This document shows positions 1 to 64,000 of a stretch of DNA of 64,000 bases, piece by piece. Position 1 is the first letter of the stretch, and each line of letters opens with the position of its first letter. The position numbers were made by a program, and so were the translations under genes. The notes under the pieces were generated by a model. That model saw only the letters and a list, made by a program, of their open reading frames with translations, did not search any database and had not been told where the DNA came from. Origin of the DNA: Parolsenella catena (GTDB taxonomy: Bacteria > Actinomycetota > Coriobacteriia > Coriobacteriales > Atopobiaceae); assembly GCF_003966955.1 (NCBI RefSeq), contig NZ_AP019367.1, positions 124,001 to 188,000 on the forward strand. The letters run 5' to 3'.

Positions 1-273
1 GTGCACGTGCTGCTGGCGATCCCGCCGAAGTACAGCGTCGCGAGCGTCATGGGCTACCTGAAGGGGAAGAGCTCGCTGATGATATTCGACAGGCACGCCA
101 ACCTCAAGTACAAGTTCGGCAACAGGAAGTTCTGGGCGGAGGGCTACTACGTGTCCACCGTCGGCCTGAACGAGGCGACGATCGCCAAGTACATCAGGGA
201 GCAGGAGTCCCACGACATCGCGCTGGACAAGCTGAGCGTGAAGGAGTACGAGGACCCCTTCAAGAGGGGGTGA
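1..273 (+). CDS. tnpA: IS200/IS605-family transposase TnpA, C-terminal part (cut by window start)
   Basis: This is the C-terminal 90 residues of a Y1 (HUH-class) transposase, which moves single-stranded IS DNA by cleaving hairpin ends. The window opens inside the HUH motif: its second His is residue 2 here (VHVLLAIPPKYS). The helix KYIREQ carries the expected nucleophilic Tyr at residue 64, after the family-typical FWAEGYYVSTVG stretch at about residues 44-55. The frame is open to a TGA at 271-273. The N-terminal half lies outside the window, so completeness cannot be judged. No tnpB follows, which fits an IS200-type single-gene element. Confidence in the family is high; activity is unknown. 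Confidence 0.93.
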   Translation: MHVLLAIPPKYSVASVMGYLKGKSSLMIFDRHANLKYKFGNRKFWAEGYYVSTVGLNEATIAKYIREQESHDIALDKLSVKEYEDPFKRG

Positions 274-376
274 TGCTGCCGGTTCGACCGGCGCGCCACG
301 GGTCAAGATGCACTAGGCCTGGACGAAGTCCGGGCCCGCGCCTTTAGACGCGAGCCCGGGGCCCGTGGGTTATACC
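1..376 (+). mobile_element. Right part of an IS200/IS605-type insertion sequence
   Basis: Downstream of tnpA an imperfect hairpin (331-340 paired with 349-358, one mismatch, loop CCTTTAGA) is followed by GGGTTATACCC-type sequence at about 367-376. A subterminal right-end hairpin of this kind, rather than terminal inverted repeats, is typical of IS200/IS605 ends. The exact cleavage site is inferred, so the right boundary is approximate to about 10 bases. Confidence 0.7.
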
Positions 377-385
377 CTAAGAGCA

Positions 386-408
386 AACCACCCTTTTTAA
401 GGGTGGTT
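386..408. repeat. Perfect 10-bp inverted repeat between the IS and the response regulator
   Basis: AACCACCCTT (386-395) and its complement (399-408) are separated by TTT. The repeat ends 16 bases before the TTG start of the response regulator. It could be an operator for autoregulation of the two-component system, a terminator for leftward transcription, or IS-associated sequence. The sequence does not decide which. Confidence 0.55.
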
Positions 409-424
409 CTGATTTGGGGGAGCG

Positions 425-1099
425 TTGTCCAAAATCTATGTCATAGAGGACGACGAAGGCATCCGCGTCGAGCTCGTTCGCATGCTCGAGCGCGAGGGCT
501 TCGAGGTCGAGGCGTGCGAGGACTTCTCCCACGCCGCCGAGTTCGCCCTCGCCGCCGCCCCGGACCTCGCCCTTCTCGATCTCACGCTTCCGGGCACGGA
601 TGGGCAGCTCGTCTGTCGGGAGATCCGCGCCGCCTCCTCCGTCCCGGTCATCGTGCTCACGAGTCGCGTGACCGAGGCGGACGAGGTGGTCTCCATGACG
701 CTGGGCGCGGACGACTTCGTGCCCAAGCCCTATAGCCCTCGCGTGCTCGTGGCTCACATCCAGGCCCTGCTGCGTCGCGCGGGCCAGGCTGCGACGCCCG
801 CCTCGACCATCGAGCGCGGGGCCGTGACGCTCGACCTCTCCCGCTCCTGCGCCGCCGCGAACGGCAAGACCGTCGAGCTCACCAAGAACGAGATGCGTAT
901 TCTGGGCCTGCTCATGCGTCGTTGCCCCGCGATCGTCTCGCGCGAGGACCTCATGCGCGAGCTTTGGGACTCAGACGCTTTCGTCGATGACAACACGCTT
1001 ACGGTCAACGTGAACCGCCTCCGCGCCCAGCTCGCGAGGGTGGGCGTCGAGGGCTTCCTGGTCACGCACCGTGGCCAAGGCTATTCGGTCCGGGCGTAG
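425..1099 (+). CDS. OmpR/BceR-family response regulator
   Basis: A 224-residue DNA-binding response regulator with an N-terminal receiver domain (about 3-115) and a C-terminal winged helix (about 130-222). The receiver shows the acidic pocket EDD at 8-10, phospho-acceptor Asp52 (LLDLTLPG), Thr79 and Lys101 (PKPY). It starts at TTG with GGGGGAG just upstream; the spacing is tight, but no better start precedes IYVIEDD. The histidine kinase follows after 3 bases, so the pair is co-transcribed. The partner kinase and the nearby BceAB-type transporter suggest it activates the transporter genes in response to cell-envelope-active peptides. The role is inferred from context; the regulator class is certain. 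Confidence 0.93.
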   Translation: MSKIYVIEDDEGIRVELVRMLEREGFEVEACEDFSHAAEFALAAAPDLALLDLTLPGTDGQLVCREIRAASSVPVIVLTSRVTEADEVVSMTLGADDFVPKPYSPRVLVAHIQALLRRAGQAATPASTIERGAVTLDLSRSCAAANGKTVELTKNEMRILGLLMRRCPAIVSREDLMRELWDSDAFVDDNTLTVNVNRLRAQLARVGVEGFLVTHRGQGYSVRA

Positions 1100-1102
1100 C
1101 CG

Positions 1103-2194
1103 ATGAGGCTGGGAAGCTACATCCGCTCGCGCGTCCCGGAGCTTCTGGTCCTCGTGGCGCTCGAGCTCCTCCTCGCGCTCGTGCTGCGCATCTCCGGCAT
1201 GGGTACGGACTTTGTCGCGTTCGTTTGCTCGATCGTGCTCGTCTCGGCGGTTGTCGCCGTCGCGCTGGGGTTTGCCCGCGAGCGCGGCTTCTGGGACTCC
1301 CTCTCCGAGACCTGCTCCTCGCTCGACAACGCGTGCCTGCTGCCCGAGCTCATCGACAGGCCGGAGTTTCCCGAGGGCCAGGCGGCCTATGATGCGCTTG
1401 TCTCCGTGGCGAAGTCCGCCAACGACGAGGTCGCCAAGCAGCGTCGCTTCGTCGGGGAATATCGCGCCTACGTCGAGACCTGGGTGCATGAGGCAAAGAG
1501 CCCGATTACGGCCGCGCGCCTGGCGCTCTCAAACCTCGAGGAGGACGCGGATGCGTGCGCGGTCTGCCCGCGCGAGGTCGAGCCGGTCGTTCCGCGCCTG
1601 CGCTCGGTCGAAGACGAGCTCGCCCGCGTCGAGCGCTACGTTGAGCAGGCGCTGTTCTATGCGCGCTCCGAGACGCTCGAGCGCGACTTCCTCGTCCGCT
1701 CCCACTCGCTTCGCGAGATGGTGGCCTCGGCCATCAAGGCCAACGCGAACCTGCTCATCGCCGCCGGCGTGACGCCGCGCCTGGGCGAGGGCCTCGACCT
1801 CAAGGTCTTCACGGACGACAAGTGGCTCGTCTTCATGCTGGGGCAGCTCCTCCAGAACACGGCCCGCTACGTGCGCCCCGGTTGCGAGGGCTGGCCTCAG
1901 GTCTGGTTTGACGCGCGCCTCTTGGACGAGGGCCTCGCGAACGAGCGCGTTGAACTGACCGTGCGCGACAACGGATGCGGCGTGAGTGCGGCGGACCTGC
2001 CGCGCGTGCTCGAGCGGGGCTTTACGGGCGACAACGGTCGCGCCCACAAGCAGTCGACGGGCCTGGGCCTTTGGCTCGTCGCACGCCTCGCCCAGAAGAT
2101 GGGCGTCTCGGTCGCGGTTGACTCGGCAGAGGACGAGTTCTTCTCCGTGACGTTTGGGTTCCCCGCTAACAAGATGCACTACTTCGAGGACTAG
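1103..2194 (+). CDS. BceS-like intramembrane-sensing histidine kinase
   Basis: A 363-residue sensor kinase. Two N-terminal membrane helices (about residues 12-32 and 38-60) are joined by a loop of only a few residues (SGMGTD), so almost nothing is exposed outside. This is the hallmark of intramembrane-sensing kinases that read the state of a partner BceAB transporter. The phosphorylated His129 sits in HEAKSPITAARL. The ATPase domain has an N box (LLQNTARY, Asn252), a G1 box (DNGCGVS, about 290) and GLGLWLV (about 322). It is 3 bases downstream of the response regulator and convergent with the transporter genes. The transporter partnership is inferred from family and position. Confidence 0.92.
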   Translation: MRLGSYIRSRVPELLVLVALELLLALVLRISGMGTDFVAFVCSIVLVSAVVAVALGFARERGFWDSLSETCSSLDNACLLPELIDRPEFPEGQAAYDALVSVAKSANDEVAKQRRFVGEYRAYVETWVHEAKSPITAARLALSNLEEDADACAVCPREVEPVVPRLRSVEDELARVERYVEQALFYARSETLERDFLVRSHSLREMVASAIKANANLLIAAGVTPRLGEGLDLKVFTDDKWLVFMLGQLLQNTARYVRPGCEGWPQVWFDARLLDEGLANERVELTVRDNGCGVSAADLPRVLERGFTGDNGRAHKQSTGLGLWLVARLAQKMGVSVAVDSAEDEFFSVTFGFPANKMHYFED

Positions 2195-2324
2195 CGACTG
2201 CGCGCTGTTGGCTCGGCGTGGCCGCCCGCATATTCGGGCGTTGCCGCTCGAGGCTTGCCGAGCGCCCGGCGCGCTCGCCCCACCGCCCGCCGCCGCCCGC
2301 GGGCCCGGGCTCGGACGAAAGAAA

Positions 2325-2350
2325 GAGGGCCGGCCATGTGGCCGACCCTC
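2325..2350 (-). terminator. Rho-independent terminator of the BceAB-type operon
   Basis: Hairpin GAGGGCCGGCC / GGCCGACCCTC with a 4-base loop and one A-C mismatch. On the minus strand it is followed by a T-rich run (CTTTCTTTC). It lies 34 bases beyond the permease stop codon. It may also stop rightward transcription from the kinase gene. Confidence 0.75.
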
Positions 2351-2383
2351 GGGTGCCAGGCAGCGTTCTGCTCGCCGTCCGCG

Positions 2384-4588
2384 CTACGCCGTGTAACGGA
2401 TGCGAACGGCGTCGTTCAGGATGCCGCGGCTCATGGCGTAGGTGACCAGGAAGTAGCCACCGTATGCAGCGAGGAAGATCACGCAGGTGAAGCCCACCAT
2501 GGCGCTGATGGTGAGGCCGCCGAACAACCTGACGAGGTCGATGACGACCCTCAGCGCCACGAGCGAGTGGGCGACGCCGACCGCGAGCGGGAACATGAAG
2601 AACACGGTCTGCTGTGCGAGCATGGAGTGGGCGATTTGTCGCTTGTCGCAGCCGAGCTCGGAGAGCACGCGATAGCTGCGGCTGGCGTCGGACACGCCGG
2701 AGAGCTGTTGGATGGCAAGGATGGCGGCACAGGCGATCACGAGCACGAAGCCGATGTAGATGGCGAGGTAGCTGACGGCGCCCGCCGTCGTGTTGGTTTG
2801 GGCGAGCATCTCACTGCGGGTCACGCTGGGCCCGAAGAAGCCGAAGACGTCGCTGCCCGACCTGATGTTGCTGTACTCGATGTGGCTAAGCGCCGCCTGG
2901 CTCATGAACTCGTCGCCCTGCTCGGTGCTGACGCCCCGCTTGTTGTAGTTGACGAGCAGGTACGAACTCTTGACCTGGAGGTGCGCGTCGTCGACGACGG
3001 CGTCGGGGACGATGACGGTGCCGGAGTTGGAGCCCATGGCGGAGTTCGTCAGGGCGCTGTTGTCGACGTCGACCTTCTGGGCCGCGGGCTTGAGCTCGTG
3101 GTCTCCCAGCTTGATGGTGGGGTCGGAGGCGAGGACCTTGTCGTAGAAACCGGCGATGGTGTCGCCCATGTCGCAGGTGATGAGGTAGTCATTCTCGCCC
3201 AGGTCCACCCGCGGCTTGCCGCGATAGGCGAGGAGCTGGTTGTACTGGCTCTCCCTCATGACGTCGAGCCCCAGGAGGTCGGCGTCCGAGTTGGTCATGC
3301 CGCCGGGAACTTCGGCTCCCGTCCTCTCGGCGAGGGCGCCAATGGTGAGTGGATTCTCGTCGGGTGTGCCCTCGCCGCTCGTGATGCGGGTGACCTGTTC
3401 GCTTCCGAGCGGGAAGTAGGTGTCGTGCTGGACCGTGGAGTCGCAGACGGAGCCAAGGTCGACCCCGCGTGCCTCGAGTTCGCTCGCGACATCGAGCGGC
3501 TGGTCCAGCGCGACGTAGCGCACGGGGTTGAGGTCCTCGTCGGTGCCCTCGGAGAGGCTGTAGTTGTACCAGAAGCTCTGGCTGAAGTCGACGGGGTTCA
3601 CGCGCTCGATGCTGTTGGTCATGGCGTTGACCATCGACATGCCGGTGGTGACGGAGGTGATGGCGAGGAACAGGATCATCGAGATCATGGCCATCGAGAA
3701 GGAGACGGTGTTGACCTTGGCGGAGAGCTGGCGAAGCGTGAAGGCGTTCAGGCCGCGCCAATATATGCCGCGCACGGCTTGGAGGAGCTTGAGCAAAAGC
3801 CCTGAGAGCCCAAAGAAGAACAGGACGGTTCCGAGGGTTACCATTCCCGTGGTGATCTCAAACTGGGTCATCGCGGCTCCGAGCTCTTCACTCCTGGCGG
3901 TGACGGGGAGGCCGTCATGCAGCAGGCGGGAGTAGGCCACTCCGATGAGCACGGCGCCAAGCAGGCACACCAGACCTGCGAGCAGCGGGTTGCGCGTCTT
4001 GATCGACTCGTTGCGGCGTCCCGACCCCATGAGGTCGACGAGGCGTGACCTGCGCACCACGCGAAGGTTGAACACGAGCGTCACGAGGAAGATCGTGGCG
4101 AGGCATCCCACGGTGAGCGCCAGGGCGCTCGTGGAGAAGATGAATCTGAAGTTGGCGATCTGCGTCTTGAAGAGCGAGGCGGTGAAGAAGACCATCAGCT
4201 GGGAGAGGCCAACGCCCAAGATGATGCCGAGGACGAGCGCCGCGGCGGACACGATGACCGTCTCGAGCGCCATGATGCGGGCGACCTGGCCGCGCGTCAT
4301 GCCCAGCACCTGGTAGAGACCAAACTCCTTGTTGCGACGCTTCATGATGAAGTTGTTGGCGTAGACCATGAGAAAGCCCATGACCGCACCGAGAAACACG
4401 GTGAGGTTGCCGAGTAGCTCGCCGAGGACCTCGTCCAGCCCTTCGATGTTGACGTTGGCGAGGTCGACCTGCAAGCTGATGGTGTTGAACGCATAGAAGA
4501 CGGTCACGCCGAGCGTGAGCGTGAGCAGGTAGATGAGGTAGTCGCGCCGCGCGCGGGCGACGCTGCCCCAGGCGAGCCTACAGAGCAT
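2384..4588 (-). CDS. BceB/FtsX-like ABC transporter permease
   Basis: A 734-residue permease with the BceB layout: one N-terminal helix (LIYLLTLTLGVTVFYAF), several more helices in the first 300 residues, a large extracytoplasmic domain of about 200 residues (after SMVNAMTNSIERVNPVDF, up to about TTAGAVSYLA), and a closing set of helices with the FtsX-type fold. Such permeases remove antimicrobial peptides from their cell-wall targets and signal to a partner kinase. The start chosen is the ATG at 4588, with GTGAGGG 5-6 bases upstream; a GTG at 4600 is the alternative and would add four residues. The gene overlaps the ATPase stop by 11 bases, implying translational coupling. The substrate is not visible. 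Confidence 0.9.
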   Translation of the reverse strand: MLCRLAWGSVARARRDYLIYLLTLTLGVTVFYAFNTISLQVDLANVNIEGLDEVLGELLGNLTVFLGAVMGFLMVYANNFIMKRRNKEFGLYQVLGMTRGQVARIMALETVIVSAAALVLGIILGVGLSQLMVFFTASLFKTQIANFRFIFSTSALALTVGCLATIFLVTLVFNLRVVRRSRLVDLMGSGRRNESIKTRNPLLAGLVCLLGAVLIGVAYSRLLHDGLPVTARSEELGAAMTQFEITTGMVTLGTVLFFFGLSGLLLKLLQAVRGIYWRGLNAFTLRQLSAKVNTVSFSMAMISMILFLAITSVTTGMSMVNAMTNSIERVNPVDFSQSFWYNYSLSEGTDEDLNPVRYVALDQPLDVASELEARGVDLGSVCDSTVQHDTYFPLGSEQVTRITSGEGTPDENPLTIGALAERTGAEVPGGMTNSDADLLGLDVMRESQYNQLLAYRGKPRVDLGENDYLITCDMGDTIAGFYDKVLASDPTIKLGDHELKPAAQKVDVDNSALTNSAMGSNSGTVIVPDAVVDDAHLQVKSSYLLVNYNKRGVSTEQGDEFMSQAALSHIEYSNIRSGSDVFGFFGPSVTRSEMLAQTNTTAGAVSYLAIYIGFVLVIACAAILAIQQLSGVSDASRSYRVLSELGCDKRQIAHSMLAQQTVFFMFPLAVGVAHSLVALRVVIDLVRLFGGLTISAMVGFTCVIFLAAYGGYFLVTYAMSRGILNDAVRIRYTA

Positions 4589-5426
4589 CGGAGCCCTCAC
4601 CGCCCATCATCGCAACGACCTCCATGATGCGGTCGAAGAACTCGCGACGGGGCGAGCTTCCGCGGCGGAGCTCGGTGAAGATCTTGCCGTCGCGGATGAA
4701 CAGCACGCGCCCCGTGTAGCTTGCCGCGAAGCTGTCGTGGGTGACCATGAGGATCGTGGCATCCCTCTCCTCGTTGAGCTGCTGGAGGCTCTCGAGCAGG
4801 AGGCGGGCGCTCTTGGAGTCGAGGGCGCCGGTGGGCTCGTCCGCCATGATGACGGCAGGCTTGGTGACGAGCGCGCGGGCGGCGGCGACGCGCTGCTGCT
4901 GACCGCCGGAGAGCTGGTAGGGATACTTGTCGAGCACGTCCGCGATGTTGAGGCGGCGGGCCATCTCCTCCACGCGGGCAAGCGTCTCGCCGGCGGAGAC
5001 GCGGGAGATGGTGAGCGGCAGGGCAATGTTCTCGCGGGCAGTGAGGGTGTCGAGCAGGTTCGAGTCCTGGAAGATGAAGCCCAGCTGCTCGCGGCGGAAG
5101 CGCGCGAGCTCGCCGGCGCGCATGGACGTGACGTCGACGCCGCGCACGAAGACGTGGCCGCTCGTGGCAGAGTCGATGGTCGAGACGCAGTTGAGCAGCG
5201 TCGACTTGCCGGAGCCCGAGGCGCCCATGATGGCGACGAACTCGCCCTCGCTCACGTCGAAGGAGACGTCCGCCAGGGCGCGGGTGGTCGCTCCGCGGCC
5301 CTTCTTGCCGCGGTTCCCGTAGGTCTTCTCGAGGTGCTGGACGGAGAGGACCGAGTTCGCAGGTGCCTGACGCACCGCAGGCCCATCGAGAGGAATGTTG
5401 GAGTTGGGCTGATAGTGGTTGCCCAT
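4578..5426 (-). CDS. BceA/MacB-type ABC transporter ATP-binding protein
   Basis: A 282-residue ATPase partner of the downstream permease. Walker A GASGSGKST is at 68-76, the Q loop FIFQDSNLLD at about 117-126, signature LSGGQ at 172-176, Walker B IMADEPTGALD at about 193-203, and the H loop MVTHD near residue 225. The FIFQDSNLLDTLTARENI pattern is typical of peptide-exporting FtsX-linked ATPases. The frame is open far upstream, but ATG at 5426 is preceded by AGAAAGGA and begins a plausible N-terminus, so it is preferred. Residues 1-27 (asparagine- and proline-rich) extend beyond the usual family start. First gene of a two-gene operon; probably controlled by the neighbouring two-component system. 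Confidence 0.93.
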   Translation of the reverse strand: MGNHYQPNSNIPLDGPAVRQAPANSVLSVQHLEKTYGNRGKKGRGATTRALADVSFDVSEGEFVAIMGASGSGKSTLLNCVSTIDSATSGHVFVRGVDVTSMRAGELARFRREQLGFIFQDSNLLDTLTARENIALPLTISRVSAGETLARVEEMARRLNIADVLDKYPYQLSGGQQQRVAAARALVTKPAVIMADEPTGALDSKSARLLLESLQQLNEERDATILMVTHDSFAASYTGRVLFIRDGKIFTELRRGSSPRREFFDRIMEVVAMMGGEGSDAL

Positions 5427-5444
5427 GGGTATCCTTTCTTTTAC

Positions 5445-5460
5445 GCCCCGTCGTCGGGGC
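5445..5460 (-). promoter_or_regulatory. Small hairpin in the 5' leader of the BceAB operon
   Basis: GCCCCG-TCGT-CGGGGC forms a perfect 6-bp stem with a 4-base loop, 19 bases upstream of the ATPase start on the minus strand and just before its ribosome-binding site. It may stabilise the mRNA or influence initiation. No pyrimidine tract follows, so it is not a simple terminator. Confidence 0.4.
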
Positions 5461-5518
5461 GCGGCTGCATGACACCAGTATCGTTGCGCGACCGTCCCTG
5501 CGGAGCCATCGAATTGGC

Positions 5519-5543
5519 TTACAGTGTGGTTGCAAAAATGTAA
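5519..5543. promoter_or_regulatory. Possible regulator-binding inverted repeat upstream of the BceAB operon
   Basis: TTACA (5519-5523) and TGTAA (5539-5543) form an interrupted inverted repeat, about 95 bases upstream of the minus-strand ATPase gene and about 90 upstream of the plus-strand gene at 5635. Its position suits a BceR-type operator. The motif is short, so the match could be chance. Confidence 0.3.
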
Positions 5544-5634
5544 TGTTGGGCACCCGCGTGTGCGGGCACGTGGGCGTCGTGCGCGCGGCGCCTCCAGGTC
5601 CTGGCGCGAAGCGCTCGCAGAAAGGCGGTTCTTC

Positions 5635-6291
5635 ATGGCGGATGGCAAGATTCCCGAGGAGTTCGAGGTGGGCACGCCCGTGCTCGTGTGCCGCTGGCGC
5701 CTGCAGGACGGCGCGCTGCCGATCGAGAACCGGCACCTGCGCGCGCTGGGGCGCCGTCACGTGCTGGGCAAGAAGCTCTCCAGGCAGCTGCTTGCCTGGG
5801 CCAAGCAGCACATAGAGTGGACGCTCGCGGACGGCACGGCCGAGCACCCGGACGGCGTGCTCATGCTCCTCGTTGACGCCGAGGGCCGCGCCGCCATGGC
5901 GTGCGGAGACTACGAGCCCCTGCCGGACACGACGCTGGCCGGCCTTCTCGCGCGCGCCGCGTCTGGCAGCGACGAGGCGTCCGAGACTGACATCGCCCCC
6001 GAGACGATCTGGGTGGGCCGCGGCCGCGGCCTTGCCGTGGGCATGGCGCCCGGCGAGCACCCCTCTGGCGCGGCCTCGCTCGTCGAGGACCTCGCCAAGA
6101 CGCTTGGCATGCCCGTCGAGCGCGATCCGCAGCTGCTCGCGCGTCTCGCCGACGCTGCCGAGAAGCCCGCCGAGGCGTTCCTCGTCTCGGACGAGCACGG
6201 CATCATCCCCGCGTCTGACGCGTCCGGCGCGCTGGCGAGGAAGTTCGCCGATGGCTGGGACCGCCTGCTCGAGCGCTCCCGCCGCCGTTAG
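5635..6291 (+). CDS. Conserved-looking protein of unknown function, 218 residues
   Basis: I do not recognise this protein. It is a soluble, acidic, Ala/Glu-rich 218-residue polypeptide with no signal peptide or membrane segment. The N-terminal 70 residues contain basic helices (RHLRALGRRHVLGKKLSRQL). A middle part resembles an alpha/beta fold (DGVLMLLVDAEGRAAMACG), and the C-terminus repeats that pattern (EAFLVSDEHGIIPASDASG). The start is ATG 5635 with AGAAAGGCGG upstream; the longer open frame reaching 5524 lacks a ribosome-binding site. It is divergent from the BceAB operon and alone in its transcription unit. Codon use matches the neighbours, so it is very likely a real gene. Confidence 0.7.
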   Translation: MADGKIPEEFEVGTPVLVCRWRLQDGALPIENRHLRALGRRHVLGKKLSRQLLAWAKQHIEWTLADGTAEHPDGVLMLLVDAEGRAAMACGDYEPLPDTTLAGLLARAASGSDEASETDIAPETIWVGRGRGLAVGMAPGEHPSGAASLVEDLAKTLGMPVERDPQLLARLADAAEKPAEAFLVSDEHGIIPASDASGALARKFADGWDRLLERSRRR

Positions 6292-6369
6292 GACCAAAAG
6301 GGACGGGTTACTTTGGTCCCGTCCTGTCCGATGCCGCCGGGACCAGATGAACCCGTCCCCTTTGGCGCC
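6291..6369. repeat. Two facing copies of a GGACCAAA...TTTGGTCC repeat
   Basis: Copy 1 (6291-6319) begins GGACCAAA, ends TTTGGTCC and carries GGGACGGGTT in the middle. Copy 2 (about 6340-6365) is a degenerate copy in the opposite orientation, with GAACCCGTCCCC in the middle. The same element recurs at 14260-14288. The palindromic ends and intergenic location mark a REP-like family. It starts one base inside the end of the upstream gene. Confidence 0.7.
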
Positions 6370-6401
6370 GCCGTTTGGACGTATATCCGAACGGCGGCGC
6401 C
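6364..6401. terminator. Strong 12-bp hairpin after the 5635-6291 gene
   Basis: GGCGCCGCCGTT (6364-6375) pairs perfectly with 6390-6401 around a 14-base loop; it is followed by ACTTTCTC. It probably ends the upstream transcript, but it lacks a uniform T tract and directly abuts the repeat pair, so it may instead be part of that element. Confidence 0.5.
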
Positions 6402-6412
6402 ACTTTCTCAAA

Positions 6413-6504
6413 TTGACGATTAATCAGTGCTCATTTGCGGGATAATCAAACCGCTATGAAGAGATATCACCCTCTGGCGATCGGGGAATTCGCCACGGGG
6501 TGAT
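6413..6504 (+). promoter_or_regulatory. Putative nifJ promoter and leader hairpin
   Basis: A GATAAT -10 candidate (6441-6446) lies upstream of a 15-bp imperfect inverted repeat (6466-6480 with 6490-6504, two internal mismatches, 9-base loop). TTGACG at 6413 is 22 bases from the -10, too far for a standard promoter, so the -35 is uncertain. A 15-codon frame (ATG 6456 to TGA 6503) runs through the hairpin and would start almost at the predicted transcript 5' end. This could be a leader controlling nifJ or an operator. Confidence 0.4.
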
Positions 6505-6587
6505 TTCGCGTGCTCGGGCATCCGCCAAGGTGGCGGAGGCGGCTCTTCTCGTCAAGCCCGCGCGTGACCTCGACAGAAGGAGAGGAT

Positions 6588-9500
6588 ATGGCACGTAAGT
6601 TCAAGTCTATGGACGGCAACGAGGCCGCTGCTTGGGTCTCGTACGCCTACACCGAGGTGGCGGGCATCTACCCGATCACGCCGTCCAGCCCGATGGCCGA
6701 CCACGTCGACCAGTGGGCAGCCCAGGGCCTGAAGAACGTCTTCGGCACCCCCGTCAACGTGGTCGAGATGGAGTCCGAGGCTGGCGCGTCGGGTACCGTC
6801 CACGGCTCCCTTGGCGCCGGCGCCCTCACGACGACCTACACGGCGTCCCAGGGCCTGCTGCTCATGATCCCGAACATGTACAAGATCGCCGGCGAGGGCC
6901 TGCCGGGCGTGTTCCACGTCTCCGCCCGCTGCGTCGCCTCCCACGCGCTCAACATCTTCGGTGACCACTCCGACGTCATGGCCTGCCGCCAGACCGGCTT
7001 CGCCATGCTCGCCGAGGGCAACGTCCAGGAGGTCATGGACCTCTCGCCCGTCGCCCACCTCGCTGCCATCAAGGGCCGCGTGCCGTTCCTGAACTTCTTC
7101 GACGGCTTCCGCACCTCGCACGAGATCCAGAAGGTCGCCATGTGGGACTTCGACGACCTCAAGGACATGCTGGACATGGATGCCGTCCAGGCCTTCCGTG
7201 ACCACGCCCTGAACCCCGAGCACCCGCACGCCCGTGGCTCCCACGAGAACGGCGACATCTTCTTCCAGCACCGTGAGGCCTGCAACACGGCCTACAACGA
7301 GCTGCCCGCCGTTGTCGAGGAGTACATGAACAAGATCAATGCCAAGCTCGGCACTGATTACGGCCTGTTCAACTACTACGGCGCCCCCGACGCCGACCGC
7401 GTGGTTGTCTGCATGGGCTCCTTCTGCGACGTCCTCGAGGAGGTCATCGACTACCTGAACGCCCACGGCGAGAAGGTCGGCCTCGTCAAGGTCCGCCTGT
7501 TCCGCCCGTTCTCCATCAAGCACTTCGTCGACGTGCTCCCCGAGACGGTCAAGAAGATCGCCGTCATGGACCGCACCAAGGAGCCGGGCTCCATCGGCGA
7601 GCCGCTCTACCAGGACGTCGTGACTGCCCTCTACGAGGCCGGCAAGACCGACATCCTCGTCTCCGGCGGCCGCTACGGCCTCGGCAGCAAGGACACGCCG
7701 CCCGCGTCTGCCTTCGCCGTGTTCGAGGAGCTCAAGAAGGACGAGCCCAAGCGCGAGTTCACCATCGGCATCAACGACGATGTCACGCACCTCAGCCTCC
7801 CCGAGGACGAGGACGCGCCTAACACCGCTGACCCGAGCACCATCGAGTGCAAGTTCTGGGGTCTCGGCGGCGACGGCACCGTTGGCGCCAACAAGAACTC
7901 CATCAAGATCATCGGCGACCACACGGACAAGTACGTCCAGGCCTACTTCCAGTACGACTCCAAGAAGACCGGCGGCGTCACCACCTCGCACCTGCGCTTC
8001 GGTGACTCCCCGATTCGCTCGCCGTACTACGTCACGAAGGCCGACTTCGTGGCCTGCCACAACCCCTCCTACATCGTCAAGGGCTTCAAGATGGTCCGCG
8101 ACGTCAAGCCGGGCGGCACGTTCCTCGTGAACTGCCAGTGGTCCGACGAGGAGTTCGCCGAGCACCTGCCGGCCGTGGCCAAGCGCTACATCGCCAAGAA
8201 CAACGTGAACGTCTACCTCATCGACGCCATCGACCTGGCCGCCAAGGTGGGCATGGGCAAGCGCACGAACACCGTGCTCCAGTCTGCCTTCTTCGCCCTG
8301 GCCAAGGTCCTGCCTGCCGAGGATGCCCTCCAGTACATGAAGGACGCCGCCACTAAGTCCTACATGAAGAAGGGCCAGGCCATCGTCGACGCCAACCACA
8401 AGGCCATCGACGCCGGCGCCACCGCCTTCCACAAGTTCGAGGTGCCTGCTGACTGGGCCACTGCCGAGGACAAGCCGTCCGAGCTCTCCATCGAGGGCCG
8501 CGCCGCCATCGTCGAGCAGGTCAAGAACCTCCTCGAGCCCATCAACCGCATGGATGGCGACTCCCTGCCCGTCTCCGCGTTCGAGAAGCACGTCGACGGC
8601 CAGTGGGAGCTCGGCGCCTCTCAGTACGAGAAGCGCGGGGTTGCCGTCATGGTTCCGCACTGGGACGAGACCAAGTGCATCCAGTGCAACCAGTGCTCCT
8701 ATGTCTGCCCGCACGCCACGATTCGCCCGATCGCCCTCACGGCTGACGAGGCTGCCGCGGCTCCTGAGAACATGCGCATGATCGACGCCAAGGGCAAGGG
8801 TGCCGACGGCCTCAAGTTCGCCATCGCCGTGTCCCCGCTCGACTGCATGGGCTGCTACAACTGCGTGACGGCCTGCCCGAAGGACGCCCTCACCATGGTC
8901 CCGCAGGAGGAGGAGCTCGACCAGGCTCCCGTCTGGGACTACGCCGTCAACAAGGTCTCCGAGAAGAAGGAGCTCGTTGCCGCCAACGTCAAGGGCAGCC
9001 AGTTCGCCAAGCCGTACCTCGAGTTCTCCGGCTCCTGCGCCGGCTGCGCCGAGACCGCTTACGCGCGCCTCGTCACCCAGGTCTGCGGCGACCGCATGTT
9101 CATCTCCAACGCCACCGGCTGCTCCTCCATCTGGGGCAACCCCGCTGCCACCTCGCCCTACACGGTTAACGCCGAGGGCCACGGCCCGGCCTGGAACAAC
9201 TCCCTGTTCGAGGACAACGCTGAGCACGGCCTCGGCTTCGCCGTGGGTTACGCTGCTGTCCAGGACAAGCTCGTCGCTCAGACGAAGGCCCTGCTCGAGG
9301 GTGACGCCTCTGACGCTCTGAAGACCGCTGCCACCGCCTGGCTCGAGAACCGCAACGACACCGAGGGCTCCAAGACCACGGCCGCTGCCTACGTCGCCGA
9401 GCTCGAGAAGTGCGGCTGCGATGCTGCCAAGGCCATCCTCGCCGACAAGGCTTACCTCACCAAGAAGTCCTTCTGGATCTTCGGCGGCGACGGCTGGGCC

Positions 9501-10121
9501 TATGACATCGGCTTCGGCGGCCTGGACCACGTCCTGGCTTCCAACCACAACGTCAACGTCTTCGTCTTCGACACCGAGGTCTACTCCAACACGGGCGGCC
9601 AGGCCTCCAAGGCCTCTAACCTCGGCCAGGTCGCGCAGTTCGCTGCCGCCGGCAAGGTGACCAAGAAGAAGTCCCTCGCCGAGATCGAGATGTCCTACGG
9701 CTACGTCTATGTCGCCCAGGTCGCCATGGGTGCCAACCCCGCGCAGACGCTCAAGGCCATCACCGAGGCCGAGGCCTACGACGGCCCGTCCCTGGTCATC
9801 GGCTACAGCCCCTGCGAGATGCACTCCATCAAGAAGGGCGGCATGATGCACTGCCAGGAGGAGATGAAGAAGGCCGTCGATTGCGGCTACTGGAACCTCT
9901 TCCGCTTCAACCCGGCTGCGCCGGAGGGCAAGAAGTTCTCGCTCGACTCCAAGGAGCCGGCTGGCGGCTACCAGGAGTTCCTCATGAACGAGGCCCGCTA
10001 CGCCTCGCTCACGCGTTCGTTCCCCGAGCGCGCCAAGGAGCTCTTCGCCGAGAACGAGCAGGCTGCCATGGAGCGCTACGCTCACCTGCTCAAGCTCAAG
10101 GCCCTCTACAACGAGGCCTAG
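6588..10121 (+). CDS. nifJ: Pyruvate:ferredoxin (flavodoxin) oxidoreductase, single-chain
   Basis: A 1177-residue enzyme converting pyruvate and CoA to acetyl-CoA and CO2 with reduction of ferredoxin, the central energy reaction of fermenting anaerobes. It shows the full single-chain layout. The N-terminal pyrimidine-binding domain has YPITPSSPMADHVD. Two ferredoxin-type [4Fe-4S] motifs begin at Cys697 (CIQCNQCSYVC) and Cys753 (CMGCYNCVTAC), and a third cluster motif (CAGCAETAY) at Cys817. The thiamine-diphosphate site is GDGWAYDIGFGG (about 967) followed by EVYSNTGGQASKAS. Length is normal for the family. Start ATG 6588 has AGAAGGAGAGG upstream. It is monocistronic with its own terminator. 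Codon use is strongly biased to C/G-ending preferred codons, as expected for a highly expressed gene. Confidence 0.98.
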   Translation: MARKFKSMDGNEAAAWVSYAYTEVAGIYPITPSSPMADHVDQWAAQGLKNVFGTPVNVVEMESEAGASGTVHGSLGAGALTTTYTASQGLLLMIPNMYKIAGEGLPGVFHVSARCVASHALNIFGDHSDVMACRQTGFAMLAEGNVQEVMDLSPVAHLAAIKGRVPFLNFFDGFRTSHEIQKVAMWDFDDLKDMLDMDAVQAFRDHALNPEHPHARGSHENGDIFFQHREACNTAYNELPAVVEEYMNKINAKLGTDYGLFNYYGAPDADRVVVCMGSFCDVLEEVIDYLNAHGEKVGLVKVRLFRPFSIKHFVDVLPETVKKIAVMDRTKEPGSIGEPLYQDVVTALYEAGKTDILVSGGRYGLGSKDTPPASAFAVFEELKKDEPKREFTIGINDDVTHLSLPEDEDAPNTADPSTIECKFWGLGGDGTVGANKNSIKIIGDHTDKYVQAYFQYDSKKTGGVTTSHLRFGDSPIRSPYYVTKADFVACHNPSYIVKGFKMVRDVKPGGTFLVNCQWSDEEFAEHLPAVAKRYIAKNNVNVYLIDAIDLAAKVGMGKRTNTVLQSAFFALAKVLPAEDALQYMKDAATKSYMKKGQAIVDANHKAIDAGATAFHKFEVPADWATAEDKPSELSIEGRAAIVEQVKNLLEPINRMDGDSLPVSAFEKHVDGQWELGASQYEKRGVAVMVPHWDETKCIQCNQCSYVCPHATIRPIALTADEAAAAPENMRMIDAKGKGADGLKFAIAVSPLDCMGCYNCVTACPKDALTMVPQEEELDQAPVWDYAVNKVSEKKELVAANVKGSQFAKPYLEFSGSCAGCAETAYARLVTQVCGDRMFISNATGCSSIWGNPAATSPYTVNAEGHGPAWNNSLFEDNAEHGLGFAVGYAAVQDKLVAQTKALLEGDASDALKTAATAWLENRNDTEGSKTTAAAYVAELEKCGCDAAKAILADKAYLTKKSFWIFGGDGWAYDIGFGGLDHVLASNHNVNVFVFDTEVYSNTGGQASKASNLGQVAQFAAAGKVTKKKSLAEIEMSYGYVYVAQVAMGANPAQTLKAITEAEAYDGPSLVIGYSPCEMHSIKKGGMMHCQEEMKKAVDCGYWNLFRFNPAAPEGKKFSLDSKEPAGGYQEFLMNEARYASLTRSFPERAKELFAENEQAAMERYAHLLKLKALYNEA

Positions 10122-10152
10122 TCACGAGCGCCATCTAGTTCGCTGAGCTAGG

Positions 10153-10187
10153 AAGGGCCCGTCCCAGACTCTGGGGCGGGCCCTTTT
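10153..10187 (+). terminator. Rho-independent terminator of nifJ
   Basis: AAGGGCCCGTCCC pairs with GGGGCGGGCCCTT around a short loop and runs into TTTTG, about 30 bases after the nifJ stop codon. Confidence 0.92.
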
Positions 10188-10440
10188 GCATTCGAGGCGG
10201 CTATGGGTTTGCGAGCATTTGCCGAAGCGTGGCATGGCGATGGGGTGAACGAAATTCTCGAATCAAGGAAAAATATCGCCGGCCATGAATGCTGGCTCAG
10301 TTGCTTCGGCGAGCGGCGGATTTTCCCCGGTGGGGTAGAATGTCATTACGTATTGGGGGAGGGGCCGCCACGCGGCGGATTCGGCAGGGTCATGACTTGG
10401 GCGGGCGGCCCTCTCCACGAGCCTTTGGGCGGCGCATAGC
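10188..10440. other. Intergenic stretch with no supported gene
   Basis: About 250 bases between the nifJ terminator and the glycosyltransferase. Open frames of 78 codons (+) and 65 codons (-) exist, but neither has a ribosome-binding site or protein-like composition. TAGAAT at 10336-10341 is a possible -10 for the downstream operon, without a convincing -35 element. Confidence 0.5.
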
Positions 10441-11679
10441 ATGAATCCCGCCATAGTCATACCTACCTATTGGGCAAATGACCCGTCACAGCCCGGCGTG
10501 TACGATCACGCGACGGCCGTAGACGAGCCGTTGCCCGAGCTTGCGCGCTGTCTGGACTCGCTCGATGACGTCTGCGGCGTCATCCGCGTCATCGTCCTGC
10601 TCGTGGCGCCGCCAGAGGCCGAGGCCTCGGCGCGCGCCCGCATCCAGGCCATCGTCCGCGAGCATGCGGACCTAAACCCGCTGGTCATCGGCTCGGGTGA
10701 GGCACGCCTCATCGCGGGGCGCATCGAGACGCTCTGCCCGGGGTTCTCGGGAGAGTTTGCGTCACTGCGCGGCTACGGGTCCATTCGCAACATGGGGCTT
10801 GTCGCGTGCGCGATGCTCGGGCATGACGTCGCCGTCTTCATGGATGACGACGAGGTTACGCTCTCGCCGGACTTTCTCGTTGACGCGGTGTATGGCTTGG
10901 GCCGGCTCACGCGTCAGGACCTCAAGATCCTGGCCAAGACGGGGCATTTCGTGGACGAGAACGGCTCCCATCTCGCGGACGTCTCGCGCCCCAAGTTCTG
11001 GGAGCACTGGTGGTCGAAGCGCCGTGAGTTCAACGAGTGGATGTCCGGTGCCCTCGAGGGTTCGCGGATCAAGCGCTCGAACTATGTGTGCGGAGGCTGC
11101 ATGACCGTGCACGCGGCGGCGTTCTCTCGCGTGCCCTTTGACCCGTGGATCACGCGTGGCGAGGACCTCGACTACCTGATGAACCTGCGGATGGCCGGCT
11201 TCGAGATGTGGTTCGACCGCCAGTGGTACGTAAGGCACCTGCCGCCGACGACGCCAGATGCCCCCAACCGCTTCCTGCAAGACGTCTATCGCTGGATCTA
11301 CGAGCGCGCCAAGCTTGACTTTTGCGCGCGTCGCCCCAGCCTTCGCCGGGTGACGGCGGACTCGCTCATGCCCTATCCGGGAAAGTGGCTCACGGCAGAG
11401 CTGGACGAGCGCATCTCGCGCACGGCACTCGCCCGCGCCATCGCGGGGCCCGAGAGGGCGGCCTACCTGAGGACCTGGCGGCGTGGCCGGGCGGACGCCT
11501 ATGCGTATGCCGCGGCAAATGCGGAGAACTACGCCCGGCTCCTGAGCTTCTGGCCGAGCGTCGTGGACGAGATTTGGGACGACGAGCGCCTGGCCTCTGC
11601 CGTCCTCGAGATGTCATCCGGGCGAGACGAGGGCCCCGACCCCACCTCGCCTGCCACCGAGAAAGGAGTGGGAGCTTGA
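10441..11679 (+). CDS. Family 2 (GT-A fold) glycosyltransferase
   Basis: A 412-residue soluble glycosyltransferase-like protein. It opens with AIVIPTYW, the usual first strand of the nucleotide-sugar-binding fold. The metal-binding acidic motif is FMDDDEVTLSPDFLVDAVY at about residues 132-150. A later GEDLDYLMNLRMAGFEMWF (about 239-257) matches the ED-containing acceptor and catalytic segment. No membrane segments or signal peptide are seen. The start at ATG 10441 has only a weak purine-rich upstream region. Its stop codon overlaps the start of the sensor kinase (TTGA), so the three genes to 13598 form one operon. Donor and acceptor cannot be read from sequence; a cell-envelope or glycan role is a guess from the LytSR linkage. 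Confidence 0.85.
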   Translation: MNPAIVIPTYWANDPSQPGVYDHATAVDEPLPELARCLDSLDDVCGVIRVIVLLVAPPEAEASARARIQAIVREHADLNPLVIGSGEARLIAGRIETLCPGFSGEFASLRGYGSIRNMGLVACAMLGHDVAVFMDDDEVTLSPDFLVDAVYGLGRLTRQDLKILAKTGHFVDENGSHLADVSRPKFWEHWWSKRREFNEWMSGALEGSRIKRSNYVCGGCMTVHAAAFSRVPFDPWITRGEDLDYLMNLRMAGFEMWFDRQWYVRHLPPTTPDAPNRFLQDVYRWIYERAKLDFCARRPSLRRVTADSLMPYPGKWLTAELDERISRTALARAIAGPERAAYLRTWRRGRADAYAYAAANAENYARLLSFWPSVVDEIWDDERLASAVLEMSSGRDEGPDPTSPATEKGVGA

Positions 11680-12863
11680 GCCCCAACCGCCTGAACGGTC
11701 GCCTCTCGCGACTCGACGACGTCCGCAGCTCGCAGGCAACCGAGCGGATCCTCGGCCTTGCGTCAAAGACGCTCGACCTCATGCGCTCTGGCCTTACCAG
11801 GCAGAGCTGCCAGGACGTTTGCCGCCTGCTGCTTCCCGAGACGACCGCCATCGCCGTCGCCATGACAGACACGGAGCGCGTGCTTGCCTACGAGGGCGCG
11901 CTTGCGGCGGACTTCCCGCCTGGCAGCCCCATTCACACGGCCGCCACGCTCGAGGTGCTCCAGAGCGGCAAGCTCGGGCTCTTCCAGGCGCGAGGCGAGG
12001 GTGACGATGCGTCCTCCGAGCTGCCCCGCACTGTGCGTGGCGGCATCGTGGTGCCGCTGAACGTGCAGGATCGCCCCCACGGCACCATCAAGTTCTACTA
12101 TCGCTCGCCGGCCGACATTGATCGCAGCCAGCTTGCCATCGCGCGTGGCTTTGGCCAGCTGCTCTCGACGCAGCTCTCTACCCACGAGCTCGACCGTCAG
12201 GCCGAACTTACGGCAAAGGCCGAGGTAAAGGCTCTGCAGGCTCAGATCAACCCGCACTTTTTGTTCAACACGATCAATACGATCGCTGCGCTTACGCGCA
12301 CGGACCCGGCGCAGGCGCGCAACCTCCTGCGCGAGTTCGCCGTGTTCTATCGTCAGACGCTCGAGAGCTCGGACCAGCTGATCCCGCTTGCCCGTGAGCT
12401 CGAGCAGACGCGTCGCTACCTGCGCTTCGAGCACGCTCGCTTTGGCCAGGACCGCATCCTCGAGCGCGAGCACGTGGGCGTGGGCTGCGGCGAGGTGCTC
12501 GTGCCGGCCTTCATCGTCCAGCCCATCGTGGAGAACGCCGTCCGCCATGCCATGCGAGACGAGGGGCCGCTCCACATCGACATTCGCGCGGACGTGGACG
12601 AGGGTGACGTGCTCATTGCCGTGGCCGACGACGGCCTGGGCATGGACGAGCAGACGGTTGCCATGCTGCGCGATGGCATTGAAGGAAACCGGGGTTCCGG
12701 CTGCTCGAGCGATGAAAAGGGAACCGGGATTGCTTTGAGAAATGTTGCAGAGCGTCTCGAGAGGTTCTATGGTTTTGGGTCGGGCATCGATATTATGTCG
12801 AAGCCCGGCGAGGGCACGTGTGTGACGCTGCGTCTTGCCCACACTGCCGCTCACAACGAATAA
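11676..12863 (+). CDS. LytS/YehU-type sensor histidine kinase with GAF domain, no membrane segments
   Basis: A 395-residue kinase of the His_kinase/HATPase LytS class. The N-terminal half (about 20-165) looks like a GAF sensor domain. A short helix leads into QINPHFLFNTINTI with phosphorylatable His194. The ATPase part shows PIVENAVRHAM (N box) and DDGLGMD, then GTGIALRNVAERL. Unlike classical LytS it has no membrane helices, so it should sense a cytoplasmic signal. The start is TTG 11676, in a 4-base TTGA overlap with the glycosyltransferase stop and with AAAGGAG upstream; the longer open frame back to 11322 is inside the upstream gene. Its response regulator follows after 15 bases. Confidence 0.92.
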   Translation: MSPNRLNGRLSRLDDVRSSQATERILGLASKTLDLMRSGLTRQSCQDVCRLLLPETTAIAVAMTDTERVLAYEGALAADFPPGSPIHTAATLEVLQSGKLGLFQARGEGDDASSELPRTVRGGIVVPLNVQDRPHGTIKFYYRSPADIDRSQLAIARGFGQLLSTQLSTHELDRQAELTAKAEVKALQAQINPHFLFNTINTIAALTRTDPAQARNLLREFAVFYRQTLESSDQLIPLARELEQTRRYLRFEHARFGQDRILEREHVGVGCGEVLVPAFIVQPIVENAVRHAMRDEGPLHIDIRADVDEGDVLIAVADDGLGMDEQTVAMLRDGIEGNRGSGCSSDEKGTGIALRNVAERLERFYGFGSGIDIMSKPGEGTCVTLRLAHTAAHNE

Positions 12864-12878
12864 CGAGGATGTGCTTGT

Positions 12879-13598
12879 ATGCTGCGTGCCATGATTGTTG
12901 ACGACGAGGCCCCCGCTCGCTCCGAGCTGCGCTTCCTGCTCGAGGAGACCGGTCGCGTCGACGCGATCGTCGAGGCCTCGAGCGCCCGCGACGCCGTCGA
13001 GAAGCTGATGGACGGTCGTCCAGACGTGCTCTTTCTCGACGTCTCCATGCCCAAGACGAACGGCATGCAGCTCGCCGAGGCGCTCCACAAGCTCAAGAAC
13101 CCGCCTGCGGTCGTCTTCGTGACGGCGTACAGCGAATACGCCCTCGAGGCGTTTGACGTCGATGCCGTGGACTACCTGATGAAGCCCGTCGAGACCGAGC
13201 GCCTCGAGCATGCGCTCGACAAGGTCATCGCCCGTGGCAAGGGCAACTCCGCCCCCTCCGCCCCCGCCGAGCGCATTCCGGTCGAGAAGGGCGGGCGCAA
13301 GGTGCTCGTTCCCATTGACCAGATCCGCTACATCGAGGCCAAGGACGACTACTCCTGTATCTACACGGACACGGACCGCTACCTGTCCGTCATCTCGCTC
13401 GCCCAGCTTGAGGCAAAGCTCTCCCCGCACGGCTTCTTCCGCGTTCACCGTGGCTACATCGTTAACCTGCAGTACGTGGAGGACGTCGAAGTGGTCTCGA
13501 GCGGCGTGATGCAGCTGGGCATCCAGGGCGTCGAGGGCAAGAAGATCTCCGTCTCGCGTCGCCGCGTCGTGCAGCTCAAGCGCGCGCTGGGGCTGTAA
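12879..13598 (+). CDS. LytTR-family response regulator
   Basis: A 239-residue regulator with a receiver domain (acidic residues D8, D9, E10; phospho-acceptor Asp54 in LFLDVSMPK; conserved Thr in FVTAYSEYA; Lys in LMKPV) and a C-terminal LytTR DNA-binding domain (about 138-236). The latter carries the typical IRYIEAKDDYSCIY and FFRVHRGYIVNL segments. It is partner to the cytoplasmic kinase immediately upstream. LytTR regulators commonly control autolysis, extracellular polysaccharide or, in pyruvate-sensing YehUT/YpdAB-like systems, carbon transport. Which applies here is unknown, though nifJ is the next gene upstream of the operon. A terminator follows. Confidence 0.94.
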   Translation: MLRAMIVDDEAPARSELRFLLEETGRVDAIVEASSARDAVEKLMDGRPDVLFLDVSMPKTNGMQLAEALHKLKNPPAVVFVTAYSEYALEAFDVDAVDYLMKPVETERLEHALDKVIARGKGNSAPSAPAERIPVEKGGRKVLVPIDQIRYIEAKDDYSCIYTDTDRYLSVISLAQLEAKLSPHGFFRVHRGYIVNLQYVEDVEVVSSGVMQLGIQGVEGKKISVSRRRVVQLKRALGL

Positions 13599-13624
13599 CG
13601 AACGCGCAGACGCATCGCATCTAC

Positions 13625-13653
13625 CGGGGCCGGCGCTTGTCGGCCCCGTTTTT
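13625..13653 (+). terminator. Rho-independent terminator after the LytTR regulator
   Basis: CGGGGCCG pairs with CGGCCCCG around an 8-base loop and is followed by TTTTTG. Confidence 0.92.
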
Positions 13654-13684
13654 GTTGCGCGGTCTGGGCGGATTACGTGGCAGG

Positions 13685-13690
13685 TATAAT
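13685..13690 (+). promoter_or_regulatory. -10 element of the YfcE-like phosphodiesterase gene
   Basis: A perfect TATAAT lies 33 bases before the start codon. No good -35 is found at 17 +/- 2 bases, so the promoter assignment rests on the -10 alone. Confidence 0.45.
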
Positions 13691-13723
13691 CGAGCGCGTT
13701 AATCCGGCGATAGGGGGGCAGCC

Positions 13724-14230
13724 ATGGCGGGCAAGCGCATCGACGTTCTGAGTGACACGCACGGCAGGCTCTCGAACGAGGTGCTCGACGCGCTGGACGG
13801 CTGCGACCTCATCGTCCACGCCGGCGACATCACGTCCGACGAGGACTTCGTGACGCTCGGTGCCCTGGCGCCGCTGCGCCTGTGCCTGGGCAACAACGAC
13901 TGGGCGGGCGAGTACGGCCCCGAGGTGACGCGCAAGGTGCGCTTTGAGTACGAGGGCCTCCAGTTCTGCGTCTGCCACTATCGCCAGGACCTCACGGGCG
14001 AGCGCTTCGATGTGGGCGTGTTTGGCCACACGCATGTGCCCGAGAGGGACACGCTTGGCAACGGCTCGCTCGTCATGAATCCGGGCAGCCCCACGTTCCC
14101 TCGCAGCTCGAGCGGCCCCACCATGGGCCGCATCTACGTCGAGGACGGACGCGTGCTGTCGTCGGAGATCATCAAGCTCGGCGACGGCGAGGACCGCGGC
14201 TGGGGTCGCAGCTTCTTTGCCGGCTGGTAG
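13724..14230 (+). CDS. YfcE/MJ0936-family metallophosphoesterase
   Basis: A 168-residue calcineurin-like phosphodiesterase. The metal-binding motifs are in order: DVLSDTHGR (about 7-15), HAGDI (about 30-34), GNND (about 56-59), then CHYRQDL and GHTHVPERDT (about 106-115), ending with MNPGSPTFPRSS. Length and motif spacing fit the YfcE-like branch, whose members cleave phosphodiesters such as bis-pNPP in vitro and whose physiological substrate is generally unknown. Start ATG 13724 follows GGGGGCAGCC. It is convergent with thioredoxin, with a GGACCAAA repeat in the gap. Class is certain, role uncertain. Confidence 0.92.
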   Translation: MAGKRIDVLSDTHGRLSNEVLDALDGCDLIVHAGDITSDEDFVTLGALAPLRLCLGNNDWAGEYGPEVTRKVRFEYEGLQFCVCHYRQDLTGERFDVGVFGHTHVPERDTLGNGSLVMNPGSPTFPRSSSGPTMGRIYVEDGRVLSSEIIKLGDGEDRGWGRSFFAGW

Positions 14231-14259
14231 GCGAGGCGCCGGTGGCGGGCGGGCCGGGT

Positions 14260-14288
14260 GGACCAAACGAACCCGTCCCCTTTGGTCC
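14260..14288. repeat. GGACCAAA...TTTGGTCC repeat between convergent genes
   Basis: An 8-bp perfect inverted repeat (14260-14267 with 14281-14288) around CGAACCCGTCCCC. Read on the minus strand it matches the copy at 6291-6319 at 26 of 29 positions. It lies between convergent stop codons and could act as a bidirectional terminator. Confidence 0.7.
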
Positions 14289-14296
14289 GGTTTGCG

Positions 14297-14617
14297 CTAG
14301 AGGTGCTCGCGCAGCTCCTTGACGAGGCGGGCCTTGGGGGCGCTGCCGACCATGGTGTGCACGGGCTTGCCACCCTTGAACAGGATGAGCGTCGGGATGG
14401 ACATGACCTGGAATCGCATGGCGAGGTCCTGGTCGTTCTCGACGTTCACCTTGCAGACGGTGAGCTCGTCTGACATCTCGTCCGAGATCTCCTCGACGAC
14501 GGGCGCGAGGGCTCGGCATGGCCCGCACCAGCTGGCCCAGAAGTCGACGAGGACGGGCTTCTCGGAGGAGCGAATCGTGGCGTCGAACGTCTCCTCTGTG
14601 AGCTTGCGTGTTGCCAT
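14297..14617 (-). CDS. trxA: Thioredoxin
   Basis: A 106-residue classical thioredoxin that keeps protein thiols reduced in the cytoplasm. The redox motif WCGPC has its cysteines at 31 and 34, preceded by VLVDFWAS. The conserved cis-proline segment is MSIPTLILFKGGK (about 72-84). Length is standard and no signal peptide is present. Start ATG 14617 has AAGGGAGGC upstream. It is transcribed alone, convergent with the phosphodiesterase gene. No thioredoxin reductase is nearby. Confidence 0.97.
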   Translation of the reverse strand: MATRKLTEETFDATIRSSEKPVLVDFWASWCGPCRALAPVVEEISDEMSDELTVCKVNVENDQDLAMRFQVMSIPTLILFKGGKPVHTMVGSAPKARLVKELREHL

Positions 14618-14784
14618 GGTGCCTCCCTTGGTGGGCCGCTGGCTGCGGCCATGTGGCTTTGCTTGTGGTTATACCCAGCCTCCTGCCGGGTAGTCAGCGC
14701 ACAGGCGGTAGAATCGCGCTAGAGAAGTGGCGTCGGGGCCCGCGCGCATGGGGCGCGTCGGCAGCGATGCGGTTGGGAGCCCGG

Positions 14785-15330
14785 ATGGACGTGCGTCAGG
14801 AATACCTCGACAAGGCAAGGGCCGAGCTGGGAGACCTCGCGCAGGCCGGCGTCATCATGACCGGCAACGCGTTCTCCCACGTGCTGCTCGTGAAGGGCGA
14901 GCCCGAGGTGCCTGCTGCGGACGGCTCCGTGCCCCGGCTGCTCGAGGGACCGGACGGCAAGGCCCTGCACGCGGCGCTGGGCGCCTTGGGCTACGCGCCC
15001 GAGGATTGGGGCGGCCTGTCCGTGAACGATGCCGAGGGCTACCCGCTCGTGCCCGGGACGCTGCGCCTCGCCATCGCCACGCTTGACCCTGACACGCTCG
15101 TCGCGCTCGACGATGCCGCTGCCGCCGCCATCCGCGAGGCGTTCGCGGACGAGCTCGTGGAGCTCGAGAGCCTCGATGCCGCCACGCTCAGCCCCGGCCT
15201 CGTCGTGCGCGTCCTGGGCATGCGCGTCCTGGCGCTTGGAGGGTTCGAGAAGAGCCTGTCTGACCCCAAGGCAAAGCAGCTCATGTGGGCGCGACTCAAG
15301 CAGCTCCCGCCCCAGGGCGAGCCCTACTAG
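14785..15330 (+). CDS. Uracil-DNA-glycosylase-like protein of uncertain activity
   Basis: A 181-residue soluble protein. The segment FSHVLLVKGEPEVP (about 30-43), a gap and then GPDGKALHAALGALGY resemble the substrate-binding layout of the uracil-DNA glycosylase superfamily (a GEAPG-like strand followed by a PDG-type loop). The canonical catalytic residues are not clearly present: GEP-E-VP replaces GEAPG. A C-terminal GLVVRVLGMRVLALGGFEKSL fits the last strands of that fold. The family assignment is by eye only. Start ATG 14785 follows GGGAG at 14775; the open frame to 14608 overlaps trxA's start and is not used. Possibly a divergent repair or DNA-sensing protein. Confidence 0.55.
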   Translation: MDVRQEYLDKARAELGDLAQAGVIMTGNAFSHVLLVKGEPEVPAADGSVPRLLEGPDGKALHAALGALGYAPEDWGGLSVNDAEGYPLVPGTLRLAIATLDPDTLVALDDAAAAAIREAFADELVELESLDAATLSPGLVVRVLGMRVLALGGFEKSLSDPKAKQLMWARLKQLPPQGEPY

Positions 15331-15462
15331 CGCTGTCCCCCCCGCCGCTCGGGCGCCTGTGGCCCCAAGCGCTCACGGAGCCACTCGTTTGCGGTACGCT
15401 TAAGTCTGGTATGCGAAGGCGGCCCTGCCCGCACGGCCGCCGCCATCGTCCAAGGAGGACAT

Positions 15463-17157
15463 ATGTCGAACATCCCCGCGCCCGTCGACGCAACCAAGAC
15501 CCCCGAGTGGGAGGCCCTCAAGGCCCACCACGACAAGCTCGTCGCGGACCACTTCAACCTCAAGGACGCCTTCGCTGCAGATGACAAGCGCGTCGAGAAG
15601 CTCTCGTTCGACATGAGCGACCTGCACTTTGACCTCTCGAAGGACCTCGTCACCGACGAGACCGTCAAGCTGCTGTGCGACCTCGCCCGCGCGGTGAAGG
15701 TCGAGGAGCGGCGCGACGCCATGTTCAGCGGCGAGCACATCAACACCACCGAGGACCGTGCCGTCCTGCACACGGCCCTGCGCCGTCCCAAGGACCAGAT
15801 CGGCAAGTTCGTCGTCGACGGCCAGGACACCGTGGCAGACGTCCACGAGGTTCTCGACCGCATGTACGCGTTTGCCGAGCGCGTCCGCTCCGGCGAGTGG
15901 AAGGGCGTCTCGGGCAAGCGCATCGAGCACGTCATGAGCATCGGCATCGGTGGCTCAGACCTCGGCCCGGTCATGGCCTACGAGGCGCTCAAGCCCTATG
16001 CGGACGCCGGCATCGACTGCCGCTTCGTCTCCAACATCGACCCGAACGACATGGCCGAGAAGACGCGCGGCCTTGACCCCGAGACCACGCTCGTCATCAT
16101 CGTCTCCAAGACGTTCACGACGCTCGAGACGATCACGAACGCTCGCGAGGCCCGCACCTGGATGCTCGACGCGCTGAAGGCGCAGGGTGCCATCGATGGC
16201 TCTGACGCCCAGAACGCCGATGCCATCAAGAAGCACTTCGTCGCCGTCTCCACGAACCTCGAGCTCGTCGAGCAGTTCGGCATCGACCCCGAGAACGCCT
16301 TTGGCTTCTGGAGCTGGGTCGGCGGCCGCTACTCCGTTGACTCCGCCGTGGGTCTCTCGCTCATCATCGCGTTCGGCCCCGAGCGCTTCGCCGAGTTCCT
16401 CGCCGGCTTCCATGACGTCGACAACTACTTCAAGAACACGCCGCTCGAGCGAAACGTCGTGGCGCTCATGGGCCTCATGAACGTCTGGTACGTCAACTTC
16501 TGCGGCATGGGCAGCCACGCCGTGTTGCCATACAACCAGTACCTGCACCGCTTCCCGGCCTACCTCCAGCAGCTCACGATGGAGTCCAACGGCAAGTCCA
16601 CGCGCTGGGACGGCACGCCCGCCACGTCCGCCACGGGTGAGGTCTTCTGGGGCGAGGCTGGCACGAACGGTCAGCACGCGTTCTACCAGCTCATCCACCA
16701 GGGCACCAAGCCCATCCCGGCCGACTTCATCGCCTTCGTGAACACGCCCAACCCCACCAAGGACGGAGACCAGGACGTCCACGAGCTGTTCCTGGGCAAC
16801 TTCCTCGCCCAGACGAAGGCCCTCGCCTTTGGCAAGACGGCGGACGAGGTGCGCGCCGAGGGCACGGCCGAGTGGATGGTCCCGGCTCGCTGCTTCGAGG
16901 GCAACCGCCCGACGACCTCGATCTTCGGCGAGGCTCTCACCCCGCACGCGCTCGGCGAGCTCATTGCGCTGTACGAGCACATCACGTTCGTGGAGGGCAC
17001 CGTCTGGGGCCTTGACTCCTACGACCAGTGGGGCGTCGAGCTTGGCAAGCAGCTCGCCAAGCAGATCACGCCCGCCTTCCATGACGACGAGGCGCTCGCC
17101 CGGCAGGACGCCAGCACCCAGGCGCTCATCGCCTACTATCGCGCGCACAGGAAGTAG
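15463..17157 (+). CDS. pgi: Glucose-6-phosphate isomerase
   Basis: A 564-residue enzyme interconverting glucose 6-phosphate and fructose 6-phosphate. It supplies glycolysis and, with the glycogen genes further on, links stored glucan to energy metabolism. It contains the sugar-phosphate-binding signature [17 protein letters not shown], a second SIS-type segment [17 protein letters not shown], then [20 protein letters not shown] and the catalytic-Glu region [11 protein letters not shown]-terminal [11 protein letters not shown] is the second PGI signature. Start ATG 15463 has CAAGGAGGAC upstream. The length is that of the long bacterial form. Confidence 0.97.
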
Positions 17158-17227
17158 CGCCCACAACCCACGTTAGCCATCGGGCCGTGCCGGCGGGCGC
17201 GGCCCCATTTCTCAGAAGGGAACGCTC

Positions 17228-17908
17228 ATGGCCGAGACGAAAGACGCTTGCCGCTTCGACGCCGTCATCTTTGACATGGACGGCGTGCTCGTGGACTCCG
17301 AGGCCCTCTATCTCCGCGAGTTCCGGGCGTTCTCGGATGCCTGCGGGCTCGACGTCACCGAGGAGGAGCTCCTCGCACAGGTGGGCGCCTCGCACCAGAC
17401 GTTCCAGCGCACGATACGGGACGTCCTCGCCCGCAACGGCATCGAGACCGCCTCGCCCGAGGCTGCCGAGCGCGTCTACGAGGACTGGGCGGTCAAGAAC
17501 TGCGAGCGCAACTACGGCCAGATCATGAATCCCGGCGTGCCCGAGACGCTCGATGCCCTGCGCACTGCCGGCGTGCGCGTGGCCCTGGCCTCCTCGGCTC
17601 CCATGCGCTTCATCCACGAGGCGCTTGGCCAGTGCGGCATCGACGACCGCTTCGAGCGGTTCGTCTCGGGCGAGCAGTTCCACGAGAGCAAGCCGAACCC
17701 AGAGATATACCTGCACTCCATGGAGTGCCTTGGGCTTCCGGCGACCCGGTGCTGCTGCGTGGAGGATTCCGCGTTCGGCATCGCGGCGGGCAAGGCGGCC
17801 GGCATGTTCGTCATTGCCAAGCGCGAGGAGCGCTTTGGCTTCTCTCAGGACGCCGCCGACGTCATCGTGGACGAGATTCCCGGCATCCTCGGCGTCGTGC
17901 TGGGGTAG
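17228..17908 (+). CDS. HAD-superfamily phosphatase or phosphomutase, beta-phosphoglucomutase-like
   Basis: A 226-residue HAD subfamily IA enzyme. Motif I FDMDGVLVDSE has the two catalytic Asp residues (about 13 and 15). A helical cap follows. Motif II is ALASSAP, motif III includes ESKPNPEIYLHSMECLG and motif IV is CVEDSAFGIAAGKAAGM. The sequence pattern fits the beta-phosphoglucomutase/sugar phosphatase branch, but the substrate cannot be assigned. Start ATG 17228 follows AGAAGGGAACGCTC. It lies 70 bases after pgi in the same direction and may be co-transcribed, which would suit a sugar-phosphate role. A bidirectional terminator follows. Confidence 0.9.
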   Translation: MAETKDACRFDAVIFDMDGVLVDSEALYLREFRAFSDACGLDVTEEELLAQVGASHQTFQRTIRDVLARNGIETASPEAAERVYEDWAVKNCERNYGQIMNPGVPETLDALRTAGVRVALASSAPMRFIHEALGQCGIDDRFERFVSGEQFHESKPNPEIYLHSMECLGLPATRCCCVEDSAFGIAAGKAAGMFVIAKREERFGFSQDAADVIVDEIPGILGVVLG

Positions 17909-17946
17909 GGAGAACTCGACGCCGGGCGTGCGTCCAGGCGTCACGG

Positions 17947-17992
17947 AAAAAGGCAGCTGCCACCGCGATGATGCGATGACAGCTGCCTTTTT
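17947..17992. terminator. Bidirectional Rho-independent terminator
   Basis: AAAAAGGCAGCTG (17947-17959) is the exact complement of CAGCTGCCTTTTT (17980-17992), giving T tracts on both strands. It sits between the convergent HAD gene and the PH-like membrane-protein gene and can serve both. Confidence 0.95.
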
Positions 17993-18026
17993 CGTGGCGC
18001 TTGTTGGTGTCCGCGTCGCCGCGCGG

Positions 18027-18587
18027 TTACTTCTTGGCCGTCTCCTTGACGGCGCCCACGTGCTTGAGAAGGTCGCGGTAGCGCTGGGCGCTCATCGCGC
18101 GGGAGGGCACGAGGACGTAGCTGCCGTTCGCAAACGCGAGGACGGCCATCTCGTTGCCCAGGGTGGCGCCGCGCAGGTCTGCGATGCGCAGCGTCTCGGC
18201 GGCGTCGGGCGAGGTCACGGTGAGGGTGTCCTCGTAGACGGCTACCGTGCGGCGGCGCTTGTCGGCGGGGATGAGCGCCGTGTCGAGCCCGGCGTGGCGC
18301 AGCTTGCGCAGCTGCACCTGCGGCCAGCGGTCCGCGAGGCCCCATAGGATGACCTCGACCACGACCATGCCCACGAGCAGGGGCGCGTTGCCCTTCGTGG
18401 CGGGCGCGAGCGCCGCAATCACGATGAGCACGAGGACGGCGTAGCTCGTGACGCTTGCGGGGTTGCGCGTCTTGTCGCCGGCGAGCAGGCGCGCTGCCTC
18501 GTCGGTGAGCTGGGCGGAGAGATCGTAGCTGAGGCTGAAGAGCGGCTTGTCGAGGCTCGTCTCGGTTTTGTTGGTGGCTTTTGCCAT
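18027..18587 (-). CDS. Small membrane protein with PH-like (YcxB-type) C-terminal domain
   Basis: A 186-residue protein. The polar N-terminus (1-45) is followed by two membrane helices (SYAVLVLIVIAALAPAT and LLVGMVVVEVILWGLA, about 47-82). The cytoplasmic C-terminal half, with VAVYEDTLTVTSPDAAETL, IADLRGATLGNEMAVLAF and YVLVPSRAMSAQRYRDLL, has the alternating pattern of a bacterial PH-like/YcxB domain. No function is established for such proteins. Start ATG 18587 has GGGAGCACC upstream; the longer open frame to 18887 has low-complexity content and no start signal. It is likely a stand-alone gene. Confidence 0.75.
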   Translation of the reverse strand: MAKATNKTETSLDKPLFSLSYDLSAQLTDEAARLLAGDKTRNPASVTSYAVLVLIVIAALAPATKGNAPLLVGMVVVEVILWGLADRWPQVQLRKLRHAGLDTALIPADKRRRTVAVYEDTLTVTSPDAAETLRIADLRGATLGNEMAVLAFANGSYVLVPSRAMSAQRYRDLLKHVGAVKETAKK

Positions 18588-18717
18588 GGTGCTCCCATCA
18601 GGTGCCTGTGCGTGCAAGTACAAATTGTAGCGTGCCGCCCGCCCGGGCGCGTGGCACTCGGGCGGGCGGCACGTGGATGCTCCCTGTGCGGGGCGTCGGC
18701 GCTTGGGCCTGCGCTCC

Positions 18718-20388
18718 CTAGTAGATGCCGCGCTGGCGGCCGGCGCGGTCTCCCACGCGGCGGTGCTGGCCGCCCCTGCCGCCCGCGGGGCGTTGCCTGC
18801 GGTCCGCGGCCTGGTCGCGGCCGGTCTGCTGGCCGTTCGCGCGGCCGCCCTGCTGCGGGCGCCCGTCTCGGCCCTGGCCACCGCCACGCCTGCCGCCGCG
18901 TCTGCCGCCGCGGCTGCGCTGCCTGCGCTCGCCCTCGGTCTCGAGCTCGAGCTCGGCGACCTCGCGGCGCGTGAGCTTGGCGATGCCCGGGCGCTGCGAC
19001 TTCGCGGCCTTGGAGGGCCTGTCCTTCTTTGCGCCGCCGGTCTTGGCGGGCTTGTCGTGCTCGGCGAGCTTCTCGCTCTTCTCGGCGCGGGGCTTGGCGA
19101 GGGCGCGCTTGCGGGCGGCCGCGCTGGCGGCCTTGCGGGCCTCCTCGCGCTTCTTGCGGGCCTTCTTGCCCAGCGGGCGCCAGTCCTCGGGGTTCCGGTC
19201 CGGGTTGAGCTCCACGGGCTTGTCGCCCAGCTCGAGTTCGTAGGAGGGCTCGAAGGGCGGCACGACCTTGCCCATGAGCTTCTCGGCGGCGTAGAGCTCG
19301 TCTGCGTCGTTCTCAGTCACGAAGGTGAGCGCCCAGCCGGCCTCGCCCGCGCGGCCCGTGCGCCCGATGCGGTGGATGTAGTCCTCGGCGTCCACGGGCA
19401 CGTCGAAGTTCACGACGTAGCGCACGTCGGAGACGTCGATGCCGCGGGCGAGGACGTCGGTGGCAACGAGGACGTCACAGCTGCCGTCGCGGAAGGCGCG
19501 CAGGGCGCGCTCGCGCTGGTTCTGGCTGCGGTCGCCGTGGATGGGGGCGCAGGAGATGTTGGCGCGGCGCAGGCGGCGGCAGCAGGCGTCCGCGCGGTGC
19601 TTCGTGCGGCAGAAGACGATGACGCGCTTGGGGCCCTCCTGCTTGAGCACCTCGGGGAGCAGCGCGTTCTTGGCCTCGAGCGAGACGGGCAGCGCAAACT
19701 GGTCGATGGTCTCGGCAACCGAGCCCTTGTGCGCGATCTCCACGACGGCCGGATCGCTCACGAGATCGCGGATGCCGCCGATGGCGTCCTCGTCGAGCGT
19801 GGCCGAGAACAGCAGCGTCTGGCGCGAGGAGGGCGTCTGGCCCACGATCTTGCGCATGGCGGGCAGAAAGCCCATGTCGAGCATGCGGTCTGCCTCGTCG
19901 AGCACGAGCACCTCGACGTCATCGAGGTGGGCCTCGCCCTGCTCGATGAGGTCAACGAGGCGGCCGGGCGTGGCAACGAGGATGTCAAGGCCACGGCGAA
20001 GGGCGGCCTTCTGCGGCTCGTAGCCCACGCCGCCTACGACGGTGTAGCTGCGGTGATGCGTGCGGCCCTCGATGGTGGCGCAGACGTCGGCGATCTGCTG
20101 GGCAAGCTCGCGCGTGGGCGTCACGATGAGCATCCTGGGGCCGCGGTGGCGCTCGGCGTGCCTGAGGCGGCTCATCGTGGGAAGCAGGAAGGCGGCCGTC
20201 TTGCCCGTGCCGGTCTGGGCGGCGGCGAGCAGGTCACGGCCCTCGAGGACGTAGGGGATGGCCTGGGCCTGGACGGGCGTGGGCTGCTCGTAGCCGAGCG
20301 TCTCGACGGCCTTGAGGACGGCCTCGGAAAGACCGAGGTCGGAGAAGGCGACGGTCGTGCCGTCACCGGGGTTGGTGCTCTGGGTCAT
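18718..20388 (-). CDS. DEAD-box RNA helicase with basic RGG-like tail
   Basis: A 556-residue helicase that unwinds structured RNA, probably in ribosome assembly or mRNA decay. Motifs in order: Q motif ([15 protein letters not shown]), Walker A AQTGTGKT (about 57-64), [37 protein letters not shown], then [12 protein letters not shown] and [10 protein letters not shown]. The last 150 residues are Lys/Arg- and Gly-rich with repeated RGG- and RGGRR-like units, a low-complexity RNA-binding tail. It resembles RhlE/DeaD-type proteins. Start ATG 20388 is chosen because AGGAACACC precedes it; a longer form from 20421 has no ribosome-binding site. Confidence 0.95.
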
Positions 20389-20576
20389 GTAAGGTGTTCC
20401 TATCTTTGGGCTTGTGCCCATGCTGCGGAAGGGCCGCGCTCACGGCTGCAGACCTACCGATGGTCGATTCGTTGCTACCACTGTAGCCGAAGTATGCTTA
20501 AGCCGCCGTCCGGACGCGGTACGCTGTGTGCAAACTGTGGGTGATAGCTGGGACGTTTTTCCGTGAGGAGCGCGCG

Positions 20577-22358
20577 ATGGGGGAGCCGACAAACGACGAG
20601 TGGTGGCGACACGACGAGCCCGCCGTGAACGACCGGCAGGCCCGTGAGCGTCGCGCCGCCGAGAGACGCCGACCCGAGGAAGACCCGTACTCCGGCTCCG
20701 CGAGCCATCCCCGCGCGCCGCGAGACGGTCGCGCCGTGCGTCCCGAGACGGGCCGCAGCGAGGCCGCCGAGCTGCCCCACGCGCGCCGCCGCTCCAGGGG
20801 CCGGCGCTCGGGCTCCTCGGCCGTGGGGCACAGGGGAGGCCCGGCGCAGCGCTACGGATACAGCGCGCCCGAGCGCGGCGGCCATGGCTCCACTATCCCC
20901 GACGACCGCCTGCCGCGTCGCCGTCCCCGGCAGCAGCGTCCGCTCGGCTGGTCCCAGCAGAACGTGCCCCAGCTGCGCGAGACGTCGGCGAGCAACGGCG
21001 GCTGGAAGTTCCGGTCTCTCTCGCCCGCGCATGGGCGCGGCGTCCCTCCTGTGGTGTTCCTTGCGGCGGGGGTCGTGCTCGCGGTCGCGCTGCTTGTCAT
21101 CGTGGTCCGCGGCGTGTCCGGATGCGTTGCCTCCCACGCGGCCCCCGCTGCTGAGGAGCCCGCGGCGAGCGAGGCGGCGGCTGCGACCGAGGCCGTGGCG
21201 ACAACCCAGGCCGCCGCAACTGATGACGCGAGCCTGCCGGCCCACACGGTCCTTGACGAGGGGCGCAGGACGGCAAGCGGCGATGGCCGCATGAGCTTCT
21301 CGGCGGTGGGTGACAACCTCATGAACGAGAACCTTCTCGAGCTCGCTGATGGCTGGGGTGGCTCTGCTGGCGACGGCGCCTATGACTTCTCGCCCTTCTA
21401 CAGCGAGGTGGCGCCCGTCATCCAGGGGTCCTATGACGTTTCGCTCATCAACCAGGAGACGACGCTCGGCGGCAACGACGAGTTCGACTACGTGGGATAT
21501 CCCAGCTACAACACGCCCGACTCGCTTGCGGACGCCGTGGCCTCGGCCGGCTGGCGCATCGTGAACACGAACACGAACCACACCTACGACACCTGGACGA
21601 AGTCTATCGAGCACTCCCAGGGCGTGTGGGCCGCAAAGACGGGCCTCGTCACGATCGGCTCGTACGACTCGGACGCCGATCGCCAGACGGTGCGGCTCGT
21701 GGAGTGCAACGGCATCAGGCTCGCGGCGCTCTCGTACTGCTACGGCCAGAACGGCTACGAGCAGGATGACCTGCCCAACGACTACTTTGCCGTGCCCTAT
21801 GACGAGGCCAAGATGCGCGAGGACGTGGCGCGCGCCCGCGAGGTGGCCGACGTCGTGCTCGTCTACATGCACTGGGGCGACGAGTACACGAACGAGCCGA
21901 GCGACGATCAGAAGGCGATCGCGAAGGTGTGCGCCGACATCGGCGTGGACGTGGTGGTGGGCAGCCATGCGCACGTGATCCAGCCGGTGGAGTGGGTGGA
22001 GCGCGAGGGCGGCGGCAAGATGCTGTGCGCGTATGGCCTGGGAGATTTTGTGTCCGGCTACCGCAACAGCCCCAACTGCATCCTGAGCGGCATGCTGAGC
22101 TGCGACTTCGTGCGCGTGGGCGATGACGCTGCCGGCGGTGACAACGTGGGGCCGGGCGGCATCGCCGTGGAGAACGTCACGTGGCACCCGCTCGTGGAGC
22201 ACATGGTGGGCGACACCGACGTCGTGCGCTTCGTGAAGGGCTATTCGACCGCCGATGCCGAGGCAAACGAGCTGCTCTCGACCGTGGGCGATCCCACGAC
22301 CTGGCCGCTCGAGAAGACCCGCGAGGTCATCGGCGACGTCGCGACCATTGACGCCTAG
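20577..22358 (+). CDS. CapA-family (poly-gamma-glutamate synthesis-type) metallophosphatase-like membrane protein
   Basis: A 593-residue protein. Residues 1-158 are a cytoplasmic, Arg/Pro/Ser-rich disordered region. One membrane helix (about 159-181, VVFLAAGVVLAVALLVIVV) follows, then an Ala/Glu/Thr-rich linker. The large outer domain begins at SFSAVGDNLMNENLLELADG and matches the PGA_cap/CapA fold: NQETTLGGN, NTNTNHTYD, VYMHWGDEY, VVGSHAHVIQPVEWVE and YGLGDFVSG. These proteins are linked to anionic polymer or capsule handling at the cell surface; the substrate here is unknown. Start ATG 20577 with GAGGAG six bases upstream is clear. No other capsule genes are nearby. Confidence 0.88.
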   Translation: MGEPTNDEWWRHDEPAVNDRQARERRAAERRRPEEDPYSGSASHPRAPRDGRAVRPETGRSEAAELPHARRRSRGRRSGSSAVGHRGGPAQRYGYSAPERGGHGSTIPDDRLPRRRPRQQRPLGWSQQNVPQLRETSASNGGWKFRSLSPAHGRGVPPVVFLAAGVVLAVALLVIVVRGVSGCVASHAAPAAEEPAASEAAAATEAVATTQAAATDDASLPAHTVLDEGRRTASGDGRMSFSAVGDNLMNENLLELADGWGGSAGDGAYDFSPFYSEVAPVIQGSYDVSLINQETTLGGNDEFDYVGYPSYNTPDSLADAVASAGWRIVNTNTNHTYDTWTKSIEHSQGVWAAKTGLVTIGSYDSDADRQTVRLVECNGIRLAALSYCYGQNGYEQDDLPNDYFAVPYDEAKMREDVARAREVADVVLVYMHWGDEYTNEPSDDQKAIAKVCADIGVDVVVGSHAHVIQPVEWVEREGGGKMLCAYGLGDFVSGYRNSPNCILSGMLSCDFVRVGDDAAGGDNVGPGGIAVENVTWHPLVEHMVGDTDVVRFVKGYSTADAEANELLSTVGDPTTWPLEKTREVIGDVATIDA

Positions 22359-22368
22359 ATCTCCCGGC

Positions 22369-22418
22369 GATATTTGGGGGCGAGGCCAAGCTGTCACCGT
22401 TTTCGGCAAGCTCCGCCC
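22369..22418 (+). repeat. 50-bp REP-like repeat, copy 1
   Basis: It begins GATATTTGGGGGCGAGGCC and ends GGCAAGCTCCGCCC, 11 bases after the CapA stop. It matches the copy at 32433-32482 in 46 of 50 positions, in the same orientation. The ends can pair (GGGCGnGGC with GCTCCGCCC), so it folds into a hairpin. The two copies flank the catabolic gene block. Confidence 0.85.
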
Positions 22419-22471
22419 GATGGAGTCGGGAGACTCATTTGACCGCGCCATGCACGTGGCTGTAGACAAAG

Positions 22472-22499
22472 CGCCCGCCTCGCGTGGGCGAGACGGGCG
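22472..22499 (-). terminator. Terminator of the minus-strand CoA-transferase operon
   Basis: CGCCCGCCTCGC pairs with GCGAGACGGGCG around a 4-base loop, with one mismatch. On the minus strand it is followed by CTTTGTC. It lies 24 bases beyond the MaoC stop codon. Confidence 0.7.
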
Positions 22500-22522
22500 T
22501 CCGGGGTGCTATGTGGCGGGGT

Positions 22523-22972
22523 CTAGGCGTCGCGCTTCTGGCACATGAGCAGGTGATCGGCGACCATGACGGTCTCGCCCTTCTGGTTGAGCACCTCGAG
22601 GTGCTCGGTCACGATGCCCATGTTGGCGCGCTTCTTGTGGTCCTTCTTGTCGGAGATGGTCACGACGGTGTGGATCGTGTCGCCGATGAAGACGGGCTTG
22701 ATGAAGCGCAGGTGGTCGTAGCCGTACGAGAACGCAACCGGGTTGATGAACGACGCCGTGAGGCCAACGCCCACGCTGAACGTGAGCGTGCCGTGTGCGA
22801 TGCGCTGGCCAAACTCGGTGTTCTTGCAGAACTCGGCGTCGATGTGGTGGGGGAAGAAGTCACCCGTCTGGCCGGCGTGGATCACGATGTCGGCCTCGGT
22901 GATGGTCTTGGCGCCCGTCGTGCGGCTGTCGCCGAGCTGGTAGTCCTCGAAGTAGCAGGCCTTCTCGTCCAT
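22523..22972 (-). CDS. MaoC-family (R)-specific enoyl-CoA hydratase/dehydratase
   Basis: A 149-residue single hot-dog domain. The catalytic Asp and His are present in the hydratase motif [12 protein letters not shown] (about 37-48), where the usual Asn is replaced by Phe. The motif continues with [18 protein letters not shown]. Such enzymes add or remove water across enoyl-CoA double bonds. It is the last gene of a four-gene minus operon after two CoA-transferase homologues, which suggests its substrate is the thioester formed or bound by them. Start ATG 22972 has AAAGGAAAC upstream. The length equals the PhaJ-type minimal form. The substrate is unknown. Confidence 0.92.
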
Positions 22973-23029
22973 GGTGTTTCCTTTCGTCCTGGGTGCCGCG
23001 GCACCCGGCTTCCTAATCGTGCGTCGTCG

Positions 23030-24160
23030 CTAGGCGACGTACTTGTCGTTGTCCTGTCCTACGGTTGGCGCGGCTGGACCGCCCTGGGGGCGCTTTCCGT
23101 CGATGATGATGGGGCAGCAGGTGGTCTCGAGCGTCGTGCCGTTGGGACGGCTGACCCGCTGTGTCATGCCGAGGTCTTCGAAGGCCTCCGTCGACATGAG
23201 CTTGTCCCAGGTGTAAACGTCGGCGCACCACACGTCTGCCGGCTCGAGGATGGAGAGCCAGTGGCCCGTGGTCTGGGTGGCGAGGTGGTCGGCCACGATG
23301 GCCTTGATCTCGTCGCGCTTCGTGTGCCACGTCTCGGCGTCGTCGTAGGCGAGAAGTGCGTTGCAGCCGATAAGCTCCCCGAGTTTCGGCACGGGGATCA
23401 TCGCGAGCGCCAGGTAGCCGTCTGCCGTGCCGTAGATTCCGTACGGCGCGTCGATGAAGGCGTTGGCGTTGTTGATTGCGCTGCGCTGCGGGGCCTTGTG
23501 ACCGTCGTTGAGGTAGGTCGTGAACACCTCGAATTGCGCGTCGAGAAGCGAGCGCATGAGGTCAACCTCCACATGGGCGCCCTCACCCGTGCGCTTGGCC
23601 CTGAGCACCCCCGCAAGGATGCCCTGGGCGAGATGCTGGCCTGCGAACAGGTCACCGATGGAAAGCCCCATGGGCGTGGGCGGTTGGTCGGCGTTGCCGT
23701 TGAGGTAGCAGATGCCGGAGAGCGCCTGTGCGAGAAGGTCCTGACCAGGCCTCTTGACCCAGGGGCCCTTCGTGCCATAGCCCGTGATTTGCCCGTAGAC
23801 GATTGCGGGATTGAGCTTGCGGGCGGCCTCGTAGTCCACGCCCAGGCGCTCCGCGACGCCCGGCCTGTAATTCGTGACCATCACGTCTGCCTCGCGAACG
23901 AGGCGCTCGAGCGTCGGACGACTTGCGGGGTCCTTGAGATCGAGCGCCACGCTCTGCTTGTTGCGGTTGATGGCGTGGAACAGCGAGCTGTCGCCATCGA
24001 TGACGCAATTGGAGATGTAGAGCGTGCGACAGATGTCACCCGTGCCCGGGCGCTCGACCTTGATGACGCGGGCGCCAAGGTCGGCAAGTCTGAGCGTCGC
24101 GGACGGCGCGGAGAGGAACTGGCTCAGGTCGAGCACGGTGATTCCCTCGAGTGGCCTCAT
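23030..24160 (-). CDS. Family III (CaiB/BaiF) CoA-transferase homologue 1, canonical catalytic acid replaced
   Basis: A 376-residue protein with the interlocked family III CoA-transferase fold. It shows MRPLEGITVLDLSQFLSAP at the start, RVIKVERPGTGD, VTNYRPGVAERLGVDYE, TGYGTKGPW and PTPMGLSIGDLFAGQHLAQG. In characterised members an Asp (Asp169 of formyl-CoA transferase) forms the acyl intermediate. At the aligned position, in VEVDLMRSLLD, this protein has Arg203. Either a shifted acidic residue is used or the chemistry differs. It is 45 percent or so identical by eye to the neighbouring paralogue, starts 2 bases after that gene's stop, and has GGTGAG before ATG 24160. The two probably form a heteromer. 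Confidence 0.9.
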   Translation of the reverse strand: MRPLEGITVLDLSQFLSAPSATLRLADLGARVIKVERPGTGDICRTLYISNCVIDGDSSLFHAINRNKQSVALDLKDPASRPTLERLVREADVMVTNYRPGVAERLGVDYEAARKLNPAIVYGQITGYGTKGPWVKRPGQDLLAQALSGICYLNGNADQPPTPMGLSIGDLFAGQHLAQGILAGVLRAKRTGEGAHVEVDLMRSLLDAQFEVFTTYLNDGHKAPQRSAINNANAFIDAPYGIYGTADGYLALAMIPVPKLGELIGCNALLAYDDAETWHTKRDEIKAIVADHLATQTTGHWLSILEPADVWCADVYTWDKLMSTEAFEDLGMTQRVSRPNGTTLETTCCPIIIDGKRPQGGPAAPTVGQDNDKYVA

Positions 24161-24162
24161 GG

Positions 24163-25323
24163 CTACTCACCCTCTTCCTGGTCCAGGTGGAACTCTTCGA
24201 TGATTCTCCGCGTGTCCTCTCCAAGGCGCGGGGCGCTCTTCGAGGGGCCAAAGTCCTCGCCGGCAAACGTGATGGGGCAGCGCGTGGTGAAGACGTGCTC
24301 CCCCTCGACGCGGCTGACGTCCTGGATGAAGTCGAGGGCCTTGAACGCGTCGGAGGCCATGAGCTTCTCCCAGGTGTAGACATCCGAGCACCAATAGTCG
24401 TGTGCCTGGAGCGCCTCGAGCCAGTGGGCGGTCGTCTCGTGGACGAGCGTGCGCTGGATGGCACGCTTGATCTCGTCGCGGCGTGTGAACCACTCCTGCT
24501 GGTCCGTGTAGGCCTCAACCTCTGCCGACCCGATGATCTTGCCCAGCTCGGGGACGGATCCCATGGCGAGCGCGATGTAGCCATCGGACGTCTCGTAAAT
24601 GCCGTAGGGGGCGGCCAGGTAGGCATGCGCGTTGTTGAACTCGCTGCGCCGGGGTGCCTTGTGCCCGTCGTTCAGGTAAGTCGTGATGACCTCGAACTGC
24701 AGGTCGAGAACGGATGCGAGCAGGCTTACCTCGACATGGCCGCCCTCGCCGGTGGACTCGCGCCGAATGAGGCACGAGAGAATGCCCTCCGCGGCGTGGA
24801 CGCCGGTGTAGGAGTCTGCGAGCGACAGCGCAAACGGCATGGGGGGCTGGTCGGCGTTGCCGTTGAGCCAGGCGAGCCCGGAGAGGGACTGCACGAGAAG
24901 GTCCTGCCCCGGCTTTCTGGCCCAGGGGCTCGTGGCGCCATATCCCGAGATGCTCGCATAGACGAGGCGCGGGTTGAGCTCGTGCGCTTCCTCGTAGCTC
25001 AGGCCCATCTTGGCCATGACGCCCGGACGAAAGCTCTCGATGAGCACGTCTGCCTGGGCGATGAGGCGCTTGGCCATCGCAAGGCCCTCGGGACTCTTCG
25101 TGTTGAGCTCGATGCTCTCCTTGTTACGGTTGATCGTGTGAAAGTTCAGGCCGTCGCCGTCTGCGATGCAGCCCTCGAGCACAAGGTGGCGCGAGCCGTC
25201 TCCCGTGCCGGGCCGCTCGATCTTGATGACGCGGGCGCCAAGGTCGGCAAGGCGCAGAGCCGCAGAGGGCCCTGCGAGGTACTGGCAGAAATCGAGGACG
25301 AGAATTCCCTCAAGTGGCTTCAT
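24163..25323 (-). CDS. Family III (CaiB/BaiF) CoA-transferase homologue 2, canonical catalytic acid replaced
   Basis: A 386-residue paralogue of the next gene. Family hallmarks are MKPLEGILVLDFCQYLAGP, RVIKIERPGTGDGSRHL, IESFRPGVMAKMGLSYEE, SGYGATSPW and PMPFALSLADSYTGVHAAEG. The position of the catalytic Asp of formyl-CoA transferase is Ala203 (VEVSLLASVLD). The C-terminal half retains the family's GEHVFTTRCPITFAG and RLGEDTRRI segments. Start ATG 25323 is preferred because AGGTGA lies just upstream; GTG 25332 would add three residues. The stop of the upstream SBP-like gene is 9 bases away, so the genes are translationally coupled. Confidence 0.9.
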   Translation of the reverse strand: MKPLEGILVLDFCQYLAGPSAALRLADLGARVIKIERPGTGDGSRHLVLEGCIADGDGLNFHTINRNKESIELNTKSPEGLAMAKRLIAQADVLIESFRPGVMAKMGLSYEEAHELNPRLVYASISGYGATSPWARKPGQDLLVQSLSGLAWLNGNADQPPMPFALSLADSYTGVHAAEGILSCLIRRESTGEGGHVEVSLLASVLDLQFEVITTYLNDGHKAPRRSEFNNAHAYLAAPYGIYETSDGYIALAMGSVPELGKIIGSAEVEAYTDQQEWFTRRDEIKRAIQRTLVHETTAHWLEALQAHDYWCSDVYTWEKLMASDAFKALDFIQDVSRVEGEHVFTTRCPITFAGEDFGPSKSAPRLGEDTRRIIEEFHLDQEEGE

Positions 25324-25332
25324 CTGGATCAC

Positions 25333-26478
25333 CTAGGCCTTCGCGTGCGAGGTCACGAAGATCTCGTCGAGCTTGTCGAGCGCCTGCGTGGCCGTGAGCT
25401 CGCCCTGAACGAACTCGTGCAGCACGGGGCCGGCGTTGTCCTGGAAGTAGAGGTAGCCGCTATAGCGCGGGCGCAGGTAGGCGGCGTCGAGCGAATCGAG
25501 TGTGTCCCTGAAGAAATCAAGCGTCGTGCGGTTGCACTCATCGTCGAGCCAGGCGGCGCGGTGCCCCGGCTGGCCACCGTTGTCCGTGTAGAGCGTCGAC
25601 TGCACCTCGGGGGAGAGCGCGTAGTGCACGAAGTCGATGGCCTCTTCCACGTGCTTCGTCCCCGATGAGACGGCGAGGCCCGTTCCGCCGAGGACACCTT
25701 GCAGGATGCCGCCGTGGTAGAGGGGAACGTTCGTCGCCTTCAGGCGATGGGCCGCATAGCCTCGACGTGAGTAGTTGACGTAGCCATAGACCCAGGGGCA
25801 GTAGGCGGCGGTGTCGCTTTTGGCGAGCTCCTCGTGCACGTCAATCGTGTTGAGCGAGAAGACCTTGGCCGGGCAGAGGCTGGCGAGCTCGCGCATGTCC
25901 GCGAGCACGGCCAGGCCATGCTCGCGGTCCACGACGTGCTCCTCGTTGGCCGGGTCGAACAGGCCGGCGTCTGCGGTGGCGCACATGCCGTAGAAGTCCA
26001 TGAGCAGGTAGGTGGGCGTGGCGGCGTAGATGACCTTGCCTTGCTTGGCGAGCTCGAGGACCTCATCGAACGTCTTGGGCAGATCCTCGGTGCCGATCTT
26101 GTCCGGGCGCGAGAGGGCGACGGGCGAGGCCGCATCGATGGGAAGCGCGCTCTGGAAGCCGTCGAAGTTATAGCTCTCGAACGACTTTCCCACTGAGTTC
26201 TCGCGCTGATTTGCGAGGAACTCGGCCGGCAGGTACTCGTTGAGCGGAAGCAGCACGTTGTGCTTGGCCGCAAAGCCCGCCCAGGGGTGGTCGATGACGA
26301 GGAAGTCATAGGTGCCGGCGAGCTCCTGGATGGGCTTGCTCTCAAATTCGGAGAGTGAGCGCTTCTCCCAGACGACGTCCGTCTCGGGGTGCAGCTCTGC
26401 GTAGCGCTGCGTGACCCCGACGATCGAGGTGAAGCCTCGGCTGTGGTTCCAGGTGATGCCTCTCAGCGTGGTAGCCAT
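25333..26478 (-). CDS. Family 1 extracellular solute-binding protein homologue without a signal peptide
   Basis: A 381-residue protein with the type II periplasmic-binding fold of CUT1 sugar-binding proteins: ITWNHSRGFTSIVGVTQRYAELHPETDV, YDFLVIDHPWAGFAAKHNVLLPLNEYLP, LPIDAASPVALSRPDKIG, YAATPTYLLMDFYG, GGTGLAVSSGTKHVEEAIDFV and GQPGHRAAWLDDE. The N-terminus MATTLRGITWNHSRG has no hydrophobic segment and no lipobox, so it should stay in the cytoplasm. No ABC permease or ATPase genes accompany it. It is first in the operon with the CoA-transferase homologues and the hydratase. Start ATG 26478 has AAGGAG seven bases upstream; an ATG two codons earlier is too close to it. It may bind a sugar-derived ligand or act as an enzyme subunit. 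Confidence 0.85.
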   Translation of the reverse strand: MATTLRGITWNHSRGFTSIVGVTQRYAELHPETDVVWEKRSLSEFESKPIQELAGTYDFLVIDHPWAGFAAKHNVLLPLNEYLPAEFLANQRENSVGKSFESYNFDGFQSALPIDAASPVALSRPDKIGTEDLPKTFDEVLELAKQGKVIYAATPTYLLMDFYGMCATADAGLFDPANEEHVVDREHGLAVLADMRELASLCPAKVFSLNTIDVHEELAKSDTAAYCPWVYGYVNYSRRGYAAHRLKATNVPLYHGGILQGVLGGTGLAVSSGTKHVEEAIDFVHYALSPEVQSTLYTDNGGQPGHRAAWLDDECNRTTLDFFRDTLDSLDAAYLRPRYSGYLYFQDNAGPVLHEFVQGELTATQALDKLDEIFVTSHAKA

Positions 26479-26568
26479 ATACATGCTCCTTATGGCGGTT
26501 CGTCTCTCGGGCGGCCCATGTGCGCATGGGCCGTGCTTGAGTGTCTGTTGGGTGGCTTAAAGTCTAAT

Positions 26569-26579
26569 TGGTAGTACCA
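26569..26579. promoter_or_regulatory. Putative GntR operator 1 (TGGTAGTACCA)
   Basis: A perfect palindrome of the form TGGTnnnACCA, the type bound by FadR-subfamily GntR regulators. It lies between the minus-strand -10 (26597-26602) and the SBP-like gene, where bound repressor would block transcription. Confidence 0.75.
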
Positions 26580-26596
26580 CGCATGTCTAGTTCGGC

Positions 26597-26602
26597 ATTA
26601 TA
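26597..26602 (-). promoter_or_regulatory. -10 element of the minus-strand catabolic operon
   Basis: TATAAT on the minus strand, about 120 bases upstream of the SBP-like gene. The -35 position at 17 bases' distance (about 26620-26625, TTTGGT) overlaps operator 2. Confidence 0.6.
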
Positions 26603-26611
26603 AACACTAGA

Positions 26612-26624
26612 TTGGTAGTACCAA
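26612..26624. promoter_or_regulatory. Putative GntR operator 2 (TTGGTAGTACCAA)
   Basis: A perfect 13-base palindrome with the same core as operator 1, overlapping the predicted -35 of the minus operon. Together the two sites bracket the promoter. Confidence 0.75.
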
Positions 26625-26710
26625 ATATCACGTTCATCGCTAGATATCGACCGTTCAGCCGTCTATTCAGCCTGAAATACAACGTTTTTGTTGCCAAGTC
26701 TAACTTTCGT

Positions 26711-26730
26711 GACAATGATTGGTGCTACCA
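26711..26730 (+). promoter_or_regulatory. Plus-operon promoter region with GntR operator 3
   Basis: TGGTGCTACCA (26720-26730) immediately follows a -10-like GACAAT (26711-26716). TTGTTG at 26689-26694 is a possible -35 at 16 bases. The site would cover the transcription start of the transporter operon. Confidence 0.6.
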
Positions 26731-26811
26731 GAAGCGAACACGGCATCCGCGGGCCACGTCGCTTCAGTGATTCCGCAGCATCACATCAGACACAAGACAA
26801 GGAGCCAAGAG

Positions 26812-27831
26812 ATGGCAGCAGCATTTGGAGTGCTCTTGCTCGCGACCCTGTTCCAGGGCAGCTTTGGCATTTGCTTCAAAAAGTACCAACCGTTCTCCTG
26901 GGAGGCCTTCTGGGCGCTCTTCTCGATCATCGGCGTTCTTCTCATGCCCCACATCTGGGCGTTCATCGGCATCGGTGGGGACTACTTCTCCTACCTTGCC
27001 CAGACCCCGGCGCCCATGCTCATCGGCGGCGCGCTGGCTGGCTTCTTCTGGGGCATCAGCTCCATCTGGTACAGCCGAGCCATTGACTACATCGGCGTCT
27101 CTCTCGTGACCGGCATCAACCTTGGCCTGTCGAACCTTCTCGGTAGCCTCGTTCCCATGGCCATCCTGGGCACCTGGCCTTCCCCGAGCGTTCTCGCCCT
27201 CATCCTCGTGGGCCAGGCCGTGCTTCTCGTGGGTGTCGTCATCCTGTCCAAGGCTGGCTTCATGAAGCGCGCCGAGCAGGGCGAGGAGGAGCAGTCCGGT
27301 GAGGGCGGCGGCAAGAAGTCGCTGTTCATGGTTGGCTTCATCATGGCGCTCGCCTCTGGTGCCGGCTCCGCTGCCATCAACATCGGCGCCACGGCCTCCG
27401 GCACGCCCGTCAACATCGCGGTTGCCGCCGGCGTCGCTCCCATGTACGCCTCGCTTCTCCAGTGGACCGTCGTGTTCGCGGGCGGCTTCGTGGCCAACTT
27501 CTTCTACGCGCTCTACAAGCTTATCAAGAACCACACGTTCTCCGACTACACCAAGCCCGGCTGCGCCAAGGCCTATGGAAAGGTCCTGCTGACCTCCTTC
27601 GTGTGGTTTGCGGCACTCGGCGTCTACGGCTTTGCCACCTCCATGCTCGGTGACCTTGGCCCGGCGGTTGGCTGGGTCATGTTCAACGGCCTCGCCCTCA
27701 TCGTCGCCAACGCCTGGGGCTTCAAGGACGGCGAGTGGAAGGGCTTCGTCAAGCCGCGCAATGTCGCCCTCATCGGCAACCTCGTGATCATCATCGCGCT
27801 GGTCATCCTCGGCGTCACGAACGTGATGTAG
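26812..27831 (+). CDS. RhaT-like sugar:cation symporter
   Basis: A 339-residue polytopic membrane protein with about ten helices, in the drug/metabolite superfamily branch that includes the L-rhamnose-proton symporter. Typical segments are LFQGSFGICFKKYQPFSWEAFW, GGALAGFFWGISSIWYSRAIDYIGVSLV and a polar cytoplasmic loop EQGEEEQSGEGGGKK (about 150-165) between the two halves. It is the only transporter in the catabolic block and the first gene of the plus operon, ahead of a mutarotase of the rhamnose type, so a deoxy- or related sugar is the likely cargo. Start ATG 26812 has ACAAGGAG seven bases upstream; the longer frame from 26719 begins inside the operator region. Confidence 0.85.
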   Translation: MAAAFGVLLLATLFQGSFGICFKKYQPFSWEAFWALFSIIGVLLMPHIWAFIGIGGDYFSYLAQTPAPMLIGGALAGFFWGISSIWYSRAIDYIGVSLVTGINLGLSNLLGSLVPMAILGTWPSPSVLALILVGQAVLLVGVVILSKAGFMKRAEQGEEEQSGEGGGKKSLFMVGFIMALASGAGSAAINIGATASGTPVNIAVAAGVAPMYASLLQWTVVFAGGFVANFFYALYKLIKNHTFSDYTKPGCAKAYGKVLLTSFVWFAALGVYGFATSMLGDLGPAVGWVMFNGLALIVANAWGFKDGEWKGFVKPRNVALIGNLVIIIALVILGVTNVM

Positions 27832-27840
27832 CCCGTTCCC

Positions 27841-27869
27841 CGTGCGGGCCGCACCCCTCGGCCCGCACG
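27841..27869 (+). repeat. Intercistronic hairpin after the transporter gene
   Basis: CGTGCGGGCC (27841-27850) pairs perfectly with 27860-27869. There is no T tract, so it more likely stabilises or processes mRNA than terminates. Another short GC-rich stem follows at about 27871-27886. Confidence 0.5.
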
Positions 27870-27985
27870 AGCGCCGCCTAGCGGCGTTAAGGTCATACCT
27901 TTCTTCTCGCACAACGTACGTCATGCAGCAAGTTCCTACCGGATACCGGGGCGACGCCTCGCCCATAACTCAAAGGAGCAACACC

Positions 27986-29083
27986 ATGGCAGTCGACAAC
28001 GTTTCTTCTATCGATGAGCTCACCTATTGTCCCGAGATGCCCGAGAAGCCGCGCAACATCGTGAGCATTGGCACGGGCGGCATCGTCCAGGGCTCCCACT
28101 ACCCGGCCTACAAGCTCGCGGGCTTCCCCGTGAAGGCCTGCTACGATCTCAACCATGACACGGCCGTCAAGGTTGCCGAGGAGTGGGGCGTCCCGCACGT
28201 GGCCGAGACGGTCGCCGAGCTCGTTGAGTACGGCAAACAGTACGACGCCGTGTTCGACATTGCCGTTCCCGCCAACGCCATTCCCGAGATCCTCGTCCAG
28301 CTGCCGGACAACGCCGGCGTGCTCATCCAGAAGCCCATGGGCGAGAGCATCGAGCAGGCCCGCAAGATCCTCTCGATCTGCCACGAGAAGAACCTCACGG
28401 CGGGCATTAACTTCCAGCTGCGCCAGGCCCCGTACATGATTGCCGTCCGCGACCTCATCAAGCGTGGCGTAATCGGCGAGGTCGTTGACATCGACCACCG
28501 CCTCGTGGGCGAGCAGCCCTGGAACCTGTGGCCCTTCCTGTTCCCGAAGGACCGCGTGGAGATCAACTACCACTCCATCCACTACATCGATAACATCCGC
28601 AGCCTCGTCGGCGATCCCAAGGCCGTCTATTGCAAGACGATGCAGCACCCCAAGATGCGCGAGCTCGCCCAGACCCGTACCTCGATCATCATGGACTACG
28701 GCGATGACCTGCGCGTGAACCTGCACATCAACTTCAACCACAACTACGCCAAGAAGTACCAGGAGTCCATCCTCAAGATCGAGGGCCTCAAGGGCGCCAT
28801 TCGCGTCAAGCTCGGCCTCATGTACGACTATCCCGAGGGCGAGCCCGACCGCGTTGAGTACATCACGTTCGACGAGGGCGAGTGGAAGGAGCTTCCGGTC
28901 CGCGGCAGCTGGTTCAACGAGGCATTCATCGGCACCATGGGCGGTCTGATGAAGAAGATCGACGACCCGAACTACGAGTACATGAACTCCGTCGAGGATG
29001 CCTTCCACACCATGTGCGTCGTCGAGGCCTGCTACAAGAGCAGCGCCGAGGGCGGCACCCCCGTTGACTACTCCGAGAAGTAG
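27986..29083 (+). CDS. Gfo/Idh/MocA-family NAD(P)-dependent oxidoreductase
   Basis: A 365-residue dehydrogenase acting on sugars or cyclitols. The N-terminal Rossmann fold shows NIVSIGTGGIVQGSHYPAY (about 23-41). The conserved nucleotide/sugar motif is LIQKPMGESIEQA (EKP-like, here QKP, Lys about 117). The C-terminal domain carries VVDIDHRLVGEQPW and YHSIHYIDNIRSL, in which the family's general-base His sits. A sugar 1-dehydrogenase producing a lactone would fit the lactonase encoded next. Start ATG 27986 has AAAGGAGC upstream; the frame back to 27842 is hairpin sequence. It is the second gene of the plus operon. Confidence 0.93.
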   Translation: MAVDNVSSIDELTYCPEMPEKPRNIVSIGTGGIVQGSHYPAYKLAGFPVKACYDLNHDTAVKVAEEWGVPHVAETVAELVEYGKQYDAVFDIAVPANAIPEILVQLPDNAGVLIQKPMGESIEQARKILSICHEKNLTAGINFQLRQAPYMIAVRDLIKRGVIGEVVDIDHRLVGEQPWNLWPFLFPKDRVEINYHSIHYIDNIRSLVGDPKAVYCKTMQHPKMRELAQTRTSIIMDYGDDLRVNLHINFNHNYAKKYQESILKIEGLKGAIRVKLGLMYDYPEGEPDRVEYITFDEGEWKELPVRGSWFNEAFIGTMGGLMKKIDDPNYEYMNSVEDAFHTMCVVEACYKSSAEGGTPVDYSEK

Positions 29084-29111
29084 TCGCCAAAGCAGTCCCA
29101 CCCTCGGGATG

Positions 29112-29142
29112 GGGCGGCGCGACTTTGGGGGCCGCGCCGCCC
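29112..29142 (+). repeat. Intercistronic hairpin before the amidohydrolase gene
   Basis: GGGCGGCGCG (29112-29121) pairs perfectly with 29133-29142. No T tract follows. It is probably an mRNA-stability or partial-termination element within the operon. Confidence 0.5.
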
Positions 29143-29200
29143 ATGCAAGCCCGAGTCCCATCTACCCGCAAGCAAGTGCCAGCGAAGGAGCCCCATCGTC

Positions 29201-30088
29201 ATGATGAACATCATCGACACCCACGTGCACGTCTGGGATTTGGACAACTACCGCCTGCCGTGGCTTGACGGCGAGGGCCCCACGCTCAAGCGCACCTGGT
29301 CGGTTTCCGACTACGCCGCCTGCCAGGACGAGTCGCACGGCTACCACGTCGAGCAGGCCGTCTACATCGAGGTCGACATGGCCCACGACGAGCGCGAGCG
29401 TGAGAACGAGCTCGCCTGCAAGATGGTTTCCGACCCGTCGTGCATCTATGGCGCCGCCTGCATCTCGGGAGACCTCGATGAGCCCGGCTTTGACGAGTAC
29501 ATCGAGAGGTGGGCCGCTCACCCCCAGGTCCGCGGCCTGCGCCAGGTGCTCCACGTGCCCTCCGCGGCGCCCGGCACCTGCCTGAAGCCCGAATTCCTCG
29601 CCAACGTCCGCAAGCTTGGCGAGCTGGGCCTCGTGTTCGAGGGATGCGTTCGTTGCCCGGAGCTTGGCGACCTCGTCACCGTGGCCAAGGAGTGCCCTGA
29701 CACCACGATCGTGCTCAACCACATGGGCATCGTTGACGCCGACATCATGGGCGCCGAGAACCCTACGGCAGACGAGCGTGCCTACCAGGATGCGTGGAAG
29801 CGCAACATGGCGCAGATCGGGAAGCTGCCCAACGTCGTGTGTAAGGTCTCGGGCCTCAACCCCATGAAGCCATGGAGCACGGAGAGCTTGTCTCGCGCCG
29901 TCGATGTTGCACTTGACGCCTTCGATGCCGACAAGGTCATGTTCGCAAGCAACTTCCCGGTGCTGCACGTGGCCATGTCACTCGACGAGTGGATCTGCCA
30001 GATGCTCAAGATGACCGAGTCCCTCGACGGACCCGCCCGCGAGGCCCTGTTTGCGGAGAACGCGCGTCGGGTCTACGGGCTCAAGTAG
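29201..30088 (+). CDS. Amidohydrolase-2-family hydrolase, sugar-lactonase-like
   Basis: A 295-residue TIM-barrel hydrolase. It begins with the strand IIDTHVHVWD (about 4-13), whose His-x-His binds metal in this family, followed by YRLPWLDGEGPTLKRTWSVSDY, a pattern seen in L-fucono-/L-rhamnono-1,5-lactonase-like and LigI-like enzymes. Later catalytic elements are VRGLRQVLHV, TTIVLNHMGI and VMFASNFPV (normally SDWPV/SNFPV). In the operon it follows a sugar dehydrogenase, so opening of an aldonolactone is the likely reaction. First ATG 29201 has GAAGGAG ten bases upstream; a second ATG directly follows. The exact substrate is unknown. Confidence 0.9.
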   Translation: MMNIIDTHVHVWDLDNYRLPWLDGEGPTLKRTWSVSDYAACQDESHGYHVEQAVYIEVDMAHDERERENELACKMVSDPSCIYGAACISGDLDEPGFDEYIERWAAHPQVRGLRQVLHVPSAAPGTCLKPEFLANVRKLGELGLVFEGCVRCPELGDLVTVAKECPDTTIVLNHMGIVDADIMGAENPTADERAYQDAWKRNMAQIGKLPNVVCKVSGLNPMKPWSTESLSRAVDVALDAFDADKVMFASNFPVLHVAMSLDEWICQMLKMTESLDGPAREALFAENARRVYGLK

Positions 30089-30146
30089 AGAAGAAGCCAG
30101 ATCGTGCCACGGCCGAGGTCGTGGACGCAGAAGAAGGAGAGTCACT

Positions 30147-30473
30147 ATGTCCAAGGTCATGCGTTTTGGTTCCGTTTCCCGCACCGACGGCGAGGAGGGC
30201 TACAAGAAGTACGCCACCTACCACGCGAACCCCTTTGAGGGCGTCAACGAGATGATCAAGGCCTGCAACCTGCAGAACTACTCGATCTACTACTACGACG
30301 GCCTGCTGTTCTCGTACTACGAGTACGTCGGTGACGACTACGAGGCCGACATGGCCAAGATGGCCGCCGATCCCAAGACCCAGGAGTGGTGGGCCGCGGT
30401 CGTTCCCTGCATGAAGCCGCTGACCGACGACGGCCCCTGGGTTGACATGAAGGAGGTCTACCACCTGGACTAG
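30147..30473 (+). CDS. L-rhamnose mutarotase family protein
   Basis: A 108-residue protein of the RhaM (DUF718) family, which interconverts alpha and beta anomers of L-rhamnose-type sugars. Recognisable are YATYHANPFEGVNEMI (the family's catalytic His region, His about 25), NYSIYYYDGLLFSYYEY and the C-terminal WWAAVVPCMKPL and KEVYHLD. Length matches the family (about 104). Start ATG 30147 has AAGAAGGAGA upstream. Its presence next to a RhaT-like transporter argues that the pathway substrate enters as a free aldose, L-rhamnose or a similar sugar. Confidence 0.9.
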   Translation: MSKVMRFGSVSRTDGEEGYKKYATYHANPFEGVNEMIKACNLQNYSIYYYDGLLFSYYEYVGDDYEADMAKMAADPKTQEWWAAVVPCMKPLTDDGPWVDMKEVYHLD

Positions 30474-30508
30474 CATCGCTGCCAGGTGAGATCTACAGAC
30501 GGAAGGGC

Positions 30509-30566
30509 GGGCGCCACTCCCCGGCGCCCGGTCTGGTCGGGGCGTCCGCACGGGCGCCCCGTTTTC
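30509..30566 (+). terminator. Tandem hairpins with T tract inside the plus operon
   Basis: A first stem (30509-30515 with 30523-30529) is followed by CGGGGCG / CGCCCCG (30538-30544 with 30555-30561) and then TTTTC. The second has terminator form but sits 13 bases before the aldolase start, so it probably reduces rather than abolishes aldolase transcription. Confidence 0.55.
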
Positions 30567-30578
30567 AAGGAGGTAGGG

Positions 30579-31451
30579 ATGGAAGGGCTGTACGTTGCGT
30601 CGATGGTCCCCCTCGATGAGGACGGGAAGATCAACGACGCCGTTGCGCGCGAAATGATTGAGACGAATCTCGCGGAAGGTGCCGCCGGCTTTTTTGTCGC
30701 GGGTTCCTCGGGCGAATGCTTCTTGCTCACGCCGGAGGAGCACTTGCACCTGTTCGAGCTGTTTGCCGAGTACAAGGACCGCTGCACGCTGTTCGCCCAC
30801 GTGGGTTCATGTGGTACGGACGAGAGCGTGCGGTATGCCAAGGCTGCGGCCGACATGGGCTACGAGCGCATCGCCGCCACGCCGCCGATCTACTTCGGAT
30901 ACTCTTCGGCTGCCGTTGCCGGCTACTACGATGACATCGCGAGCGCGGTGGGTCACGGCGTCTACTACTACAACATCCCGATGAACACCAAGCGCACGCT
31001 CAACCTCTACGATGCGGATACCCGCGCGATGTTCGCATCGGGCTCCATTGCCGGCGTGAAGCATACGAATCTCGATCTGTACGAGATGGAGCGCCTGAGG
31101 GCCATCAACCCCGAGCTCAAGTGCTTTGGCGGCTTCGAGAATGAGATGGTGGCCTTCCTGGCCATGGGTTGCGACGGCTTCATCGGCTCCACGTTCAACT
31201 TCATGCTGCCGCACTATCTCAAGATCTACGAGGCGTTCAACGCTGGCCGCATCGAGGAGGCCCGCGAGCTGCAGGTCAAGGCCAACAACATCATGGAGGC
31301 CATCATGGGGGAGGGGCTGTTCCCCTCGATCAAGCACATCCTTTCGGCCCGCGGTGCTGCCGTGGGCGAGATGCGCAGACCCTTCCAGCCGCTATCGCCC
31401 AAGGCTGCGGCCCACGTTGACTCGGTCGTTGCCGAGAACCTCGTGAGGTAG
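30579..31451 (+). CDS. DapA/NanA-family pyruvate aldolase
   Basis: A 290-residue class I aldolase. The Schiff-base lysine is Lys161 in AGVKHTN. The catalytic tyrosine lies in the YYYNIP stretch (129-134), and the pyruvate carboxylate loop is GSSGECFLL (about 44-52). YNIP and GVKxT resemble N-acetylneuraminate lyase and 2-keto-3-deoxy-sugar-acid aldolases more than dihydrodipicolinate synthase. Next to a sugar dehydrogenase and lactonase it most likely splits a 2-keto-3-deoxy sugar acid into pyruvate and an aldehyde. Start ATG 30579 has AAGGAGG upstream. Last gene of the plus operon; preceded by a terminator-like hairpin. Confidence 0.9.
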   Translation: MEGLYVASMVPLDEDGKINDAVAREMIETNLAEGAAGFFVAGSSGECFLLTPEEHLHLFELFAEYKDRCTLFAHVGSCGTDESVRYAKAAADMGYERIAATPPIYFGYSSAAVAGYYDDIASAVGHGVYYYNIPMNTKRTLNLYDADTRAMFASGSIAGVKHTNLDLYEMERLRAINPELKCFGGFENEMVAFLAMGCDGFIGSTFNFMLPHYLKIYEAFNAGRIEEARELQVKANNIMEAIMGEGLFPSIKHILSARGAAVGEMRRPFQPLSPKAAAHVDSVVAENLVR

Positions 31452-31520
31452 GCTCGCCATCGACAACCGATTGCGCGTGAACGGGGTCGGCCTCCGCTGT
31501 GTGCGGGGTCGGCCCCGAGC

Positions 31521-31577
31521 GCTGCAAATCGGTCACTATCGGGGCATTTGGAAGCCTTATAGTGACCGATTTGCAGC
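31521..31577. repeat. Perfect 19-bp inverted repeat, TGCAAA family
   Basis: Arms 31521-31539 and 31559-31577 (beginning GCTGCAAATCGGTCACTAT) are exact complements around a 19-base loop. It lies between the convergent aldolase and GntR genes. It shares GCTGCAAAnnnGTCACT with the element at 47246-47310. Confidence 0.9.
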
Positions 31578-31599
31578 TTTCGCGTATGCGGTGACCGCG

Positions 31600-32298
31600 C
31601 TACTCGGTCGTGAGCTGGCTGATGGAGTTGGCAAAGAAGCCGTCGACGTTCGAGACGACGCGAGAGCGGTCGTCTTGGGCAAACGACTTCAGCACCTTTA
31701 CGCGCCAGAGCACCGCGCTCTCCTTTGATGCCGGGGTAGAGAGGATCTGCAATGCGCTTTCGTGACGCAGGACGATCATCGTCTGCATGAGCTTGTCATA
31801 GATGCCGTTGCCGCAGTGGGCGCCCACGTAGGTGTCGATCTCATCGATGAGGGAACTGAAGCGCTCGGCCGAGACTTTGTTCGTGTCGAGCGAGAAGAGC
31901 AGTTCGGCGTAGTCCTGGAGGGTGTCGACGACCTCGTCTGTGCGACGGTCGAAGCACGAGAGGTAAACGGTGCCCTCGATGAGCTTGCGGGCGTCATAGA
32001 GGTTCTCGTAGTCAGAGATTTCGCGGTGGTAGCTCCATAGGATGGTCTCCTTGGGGATCTGCGCGCTCTGCTCGGAGACGAAAGAGCCTCCTCCCGGGCG
32101 GATGTCGAGGAGCCCGATGAGGGACAGCGCGCGCAGGGCCTCGCGGATGCGGCTGCGGGTGACGCCGAACATCTCGGCTAGGGAGCGCTCGTCTGGGAGA
32201 CGCTCGCCGGGCTTGAGCTCACCAGAGGTGATCTGCTCGGCAAGCTGGTTCATGATCTGTTCGGTAAGGGTTTCTTTTTTGACGGGCTTGACTTCCAT
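31600..32298 (-). CDS. FadR-subfamily GntR transcriptional regulator with FCD domain
   Basis: A 232-residue regulator. The winged helix occupies about 1-75, with LKPGERLPDERSLAEMFGVTRSRIREALRAL; the recognition helix SRIREAL is typical of FadR-type proteins. The all-helical FCD ligand-binding domain (about 90-220) has DARKLIEGTVYLSC. FadR-type GntR proteins bind TGGTnnnACCA palindromes and are usually displaced by a pathway metabolite. Such palindromes occur 48 bases upstream of this gene and three times in the control region at 26.6-26.7 kb, so it is the probable repressor of both catabolic operons and of itself. Start ATG 32298; convergent with the plus operon. Confidence 0.93.
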   Translation of the reverse strand: MEVKPVKKETLTEQIMNQLAEQITSGELKPGERLPDERSLAEMFGVTRSRIREALRALSLIGLLDIRPGGGSFVSEQSAQIPKETILWSYHREISDYENLYDARKLIEGTVYLSCFDRRTDEVVDTLQDYAELLFSLDTNKVSAERFSSLIDEIDTYVGAHCGNGIYDKLMQTMIVLRHESALQILSTPASKESAVLWRVKVLKSFAQDDRSRVVSNVDGFFANSISQLTTE

Positions 32299-32345
32299 AG
32301 CGACTCCAGTGACGCATCTGGGTGGCTCGCACCTATGATAGTAAG

Positions 32346-32356
32346 TGGTAATACCA
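32346..32356. promoter_or_regulatory. Putative GntR autoregulatory operator (TGGTAATACCA)
   Basis: A perfect palindrome of the same TGGTnnnACCA form as the three sites at 26.6-26.7 kb, located 48 bases upstream of the GntR start codon. Confidence 0.75.
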
Positions 32357-32432
32357 GTTTATCCCATGTTTTCTCAGCGTATGCGTGCGATGAGGGCTTT
32401 TTCGTACGGTGCGTTCGGTTTTGTCCAGAGGT

Positions 32433-32482
32433 GACATTTGGGGGCGGGGCCAAGCTGCCACCGCTTTCGGCAAGCTCCGCCC
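32433..32482 (+). repeat. 50-bp REP-like repeat, copy 2
   Basis: It begins GACATTTGGGGGCGGGGCC and ends GGCAAGCTCCGCCC, with 46 of 50 positions identical to 22369-22418 and the same orientation. All four differences are transitions. It marks the right boundary of the catabolic block. Confidence 0.85.
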
Positions 32483-32536
32483 GCCCCATCGTGCTAGCGT
32501 AACGTGCGTCAAAGCCGCCGCCGCAGGGGAGGACCC

Positions 32537-33703
32537 ATGCAAGAGCTCAGCCAGCGCACGTCGCAGTTCACGGACTCCGTGATCCGCCGCATGACGCGCG
32601 TGTCCATGAAGTATGACGCCATCAACCTGTCCCAGGGCTTCCCGGACTTCGACCCGCCCGCAGAGATCACCGACCGCCTCGCCGAGGTGGCCCACACCGG
32701 CCCGCATCAGTACGCCATCACCTGGGGTGCCCCCAACTTCCGCGCCGCGCTTGCCGCCAAGCAGGGCCCGCGCATGGGTCTCGACATTGACCCGGAGACC
32801 CAGATCGTGGTCACGTGTGGCTCCACCGAGGCCATGATGTGCTCGGTCATGACCGTCACGAACCCGGGCGACCGCATCGTCATCTTCAGCCCGTTCTACG
32901 AGAACTACGGGGCCGACACGATCCTGTGCGGCGCCGAGCCCACCTACGTGGAGCTCCACGCCCCCACGTTCACCTTTGACGAGGCCGAGCTCGAGGCTGC
33001 GTGCGCCATCCCTGGCACCAAGGCGCTCATCCTGTGCAACCCGTCCAACCCCTGCGGCCACGTCTTCAGCCGCGCCGAGCTCGAGACGATCGCCAAGATG
33101 GCCGAGAAGTACGACCTGTGGGCCATCACGGACGAGGTCTACGAGCACATCGTCTACGCGCCCCACGAGCACGTCTACTTCGCGAGCCTGCCCGGCATGG
33201 AGCAGCGCACGCTGTCCTGCAGCTCCCTGTCCAAGACCTACTCCATGACCGGCTGGCGCCTGGGCTACGTCATTGCGCCGGCAGACGTCATCGACCGTGC
33301 GCGAAAGGTTCACGACTTCCTCACCGTGGGTGCCGCCGCGCCGCTCATGGAGGCTGCCGTGGCCGGCCTCACGCTGCCGCAGTCCTACTACGACGAGCTC
33401 ACGGCGCTCTACACCCACAAGCGGGACCTCTTCTGCAACGGCCTGCGCGACCTGGGCTTTGACTTCATCGAGCCGCAGGGAGCCTACTACGTCATGGCCG
33501 ACGTCTCTGGCCTGGGCTATGAGGACGACTACGACTGCGCCGTCGACCTGTGCCGAAAGGTGGGCGTGGGCACGGTGCCCGGCAGCTGCTTCTTCAACGC
33601 GCCCGAGAACCGCTTCGTGCGTTTCCACTTCGCCAAGTCCGACGAGGTGCTCAAGGCGGCCCTCGACCGTCTCGACGGCTGGCGCGAGAAGATGGCGCGA
33701 TAG
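32537..33703 (+). CDS. Class I/II PLP-dependent aminotransferase
   Basis: A 388-residue fold-type I aminotransferase. The internal aldimine lysine is Lys233 in SLSKTYSMTGWRLGY. Other landmarks are INLSQGFPDFDPP, YAITWGAPNFRAA, CNPSNPCGHVFS, WAITDEVYEHIVY and the carboxylate-binding FVRFHFA. SQGFPDF and the kynurenine/methionine-aminotransferase-like pattern suggest aromatic amino acids or methionine as substrates, which would suit its position before a tryptophan transporter. This is inference only. Start ATG 32537 has GGGGAGGA upstream; the frame to 32504 lacks a signal. It is probably monocistronic, since a separate promoter precedes the next unit. Confidence 0.92.
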   Translation: MQELSQRTSQFTDSVIRRMTRVSMKYDAINLSQGFPDFDPPAEITDRLAEVAHTGPHQYAITWGAPNFRAALAAKQGPRMGLDIDPETQIVVTCGSTEAMMCSVMTVTNPGDRIVIFSPFYENYGADTILCGAEPTYVELHAPTFTFDEAELEAACAIPGTKALILCNPSNPCGHVFSRAELETIAKMAEKYDLWAITDEVYEHIVYAPHEHVYFASLPGMEQRTLSCSSLSKTYSMTGWRLGYVIAPADVIDRARKVHDFLTVGAAAPLMEAAVAGLTLPQSYYDELTALYTHKRDLFCNGLRDLGFDFIEPQGAYYVMADVSGLGYEDDYDCAVDLCRKVGVGTVPGSCFFNAPENRFVRFHFAKSDEVLKAALDRLDGWREKMAR

Positions 33704-33739
33704 AAAACCGCCGGTTACGCATCGTTAACAAAAAAGTTC

Positions 33740-33769
33740 TTGCGCGCGGCCGCATCGGGCGCGTATAGT
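33740..33769 (+). promoter_or_regulatory. Promoter of the tryptophan-attenuated ECF operon
   Basis: TTGCGC (33740-33745) and TATAGT (33764-33769) are separated by 18 bases, about 50 bases before the leader peptide start. Confidence 0.6.
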
Positions 33770-33820
33770 CGCACCCAACAAGCGCACGAGGCGCTTATCG
33801 ACCCAAGAGAGGAGTGCACC

Positions 33821-33883
33821 ATGTTCCAGTCCATGAACAACAACTGGTGGTGGCGCAACTCGAACTCTCTCGGTCGATGGTGA
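33821..33883 (+). CDS. Tryptophan-rich leader peptide of a transcription attenuator
   Basis: A 20-codon frame with a good ribosome-binding site (GGAG six bases before ATG 33821) encodes a peptide with three consecutive Trp codons (33845-33853) and a fourth Trp as the last codon (33878-33880), then TGA. Four Trp in 20 residues is far above expectation. A transcription terminator follows at 33913-33946, and the next gene is a tryptophan-transporter-type S component. The peptide thus acts as a sensor of charged tRNA-Trp: a stall at the Trp triplet leaves 33867-33877 free to pair with 33927-33937 inside the terminator. Confidence 0.88.
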   Translation: MFQSMNNNWWWRNSNSLGRW

Positions 33884-33912
33884 GTCTTGTCGCGCCTTAT
33901 ATCTCGCGAATG

Positions 33913-33946
33913 AAAGGGCTCCCGGTTCGACCGGGGGCCCTTTTTT
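33913..33946 (+). terminator. Attenuator terminator ahead of trpP
   Basis: AAAGGGC-T-CCCGGT pairs with ACCGGG-G-GCCCTTT around TCG (13 pairs plus one wobble position) and runs into six T. It lies 30 bases after the leader stop and 87 bases before the S-component start. The segment 33867-33877 of the leader can pair with 33927-33937 (11 pairs including three G-U), which would break this hairpin. Confidence 0.88.
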
Positions 33947-34032
33947 CGTATCGCGGCAACGTTCGCGAAGCCCCAATCCACATTGCCAGCAGCCCCGACG
34001 ACCAACTGGGAACAACAGAAAGGTTCACCGCC

Positions 34033-34596
34033 ATGTCCGAGAACACCCAGCAGGCCCGCACCGTCACCACCAACAACCGCGGCAAGCTCGACCTCCAGGC
34101 GCTCGTGCTGCTCGCCATCCTGCTCGCGGCCGGCTTCATTCTCAACTTTACCGTGGGCAAGGCCATCTCATCCATCTCCGGCGGCATGATCAGTCCGGAG
34201 TTCATCATCTCGGCCTTCTGCCTCACGATCCTCGTCGTGCGTCCCAACATCGGCCAGGCCCTCGTCATCGGCCTCATCTCCGCGGCCGTCATCCAGCTCA
34301 CGACCACCTCGCCCTTCATTGACTTCGCGGCCGAGGGCGTCGCCGCCATGCTCATGGCCGGCATCGTGGGCGTGGCCTCCAAGAAGGGTTCCGTGAGCGT
34401 TCCCGTCACCGCCGTGGCCACCTTCGTCACCACCGCAGTCTCCGGCCTCATCTTCATGGTCATCAAGATCGCGATGGTTGGCGCCGCCGAGCAGCTCGCC
34501 GCCGCCATGACGCCGGTCGTGCTCCTCACGGCCGTGTTCAACGCCATTCTCGTCGCCGCGCTCTATGTCCCCATCAAGAAGGCCCTCGGCAACTAA
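34033..34596 (+). CDS. trpP: ECF transporter S component, tryptophan-specific (TrpP-like)
   Basis: A 187-residue membrane protein with five to six helices: LDLQALVLLAILLAAGFILNF, FIISAFCLTILVV, ALVIGLISAAVIQLT, VAAMLMAGIVGVASKK, VAVATFVTTAVSGLIFMVI-type segments and a last helix VVLLTAVFNAILVAALYV. Size and topology fit a substrate-capture protein of an energy-coupling-factor transporter. Specificity for tryptophan is inferred from the Trp attenuator directly upstream and from similarity of the N-terminal pattern to TrpP. The dedicated ATPase and EcfT genes follow. Start ATG 34033 has AGAAAGG nine bases upstream; the longer frame would read through the attenuator. Confidence 0.82.
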   Translation: MSENTQQARTVTTNNRGKLDLQALVLLAILLAAGFILNFTVGKAISSISGGMISPEFIISAFCLTILVVRPNIGQALVIGLISAAVIQLTTTSPFIDFAAEGVAAMLMAGIVGVASKKGSVSVPVTAVATFVTTAVSGLIFMVIKIAMVGAAEQLAAAMTPVVLLTAVFNAILVAALYVPIKKALGN

Positions 34597-34610
34597 CTTG
34601 GATACCATGG

Positions 34611-34642
34611 GACGCGCCGGCTACGAGAAGGGTCGGCGCGTC
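34611..34642 (+). terminator. Hairpin between trpP and the ECF ATPase
   Basis: GACGCGCCG (34611-34619) pairs perfectly with 34634-34642 around 14 bases and is followed by TTGCGT. The short T run suggests partial termination, which would make more S component than ATPase. Confidence 0.45.
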
Positions 34643-34707
34643 TTGCGTGCGCGGCGGGCCTGGCGCCTTCGCCTCGCATGCAGCAACCAACAGCAAGAAA
34701 GGCTCTC

Positions 34708-36474
34708 ATGAGCACATCCAACCCAATCATCGAGCTTAGGGACGTCTCGTTCTCCTATGACGAGGGGAGCGAGAAGGCCCTCGACGCCGTCTCGCTCTCC
34801 GTGCGCGAGGGAGACTTCGTGGGCGTCATCGGCCCGTCGGGCGCCGGCAAGTCGACGCTCGCCGCCATGATGAGCGGTGCCATCCCGCACCACTATGCGG
34901 GTAAGCTCTACGGCGCCACGCTCGTTGATGGCCACGACACCTGCGACGTCACGCTCACGGACATCTCGCGCATCGTCGGTAGCGTGCTGCAGGACATCGA
35001 CACCCAGATGGTCGCCTCCGTCGTCGAGGACGAGATGCTCTTTGGCCTCGAGAACTTCGGCGTGCCGCGTGACAAGATCGAGGAGCGCCTCGCTGGTGCG
35101 CTTGACGCCGTGGGAATCGCGGGCCTGCGCAACCGCGAAATCGCCACGCTCTCCGGCGGCCAGAAGCAGAAGGTCGCCATCGCCGCAATCCTGGCGCTCG
35201 AGCCGCGCGTCCTCGTGCTTGACGAGCCCACGGCGGCCCTCGACCCCGCGAGCTCGCGCCACGTGTTCGACACCCTGCACGAGGTCAACGAGCGCATGGG
35301 CATCACCGTCGTGGTCATCGAGCAGAAGGTGGCGCTGCTGTCAGAGTACTGCGGCCGCATCGTGGTCCTCGACCATGGCCGTGTGGCGTTCGAAGGCACG
35401 CCGCACGAGGTCTTCTCGCACGGCGAGGAACTGCGCGAGATGGGCGTCGACAGCCCCCGCGTGGCGCGCGTCTCCAACAGCCTCGCCCGCCACGGCGTCA
35501 TTGAGCGGGGGCTTCCGTGCCTGAACGTTCCCGAAGCCACGGCCCTCATCGCCGGCCTCGTGGGCACGGGCCATGCGGCCGAGGGTGAGGCTCGCGTTCC
35601 GGCGGCCTCGCCCCACGCGCCCACCCCGCGCCCGCATGCTGAGGGAGCCGAGCCCGTCGTCGAGCTGTCTGGCGTCAACTTCTCCTATCCCGGCGGTGGC
35701 GCCTCCGTGCACAACCTCGAGATGCGCGTCTACCCCGGTGAGCTCGTGGGCGTCGTGGGTCAGAACGGAGCCGGCAAGACCACGCTCACCAAGCTGCTGA
35801 ACGGCCTGCTCAAGCCGGCCTCAGGCGAGGTGCGCATCGCCGGCCTCAGCACGTCAGAGGTTCCCACGAGCGCCATCGCCGCCCACTGCGCCACGCTGTT
35901 CCAGAACCCGGACCACCAGATCTGCAAGGACACGGTCCTCGAGGAGGTCGCGTTCGGTCTCGAGCTTCAGGGCGTGGAGCCCGGCCGGGCCCGCGAGCGT
36001 GCCGAGGGGGTCGCCAAGCGCTTTGGCCTGCCGCTCGACGAGGCGCCGTTCTCGCTCTCGCGCGGCCAGCGCCAGATGGTGGCGCTGGCGAGCGTCGTCG
36101 TGTGCGAGCCCGAGGTCGTGCTGCTCGACGAGCCCACGAGCGGCCTGGACTACCGCGAGTGCATGACGGTCATGGAGACGGTGCGCGAGATGGCCGAACA
36201 CGGCTGCGCAGTCATCATGGTCTGCCATGACATGGAGGTCGTGAGCGACTTCGCCGAGCGCCTTGTGGTCATGGCGAACGGCGAGATACTCGCGCGCGGC
36301 GTCGCGGCAGAGATCTTCTCGGACGCCGACCTCATGGAGCGCGCCTACGTGGCGCCACCCCAGATGGTGCAGCTTGCCTCCGAGCTCGCCCGCGAGGTCT
36401 CCCCGGCATTTGCCGGCATGAGCGAGGTCTCTGACATCGTCGACACCGCCGAGGGGATGATCGTCCGTGGTTAA
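34708..36474 (+). CDS. ecfA: ECF transporter ATPase, fused tandem EcfA-EcfA'
   Basis: A 588-residue protein with two ABC ATPase domains in one chain, powering the ECF transporter. Domain 1 (about 8-245) has GPSGAGKST, the Q loop VLQDIDTQM, LSGGQKQKV and LVLDEPTAALD. Domain 2 (about 320-560) has GQNGAGKTT, LFQNPDHQI, LSRGQRQM (signature Gly-Gly replaced by Arg-Gly) and VLLDEPTSGLD. A Pro/Ala/His-rich linker (about 290-315) joins them. Fused ATPase pairs are common in actinobacterial ECF systems. Start ATG 34708 has AAGAAAGG upstream. The gene overlaps ecfT by 8 bases. As both trpP and ecfT are linked, this is a dedicated rather than shared module. Confidence 0.93.
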   Translation: MSTSNPIIELRDVSFSYDEGSEKALDAVSLSVREGDFVGVIGPSGAGKSTLAAMMSGAIPHHYAGKLYGATLVDGHDTCDVTLTDISRIVGSVLQDIDTQMVASVVEDEMLFGLENFGVPRDKIEERLAGALDAVGIAGLRNREIATLSGGQKQKVAIAAILALEPRVLVLDEPTAALDPASSRHVFDTLHEVNERMGITVVVIEQKVALLSEYCGRIVVLDHGRVAFEGTPHEVFSHGEELREMGVDSPRVARVSNSLARHGVIERGLPCLNVPEATALIAGLVGTGHAAEGEARVPAASPHAPTPRPHAEGAEPVVELSGVNFSYPGGGASVHNLEMRVYPGELVGVVGQNGAGKTTLTKLLNGLLKPASGEVRIAGLSTSEVPTSAIAAHCATLFQNPDHQICKDTVLEEVAFGLELQGVEPGRARERAEGVAKRFGLPLDEAPFSLSRGQRQMVALASVVVCEPEVVLLDEPTSGLDYRECMTVMETVREMAEHGCAVIMVCHDMEVVSDFAERLVVMANGEILARGVAAEIFSDADLMERAYVAPPQMVQLASELAREVSPAFAGMSEVSDIVDTAEGMIVRG

Positions 36475-37213
36475 CGTCATCGACTACGTGCCGGGCAACA
36501 CGGTACTGCACCGGCTGAACCCGGTTGCCAAGCTCGCCCTTGCCGCCGGCATCATCGTGGCGACCTTCCTGGCCGACACGTTTCCCATGCTCGTGGGCCT
36601 TCTCGCGCTCACGCTTGCGCTGGGCGCCTACGCCGGCGTGCTGAGGAACCTGCTGTCGCTGCTCAAGCTGCTCGTGCCGCTTGCGGTGGTCATGCTCGTG
36701 CTGCAGACGGTGTTCATGCGTGGGGGAGACGTGCTCCTCGCCTGGGTCACCACCGAGGGCCTCGTCACGGGCGGCAAGGCGTGCCTGCGCCTGCTCGGCG
36801 TGGCGCTGCCGCTCATCCTCATGCTCACCGTGACGAAGCTCAACGATCTCTCGAACGCCTGCGTCGAGGTACTTCACGTGCCGTACCGCTATGCGTTCAC
36901 GTTTACGACGGCGCTGCGCTTCGTGCCCGTGTTCAGTCAGGAGATGAACGCGATCATGGAGGCGCAGACGGCCCGCGGCGTGGAGTATGACACGAGAAAC
37001 CCCCTCAAGAAGATTCGCCTCATGCTGCCGCTGTGCGTGCCCCTGCTCGTGAGCTCGGTGGGCAAGACCGACGCCACGGCGCTTGCCGCCGAGCAGCGCG
37101 GCTTCTACCTGCGCACGAGACAGAGCAGCTACAAGCGCTACCCGATCGTGGGCCTCGACGTGGCCGCGCTCGTCGTGGCCGTGGTGCTCATCGTCGCCGG
37201 CGCGCTGCTGTAG
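36467..37213 (+). CDS. ecfT: ECF transporter transmembrane component EcfT
   Basis: A 248-residue membrane protein coupling the ATPases to the S component. It has about five to six helices and the conserved cytoplasmic coupling motif: in ARG context, EAQTARGVEYDTRNPLKK (about 164-181), and a second AAEQRGFYLRTR (about 206-217) with the characteristic Ala-Arg/Gln-Arg-Gly pattern. The N-terminal LHRLNPVAKLALA is the usual EcfT start. The start codon is GTG 36467, overlapping the ATPase stop codon region by 8 bases, so translation is coupled. Confidence 0.93.
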   Translation: MVNVIDYVPGNTVLHRLNPVAKLALAAGIIVATFLADTFPMLVGLLALTLALGAYAGVLRNLLSLLKLLVPLAVVMLVLQTVFMRGGDVLLAWVTTEGLVTGGKACLRLLGVALPLILMLTVTKLNDLSNACVEVLHVPYRYAFTFTTALRFVPVFSQEMNAIMEAQTARGVEYDTRNPLKKIRLMLPLCVPLLVSSVGKTDATALAAEQRGFYLRTRQSSYKRYPIVGLDVAALVVAVVLIVAGALL

Positions 37214-37294
37214 CCCCAAGAGTGTCAAAGACTTCTGGCACCTCATGCGGGCGTGGGCGCCGCTCGTGGAGCTTTCTTGGCGGGCGGCTGGCCG

Positions 37295-37324
37295 TTGTGG
37301 TTGGCCGTCCGCCTCGTCTATACT
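37295..37324 (+). promoter_or_regulatory. Promoter of the SRP RNA gene
   Basis: TTGTGG (37295-37300) and TATACT (37319-37324), 18 bases apart, place the transcription start near 37331-37333, at the base of the RNA's closing stem. Confidence 0.65.
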
Positions 37325-37332
37325 GAGTCCCC

Positions 37333-37441
37333 GAGCGCGTTCGATGGGTTCGGGTGACGCCACACCTCGAACCTGGTCAGGGCCGGGAGGCAGCAGCCAT
37401 AAGGGGCCTCTGGCGGGCACCCGTTCCCATCGAGCGCGCTC
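37333..37441 (+). ncRNA. ffs: Signal recognition particle RNA (small bacterial type)
   Basis: The conserved apical domain is visible: CCTGGTCAGGGCCGGGAGG, then CAGCAGCCATAAGGGGCC, i.e. the symmetric and asymmetric loops that bind Ffh. Long flanking helices close it: GAGCGCGTTCGATGGG at the 5' end pairs with CCCATCGAGCGCGCTC at the 3' end. The length of about 109 nt is that of 4.5S-type RNA. It lies upstream of dedA and about 2.6 kb before dnaX. Confidence 0.93.
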
Positions 37442-37446
37442 TTTCG

Positions 37447-37473
37447 ATGCCCCGTGGCAGCGCCGCGGGGCAT
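37447..37473 (+). terminator. Hairpin following the SRP RNA
   Basis: ATGCCCCG (37447-37454) pairs with CGGGGCAT (37466-37473). It is probably the 3' end of the SRP RNA transcript, although no T tract follows. Confidence 0.5.
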
Positions 37474-37532
37474 ACGTATATCTAGAGACAGAGACGCCGC
37501 AAGCCGCGCGCAGGCGCGGCCGAGAGGAACCC

Positions 37533-38174
37533 ATGGGCTTCATCAACTTCATCGCCGAACTGCTGCACGATCCCCGCGCGGCCATCGCGAGCTGGATTGC
37601 CGCCGGCCCGCTCGTGGCCTACGGCTGCGTCTTCCTCATCATCTTCATCGAGACGGGCGTCGTGTTCTTCCCGTTCCTGCCGGGTGACTCGCTGCTGTTC
37701 GCCTCGGGCTTCTTTGCGCACAACGGCGGCTTCAACATCATGGCGCTGCTTGGTATCGCATGGGCTGCCGCCATCCTCGGTGACCAGTGCAACTTCATGA
37801 TCGGCCACCTCTTTGGCAAGAAGATTATCGCCTCGGGCAAGGTCAAGGCCATGACGCCGGAGCGCATCGAGAAGAGCGAGAAGTTCCTCGAGAAGTGGGG
37901 CCACCTTGCCATCTTCCTCGGCCGCTTCTTCCCGTTCATTCGCACGTTCGTGCCGTTCATTGCCGGCATGGGTGGCATGCACTGGCGCAACTTCGTGATC
38001 TTCAACGTGCTTGGCGGCATCACCTGGTCCACGCTGTTCACGCTGCTCGGTTACTTCTTTGGCGGCATCCCGTTTGTGCAGGAGCACTTCGAGCTGCTCA
38101 TCGTGGGTATCGTTGCCGTCTCGATCGTCCCCACGGTCGTGGGCCTGGTGAAGGCCAAGCTCGGCAAGAAGTAG
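37533..38174 (+). CDS. DedA-family (VTT domain) membrane protein
   Basis: A 213-residue polytopic membrane protein of the DedA family, whose members move polyprenyl or phospholipid carriers across the membrane and support envelope homeostasis. The signature ETGVVFFPFLPGDSLLFASG (about 41-60) is followed by GDQCNFMIGHLFGKK and the amphipathic FLGRFFPFIRTFVPFIAGM, with the conserved Arg residues, then NVLGGITWSTLFTLLGYFFG. Start ATG 37533 has GAGAGGAAC upstream; the long frame reaching 37083 runs through the SRP RNA and is not coding. Confidence 0.94.
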   Translation: MGFINFIAELLHDPRAAIASWIAAGPLVAYGCVFLIIFIETGVVFFPFLPGDSLLFASGFFAHNGGFNIMALLGIAWAAAILGDQCNFMIGHLFGKKIIASGKVKAMTPERIEKSEKFLEKWGHLAIFLGRFFPFIRTFVPFIAGMGGMHWRNFVIFNVLGGITWSTLFTLLGYFFGGIPFVQEHFELLIVGIVAVSIVPTVVGLVKAKLGKK

Positions 38175-38705
38175 GGCCAGGCGCTCGCGTGCGTGGCGTC
38201 CGTGGTCCTCTACGTTGCGTGGGCGCGACACTCTGACACGTCGTTCTCCAAGCAGCTTGCTAGGAGGGCATAGGGCGCTCGTGGCGTCGCGATGCGCGGG
38301 CGGCACGTCATTCTCGGCGGGCGCGTTCGCTTTGTAGACATACCACGATGCGGCGCCTTTTGCCAGCTAAACGATACCGTTCGCGGTGCGATGGGGGCTC
38401 TTTTGTCTCACGCGGGCAAGAATGATAGCGAAGCGCGCGTCCTCCTGAACGCTCGTCTCCCCTCCGGTCGTCGGGTAGTCAGTTTGGGCGCTTACATCGG
38501 TACGTCCATTTGTTCGTCAGAGATTCTTCCAACCCCCTGTTCTCTGGGAGGGCGCGCGCCACAGAGAAGATTCCGGGCCCCTCGCTAAGCGAGGACTGGC
38601 ACCCTAAGGTGGCCTAGGCTCGGCTAAGCGCTCCGGCACGTCGCCGGGGCGCTTCTTTTGTGCGCGGGATAGGTGATCGGCGCGCGCCGCGAGCGTGCGC
38701 CGATC
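38175..38705 (+). other. Non-coding stretch with an unassigned transcript-like region
   Basis: No supported gene. A 98-codon frame (38292-38588) has no ribosome-binding site and irregular composition. A promoter-like pair, TTCTCG (about 38311) and TAGACA (about 38334), and a clear terminator (38626-38658) frame about 310 nt that could be a structured RNA. Near its end small stems with CTAA/TAA loops occur in series (CTCGC-TAA-GCGAG, CACC-CTAA-GGTG). I could not match it to tmRNA, RNase P RNA, 6S RNA, a T-box or a known riboswitch. Confidence 0.35.
38626..38658 (+). terminator. Rho-independent terminator without an obvious gene
   Basis: AAGCGC-T-CCGG pairs with CCGG-G-GCGCTT around a 7-base loop and is followed by CTTTTG. 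It ends an unidentified rightward transcript, or the dedA transcript about 480 bases downstream of its stop. Confidence 0.8.
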
Positions 38706-38814
38706 TGCACGGAAATCGAGGTTATCGGCCTCTGCGAAAGCCCCTGGAGACCGATAACCTCGAAAAACATGCACCTGGGCCCGCGCTCATCCCGATAACC
38801 TCAAAAACCGTGCA
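38706..38814. repeat. Three-armed TGCA/GGTTATCGG repeat element
   Basis: One arm (38706-38728, TGCA...CGAGGTTATCGG) is matched by two inverted copies (38751-38773 and 38792-38814), each reading CCGATAACCTC, then a short A-rich stretch, then TGCA. The first arm can pair with either copy, giving two alternative hairpins. It lies downstream of the glucokinase stop. Confidence 0.85.
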
Positions 38815-38856
38815 GCTCATCGAGGCCCAGGGTACCTGTCGTCTGCGCCAGCCCGC

Positions 38857-39807
38857 CTACAGCGAGAGCAGCGCCCGCCGCGCCGCGCCGAGGAAGCCCG
38901 CATCGTTGCCGAGCGATGCGGGGCGGATGGGTGTGTCCTTGCACGCGGAGACCGCCACCTCGCGATAGTGCGCAAGGCACGCCCGCCCGAACGTGTCCCA
39001 GCCGCCGCTCATGCCGCCGCCCACGACGAACGCGTCGGGGTCCACGGTAACAGCGACGGCCGCGAGTGCGCGCGCCAGGTAGTGGCCCAGGCGCTCGCAT
39101 GCGCGCACTGCCTGCGTGTTGCCTCCGCGCGCGGCCTCGAACACGGCGAGCGCGTCCGTGGCGTGTGCAATCGCCACCGGCTCGGCGCCGTCCGCCTCGC
39201 ACTCCTCGCGATACAGGCGGATGAGCCCGCGGGCGCTTGCGTACTGCTCAAGGCAGCCGCGGCAGCCGCAGTTGCAGGTCTCGGTCTCCTCGGGCTCAAC
39301 GTTGAGGTGCCCAATCTCACCTGCCGCTCCGTGTGCGCCCGCGATGACGTTGCCGCCGATGACAACGCCCGCGCCCACGCCCGTGCCCAGCGTCACCATG
39401 ACGGTGCCGCCGCGCGCGTTGCCCGAGCCGAGCCATGCCTCGCCGAGGGCCGCCGCGTTCGCGTCGTTCAGGACGGCGAGGCTGGCCTGTGGGTACGCCT
39501 CGCGGAGCGTCGTCGTGAGTCCGGCAAGGTCGAGCGTGATGTTGGGCGCCATCGTGAGCGTGCCGTCCTCCAGCACCACGCCGGGAACGTCCAGGCCGAT
39601 GGCGTCGAGCTTGCCGGCGTCAATGCCGCCCTGCTCCGCCAGCGCGTGAACGCCCTCGCACACCTTGGCAAACGCCCCGTCGCTGTCGAGGGCGCCCGTG
39701 CTCACCTTCGACGTGGCAAGAACCTCGCCGCGCTCCGCCACGAGGCCCATCTTTATGCTCGTGCCGCCGATGTCGATGCCCACTGCCTTGGTTGTCTTCT
39801 TGTCCAT
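38857..39807 (-). CDS. glk: ROK-family glucokinase
   Basis: A 316-residue ROK kinase that phosphorylates glucose with ATP. The N-terminal phosphate loop is VGIDIGGTSIKMGLV (about 9-23). Then come the catalytic region DVPGVVLEDG and NDANAAALGEAWLG (general base Asp), the glycine-rich TLGTGVGAGVVIGG, and the ROK zinc motif, ending CNCGCRGCLEQYAS. In this genome it would feed glucose into pgi and the glycogen operon. Start ATG 39807 has GAGAGGAGG upstream; the frame to 40038 overlaps the dnaX start and is not used. Confidence 0.94.
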   Translation of the reverse strand: MDKKTTKAVGIDIGGTSIKMGLVAERGEVLATSKVSTGALDSDGAFAKVCEGVHALAEQGGIDAGKLDAIGLDVPGVVLEDGTLTMAPNITLDLAGLTTTLREAYPQASLAVLNDANAAALGEAWLGSGNARGGTVMVTLGTGVGAGVVIGGNVIAGAHGAAGEIGHLNVEPEETETCNCGCRGCLEQYASARGLIRLYREECEADGAEPVAIAHATDALAVFEAARGGNTQAVRACERLGHYLARALAAVAVTVDPDAFVVGGGMSGGWDTFGRACLAHYREVAVSACKDTPIRPASLGNDAGFLGAARRALLSL

Positions 39808-39957
39808 GACCTCTCCTCTCGGGTTGTGATAAGAGCGTACGTCCCCGAGAGCGTCCGTTAAATGGCGGATCGGGTGAGCGACCCGCTCGTGCCGTCCGCC
39901 GCGCGCCAGCGAACCCGCCATGGCCTTGCGCGTCGGCGCTGCGGCGTCCTTCTCGCC

Positions 39958-39963
39958 TATACT
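39958..39963 (+). promoter_or_regulatory. -10 element of dnaX
   Basis: TATACT about 55 bases before the dnaX start, in the same CTATACTGAG context as the SRP RNA promoter. No good -35 is seen. Confidence 0.45.
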
Positions 39964-40018
39964 GAGAGAACATGTCGCGACGCGCCGTCGCGCGCCCGCC
40001 AACCTTGCCGGAGGCCGC

Positions 40019-42277
40019 ATGGAATCGCTGTATCGCAAGTATCGCCCGCAGACGTTTGAGCAGGTAGTTGGCCAGTCTCACGTTGTCTCGACGCTCGAGC
40101 GCGCCGTGACCGAGCACCGCCTGTCCCACGCCTACCTCTTCTGCGGCCCGCGCGGCACGGGCAAGACCACCATGGCCCGCATCCTGGCCAAGGCCCTCAT
40201 GTGCGAGACCGGCGAGGGTCACCTGCCCGATGGCACCTGCGAGGAGTGCCAGCTCATTGCCGCCGGCGAGCACCCGGACGTCTACGAGCTGGACGCCGCG
40301 AGCCGCACGGGCGTCGACAACGTGCGCGAGGAGATCATCAACCGCGTGGACTACGCGCCGGTGCGCGGCCGCTACAAGGTCTACATCATCGACGAGGTCC
40401 ACATGCTCACGCCGGCGGCGTTCAATGCGCTGCTCAAGACGCTCGAGGAGCCGCCCTCCCACGTCGTGTTCATCATGTGCACCACGGACCCGCAGAAGAT
40501 CCTCGCCACGATTCTCTCGCGCGTCCAGCGCTTTGACTTTCACTCCATCGCGCCCGACGAGATGCGCGCCCACCTCGCCCACGTGTGCGACGAGGAGGGC
40601 TTCACCTATGACGGCGAGGCCCTTGACCTCGTAGTGCGCCACGCACGCGGCGGCATGCGAGACGCGCTGTCCTCGCTCGAGCAGCTCTCCGTGTTTGGCG
40701 CCGGCAACGTGAGCGTCGAGGCTGCGCGAGACCTGCTTGGCGAGTCGAGCGACTCCGCGCTCTCCGGCGTCTCCCTGGCACTTGCCCGCAGGGACGTGCC
40801 CGAGCTGTTCTCCAAGATCAGCGAGCTCGTCGATGGCGGTCGTGACCTGCTGCAGTTCACGCGCGAGCTGGCGTCTCGCGCGCGCGATGCCTATGTGGTG
40901 AGCGTCGCTGGCGCCAAGCCGGGCGTCGTGAGCGTACCGGAGGGCGAGCTTCCCCTGCTTGAGGAGGAGGCCGCTGCCTACGGAAGCCCAGACCGACTCG
41001 CGCGCGTGCTCACGGTGCTGGGGGACGCCGCGAGCGAGATGCGCACGGCCGTGAACCAGCGGCTCGTGCTGGAGATCGCGCTCACGCGCTGCGCGCGTCC
41101 GGAGAGCGACCTGACGCTCGAGTCGCTCGCGGAGCGCATCTCCGCGCTCGAGGCGAGGCTCGCGGGCGGCCCGGTACCGACTGCTGCGCCTGCTGCGGCT
41201 CCGGCTGGCACTGCGTCAGTCGCGAGCGCCGGCCCAACGCAGACGCCTGCGTCGTCCCCGGCAAAGCCGGCGGCGCCCAAGTTCGTGCCGCCCGCACTCA
41301 ACCTGCGCCGCAAGCCCGCGGCAAGCGCGCCCGCCCCTGCGGTTCCGCCCGCCCCGAGTCCGAGAAGAGCCACGGCTCCTGCCCCTGCGCCGAGGGCCGC
41401 CGCGCCCGTGGCGTCAGTGCCGCCGGCTCCTGCGCCGGCTCCGCGCCCGGTGACGTCCGAACCTGCCTCCACCTCCAAGCCCGCCACGAGCCCCGCGCCC
41501 ATGCAGAACGGGACGCTGCAGCGGACGTGGAAGGCGGTCGTGGACGGCCTGCTCAAGACGAGCGCTTCGTGCGGCTCGCTGCTGCTGAACGCCACGGCCA
41601 CGGCCGACGACGGCTCAACGCTCACGGTGACCCTTCCCGGTGGCAGCTCGTTTACGCGCCGCATGCTCGAGCGCGCCGACGTCAAGGCCATCGTGGACGC
41701 AGCTGTGGCCTCCGCCTTCGGCGCTCCTCGCGCCATCGCGTATGCAAGTGATGGCGCCGCGCCCGCCCATGCTCCCGCCAAAGCCGCGTCTCCTGTGACC
41801 GTTCCCGCTCCCAAGCCCGTGCCAGCCGCCGCGACGCCGCAGCCGGCTCCCGCGCCCGCGCCGAGCCCCGCTGCCCCCGCGCCCGCGCCGGCGTCTACAC
41901 CTACCCCCGCCGCGGCGCCCAAGCCGGCGCCCCACGGCCGTGCCGCCTCGCTCAAGCTCCCCGACGTCGCCAGGCCCGCGGCCGCCCCCGTCGAGCCGCC
42001 CGTGGAGGAGGACATCCCGCCCTACGACGACGCTGACGTCCCGCCCTACGACGATGCCGACGTTCCTCCCGTTGACGTTGCGTCACCTGCGCCGGCAAAC
42101 GCCGCGTCCGGGCTCAAGCTCCCCGACGTTGCCGCGAGGACAAGCGACGCAGGTGAGGCCCCGGTCGCGTCCTCCGAGCCCGTCTCGGCGTCAAACGACG
42201 AGCTCGCCTCGATGTTCTCGGATGTGTTCGGCGCAACCAAGATGACCGTCGTGGACGAGAACAACAATCCCATCTAG
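40019..42277 (+). CDS. dnaX: DNA polymerase III subunit gamma/tau
   Basis: A 752-residue clamp-loader ATPase. The AAA+ domain begins MESLYRKYRPQTFEQVVGQ and has Walker A GPRGTGKTT (about 42-50). The zinc-binding cysteines follow (CETGEGHLPDGTCEEC), with DEVHML and the sensor 1 region CTTDPQKI after them. The clamp-loader body runs to about residue 380. From about 385 the protein is Ala/Pro-rich, interrupted by a small folded segment (about 500-585, TWKAVVDGLLKTSASCGSLLLNATA) that resembles the tau C-terminal domain. Near residue 660 a unit of the type DVPPYDDA is repeated. Start ATG 40019 has CCGGAGG upstream. Confidence 0.95.
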   Translation: MESLYRKYRPQTFEQVVGQSHVVSTLERAVTEHRLSHAYLFCGPRGTGKTTMARILAKALMCETGEGHLPDGTCEECQLIAAGEHPDVYELDAASRTGVDNVREEIINRVDYAPVRGRYKVYIIDEVHMLTPAAFNALLKTLEEPPSHVVFIMCTTDPQKILATILSRVQRFDFHSIAPDEMRAHLAHVCDEEGFTYDGEALDLVVRHARGGMRDALSSLEQLSVFGAGNVSVEAARDLLGESSDSALSGVSLALARRDVPELFSKISELVDGGRDLLQFTRELASRARDAYVVSVAGAKPGVVSVPEGELPLLEEEAAAYGSPDRLARVLTVLGDAASEMRTAVNQRLVLEIALTRCARPESDLTLESLAERISALEARLAGGPVPTAAPAAAPAGTASVASAGPTQTPASSPAKPAAPKFVPPALNLRRKPAASAPAPAVPPAPSPRRATAPAPAPRAAAPVASVPPAPAPAPRPVTSEPASTSKPATSPAPMQNGTLQRTWKAVVDGLLKTSASCGSLLLNATATADDGSTLTVTLPGGSSFTRRMLERADVKAIVDAAVASAFGAPRAIAYASDGAAPAHAPAKAASPVTVPAPKPVPAAATPQPAPAPAPSPAAPAPAPASTPTPAAAPKPAPHGRAASLKLPDVARPAAAPVEPPVEEDIPPYDDADVPPYDDADVPPVDVASPAPANAASGLKLPDVAARTSDAGEAPVASSEPVSASNDELASMFSDVFGATKMTVVDENNNPI

Positions 42278-42279
42278 CA

Positions 42280-42313
42280 GCGAGGCGCCCCGCCAGTTCG
42301 GGCGCCTCGCCTT
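42280..42313 (+). terminator. Hairpin terminator after dnaX
   Basis: GCGAGGCGCCC (42280-42290) pairs with 42300-42310, followed by CTTT. It separates dnaX from ybaB-recR. Confidence 0.75.
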
Positions 42314-42456
42314 TGGCGGCTCGTGGCTGCCTCGCCCGCGTCGGCGGCACGCATGCGTTCGAGCGCCGCTCGACCTGAGCGCGCCGCTGGCCAAACCGCT
42401 AGAGTCTTAACGAGAGCAAACCAGGCGCAACCCGCGCCGATTGAGAAGGAGCAACC

Positions 42457-42780
42457 ATGCCCCAGATGAACATGCAGCAGATGATGAAGCAGGCGCGCAA
42501 GATGCAGGAGCAGCTCGCTGCCGCGCAGGACAAGCTCAAGGACGTCGAGGTCTCCGCCTCCACGGGCGGCGGCATGGTCAAGGTCGTCGCCACGGGCGAG
42601 ATGCAGATCAAGTCCATCGAGATCAGCCCCGACGCCTGCGACCCCGAGGACGTCGAGATGCTCCAGGACATGGTCCTCGCCGCCGTCAACGACGCGCTCT
42701 CGAGCGCCCAGGAGGCGGCCAACACGCAGATGAGCGCCGCCGCGGGCCTTGGCAACATGAACATCCCGGGCCTGTTCTAG
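42457..42780 (+). CDS. YbaB/EbfC-family nucleoid-associated protein
   Basis: A 107-residue DNA-binding protein of the YbaB family, a small dimer that coats the nucleoid. It begins with a Met/Gln-rich segment (MPQMNMQQMMKQARKMQEQ). The core VEVSASTGGGMVKVVATGEMQIKSIEI is the family signature, and the C-terminal helix contains MVLAAVNDALSSAQ. The dnaX-ybaB-recR order is strongly conserved in bacteria. Start ATG 42457 has AGAAGGAGC upstream; recR begins 3 bases after its stop. Confidence 0.96.
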   Translation: MPQMNMQQMMKQARKMQEQLAAAQDKLKDVEVSASTGGGMVKVVATGEMQIKSIEISPDACDPEDVEMLQDMVLAAVNDALSSAQEAANTQMSAAAGLGNMNIPGLF

Positions 42781-42783
42781 CCC

Positions 42784-43437
42784 ATGCCCTACGACCAGCT
42801 TGGCGCCGGTGGCTCCCTTGGCGGAGCCCCGGCGCCTTCTCGCAACGACGGCCGCGCCCTACGCCGTCTGCTCGATGAGCTGGGCAGGCTTCCGGGCATT
42901 GGCCCCAAGAGCGCCCAGCGCATCGCCTACCACATCCTCGGCTCGGACGCCGAGGAGGCCCGCCGCCTTGCCCAGGCGATTCTCGACGTCAAGCAGCAGG
43001 TCCACTTCTGCCCCGTCTGCTTCAGCTACGCCACGCGCGAGCGCTGCGACGTCTGCGAGGACCCGAGCCGCGACCAGGCGAGCATCTGCGTCGTCTCCGA
43101 GCCGCGAGACGTCACGGCGATCGAGCGGACGGGTGCCTTCCACGGCCTGTATCACGTGCTCGGCGGCGTCATCTCGCCCATGGACAAGATAGGGCCCGAG
43201 CAGCTCCACGTTCGCGAGCTGCTCTCGCGCCTGGCAGACGGCACGGTCACGGAGGTCATCCTCGCCACGAATCCAGACGTCGAGGGCGAGACGACCGCGA
43301 CCTACCTCTCGCGCACGATCAAGCCGCTTGGCGTCCACGTGACGAGGCTCGCGAGCGGGCTTCCCGTGGGCGGGGACCTCGAGTACGCTGACGAGGTAAC
43401 GCTCGGCAGGGCGATCGAGGCTCGCCGCGAGCTGTAG
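42784..43437 (+). CDS. recR: Recombination mediator RecR
   Basis: A 217-residue protein that works with RecO (and RecF) to load RecA on gapped DNA. After a short extra N-terminal stretch (1-20, Gly/Ala-rich) come the helix-hairpin-helix [22 protein letters not shown], the four-cysteine zinc finger ([16 protein letters not shown]), and the Toprim domain ([50 protein letters not shown]). Its start ATG lies 3 bases after the ybaB stop. Length is slightly above the usual 200. Confidence 0.96.
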
Positions 43438-43504
43438 TATCGTTGCAGGCGCCGACGTTTCCGGCGCGCATGCGAGCCTGCGGCCCGCACGAATGGAAGG
43501 GGCC

Positions 43505-44479
43505 ATGATGGCGAGATTCAAGCAACCTGCCGATGGGCAGCGACAAAACCCCGGCACGCAGTCGCGCCGCCCTGCCGCGCACGCGCGCCATGCGGCCCCG
43601 AGCGGGAGTTCCCAGGCCCTCCGCGAGCCTGCCCCGCGCGTCGAGACGCCCACGCGTGGCTCTCGCTTCGCCGATGCGTCGCGTGCCACGGCGGCCTCCC
43701 ATAGCTTCCCGGCCCTCGGCAACACCTCCACGAGGCTTGTCGCCGGTCAGGTACCAACGTCCGTGAGCACCTCATCTCCCGACGACGCACCGCGTCCCAT
43801 CAACGTCGACCCGGCGGTCACCGGGTCATTTAGCACGATCCGCGATGGCCAGGGGGCCGTCGTCACCACGCGCGAGACGGCCTCGGCGGCAGCGGGCGCG
43901 GCCCGCGAGGCCATGGGCTCCTCCGAGGCCGTCCGAGCGGGAGTTCGCCGCCGCAAGGCCGCGAGGCCCGCGCCGACCAGGGCGCCCAGGGGCGTCATCG
44001 CGGGAATCATCGTGGCCGTCATCGTCGTGATCGGACTCGCCACCTGTGCCGTGCGCTCGATTGTCGATCCCGCGCCATCTGGGGACGAGGCCCAGGCCGC
44101 GGCGGCCCAGACGAGCGTCGGCGCCAACGATGGCGGCATCTCCATCGCGGGGTCGTCCTACTCGACGCGCCAGGGGGACTCGGGCTGGGAGCTCGTGAAG
44201 GGCGAGGGGGACGATGCCACCGTGGTGGCCCAGCTGTCTGGCTCGCCCGTTGCCCTGTGCCTGCACGAGGGCACGCTGTTCGTCCCCGAGAACCTCTCGG
44301 ACGGAACGTGGGACGTCATCTGCTATGTCGTGGCAGACGGCTCCACGCCTGCGCAGCTGCTCAACGGTGATGGCCAGCCCGTCGTCGGCTCGGGCGAGCT
44401 TTCCGCCGCCGAGCTAGATGGGGACAGCCTCGTCGTGACCGATGCGAGCGGCGCGCAGACGAGGCTTGCCCTCTCGTAA
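43505..44479 (+). CDS. Single-pass membrane protein of unknown function
   Basis: A 324-residue protein I do not recognise. Residues 1-150 are a disordered cytoplasmic region rich in Ala, Arg, Pro and Ser. One helix (about 160-182, VIAGIIVAVIVVIGLATCAV) crosses the membrane. The exported domain (about 200-324) is small and rich in beta strands (WELVKGEGDDATVVAQLSG, VALCLHEGTLFVPENLSDG, SLVVTDASGAQTRLALS). The architecture resembles the CapA-like protein at 20.6 kb. ATG 43505 with GAAGGGG upstream is preferred over ATG 43493. It is downstream of recR with a 67-base gap and ends in its own terminator. Confidence 0.75.
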   Translation: MMARFKQPADGQRQNPGTQSRRPAAHARHAAPSGSSQALREPAPRVETPTRGSRFADASRATAASHSFPALGNTSTRLVAGQVPTSVSTSSPDDAPRPINVDPAVTGSFSTIRDGQGAVVTTRETASAAAGAAREAMGSSEAVRAGVRRRKAARPAPTRAPRGVIAGIIVAVIVVIGLATCAVRSIVDPAPSGDEAQAAAAQTSVGANDGGISIAGSSYSTRQGDSGWELVKGEGDDATVVAQLSGSPVALCLHEGTLFVPENLSDGTWDVICYVVADGSTPAQLLNGDGQPVVGSGELSAAELDGDSLVVTDASGAQTRLALS

Positions 44480-44522
44480 TCTCGGTCAGCTACGGCTCCA
44501 AACATTTTTTCTTTGCGCCAGA

Positions 44523-44554
44523 AACGGCATCTCCCCAGGTAGATGCCGTTTTTT
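44523..44554 (+). terminator. Rho-independent terminator
   Basis: AACGGCATCT pairs with AGATGCCGTT around an 8-base loop and is followed by TTTT, about 45 bases after the membrane-protein stop. Confidence 0.92.
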
Positions 44555-44655
44555 CTTCTCGATGACCCAAAAAATAAGCAATTTGCCAAAAAAAGTTTGA
44601 ATTTGGGCTAGACAAAGGCCGCAATCTTCGGCATTATATTCCTCGCACCTGACAC

Positions 44656-44732
<77 letters not shown>

Positions 44733-44743
44733 TTGGATGTCAG

Positions 44744-44771
44744 AGGGCCCTGGGAAACCGGGGCCCTTTTT
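44744..44771 (+). terminator. Rho-independent terminator of the tRNA gene
   Basis: AGGGCCCTGG pairs with CCGGGGCCCT around GAAA and is followed by a TTTTT run ending near 44771. Confidence 0.9.
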
Positions 44772-44940
44772 GTTATCTCGGGGGCCCGTGCCCGCCACGT
44801 GCCCGCAAGCCTCGCGCCGCCCCATGTAGCCAATCCGCATGCGTGCCCTCGGCAAGCGAGGGGCCTCCCCACCCATTTGCTAGAATCTCGTGCGAACGAA
44901 GGCTAGCTGGCCGCGCCGCGGCCACTTTGGAGGATGGTTC

Positions 44941-45651
44941 GTGTCAGATTACGCGCAGCGAGAAGCGTACGCGCCCGCCCATGGCGAGGCGAGCCTTGCC
45001 GTGTTCGACTACGACGGCACCATCATGGATGGTCAGTCGGGCCAGCTCTTCTCCCTCTACCTGCTCAGGCACGGTCTCATCACGCGTCGCACGGCCCTGC
45101 GCCTGGGGTGGTGGGGCGTGCGCTACAAGCTGCACCTGCCCTATCGCCAGGACGAGTCCCGTGAGCTCATCTTCCGCGACCTCGCCCGTTACGACCACGA
45201 CGAGGTCATGCGCATCATGCGCGACTTCTACGCGGAGCTTCTCGCGCCCCGCACGCGCGCTGACGCCAAGGCAGAGATCGAGCGCTGCCAAGCGGACGGC
45301 ATGACGTGCGTCCTTGTCTCGGCCACGTTCTTCGAGATGGCGCGCGTTGCCGCCGAGGAGCTCGGCATTGAGGGCGTTGCCGCCACCCATATGGAGCTTG
45401 ACGAGCGCGGGCGCTTCACCGGACGTGTCGAGGGCGAGGTCGTTGCCGGCGAGGGCAAGGTGCGCGCCGTGTGCCGCTGGGCCAACGAGGCTATCGGGGA
45501 GGGCACCTGGCACATCGCGCGCGCCTATGGCGACCACTTCACCGACGAGCCCCTGCTCGAGCTTGCTGACGAGCCGTGCGCCGTGTGTCCGGGTAGCACG
45601 CTCTCCCGCATCGCCCGCCGCCGCGGGTGGCGCATCGCGCGCTGGAGCTAG
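44941..45651 (+). CDS. HAD-superfamily IB phosphatase (SerB-like)
   Basis: A 236-residue phosphatase. Motif I is VFDYDGTIMDGQSG, with the two catalytic Asp at about 22 and 24. The cap (LYLLRHGLITRRTALRLGWWGVRYKL) is of the subfamily IB type. Motif II is CVLVSATFFEM, and motif IV is AYGDHFTDEPLLELADEPCAV. Proteins of this type dephosphorylate phosphoserine or lysophospholipid/glycerol-phosphate-type substrates; the substrate here is not decided. Start GTG 44941 has TTGGAGG seven bases upstream; the frame back to 44890 has no signal. It is followed after 3 bases by the MutY-like gene, so the two form an operon. Confidence 0.9.
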   Translation: MSDYAQREAYAPAHGEASLAVFDYDGTIMDGQSGQLFSLYLLRHGLITRRTALRLGWWGVRYKLHLPYRQDESRELIFRDLARYDHDEVMRIMRDFYAELLAPRTRADAKAEIERCQADGMTCVLVSATFFEMARVAAEELGIEGVAATHMELDERGRFTGRVEGEVVAGEGKVRAVCRWANEAIGEGTWHIARAYGDHFTDEPLLELADEPCAVCPGSTLSRIARRRGWRIARWS

Positions 45652-45654
45652 CCC

Positions 45655-46545
45655 ATGGACCGCACCAGTGAGGACCTTGATGCCTTTCGCGCCCGCGTCT
45701 ACCTGCGCGGTCGCGAGCTGTACCGCGACCTTCCCTGGAGGCGCACGCGCGATGCGTACGCCATCTGGGTCTCCGAGGCGATGCTGCAGCAGACACAGGT
45801 CTCGCGCGTCGACGGCCGCTGGCAACGCTGGCTCGAGCGCTTCCCGAGCATGGCCGCGCTTGCCGCCGCGAGCTCGGCGGACGTGCTCGACGAGTGGCAG
45901 GGGCTCGGTTACAACCGCAGGGCGCTCGCGCTGTGGCGAGCCGCCGGCCAAATCGTCTCCGAGCACGACGGACGGATGCCCATCGAGGAGCGCGACCTGA
46001 GGGCGCTTCCCGGCATAGGGCCCGCGACGGCCGCCGGCATCCGGGCGTTTGCCTACGACCTGCCCGGCGTCTATCTCGAGACGAACGTGCGCACCGTGTT
46101 CCTTCACGAGCTGTTTCCCGGCGAGCAGGACGTGCCAGACTCCGCCCTGCGCCCGCTCGTGGCCGAGGCATGTCCCGAGCACGCGCTCTCCGTGGCGGGT
46201 GCGGATGCGCCCGCCACGCCTCGCAGCTGGTACTATGCCCTGCTCGACTACGGATACCACCTCAAGCAGACGCTGCCCAACCCGTCTCGTCGCTCTCGCT
46301 CGCATGTCCGGCAGTCGCGCTTCGAGGGGTCGCACCGGCAAAAGCGGGCTGCCGTCGTGCGCCTGCTGCTCGACGCCCGCGCCACGGGCGAGGGCCTTTC
46401 ACCCGCGGAGGCCGCCAGCGCGCTCACGGCGCTTGAGACGGCTGCCGGCCGCGATTCCGTGGACGAGGCATATGCCCGCGAGATTCTCGTCCAGCTCGAG
46501 CGCGAGGGCTTCTGCCACGAGCAGAGGGGCCGCTGGCTCGCCTAG
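45655..46545 (+). CDS. MutY-like adenine glycosylase lacking the iron-sulfur cluster
   Basis: A 296-residue HhH-GPD DNA glycosylase. The general acid Glu41 is present in [12 protein letters not shown], and the helix-hairpin-helix is [12 protein letters not shown] (about 118-129). The position of the catalytic Asp (DGNV in MutY) is Glu142 in LETNVRTVF. The four cysteines of the MutY cluster are absent: after [13 protein letters not shown] the chain continues [21 protein letters not shown]. The C-terminal region (about 220-296) is a short winged-helix-like end instead of the full 8-oxoG-recognition domain. It is probably a DNA-repair glycosylase of a divergent clade. Start ATG 45655 has GGAG eight bases upstream; it is coupled to the HAD gene. 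Confidence 0.85.
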
Positions 46546-46673
46546 CCGCACCGCATGCCGCTCCGCCATGCTCGGACGCCTGGCGCGCGGGTAGAAGGGC
46601 CATGACGGCCGCGTGCGGCGGCCGAGGTGCACGGGTGGCCCTCCCGGTGCCATCCCCGAGCAAAGGAGCAGTC

Positions 46674-47219
<546 letters not shown>

Positions 47220-47245
47220 CCGCTCGCGGCGCTTGCGAAAAACGC

Positions 47246-47310
47246 GAGCGCTGCAAACGAGTCACTTATGGTGCTTCTCGAGGCCTGAAAGTGACTCGTT
47301 TGCAGCGCTC
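47246..47310. repeat. Perfect 22-bp inverted repeat, TGCAAA family
   Basis: Arms 47246-47267 and 47289-47310 are exact complements around a 21-base loop. The left arm contains GCTGCAAACGAGTCACTT, close to the arm at 31521. It lies between rubrerythrin and the glycogen operon. Confidence 0.9.
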
Positions 47311-47353
47311 GGCAGCCCGCTGTCGCGCCCCGCAGCTGACACAAAACCTCCCG

Positions 47354-47407
47354 TTTACCGAACCTTTTCCAATGTTGCCTTTACCGGACAAGTTGTGGGC
47401 ATACAGT
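47354..47407 (+). promoter_or_regulatory. Putative glycogen-operon promoter with direct repeats
   Basis: TTTACCGAAC (47354-47363) and TTTACCGGAC (47380-47389) are near-identical direct repeats, with starts 26 bases apart. The second overlaps a -35-like TTTACC, with TACAGT (47402-47407) at 16 bases as -10. The glgB start is about 100 bases downstream. This arrangement suits an activator or repressor binding site; the regulator is unknown. Confidence 0.4.
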
Positions 47408-47508
47408 GGAGACGCACCGGCTCGAAATGAGCGGACGCCATATATTCGCAGCTTAGGTTGCTGCCAAAAGAAGGCGTCTGGTGCGGCACCCAGGGGAGGG
47501 GGAGTCAC

Positions 47509-49686
47509 ATGGGAAATACCAGGCCCGCTGGCGCAACGAGCGCCGGCGCGCTCGACATCACGAACGACGACCTGTATCTCATGGGCGCTGGCACGTGGTA
47601 CCGCAGCTACGAGAAGATGGGCGCCCATCCCTGCGAGCGGGATGGGCGCGCTGGCTATCGCTTTGCCGTGTGGGCCCCGGACGTGCGCAGCGTCCACGTC
47701 GTTGGCGACTTTAACGGCTGGGATGCCCAGGCAGACCCGCTCGAGCCGCTGCTCACGAGCGGCGTCTGGTGCGGCTTCGTGGCCGGCGTCAGGCCGGGGG
47801 AGCTGTACAAGTACGTCATCGAGACCGACTCCGGCGAGCTGCTGTACAAGGCGGACCCCTATGCGTTCACGAGCGAGCTCGCACCCGGCACCGCCTCGGT
47901 GACAGCCGCCGAGCCTGCCTATGCCTGGCATGACGACGCCTGGCTGGCCGCGCGCGCCGAGACGGACCACATGCACGCGCCCCTCAACATCTACGAGGTC
48001 CACCTCGGCAGCTGGCGCCGCCACGGCGACGAGCCGCAGGGCAAGCCCCGCGAGGACGGCACGTGGCCCGGCCCCATGGACGAGTTCCCGGCCCAGCGCG
48101 GCCGCTACTACTCCTACGACGACCTCGCGGCCGAGCTCGTGCCCTATGCCAAGAGGATGGGCTACACCCACATCGAGATGCTGCCCGTCATGGAGCATCC
48201 CTTCGATGGCTCGTGGGGCTACCAGGTCACGGGCTACTTTGCGCCCACGTCTCGCTTTGGCGAGCCCGAGGGGCTCATGCGCCTCATCGATGCCTGCCAC
48301 GAGGCGGGCCTCGGTGTCATTCTCGACTGGGTGCCCGGCGGCTTCTGCGCAGACGCCCAGGGCCTGGCCATGTTCAACGGCCACATGCTCTACGAGCGCG
48401 AGATTCACCCCAACTGGGGCACGCACAAGTTCGACTTCGCCCGCGGCGAGGTCCGCAGCTTCCTCGTCTCCAACGCCCTGTACTGGCTCGACCGCTTCCA
48501 CGCGGACGGCATCCGCATGGACGGTGTCTCGAGCATGCTCTATCTCAACTTCGGCATCGACAACCCCGCCGAGAAGCGCCTGAACGAGAAGGGCACCGAG
48601 GAGGACCTCGACGCCTCGGCCTTCATCCGCCAGGTAAACACGGCGGTTGCCGAGTACTGCCCCGGCGTCGTGATGATGGCCGAGGAGTCCACGGCCTGGC
48701 CGCTCGTCACCTACCCGCCCGAGGACGGCGGCCTGGGGTTCCACTACAAGTGGGACATGGGCTGGATGAACGACACGCTGCACTACCTGCAGACCGACTT
48801 CCCCTGGCGCCCCGGCAACCACGGCATGCTCACGTTCTCGATGATGTACGCGTTCAACGAGAACTTCATCCTGCCGCTCTCGCATGACGAGGTGGTCCAC
48901 GGCAAGTGCTCGCTCATCACGCGTCAGCCCGGCGACCAGTGGCGCCAGTTCGCGGGCCTGCGCACGCTCGCCTTCTACCAGATGACGCATCCGGGCGGCA
49001 AGCTCAACTTCATGGGCAACGAGATAGGCCAGTACATCGAGTGGCGCTACTACGAGTCCATCCAGTGGTTCCTCGCCGAGCGGTTCGAGCCCCACGCCAA
49101 GCACCAGCACTACATCGAGGCGCTCAACAACCTTTACCTGGCCGAGCCCGCCCTGTGGCGCGAGTCCTACGACTGGAGTGGTTTCGAGTGGCTCTCCGCG
49201 GACGACTCCGAGCACTCGATCGTCTCGTTCGTGCGCCGCGGCGACGGCCCAGACGAGGAGCTCGTCATCGTCATCAACTTCGACGTCAACTTCCGCCCGA
49301 GCTGGCGCGTGCCCGTGCCGCGCGAGGGTGACTACGTGGAGATCTTCAACTCCGACGCCGAGGAGTTCGGTGGCTCCGGCCAGCGAAACGCCGGCGTGCT
49401 CTCGAGCCGCCCGGAGGACTGCGACGGACGCGAGAACTCCCTGATCATGAACGTGCCGCCACTCGGTGGCGCCATCCTGCGCCGCACCGGACCCACGAGC
49501 TACGTGGCGCCCGCGCCTGCCGAGAAGGCGGCGCTGCCGCGTCCGACCGCCCAGCCCTCCTCGCGCAAGCCTCGCGCCACGCGCGCCAAGAAGGTCACGG
49601 CCAAGCCGCTCGTTGCCGGCGAGGGCGGCCCCCTGCCCAAGAAGGGGAGCAAGAAGAAGCGCAAGCGCGCAAAGGGGAGGGCCTAG
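47509..49686 (+). CDS. glgB: 1,4-alpha-glucan branching enzyme with Lys-rich C-terminal tail
   Basis: A 725-residue GH13 branching enzyme that introduces alpha-1,6 branches in glycogen. The N-terminal CBM48 domain (about 20-130) has YRFAVWAPDVRSVHVVGDFNG. The barrel has YTHIEMLPVMEHP, the nucleophile in HADGIRMDGVSSML, the acid/base in VVMMAEESTAW and the third carboxylate in LPLSHDEVVHG. After the normal C-terminal beta domain ends near residue 660, about 50 extra residues are rich in Lys, Arg and Pro (RKPRATRAKKVTAKP, KKGSKKKRKRAKGRA). This is unusual. Start ATG 47509 has GGGGAGGGGGAG upstream. First gene of the glycogen operon. Confidence 0.96.
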   Translation: MGNTRPAGATSAGALDITNDDLYLMGAGTWYRSYEKMGAHPCERDGRAGYRFAVWAPDVRSVHVVGDFNGWDAQADPLEPLLTSGVWCGFVAGVRPGELYKYVIETDSGELLYKADPYAFTSELAPGTASVTAAEPAYAWHDDAWLAARAETDHMHAPLNIYEVHLGSWRRHGDEPQGKPREDGTWPGPMDEFPAQRGRYYSYDDLAAELVPYAKRMGYTHIEMLPVMEHPFDGSWGYQVTGYFAPTSRFGEPEGLMRLIDACHEAGLGVILDWVPGGFCADAQGLAMFNGHMLYEREIHPNWGTHKFDFARGEVRSFLVSNALYWLDRFHADGIRMDGVSSMLYLNFGIDNPAEKRLNEKGTEEDLDASAFIRQVNTAVAEYCPGVVMMAEESTAWPLVTYPPEDGGLGFHYKWDMGWMNDTLHYLQTDFPWRPGNHGMLTFSMMYAFNENFILPLSHDEVVHGKCSLITRQPGDQWRQFAGLRTLAFYQMTHPGGKLNFMGNEIGQYIEWRYYESIQWFLAERFEPHAKHQHYIEALNNLYLAEPALWRESYDWSGFEWLSADDSEHSIVSFVRRGDGPDEELVIVINFDVNFRPSWRVPVPREGDYVEIFNSDAEEFGGSGQRNAGVLSSRPEDCDGRENSLIMNVPPLGGAILRRTGPTSYVAPAPAEKAALPRPTAQPSSRKPRATRAKKVTAKPLVAGEGGPLPKKGSKKKRKRAKGRA

Positions 49687-49758
49687 CGCAAGCGGGCCCG
49701 GAAACGCGCGAAGCATAGGCGACGCGCCGTCGCCACACGACCACAAGGAGCCATGCGT

Positions 49759-52197
<2,439 letters not shown>

Positions 52198-52275
52198 CAC
52201 GCGCCCTGGCGCCGTCCCCGCGGCGGCGCCGGGGTGCGAACGACACACGCCAACTCGGCAAGAAGGGGGAAGGAC

Positions 52276-53424
52276 ATGAGCAAGAAGGAAAGCATCGCGA
52301 TGCTGCTTGCTGGCGGCCAGGGAAGCAGGCTGCTCGCGCTCACGCGCAACATCGCAAAGCCCGCGGTCTCATTCGGGGGCAAGTACCGAATCATCGACTT
52401 CGCGCTCTCCAACTGCGCAAACTCGGGTATCGACACGGTGGGCGTGCTCACGCAGTACCGCCCGTACCTGCTGCACTCCTACATCGGCACTGGTGAGGCA
52501 TGGAACCTCGACTCCCGTGACGGCGGCGTCTCCATCCTGCCGCCGTACGCCACCGAGGCGGGCGGCAACTGGTACGCCGGCACGGCCGACGCCATCTATC
52601 AGAACATCGGCTACATCGAGAGCTACGACCCCAAGTACGTCGTCATCCTGTCCGGCGACCACCTGTACCGCATGGACTACAGCAAGATGGTCGAGAGCCA
52701 CATCGCCAACAACGCGGACCTCACCATCTCGGTCATGCCGGTGGCCTGGGCCGAGGCCTCGCGCTTTGGCATCATCACCAAGAACGACGACGACTCCGTG
52801 GCGAAGTTCACCGAGAAGCCCAACAAGCCCGACTCCAACCTCGCCTCGATGGGCATCTACGTCTTCAGCACCGACATCCTCATCCGCGCCCTCAAGGAGG
52901 ACGCGCTCGACGCCACGTCCGAGCACGATTTTGGCAAGAACATCATTCCGAAGCTCCTCGAGGAGCAGGCTCGCATCTTCTGCTACGAGTTCCACGGCTT
53001 CTGGCGCGACGTCGGCACGATCTCGAGCTACCACGAGACGTCCATGGACCTTCTCGGGCCCAACCCGGAGTTCGACCTGTTCGGCAAGGAGTTCCCGTTC
53101 ATGACGAACGCTCCGGTGCGCCCGCCGCACTACGTGGGCCCCGATGCCGTCGTCGAGGACGCCATCATCGCCAACGGCTGCAAGGTCAACGGAACGGTGC
53201 GCCACTCGATCCTGTCCACAGACGCCGTCGTGGAGTCCCGAGCCGTCGTCGAGGACTCCGTGCTGTTCCCGGGTGCCGTCGTCAAGGAGGGGGCGCACGT
53301 GGCCCGCGCCATCCTCGGCGAGCATGCGGTCGTCGAGGCGGGCGTTGAGCTCGGTAGCGTTGACGTCACGAAGGACACGGCTGTCATCGGCGACGACGTC
53401 GTCGTTGGAAAGGGGGAGGAGTAG
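52276..53424 (+). CDS. glgC: Glucose-1-phosphate adenylyltransferase, catalytic subunit
   Basis: A 382-residue enzyme making ADP-glucose from glucose 1-phosphate and ATP, the committed step of glycogen synthesis. The nucleotidyltransferase domain opens with [16 protein letters not shown] and [34 protein letters not shown] contains the catalytic Asp, and [18 protein letters not shown] the substrate loop. A left-handed beta-helix (hexapeptide repeats, about 290-382) follows. Start ATG 52276 has GGGGGAAGG upstream. glgD begins 3 bases after the stop, so the heteromer subunits are made together as in Bacillus-type operons. Confidence 0.97.
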
Positions 53425-53427
53425 GCC

Positions 53428-54528
53428 ATGGAGACCGCGGTCGGACTCATCACCACGAACTATTCCATCAAGCACCCCAGCGCGCTCACGAAGTCGCGCC
53501 CGGCGGCATCCGTGCCGTTCCTGGGCCGCTACCGCTTCGTCGACTTTGCGCTGTCGAACATGGTGAACGCCGGCATCAAGACGGTGGGCGTCATCATGCC
53601 GTTCAACTACCGCTCGATCGTCGACCACCTCTACACGGGCAAGGACTGGGGCCTGGACCGCAAGAAGGGCGGCCTGTTCCTCATGCCGGGCTCGGCGTTC
53701 GGCACGAGCCGCAAGGGCCCGCGCTTCCTGCTGCGCGACCTCATCGCCAACCGCGTGTTCCTCGAGAGGGACACGGCCACCAACGTCGTGGTCTCGGCGG
53801 CCAACATCATCTACAACTACGATTACGCGGAGCTCATCCGCGCCCACAACGAGAGCGGTGCCGACATCACGCTGCTCACGAAGACGTACCGCTGCGAGGC
53901 CGAGGACGTCTCGAGCGTCTACACGGAGGACGGGCGCGTCCGGGGCTTCACGTATGGCACGCGCTTTGGCGACGAGGGCTTCCTCGACTGCTTCGTCGTG
54001 CGCCGCGAGAAGCTCCTCGAGCTCATCGACCGCTACAGCAACGTGGACTACCTCGACCTGTTCGAGGCGCTGCAGGCGGACCTGCCGCAGCTCGACATCC
54101 GCGCGCACCGCGTCGACATCTACACGGGCACCGTCTTCGACGCCCGCATGTACTACAAGCGCAGCCGCGAGATGCTCGACCCCGCCGTCATCGACCAGCT
54201 GTTCCCGCCCGAGCGCACCATCATGACGAAGGCCCACGACAACCCGCCTGCCAAGTACGAGGCCGGCTCGCGCGTCACGAACTCCATCGTCTCGGGCGGC
54301 TGCCACATCATGGGCACCGTCGCAGACTCGATCCTCTCGCGCAACGTCGTCGTGGAGCCCGGCGCCACGGTGCGCGGCTGCGTCATCATGACCGGCTGCG
54401 TCATCGGCCGCGGCGCGCGCGTGGAGAACGCCATCATCGACCGCGACAACGTCGTCTCCGCCGGCACCGAGCTGCGCGGCACGCCCGACAACGTGCTCGT
54501 GAAGGAGAAGGGAAGTGAGCGCGAGTGA
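53428..54528 (+). CDS. glgD: GlgD, non-catalytic/regulatory subunit of ADP-glucose pyrophosphorylase
   Basis: A 366-residue paralogue of GlgC. The fold is kept (SVPFLGRYRFVDFALSNMVNAG, VVSAANIIYNYDYAEL, C-terminal hexapeptide repeats from about 280). The glycine-rich nucleotide loop of GlgC (GGQGSRL) is missing, and the catalytic Asp region GDHLYRMD is replaced by AANIIYNYD. Such subunits modulate GlgC in Firmicutes. Start ATG 53428, directly after glgC; the stop overlaps the GTG of glgA. The GlgC/GlgD pair in an actinobacterial background is a feature shared with other Coriobacteriia. Confidence 0.94.
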   Translation: METAVGLITTNYSIKHPSALTKSRPAASVPFLGRYRFVDFALSNMVNAGIKTVGVIMPFNYRSIVDHLYTGKDWGLDRKKGGLFLMPGSAFGTSRKGPRFLLRDLIANRVFLERDTATNVVVSAANIIYNYDYAELIRAHNESGADITLLTKTYRCEAEDVSSVYTEDGRVRGFTYGTRFGDEGFLDCFVVRREKLLELIDRYSNVDYLDLFEALQADLPQLDIRAHRVDIYTGTVFDARMYYKRSREMLDPAVIDQLFPPERTIMTKAHDNPPAKYEAGSRVTNSIVSGGCHIMGTVADSILSRNVVVEPGATVRGCVIMTGCVIGRGARVENAIIDRDNVVSAGTELRGTPDNVLVKEKGSERE

Positions 54529-56021
54529 GCGGCAGGATCCGCCGCAAGCTTCGCGTCCTGTACTGCGCCGCCGAGGCCGCCCCGTTCGTGAAGACGGGCG
54601 GCCTGGGCGACGTCGCGGGGTCCCTCCCGCACGAGCTGAAGCGCTGCGGCTGCAAGGTGGCCGTCATGCTGCCCAAGTACAAGAGGATCAAGCCCGAGTA
54701 CCGCGACGCCATGCGCCACGTGGGCGACTTCTACATGAACCTGGGCTGGCGCAACGTCTGGTGTGGCATCGACCACCTGAGCTACCACAACATCGACTAC
54801 TACTTCGTGGACAACGAGGACTACTTCGGGCGCGACAGCATCTACGGCGACTTCGACGACGGCGAGCGCTTCGCGTTCTTCTCGAAGGCCATCACGGAGG
54901 CCATCGGGCGCATCCCCGAGCTCGCGGGCATCGATGTGCTTCACTGCAACGATTGGCAGACGGCGCTGGCCTGCGTGTTCCTGCGCGAGTTCTACCGCGG
55001 CCTTCCGGGCTATGACAACGTCAAGACCGTCTTCTCGATCCACAACGTCAAGTTCCAGGGCCAGTACGGAGACGACGTGCTGAGCGACATCTGCGGCCTT
55101 GCCGACACCCCGGCGGCCGGCCAGATGTACGTGGGTCCCAAGACGATCAACTTCATGAAGGGCGCGCTTCTCTACGCCGACACGATAACCACGGTGAGCC
55201 CGACGTATGCCGAGGAGCTCCAGATGCCCTTCTACGGCGAGGGGCTCCAGGACATATTCCAGGAGCGCTCCTGGAAGCTCCATGGCATCCTGAACGGCAT
55301 CGACACGCAGGAGTACGACCCGCGCATGGACCGTGGCATCGCCGCAACGTTCTCGGTCGACGACCGCTCGGGCAAGGCGGCGTGCAAGGCGGCGCTGCAG
55401 GAGGAGCTCGGCCTGGCCGTTGACCCCACGCGCCCGCTTGCCGTCATGGTGAGCCGCCTCACGAAGCAGAAGGGCTGCGACCTGGTGCAGTATGCGCTGG
55501 GCCGGCTGCTCGACCGCTCCGTTCAGGTTGCCGTCCTTGGCACGGGCGACGCCCAGTACGAGGACTCGCTGCGCTACTTCGACTGGAAGTACAAGGGGCA
55601 GATGTGCGCGCGCATCGACTTTGACTCCGCGCTCTCGCACCGCATGTACGCCGGCGCGGACCTGTTCCTCATGCCAAGCCAGTTCGAGCCGTGCGGCCTG
55701 TCCCAGATGATCGCCATGCGCTACGGCACGCTTCCCGTGGTGCGCGAGACGGGCGGCCTCAAGGACTCCGTGCAGCCGTACAACAAGTTCACGGGGGAGG
55801 GCACGGGCTTCTCGTTCGCCAACTTCAACGGCGACGAGTTCGCAGACACCGTGCTCGATGCCTGTGAGGTATTCTGGACGAACAAGGATGCCTGGGACGG
55901 CCTCGTGGGCAATGCCATGAAGGCCGACTTTGGCTGGCGCAGGGCCGCCAACCAGTACCTGGATGTCTACCATGACCTCCATCCCGAGGTGATTCCGTAC
56001 AACAAGAAACGGAGCCGATAG
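54525..56021 (+). CDS. glgA: Glycogen synthase (ADP-glucose, GT5)
   Basis: A 498-residue GT5 starch/glycogen synthase that adds glucose from ADP-glucose to the glucan chain. The ADP-glucose lysine motif is VKTGGLGDVAGSLP (KTGGL, about residues 24-37). Then come LHCNDWQTAL, the FSIHNVKFQGQ segment, a C-terminal GT-B domain with MVSRLTKQKGCDLV, and the conserved Glu region PSQFEPCGLSQMIAMRYGTLPVVRETGGL. Start GTG 54525 is in a GTGA overlap with the glgD stop. It is 498 residues, slightly above E. coli GlgA. Confidence 0.96.
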   Translation: MSGRIRRKLRVLYCAAEAAPFVKTGGLGDVAGSLPHELKRCGCKVAVMLPKYKRIKPEYRDAMRHVGDFYMNLGWRNVWCGIDHLSYHNIDYYFVDNEDYFGRDSIYGDFDDGERFAFFSKAITEAIGRIPELAGIDVLHCNDWQTALACVFLREFYRGLPGYDNVKTVFSIHNVKFQGQYGDDVLSDICGLADTPAAGQMYVGPKTINFMKGALLYADTITTVSPTYAEELQMPFYGEGLQDIFQERSWKLHGILNGIDTQEYDPRMDRGIAATFSVDDRSGKAACKAALQEELGLAVDPTRPLAVMVSRLTKQKGCDLVQYALGRLLDRSVQVAVLGTGDAQYEDSLRYFDWKYKGQMCARIDFDSALSHRMYAGADLFLMPSQFEPCGLSQMIAMRYGTLPVVRETGGLKDSVQPYNKFTGEGTGFSFANFNGDEFADTVLDACEVFWTNKDAWDGLVGNAMKADFGWRRAANQYLDVYHDLHPEVIPYNKKRSR

Positions 56022-56079
56022 CGCCAGCCGCCGCGTGCGGCCGGTGCCTTCGGCCGTAGGCGAGCAGGGATGAGACAGC

Positions 56080-59000
56080 ATGTGGGCCTATCACGACAGC
56101 CGTGACCCCCTCTATAGGAATCCGTTCGGTGCCGCCCCCGTGGGCGGCACCGTCGTGCTTCGGCTCGACGTGGGTGGCGACGCGGGGGCGAGCGCCACGC
56201 TGCGCACGTGGATCGACGGCGTGGGCGAGGGCTTTGCGCCCATGGAGCCCGAGCGCCTCGGGGACCGCACGCGGTTCTCGTGCTCGTACGAGTGCGGCCG
56301 AGCCGCGATCCTGTGGTACTCGTTTCTCATCGAGCGCTCGGACGGGCGCGTGGTCCACTACGGCGCGCGCGAGGGCCGCACGGGCGGCGAGGGCGCGCTC
56401 AGCGAGTGGCAGCCGGCGTCGTTCCAGCTCACGATCTATGAGCCGCGCGAGGTGAAGCCCACATGGTTCACCTCGGGCATCGTCTACCAGGTGTTCCCCG
56501 ATCGCTATCGCCGGGGCGCCGACTGGCGCGAGCTTGCCGAGGCGGCGGGCGGCCTGCACTGCAACGACTCCGAGGACGGTCTGCCCGGCACGCGCCGCCG
56601 CGTCGTGGAGCGGTGGGACACCGAGCCCGCCTACGAGAGGGACGCCGCCGGCCGCGTCACCACGTGGGACTTCTATGGCGGCACCCTCTTCGGCATCCGC
56701 GACGACCTCGCGCGCCTGTCCGACATGGGCATCACGACGCTCTACCTCAACCCCATCTTCGAGGCGCGCAGCAGCCACCGCTACGACACGGCGGACTTCC
56801 TTTCCGTCGACGCCATGCTCGGTGACGAGCGGGGCTTCCGCATGCTGTGCGACGAGGCCTCCAAGCTGGGCATCTCCATCGTGCTCGACGGCGTGTTCAA
56901 CCACGTGGGCGCAGACAGCCGCTACTTCAACCGCTACGGCACCTATGGGCAGCCCGGCGCCTGGCAGGCCCACGAGCAGGGCTCGGACTCTCCCTATGCC
57001 GATTGGTTTGGCTGGCACGAGGACGGCACGTACGAGTGCTGGTGGGGCGTGGACGACCTGCCTGCCGTGAACGAGGAGAACCCTGGCTATCGCAAGCTCA
57101 TCACGGGCGAGGACGGCGTCGTGCGCCACTGGCTTGCCGCCGGCGCGCGCGGTTGGCGCCTTGACGCGGCAGACGAGCTGCCCGACGAGTTCATCGAGCA
57201 GATTCGCGCGGCCGCCACGGCCGAGCGTCCGGACGCGCTCGTGCTCGGCGAGGTCTGGGAGGATGCCTCCAACAAGGTGAGCTACGGCAAGCTGCGTCGC
57301 TACCTCCTGGGCCGCGAGCTCGACAGCGCCATGAACTACCCGTTCCGCGATGCTGCGCTCGGGTTTCTCCTCGGGCACGTGAGCGCCGGGGCAGCTGCCG
57401 AGAGCCTCGTCTCCATCTCCGAGAACTACCCGCCCGAGGCGCAGGCCGCGGCGCTCAACCTGCTCTCGAGCCACGACCGCCCACGCCTCATGAGTGTGCT
57501 GGGCGGCGCACTCGACCATCCCGACTGGCAGCCCTGGCCCGACGGCGTGCCCGGGCGCCTCACGGACGGTGAGCGCGGCCTTGCGAAGGGGCGCTTCTGG
57601 CTCGCCGTTCTCATGCAGATGACCTACCTCGGCGTCCCAAGCGTCTACTACGGGGACGAGCTGGGCATGGAGGGCCTGTCCGACCCCTACAACCGCGGGC
57701 CCTTCCCGTGGGCGAGCGGCGACGGCGGCCAGCATGGGGAGGCCGTGGGGCATGTGGTGGCCGGTGACGCCGACTGCCAGACGATGTATCGCAATGTCAT
57801 CCAGCTGCGCCAGTCGCTGCCCGTGCTCACGAGCGGGAGCGCCCACGCGTTTGCTCCGTGCGACGACGTGCTCGGCTGGTGGCGCCTGCCTGCCGAGGGC
57901 TCCGGTGCGAGCGCGTGCGTGCTTGTGAACCGCAGCCTCTCGGAGTGGCGCGACGTCTCCATCGAGGATCGTGGCATGCGTGCGAGCGAGCTCATCGGCG
58001 CCGCCGAGCTGCGGCGCGGGGGCGGGCGCGTGTCGCTTGCGCTGGCGCCCCTCGGCAGCGCCGTGGTGCTGTTCGATGACGGCGAGGGCCTGGCTCGCCC
58101 GCTCGAGGGTGGCAGCGGCGTCGTGTGCCACATCACGAGCGTCCCCAATGGCGGCCGGCCGGGCACGCTCGGCGCCCCGGCCCGCGCGTTCGTCGACTGG
58201 CTTGAGCGCACGCACCAGCGCTACTGGCAGATCCTGCCCGTTAACCCCACGGACGGCTTTGGCTCGCCGTACGCGGGCACCTCGGTGTTCGCGGGCAACG
58301 AGCGGCTGCTCGAGCTGGGTCCCGACGAGCTACGTGCCCGCATGGAGGCGTTCGAGCCGGATGCCGTCTACGAGGAGTTCATGCAGGCCAACGCCGAGTG
58401 GCTCGACTCCTATGCGTGCTTCGCGGCCATCTCCGAGCTCACGGGCACGGACGAGTGGCAGACGTGGCCGGCCGAGTGGCGCCGCTGGACGCCGGAGCTG
58501 CTCCGCGATCCCCGCCTGGCGGACGGCATTCGCTTCCATCGCTTTGCCCAGTGGGAGTTCGAGTGGGAGTGGATGGACCTACGCGCCTACGCCAACGCCC
58601 GTGGCATCCGCATCATCGGCGACATCCCCATGTACGTCGCGGCCTCCTCGGCAGACGTCTGGGCCGCCCCCGAGCAGTTCTGCGTCGACGCGGACGGCAG
58701 GCCCACGCTGCAGGCCGGAACGCCGCCCGACGCGTTTGCCAAGGACGGTCAGCTGTGGGGCAACCCGTGCTACCGCTGGGACGCCATGCGCGCCGACGGC
58801 TATGCCTGGTGGATGCGCCGCCTCGCGCGCACGTTCGCGCTGTATGACGTCACGCGCCTCGACCACTTCCTGGGCTTCCAGAACTACTACGGCGTGCCGT
58901 CCGGCTGCACGGCGCTCGAGGGCTCCTGGCATGCCGGCCCCGGCATCTCGCTGTTCCGCCGCGCGCACGAGCTTCTTGGCCAGCTGCCCATCATCGCCGA

Positions 59001-59427
59001 GGACCTGGGCTCGGTGACACCGGCCACGCGCTCCCTGCTCGCGCAGGTGGGCTGCTGCGGCATGGACGTCATGCAGTTTGCCGACAACGACGTGCGCGAG
59101 GGCTGGGCGCCCAGGCAGGACAAGGTGGCCTACACCTCCACGCACGACAACCAGACGCTCGTGGGCTGGTGCGGGCAGCGCTTTGGCCTCGAGCCGGATG
59201 CCGCGCGCGAGCTTGCCGGGCGCCTCATGCGCACGGCCTTTGGCAGCGGCGCCGGTGTCGTCATGTGCACGCTGCAGGACGCGGCGCTCCTCGGTGACGA
59301 GGCGCGCATGAACGTGCCGGGTGTCGCGGAGGGCAACTGGACCTGGCAGGCCTCGGAGGCAGACCTCGCCGCGGGCGAGGAGCTCCTCGGCGAGCTTGCG
59401 CGCTCAACGAATCGCGAGGTGAGGTAG
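56080..59427 (+). CDS. Bifunctional GH13 alpha-glucan hydrolase / GH77 4-alpha-glucanotransferase
   Basis: A 1115-residue fusion. The N-terminal part (about 1-670) is a GH13 enzyme of the neopullulanase/cyclomaltodextrinase kind. It has an N-terminal beta domain, FTSGIVYQVFPDRYRRG, VLDGVFNHVG, the nucleophile in GWRLDAADEL, acid/base in VLGEVWED and the third Asp in NLLSSHDRPR. The C-terminal part (about 680-1115) is a GH77 (MalQ-like) amylomaltase, with LPVNPTDGFGSPYAG, GTPPDAFAKDGQLWGNPCY, nucleophile in RLDHFLGFQNYY, acid/base in IIAEDLG and TSTHDNQT. All catalytic residues are present, so both activities are expected: debranching or hydrolysis plus disproportionation of glucans. Start ATG 56080 follows GCAGGGATGAGACAGC (weak). 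mfd starts one base after the stop. Confidence 0.93.
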   Translation: MWAYHDSRDPLYRNPFGAAPVGGTVVLRLDVGGDAGASATLRTWIDGVGEGFAPMEPERLGDRTRFSCSYECGRAAILWYSFLIERSDGRVVHYGAREGRTGGEGALSEWQPASFQLTIYEPREVKPTWFTSGIVYQVFPDRYRRGADWRELAEAAGGLHCNDSEDGLPGTRRRVVERWDTEPAYERDAAGRVTTWDFYGGTLFGIRDDLARLSDMGITTLYLNPIFEARSSHRYDTADFLSVDAMLGDERGFRMLCDEASKLGISIVLDGVFNHVGADSRYFNRYGTYGQPGAWQAHEQGSDSPYADWFGWHEDGTYECWWGVDDLPAVNEENPGYRKLITGEDGVVRHWLAAGARGWRLDAADELPDEFIEQIRAAATAERPDALVLGEVWEDASNKVSYGKLRRYLLGRELDSAMNYPFRDAALGFLLGHVSAGAAAESLVSISENYPPEAQAAALNLLSSHDRPRLMSVLGGALDHPDWQPWPDGVPGRLTDGERGLAKGRFWLAVLMQMTYLGVPSVYYGDELGMEGLSDPYNRGPFPWASGDGGQHGEAVGHVVAGDADCQTMYRNVIQLRQSLPVLTSGSAHAFAPCDDVLGWWRLPAEGSGASACVLVNRSLSEWRDVSIEDRGMRASELIGAAELRRGGGRVSLALAPLGSAVVLFDDGEGLARPLEGGSGVVCHITSVPNGGRPGTLGAPARAFVDWLERTHQRYWQILPVNPTDGFGSPYAGTSVFAGNERLLELGPDELRARMEAFEPDAVYEEFMQANAEWLDSYACFAAISELTGTDEWQTWPAEWRRWTPELLRDPRLADGIRFHRFAQWEFEWEWMDLRAYANARGIRIIGDIPMYVAASSADVWAAPEQFCVDADGRPTLQAGTPPDAFAKDGQLWGNPCYRWDAMRADGYAWWMRRLARTFALYDVTRLDHFLGFQNYYGVPSGCTALEGSWHAGPGISLFRRAHELLGQLPIIAEDLGSVTPATRSLLAQVGCCGMDVMQFADNDVREGWAPRQDKVAYTSTHDNQTLVGWCGQRFGLEPDAARELAGRLMRTAFGSGAGVVMCTLQDAALLGDEARMNVPGVAEGNWTWQASEADLAAGEELLGELARSTNREVR

Positions 59428-59428
59428 C

Positions 59429-62400
59429 GTGCTCATCAATCGAGTCTCCCGTCAGCTGCTCGGCGCCCCCGAGCTGCTTCCGGCTCTCTCAGAGCTGCGC
59501 GCCGGCAACGACGCCACGGTGGCCGTCTCCCAGAGTGCCCGCACGCTCGTGCTCGCGAGCGTCTGGGCGCAAGACCCGCGGCCGTGCCTGTTCGTCGTCT
59601 CGGGCGAGGAGGCCGCCGAGCGAGCGGCCCACGCGCTCGAGGCGTGGCTCGGCAAGGACGTGGTGCTTCGCTATCCCGAGCGCCGCGACCTGCCGTGGAA
59701 GAGCGACGCGCCGGACGACGCCGTCATCGGCGCCCGTACCGAGGCCATCGGAAGGCTCGCGACCGGTGACGCGTGCGTCGTCGTGGCGAGCGCCCGCTCG
59801 CTGCTGCGCCGCGTGCCGCCCGTGGGCTCGGGCTACTGGGCGAGCTCGACGTTTGCCGTGGGCGACGAGGTGCCCTTCGAGGACGTGGGTCCCCTGCTCG
59901 TGGGCCTGGGATATGCGGACCCGGGCGAGGTCGACGGGCCGGGCACCTTCCACATCCACGGCGACGCCGTCGACGTCTTCCCGGCCCAGGCCGCCACGCC
60001 CGTGCGCATCGAGTTCTTTGGCGACGAGATCGACCGCGTGAGGCGCATGGTGGCCTCCACGGGCCAGACGATCGGCGACCTGGAGAGCGTCACGGTGCGC
60101 CCGTGCCGCGAGCTCGCCCTCACGGACGAGACGGTTGCCCATGCCCGCAAGGCCCTGTGGACGGCCGCCCAGAACGACACGAAGCTCGCTGCCGACCTCG
60201 AGCTCATCGAGGCACGCAGCTCCGAGCCGGCGCTCGAGCGCTACCTGCCCGCGCTCTACGGCAAGACGGCGAGCCCGCTCGAGCACGTCTGCGCCGATGC
60301 CCTCATGTGCTTTGCCGAGCCCCGTGCCCTGTTCGACGACTGCGTGCGTGGCTCAGACGAGGCCGAGCAGCTCGCGCGCAACGCCGGCGTGAGCACGAAG
60401 GGCCTGTTCACGGCCCCGCGCGACATGGACTTCGGCAGCCAGCAGCGCCTGTCGTTCGCGAGCATGCTGCGCGTGGGCACGCAGGTCACCTCCGAGCTGC
60501 CCATTCGCCAACCGGGCATCTCCGGCAGCGACACGAGGCTTCTCGGCCGCGTCCGCCAGCTCGTGGGCGACGGCTTCTCCGTGCTGTTCGCCGTGCCGGA
60601 CCGCTCTGCGCGCGAGCACCTCGAGCTCAACTTTGGCGACGAGCACATCATGTTCGGCGAGTCCCTCGCGAGCGCCGCCGAGAACCGCGTGCCGCTTGCA
60701 GACCCCAAGGCCAACGAGCCCGCCTGCGCGCCGGCGCTGCCGCGCGGCCAGGTGACGTTCATCGACGCCGCCGTGCCCGCCGGCATCGTGGCGCCCACGG
60801 CCAAGCTCGCCGTTCTGTCCGTGGGCGACCTCTCCGCCCGCATGGCCAAGCACCGCTCGCGCCGCCGCGTCGACCCCACGTCCATAACGTTTCCGTTCAA
60901 GCCGGGCGACTACGTCGTCCACGCCACGCACGGCATCGCGCTGTTCGCCGACATCGTGCGCCAGGAGGTGGGCGGTCGCGAGCGCGACTACTTCCTTCTC
61001 GAGTATGCCGGCGGCGACAAGCTCTTCGTGCCGCTCGAGCAGGTGGACCGCATCACGCGCTACGTTGGCCCGGACGGCTCGAGCCCGCGCCTCACGCGCC
61101 TGAACACGGCGGACTGGTCCCGCGCAACGAACAAGGCCCGCAAGAACGCCAAGCGCCTCGCCTTTGACCTCGTGGACCTGTACACGCGTCGTGCGAGCGT
61201 CCAGGGGCATGCCTTCGAGCCGGACACCCCCGAGCAGGAGGAGATGGAGGCGTCCTTCCCCTACGCGCTCACGGCAGACCAGCGCACCGCCGTCAACGAC
61301 ATCAAGGCCGACATGGAGACGGCCAGGCCCATGGACCGCCTGCTGTGCGGAGACGTGGGCTTCGGCAAGACCGAGGTTGCCCTTCGTGCCGCGTTCAAGT
61401 GCGTGGCCGAGGGCCGCCAGGTCATGGTGCTGTGCCCCACCACGATCCTCGCCCAGCAGCACTTCGAGACGTTCTTCAACCGCTTTGCCCCGTTCGACTT
61501 CGAGGTGGAGGTGCTCAGCCGCTTCCGCACGGCAAAGCAGCAGCGCCTGGCGCTCGAGGGCTTCGCGAGCGGCAAGGTGAGCGTGCTCGTGGGCACGCAT
61601 CGCCTGCTGTCGAGCGACGTCAACCCGCATGACCTGGGCCTCGTCATCGTGGACGAGGAGCAGCGCTTCGGCGTGCAGCACAAGGAGCAGCTCAAGAACA
61701 TGCGCGAGCAGGTCGACGTGCTCACGCTCTCCGCCACGCCCATCCCACGCACCATGCAGATGGCCATGAGCGGCGTGCGCGACATGAGTCTCATCATGAC
61801 GCCCCCGCCGGGCCGCCTGCCCGTGAAGGTCACGGTGGGGGAGTACGACCCGGACGTTGTCTCGGCCGCCATCCGCACCGAGCTCGCGCGCAAGGGCCAG
61901 GTCTACTACGTGAGCAACCGCGTCAAGACGATCGACGAGGCCGAGGCACGCGTGCTCGAGGCCGCGCCCGAGGCCCGCGTGGGCGTGGCCCACGGCAAGA
62001 TGAGCGCCAAGCAGGTCGAGGACATGATGATGAAGTTCCAGCGCGGCGACATCGACGTGCTCGTGGCCACGACCATCATCGAGAGCGGCATCGACAACCC
62101 GCACACGAACACGCTCATCATCGAGGACTCCCAGCGCCTGGGCCTGGCCCAGCTCTACCAGCTCAAGGGGCGCGTGGGCCGAGGCCGCACGCAGGCCTAC
62201 GCCTACTTCATGTTCCCGGGCGAGCGCCCGCTCACGCCCGAGGCCACGGAGCGCCTCACGGCAATCAACGAGTTCCAGGAGCTCGGCAGCGGCATGCGCG
62301 TGGCCATGCGCGACCTCGAGATTCGCGGCGCCGGCTCGCTCATGGGCGCCGAGCAGCACGGAAACCTCTCGAGCGTGGGCTTTGACCTGTTTACCCAGAT

Positions 62401-62893
62401 GCTCGGACAGGCCGTGGCCGAGGCCCGCGGCGATGCCGCCGATGACCTCGCGCAGAGCGAGGTCAACATCAACCTGCCGGCCGACTTCTATCTGGCCGAG
62501 GAGTACCTGCCCGAGGTGGACCGCCGCGTGCTCGTCTACCGAAAGCTCGCCTGCGCCATGGAGCTCGCCGAGGTCGATGCCCTGCAGCACGAGTGCGAGG
62601 AGAGCTTTGGCTCTCTGCCCCAGGCCGCGTGCAACCTGTTCGACCGCACGCGCATCCGCATCCGCGCGCAGCGCCTGGGCGTGTCGAGCGTCTCGATTGC
62701 GAGTGGCAGGATCATCTTCCAGGGGCTCAAGTGCTCGCGCGAGCTCACGCTCAAGCTCAAGGAGCAGCGAGCGCTCGTGTACCCCAAGACCGAGAAGGTC
62801 GCCTACCCGCTGCGCCGCGACGAGGCGGGTGCTGTGGCGCAAGCCCTCTCCGTCCTCGAGCTTGCCGGCGGAGACGACGACCCCGAGGAGTAG
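59429..62893 (+). CDS. mfd: Transcription-repair coupling factor Mfd
   Basis: A 1154-residue translocase that removes RNA polymerase stalled at DNA lesions and recruits UvrA. The N-terminal UvrB-like region (about 1-200) is followed by the RNA-polymerase-interaction domain (GDYVVHATHGIALFADIV, about 490-510). The motor domains have Walker A GDVGFGKTEVALR (about 638-650), the DEEQ box VIVDEEQRFGVQHKE and LTLSATPIPRTMQMA. TRG motif GRVGRGRTQAYAY is followed by the C-terminal TRCF domain. Start GTG 59429 is one base from the preceding stop, with GAGGTGAGG upstream overlapping the end of the glucanotransferase gene, so it is the last gene of the glycogen transcription unit unless an internal promoter exists. 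Confidence 0.97.
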   Translation: MLINRVSRQLLGAPELLPALSELRAGNDATVAVSQSARTLVLASVWAQDPRPCLFVVSGEEAAERAAHALEAWLGKDVVLRYPERRDLPWKSDAPDDAVIGARTEAIGRLATGDACVVVASARSLLRRVPPVGSGYWASSTFAVGDEVPFEDVGPLLVGLGYADPGEVDGPGTFHIHGDAVDVFPAQAATPVRIEFFGDEIDRVRRMVASTGQTIGDLESVTVRPCRELALTDETVAHARKALWTAAQNDTKLAADLELIEARSSEPALERYLPALYGKTASPLEHVCADALMCFAEPRALFDDCVRGSDEAEQLARNAGVSTKGLFTAPRDMDFGSQQRLSFASMLRVGTQVTSELPIRQPGISGSDTRLLGRVRQLVGDGFSVLFAVPDRSAREHLELNFGDEHIMFGESLASAAENRVPLADPKANEPACAPALPRGQVTFIDAAVPAGIVAPTAKLAVLSVGDLSARMAKHRSRRRVDPTSITFPFKPGDYVVHATHGIALFADIVRQEVGGRERDYFLLEYAGGDKLFVPLEQVDRITRYVGPDGSSPRLTRLNTADWSRATNKARKNAKRLAFDLVDLYTRRASVQGHAFEPDTPEQEEMEASFPYALTADQRTAVNDIKADMETARPMDRLLCGDVGFGKTEVALRAAFKCVAEGRQVMVLCPTTILAQQHFETFFNRFAPFDFEVEVLSRFRTAKQQRLALEGFASGKVSVLVGTHRLLSSDVNPHDLGLVIVDEEQRFGVQHKEQLKNMREQVDVLTLSATPIPRTMQMAMSGVRDMSLIMTPPPGRLPVKVTVGEYDPDVVSAAIRTELARKGQVYYVSNRVKTIDEAEARVLEAAPEARVGVAHGKMSAKQVEDMMMKFQRGDIDVLVATTIIESGIDNPHTNTLIIEDSQRLGLAQLYQLKGRVGRGRTQAYAYFMFPGERPLTPEATERLTAINEFQELGSGMRVAMRDLEIRGAGSLMGAEQHGNLSSVGFDLFTQMLGQAVAEARGDAADDLAQSEVNINLPADFYLAEEYLPEVDRRVLVYRKLACAMELAEVDALQHECEESFGSLPQAACNLFDRTRIRIRAQRLGVSSVSIASGRIIFQGLKCSRELTLKLKEQRALVYPKTEKVAYPLRRDEAGAVAQALSVLELAGGDDDPEE

Positions 62894-62935
62894 CGCGCCG
62901 CCGGACCGCTTCTCGCGCCGTTCCGCGCCGCCCTG

Positions 62936-63032
62936 CAAACTCCGCTTATGGGGACGTTTCCTCGCAAGCTCCGCCTCCCGGGATGTTGTGGGCCCATTTT
63001 GGGGCTGGCTCCATCCCCAGAGGCGGAGTTTG
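62936..63032. repeat. Long imperfect inverted repeat after mfd
   Basis: CAAACTCCGCTTATGGGGA (62936-62954) matches the complement of 63014-63032 with two mismatches, around a 59-base interior. Its left end TGCAAAC recalls the other TGCAAA elements. The interior contains GCAAGCTCCGCC, as found at the end of the 50-bp repeat. It probably ends the mfd transcript. Confidence 0.7.
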
Positions 63033-63050
63033 GCCAAGCCAAGGCTGTGT

Positions 63051-63087
63051 GCTGATTATGTACAGACATAATCAGCTGCGCTATGAT
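63051..63087 (+). promoter_or_regulatory. Palindromic operator overlapping the promoter of the last gene
   Basis: GCTGATTATGT (63051-63061) pairs perfectly with 63066-63076 around ACAG. A -35-like TGTACA (63059-63064) in its centre and TATGAT (63082-63087) are separated by 17 bases. A repressor bound here would block RNA polymerase. The start codon is 56 bases downstream. Confidence 0.6.
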
Positions 63088-63142
63088 TGCGGCGTCAACA
63101 AGCAAGGACCGCCAGCGCCTTCGCTGGCCGAGAGGAGCGAAC

Positions 63143-64000
63143 ATGGCAGACAACACCAACGCCGGTCCCATCGACGCCGCCGCGGCGGCAAAGGCGGCCT
63201 TCGCGTCCGTCGAGGGCAAGCCCTTCCCCAGCGACCTCTTCGAGGCCCCGCAGCTGCGCTGGGCCGTCATCGGCTGCGGCGGCATCGCCAACGAGATGGC
63301 GCAGTCGCTTGCGCTCGCCGGCCGCAAGTTCGTGGCCGTGCAGAACCGCACGCACGCCAAGGCCGTGGCGTTTGCCGAGCGCTGGGGCATCGAGCGCGTC
63401 TACGAGACCCCCGAGCAGCTCTATGCCGACCCAGACGTGGACGCCATCTACATCTCCACGCCGCACAACACCCACATCGGCTTCATGCGCGGGGCGCTCG
63501 CCGCGGGCAAGCACGTGCTGTGCGAGAAGTCCATCACCCTCAACTCCGAGGAGCTCGACGAGGCCATCAAGCTTGCCGACGAGCACCACGTCGAGCTCGT
63601 TGACGCCACGACGATCCTGCACATGCCCCTCTATCGCGGCATCATCGCACGCGCCATGGCGGGCGACTTCGGCAAGCTCAACCTCGCCACGCTCAACTTT
63701 GGCAGCTACAAGCCCTATGACCCCGAGAACCACTTCTTCAGTCGCAACCGCGCCGGTGGCGCCATGCTCGAGATCGGCGTCTATCCCGTGACGCTCGCCC
63801 GCCTGTTCATGGTGAGCCAGCCCGTGGACGTCATCTCCATCTGCAACGCCTGCGAGACGGGCGTTGACGTCACGAGCGGCATCGTCATGCGCAACGCCGA
63901 GATGCAGATGGCCACCATCACGATGTCGCTGCACTCCAAGCAGCCCAAGCGCGCCATGCTGAGCTTCGAGGACTGCTACATCGAGATCATGAACTACCCG
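63143..64000 (+). CDS. Gfo/Idh/MocA-family oxidoreductase, 3' end outside the window
   Basis: The first 286 residues of an NAD(P)-dependent dehydrogenase; the frame is still open at the window edge. After a 35-residue N-terminal extension (MADNTNAGPIDAAAAAKAAF) comes the Rossmann motif LRWAVIGCGGIANEMAQSLA. Then follow AIYISTPHNTHI, the family lysine motif HVLCEKSITLNSEE (EKS instead of EKP), and GGAMLEIGVYPVTLARLF with the expected catalytic-region His replaced by the GVYP type. This pattern resembles trans-1,2-dihydrobenzene-diol/glucose-fructose oxidoreductase-like members. The substrate is unknown. Start ATG 63143 has AGAGGAGCG upstream. It is not closely similar to the oxidoreductase at 27986. 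Confidence 0.92.
   Translation, partial: MADNTNAGPIDAAAAAKAAFASVEGKPFPSDLFEAPQLRWAVIGCGGIANEMAQSLALAGRKFVAVQNRTHAKAVAFAERWGIERVYETPEQLYADPDVDAIYISTPHNTHIGFMRGALAAGKHVLCEKSITLNSEELDEAIKLADEHHVELVDATTILHMPLYRGIIARAMAGDFGKLNLATLNFGSYKPYDPENHFFSRNRAGGAMLEIGVYPVTLARLFMVSQPVDVISICNACETGVDVTSGIVMRNAEMQMATITMSLHSKQPKRAMLSFEDCYIEIMNYP

Follow-up and report, generated by a model that had tools for sequence, protein, structure and literature searches.

A predicted tryptophan-sensing leader-peptide attenuator upstream of an ECF transporter operon in Parolsenella catena and related Coriobacteriia

Upstream of an ECF transporter operon in Parolsenella catena lies an element that, judged from its sequence, is very probably a classical ribosome-mediated transcription attenuator, sensing tryptophanyl-tRNA and controlling an ECF tryptophan importer. 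We analyzed a stretch of 64,000 nt (NZ_AP019367.1, positions 124,001 to 188,000 of the forward strand; here called the window, on which all coordinates below are based). An initial annotation of this DNA had proposed attenuation, and that reading is supported by a conserved run of three Trp codons (WWW), a constant gap of 18 nt to the antiterminator strand, and competing folds of the transcript. The switch is predicted to raise tryptophan uptake when tryptophan runs short.

Leader peptide and promoter, and their conservation among relatives

The leader region was checked base by base. On the forward strand, the putative promoter consists of TTGCGC (33740 to 33745), an 18-nt spacer, and TATAGT (33764 to 33769), and transcription would start some 45 nt 5′ of the leader ORF. 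The promoter is sub-consensus with a weak −35 hexamer, and a generic promoter scanner made no call at 33740 to 33769. Relatives bear out the earlier promoter assignment: a TATAGT-like hexamer lies 46 to 87 nt 5′ of the leader ATG in 57 of 83 (58 when one at 23 nt is included), against about 5 in shuffles. The upstream gene, which encodes an aminotransferase and lies on the same strand, ends at 33703. Downstream of the promoter, a Shine-Dalgarno sequence (AGAGGAG, 33808 to 33814) precedes a leader ORF of 20 codons (33821 to 33883, MFQSMNNNWWWRNSNSLGRW, with the stop codon TGA at 33881 to 33883), in which the regulatory codons UGG UGG UGG occupy 33845 to 33853.

Using the S component of the operon as a query over 100 related genomes, we found it in 52; a short ORF with WWW (or WW) lay just 5′ of it in 29 of the best 30 loci. 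A genome scan yielded 80 further loci, some of them in genomes already sampled, from Collinsella, Olsenella, Atopobium, Thermophilibacter, Tractidigestivibacter, Parafannyhessea, Enorma, and uncultured relatives. Altogether we examined 120 homologous loci, from Atopobiaceae and Collinsella-type bacteria, and 117 of them carried the leader; among the three without it, one (L231) sits on a contig that ends too early, and two (L025 and L106) are losses. Collapsing the 117 loci left 85 distinct elements in which the Trp codons are followed, after 18 nt, by GGT. GGTC stood 18 nt 3′ of the Trp codons in 84 of the 85, a gap that the collection pattern had imposed and that only one of the 117 loci failed; at L105, WWW is present in a layout that does not fit the 18-nt gap to GGT.

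Loss of the Trp codons in related leaders had been named as an observation that would speak against attenuation. We found WWW in 83 of the 85 distinct elements and WW in the other two. The WWW frame is open from a start codon with a Shine-Dalgarno sequence in 83 elements; the corresponding figures for the two remaining frames are 6 and 1. Leaders range from 19 to 34 codons in whole-codon steps, with variable N-terminal residues, and the distance from the W run to the stop codon is 12 codons in 81 of 85. Outside WWW and an RNA-constrained G[RQ], the peptide is variable, with a frequent N before and R after WWW. The Trp that ends the leader, to which the initial annotation also drew attention, is real in the window but recurs in only 13 of the 85 distinct leaders; because the last residue among them may be R, S, W, L, Q, P, G, or K, this terminal Trp appears incidental and, on sequence comparison, is no part of the conserved device. 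Since the leader, its spacing, and its pairing partners are conserved across the sampled relatives, the leader itself is not a chance ORF.

Several loci depart from the common arrangement. At L106, a terminator with a GTTGACC loop (about 2180 to 2210) is kept and the leader peptide is lost; the upstream gene there resembles that of ribosomal protein L27 (judged by eye). In genome G008, the S gene lies behind the gene for RNase P RNA and has no Trp leader (L125, 3570 to 3927); trpB2 of the same genome still has a leader (L144). In a record of Slackia isoflavoniconvertens (L209), the S gene (74% identity) and its leader are of the Collinsella type. Slackia is placed in a separate family from the Collinsella-type bacteria, and L209 would reflect either transfer or a misplaced contig. 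In a phylum-wide pattern scan, the matches outside the order lacked the remaining parts of the motif. Weak matches to the RNA model that read GGGTGGTGGCGCAG were set aside as looking, by eye, like tRNA-Pro genes, and some other weak matches proved to be trpB2 leaders.

Terminator and predicted antiterminator

Between the leader and the first gene lies an intrinsic terminator on the forward strand, as had been claimed, with a hairpin at 33913 to 33942 and a T tract reaching to 33946 (−26.9 kcal/mol for the terminator alone); a hairpin followed by a T tract occupies this place in all 85 distinct elements. The outer helix of the predicted antiterminator joins 33867 to 33877 (CUCUCGGUCGA), which contains the conserved core GGUCRA at 33872 to 33877, to 33927 to 33937 (UCGACCGGGGG), which comprises the terminator loop and the start of the 3′ arm. 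The 11 contiguous pairs originally described between these segments stand, but two of them, not three, are G-U. The terminator-loop partner of GGTC reads GACC in 77 elements, GGCC in 6, and GGTC and GATC in 1 each. The segment 33867 to 33877 was confirmed but proved incomplete: we add an inner helix, in which GAGUCUU (33882 to 33888, overlapping the stop codon) pairs with AAGGGCUC (33914 to 33921), that is, with the terminator 5′ arm.

The antiterminator would accordingly be one long hairpin from 33867 to 33937, the inner part of which, as we propose it, also engages the terminator 5′ arm. The inner helix matters because the outer helix alone uses terminator segments that are made late; a helix on the terminator loop and 3′ arm would be an unusual order unless the inner helix helps, and by engaging the 5′ arm, GAGUCUU would let the antiterminator begin to form before the 3′ arm of the terminator has been made. 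We base the inner helix on the folding of truncated transcripts and on GAGTC, which is conserved in relatives. When strands were swapped between species, matched strands paired no better (z = 0.3), and the inner helix is for this reason offered as a proposal, not as a result.

Folding was thermodynamic, taking account of neither kinetics nor the ribosome. In the window, the antiterminator up to 33937 came to −33.0 kcal/mol and the full-length terminator fold to −35.9 kcal/mol. In transcripts ending at positions +4 to +6 from the GACC start, with the leader free, the outer helix had a mean probability of 0.87 to 0.90, accompanied by about 5.5 inner pairs between GAGUC with its neighbors and the terminator 5′ arm; in full-length transcripts, the terminator had a probability of 0.91 and the antiterminator outer helix 0.04. 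Pairs between leader and terminator numbered 14.8, compared with 7.7 when leaders were shuffled. RNAalifold independently picked the outer helix GGUC:GACC, and 79% of outer-helix cells were paired, against 17 to 45% in slid controls. Covariation in relatives' leaders had been suggested as a check; it proved scarce in the strict sense, since the pairing core hardly varies, with one compensated pair in the outer helix (U-A in L009) and counts that shuffles equaled.

We found no conserved 1:2 pause or anti-antiterminator hairpin in the relatives. Without translation of the leader, GGTC is paired to sequence 5′ of the Trp codons at a mean probability of 0.29, and in the window AUCGACC of the 5′ untranslated region (33797 to 33803) is able to pair with GGUCGAU of the leader. 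This pairing may favor termination when the leader is not translated. It was rejected as a conserved 5′ anti-antiterminator, YYGACC occurring in only 11 of 83 5′ untranslated regions.

The geometry fits the positions that a translating ribosome would take. The size of the ribosome footprint is general knowledge; in the window, the first base of the stop codon lies 9 nt 3′ of the first base of GGTC, and a ribosome held at WWW ends before GGTC, while one at the stop codon covers it. When charged tRNA-Trp is scarce, the ribosome would stall at UGG UGG UGG (33845 to 33853), with its footprint short of the antiterminator strand at 33867 to 33888. Left free, that strand would fold with the emerging segment 33914 to 33937 into one long hairpin, which would occupy the 5′ arm and loop of the terminator and, in vivo, allow readthrough into the operon of S, A, and T genes. 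When tryptophan is plentiful, the ribosome would reach the stop codon at 33881 to 33883 and cover both antiterminator strands (33872 to 33888), and the terminator at 33913 to 33946 would form.

The ECF operon and its probable substrate

All three genes of the operon lie on the forward strand. The first, at 34033 to 34596 as the initial annotation had it, encodes a TrpP-like ECF S component of 187 amino acids with six helices (Pfam and AlphaFold model). It is followed by a fused EcfA-EcfA′ ATPase of 588 amino acids (34708 to 36474), matched in two halves by TIGR04520 (448.8 bits) and TIGR04521 (414.2 bits), both above cutoff, and by a T component of the CbiQ family (36467 to 37213; PF02361, 96.3 bits, above cutoff). 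Against Pfam TrpP (PF17099), the S component scored 21.8 bits, below the cutoff of 27.2, and TrpP matched 17 of 22 S-component homologues at an E value of ≤0.01 (best, 3.6 × 10−7). Every one of the 10 best PDB matches of its AlphaFold model (pLDDT 76) was an ECF S component or an ECF complex, RibU and ThiT among them, at TM values of about 0.4 to 0.6 and with no E value of <0.001. S components carry an AXXXA motif in helix 1 (PMC11109136), and here A28 and A32 of that motif are invariant; the protein thus combines the six-helix fold, the AXXXA motif, and adjacent A and T genes.

The window carries one S component only. In many relatives (L002 to L005, L009, L010, L013, L015, L020, and others), two tandem S paralogues, about 50% identical, stand behind one attenuator. 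A strong GC-rich hairpin lacking any long run of T separates the S gene from the ATPase gene (34597 to 34660; −31.3 kcal/mol for the region) and might determine how much S component is made relative to the ECF module. A small SRP RNA gene (37341 to 37436, RF00169) is located just 3′ of the operon.

The leader had been taken as direct evidence for the transported substrate, on which it bears only indirectly; comparative sequence evidence makes a much stronger case for tryptophan from the Trp T-boxes and trpB2-trpP operons of orthologues than from the leader alone. In three other families of the order (f2, f6, and f9), orthologues lack the leader and have a T-box instead. The specifier of the T-boxes on trpP orthologues, read from cmscan alignments, is UGG in eight of eight (L089, L090, L091, L093, L094, L096, L098, and L099), at Rfam scores of 60 to 77 bits, below the curated 93. 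Two f6 genomes have an operon whose first gene is trpB2 (TIGR01415), itself preceded by a WWW leader, and whose second is trpP. Many relatives have a sibling Trp leader and terminator before trpB2 (L110, L114, L117, L123, L143 to L146, L149, L151, L152, L155, and L156), for example one reading AWWWTRTDSLPD and then a stop codon, with a core resembling TCCGGA/TCGGAC and not GGTCRA. We found no trpA and no match to trpB or trpB2 in the P. catena genome, which is therefore probably that of a Trp auxotroph, apparently unable to make an amino acid that is a contested nutrient in the gut. The T-boxes, the trpB2-trpP operons, the absence of trpA and trpB, and the sibling leaders of trpB2 point to tryptophan independently of the leader in the window.

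A Trp-rich short ORF 5′ of a Trp-related gene would also be expected of a TnaC-like system, in which, when tryptophan is in excess, the nascent peptide halts the ribosome and the operon is induced. We give this next to no credence: the peptide varies in length (19 to 34 codons) and in sequence outside WWW and G[RQ], and what is conserved is limited to the Trp codons, the spacing, and the RNA strand that pairs; the leader is followed by an intrinsic terminator; and induction by excess tryptophan would hardly be sensible for an importer in a Trp auxotroph. The terminator might instead be a constitutive brake, or the transcript end of the aminotransferase gene that stops at 33703 on the same strand, with the Trp-rich ORF incidental, as L106 and L025, which have no leader, might suggest. 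That is very improbable, given that the leader and its pairing partner are kept in 117 of 120 loci, that a promoter sits between the leader and the upstream gene, and that GACC or GGCC is retained in 83 of 85 terminator loops, a part of the hairpin that is normally under no constraint.

A true attenuator could also serve an importer of another aromatic compound, such as an indole derivative, with tryptophan acting only as the signal. The S component falls under the Pfam TrpP cutoff, and the tandem paralogues of many relatives suggest diverging substrates, but the Trp T-boxes on orthologues, the trpB2-trpP operons, a genome without trpA and trpB, and homologues matching TrpP with E values as good as 3.6 × 10−7 make this alternative unlikely. 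An attenuator that senses tryptophanyl-tRNA and controls a tryptophan importer is thus the reading we prefer.

Tryptophan-sensing RNAs in the order and comparison with known systems

The trp operon region was examined in eight prototrophic relatives; in each it contained a T-box motif, and we saw no Trp leader accompanied by a terminator there. Rfam T-box matches, below the curated score, occurred in all five prototrophs checked (L240, at 6259 to 6516, L241, L242, L245, and L247); the T-box of L240, with a UGG specifier, lies directly before trpE. That genome (G029) carries a T-box on trpE together with attenuators on trpP and trpB2. The window contained no T-box at the Rfam gathering score, and no family of Rfam 15 matched the leader element, the window's only matches being a tRNA and the small SRP RNA. 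We lean toward the view that within one bacterial order two unrelated RNA devices for sensing tRNA-Trp are employed, interchangeably and alongside each other, which would let synthesis and uptake answer different measures of tryptophan starvation. If so, the T-box reads uncharged tRNA and the attenuator reads translation slowed at Trp codons, and the clade is a natural experiment that sets T-box against leader peptide for one job.

The mechanism is known; the attenuator family and its target are apparently undescribed. The initial annotation had called such control of an ECF transporter less familiar, and a literature search, confined to open-access papers, turned up no account of leader-peptide attenuation acting on an ECF transporter or reported from Coriobacteriia. 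The element would add a clade-wide family of trp attenuators in Coriobacteriia of the gut and rumen (Collinsella, Olsenella, Atopobium, and relatives). Several independent lines of evidence also connect tryptophan with an ECF S component whose substrate is uncertain.

In the trp leader of the Escherichia coli type, the position of the ribosome on the Trp codons chooses between antiterminator and terminator. The same logic would apply here, but no conserved 1:2 pause hairpin was found, the target is a transporter, and the antiterminator takes the 5′ arm and loop of the terminator. With the T-boxes on orthologous trpP genes, the element shares its target gene, tRNA-Trp sensing, and control of transcription, whereas a T-box binds uncharged tRNA directly and has no leader peptide. 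In Bacillus subtilis, trpP (yhaG) is under TRAP control (PMC13170310); there too a TrpP importer gene is regulated by tryptophan, but through a tryptophan-binding protein that blocks translation rather than a leader peptide sensed by the ribosome. TrpP of Corynebacterium glutamicum was rejected as a comparator, being a different, SdpI-like protein (PMC11995493). His-leader attenuators have been predicted on amino acid biosynthesis and/or transporter operons (PMC9413887) and so resemble our element as predicted leader-peptide attenuators possibly acting on transporters, although they concern histidine, a different transporter class, and Firmicutes. In the same phylum, the trp operons of Corynebacterium and Streptomyces have attenuators whose leaders contain two or three UGG codons (Seliverstov et al. 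2005, PMC1262725). Like the element described here, these have adjacent UGG codons, a GC-rich terminator with a U tract, and shared complementary segments, but their core is gGCC-rGCy-GGCC instead of GGUCRA with YGACC, and their targets are trp biosynthesis and trpS instead of an ECF S component.
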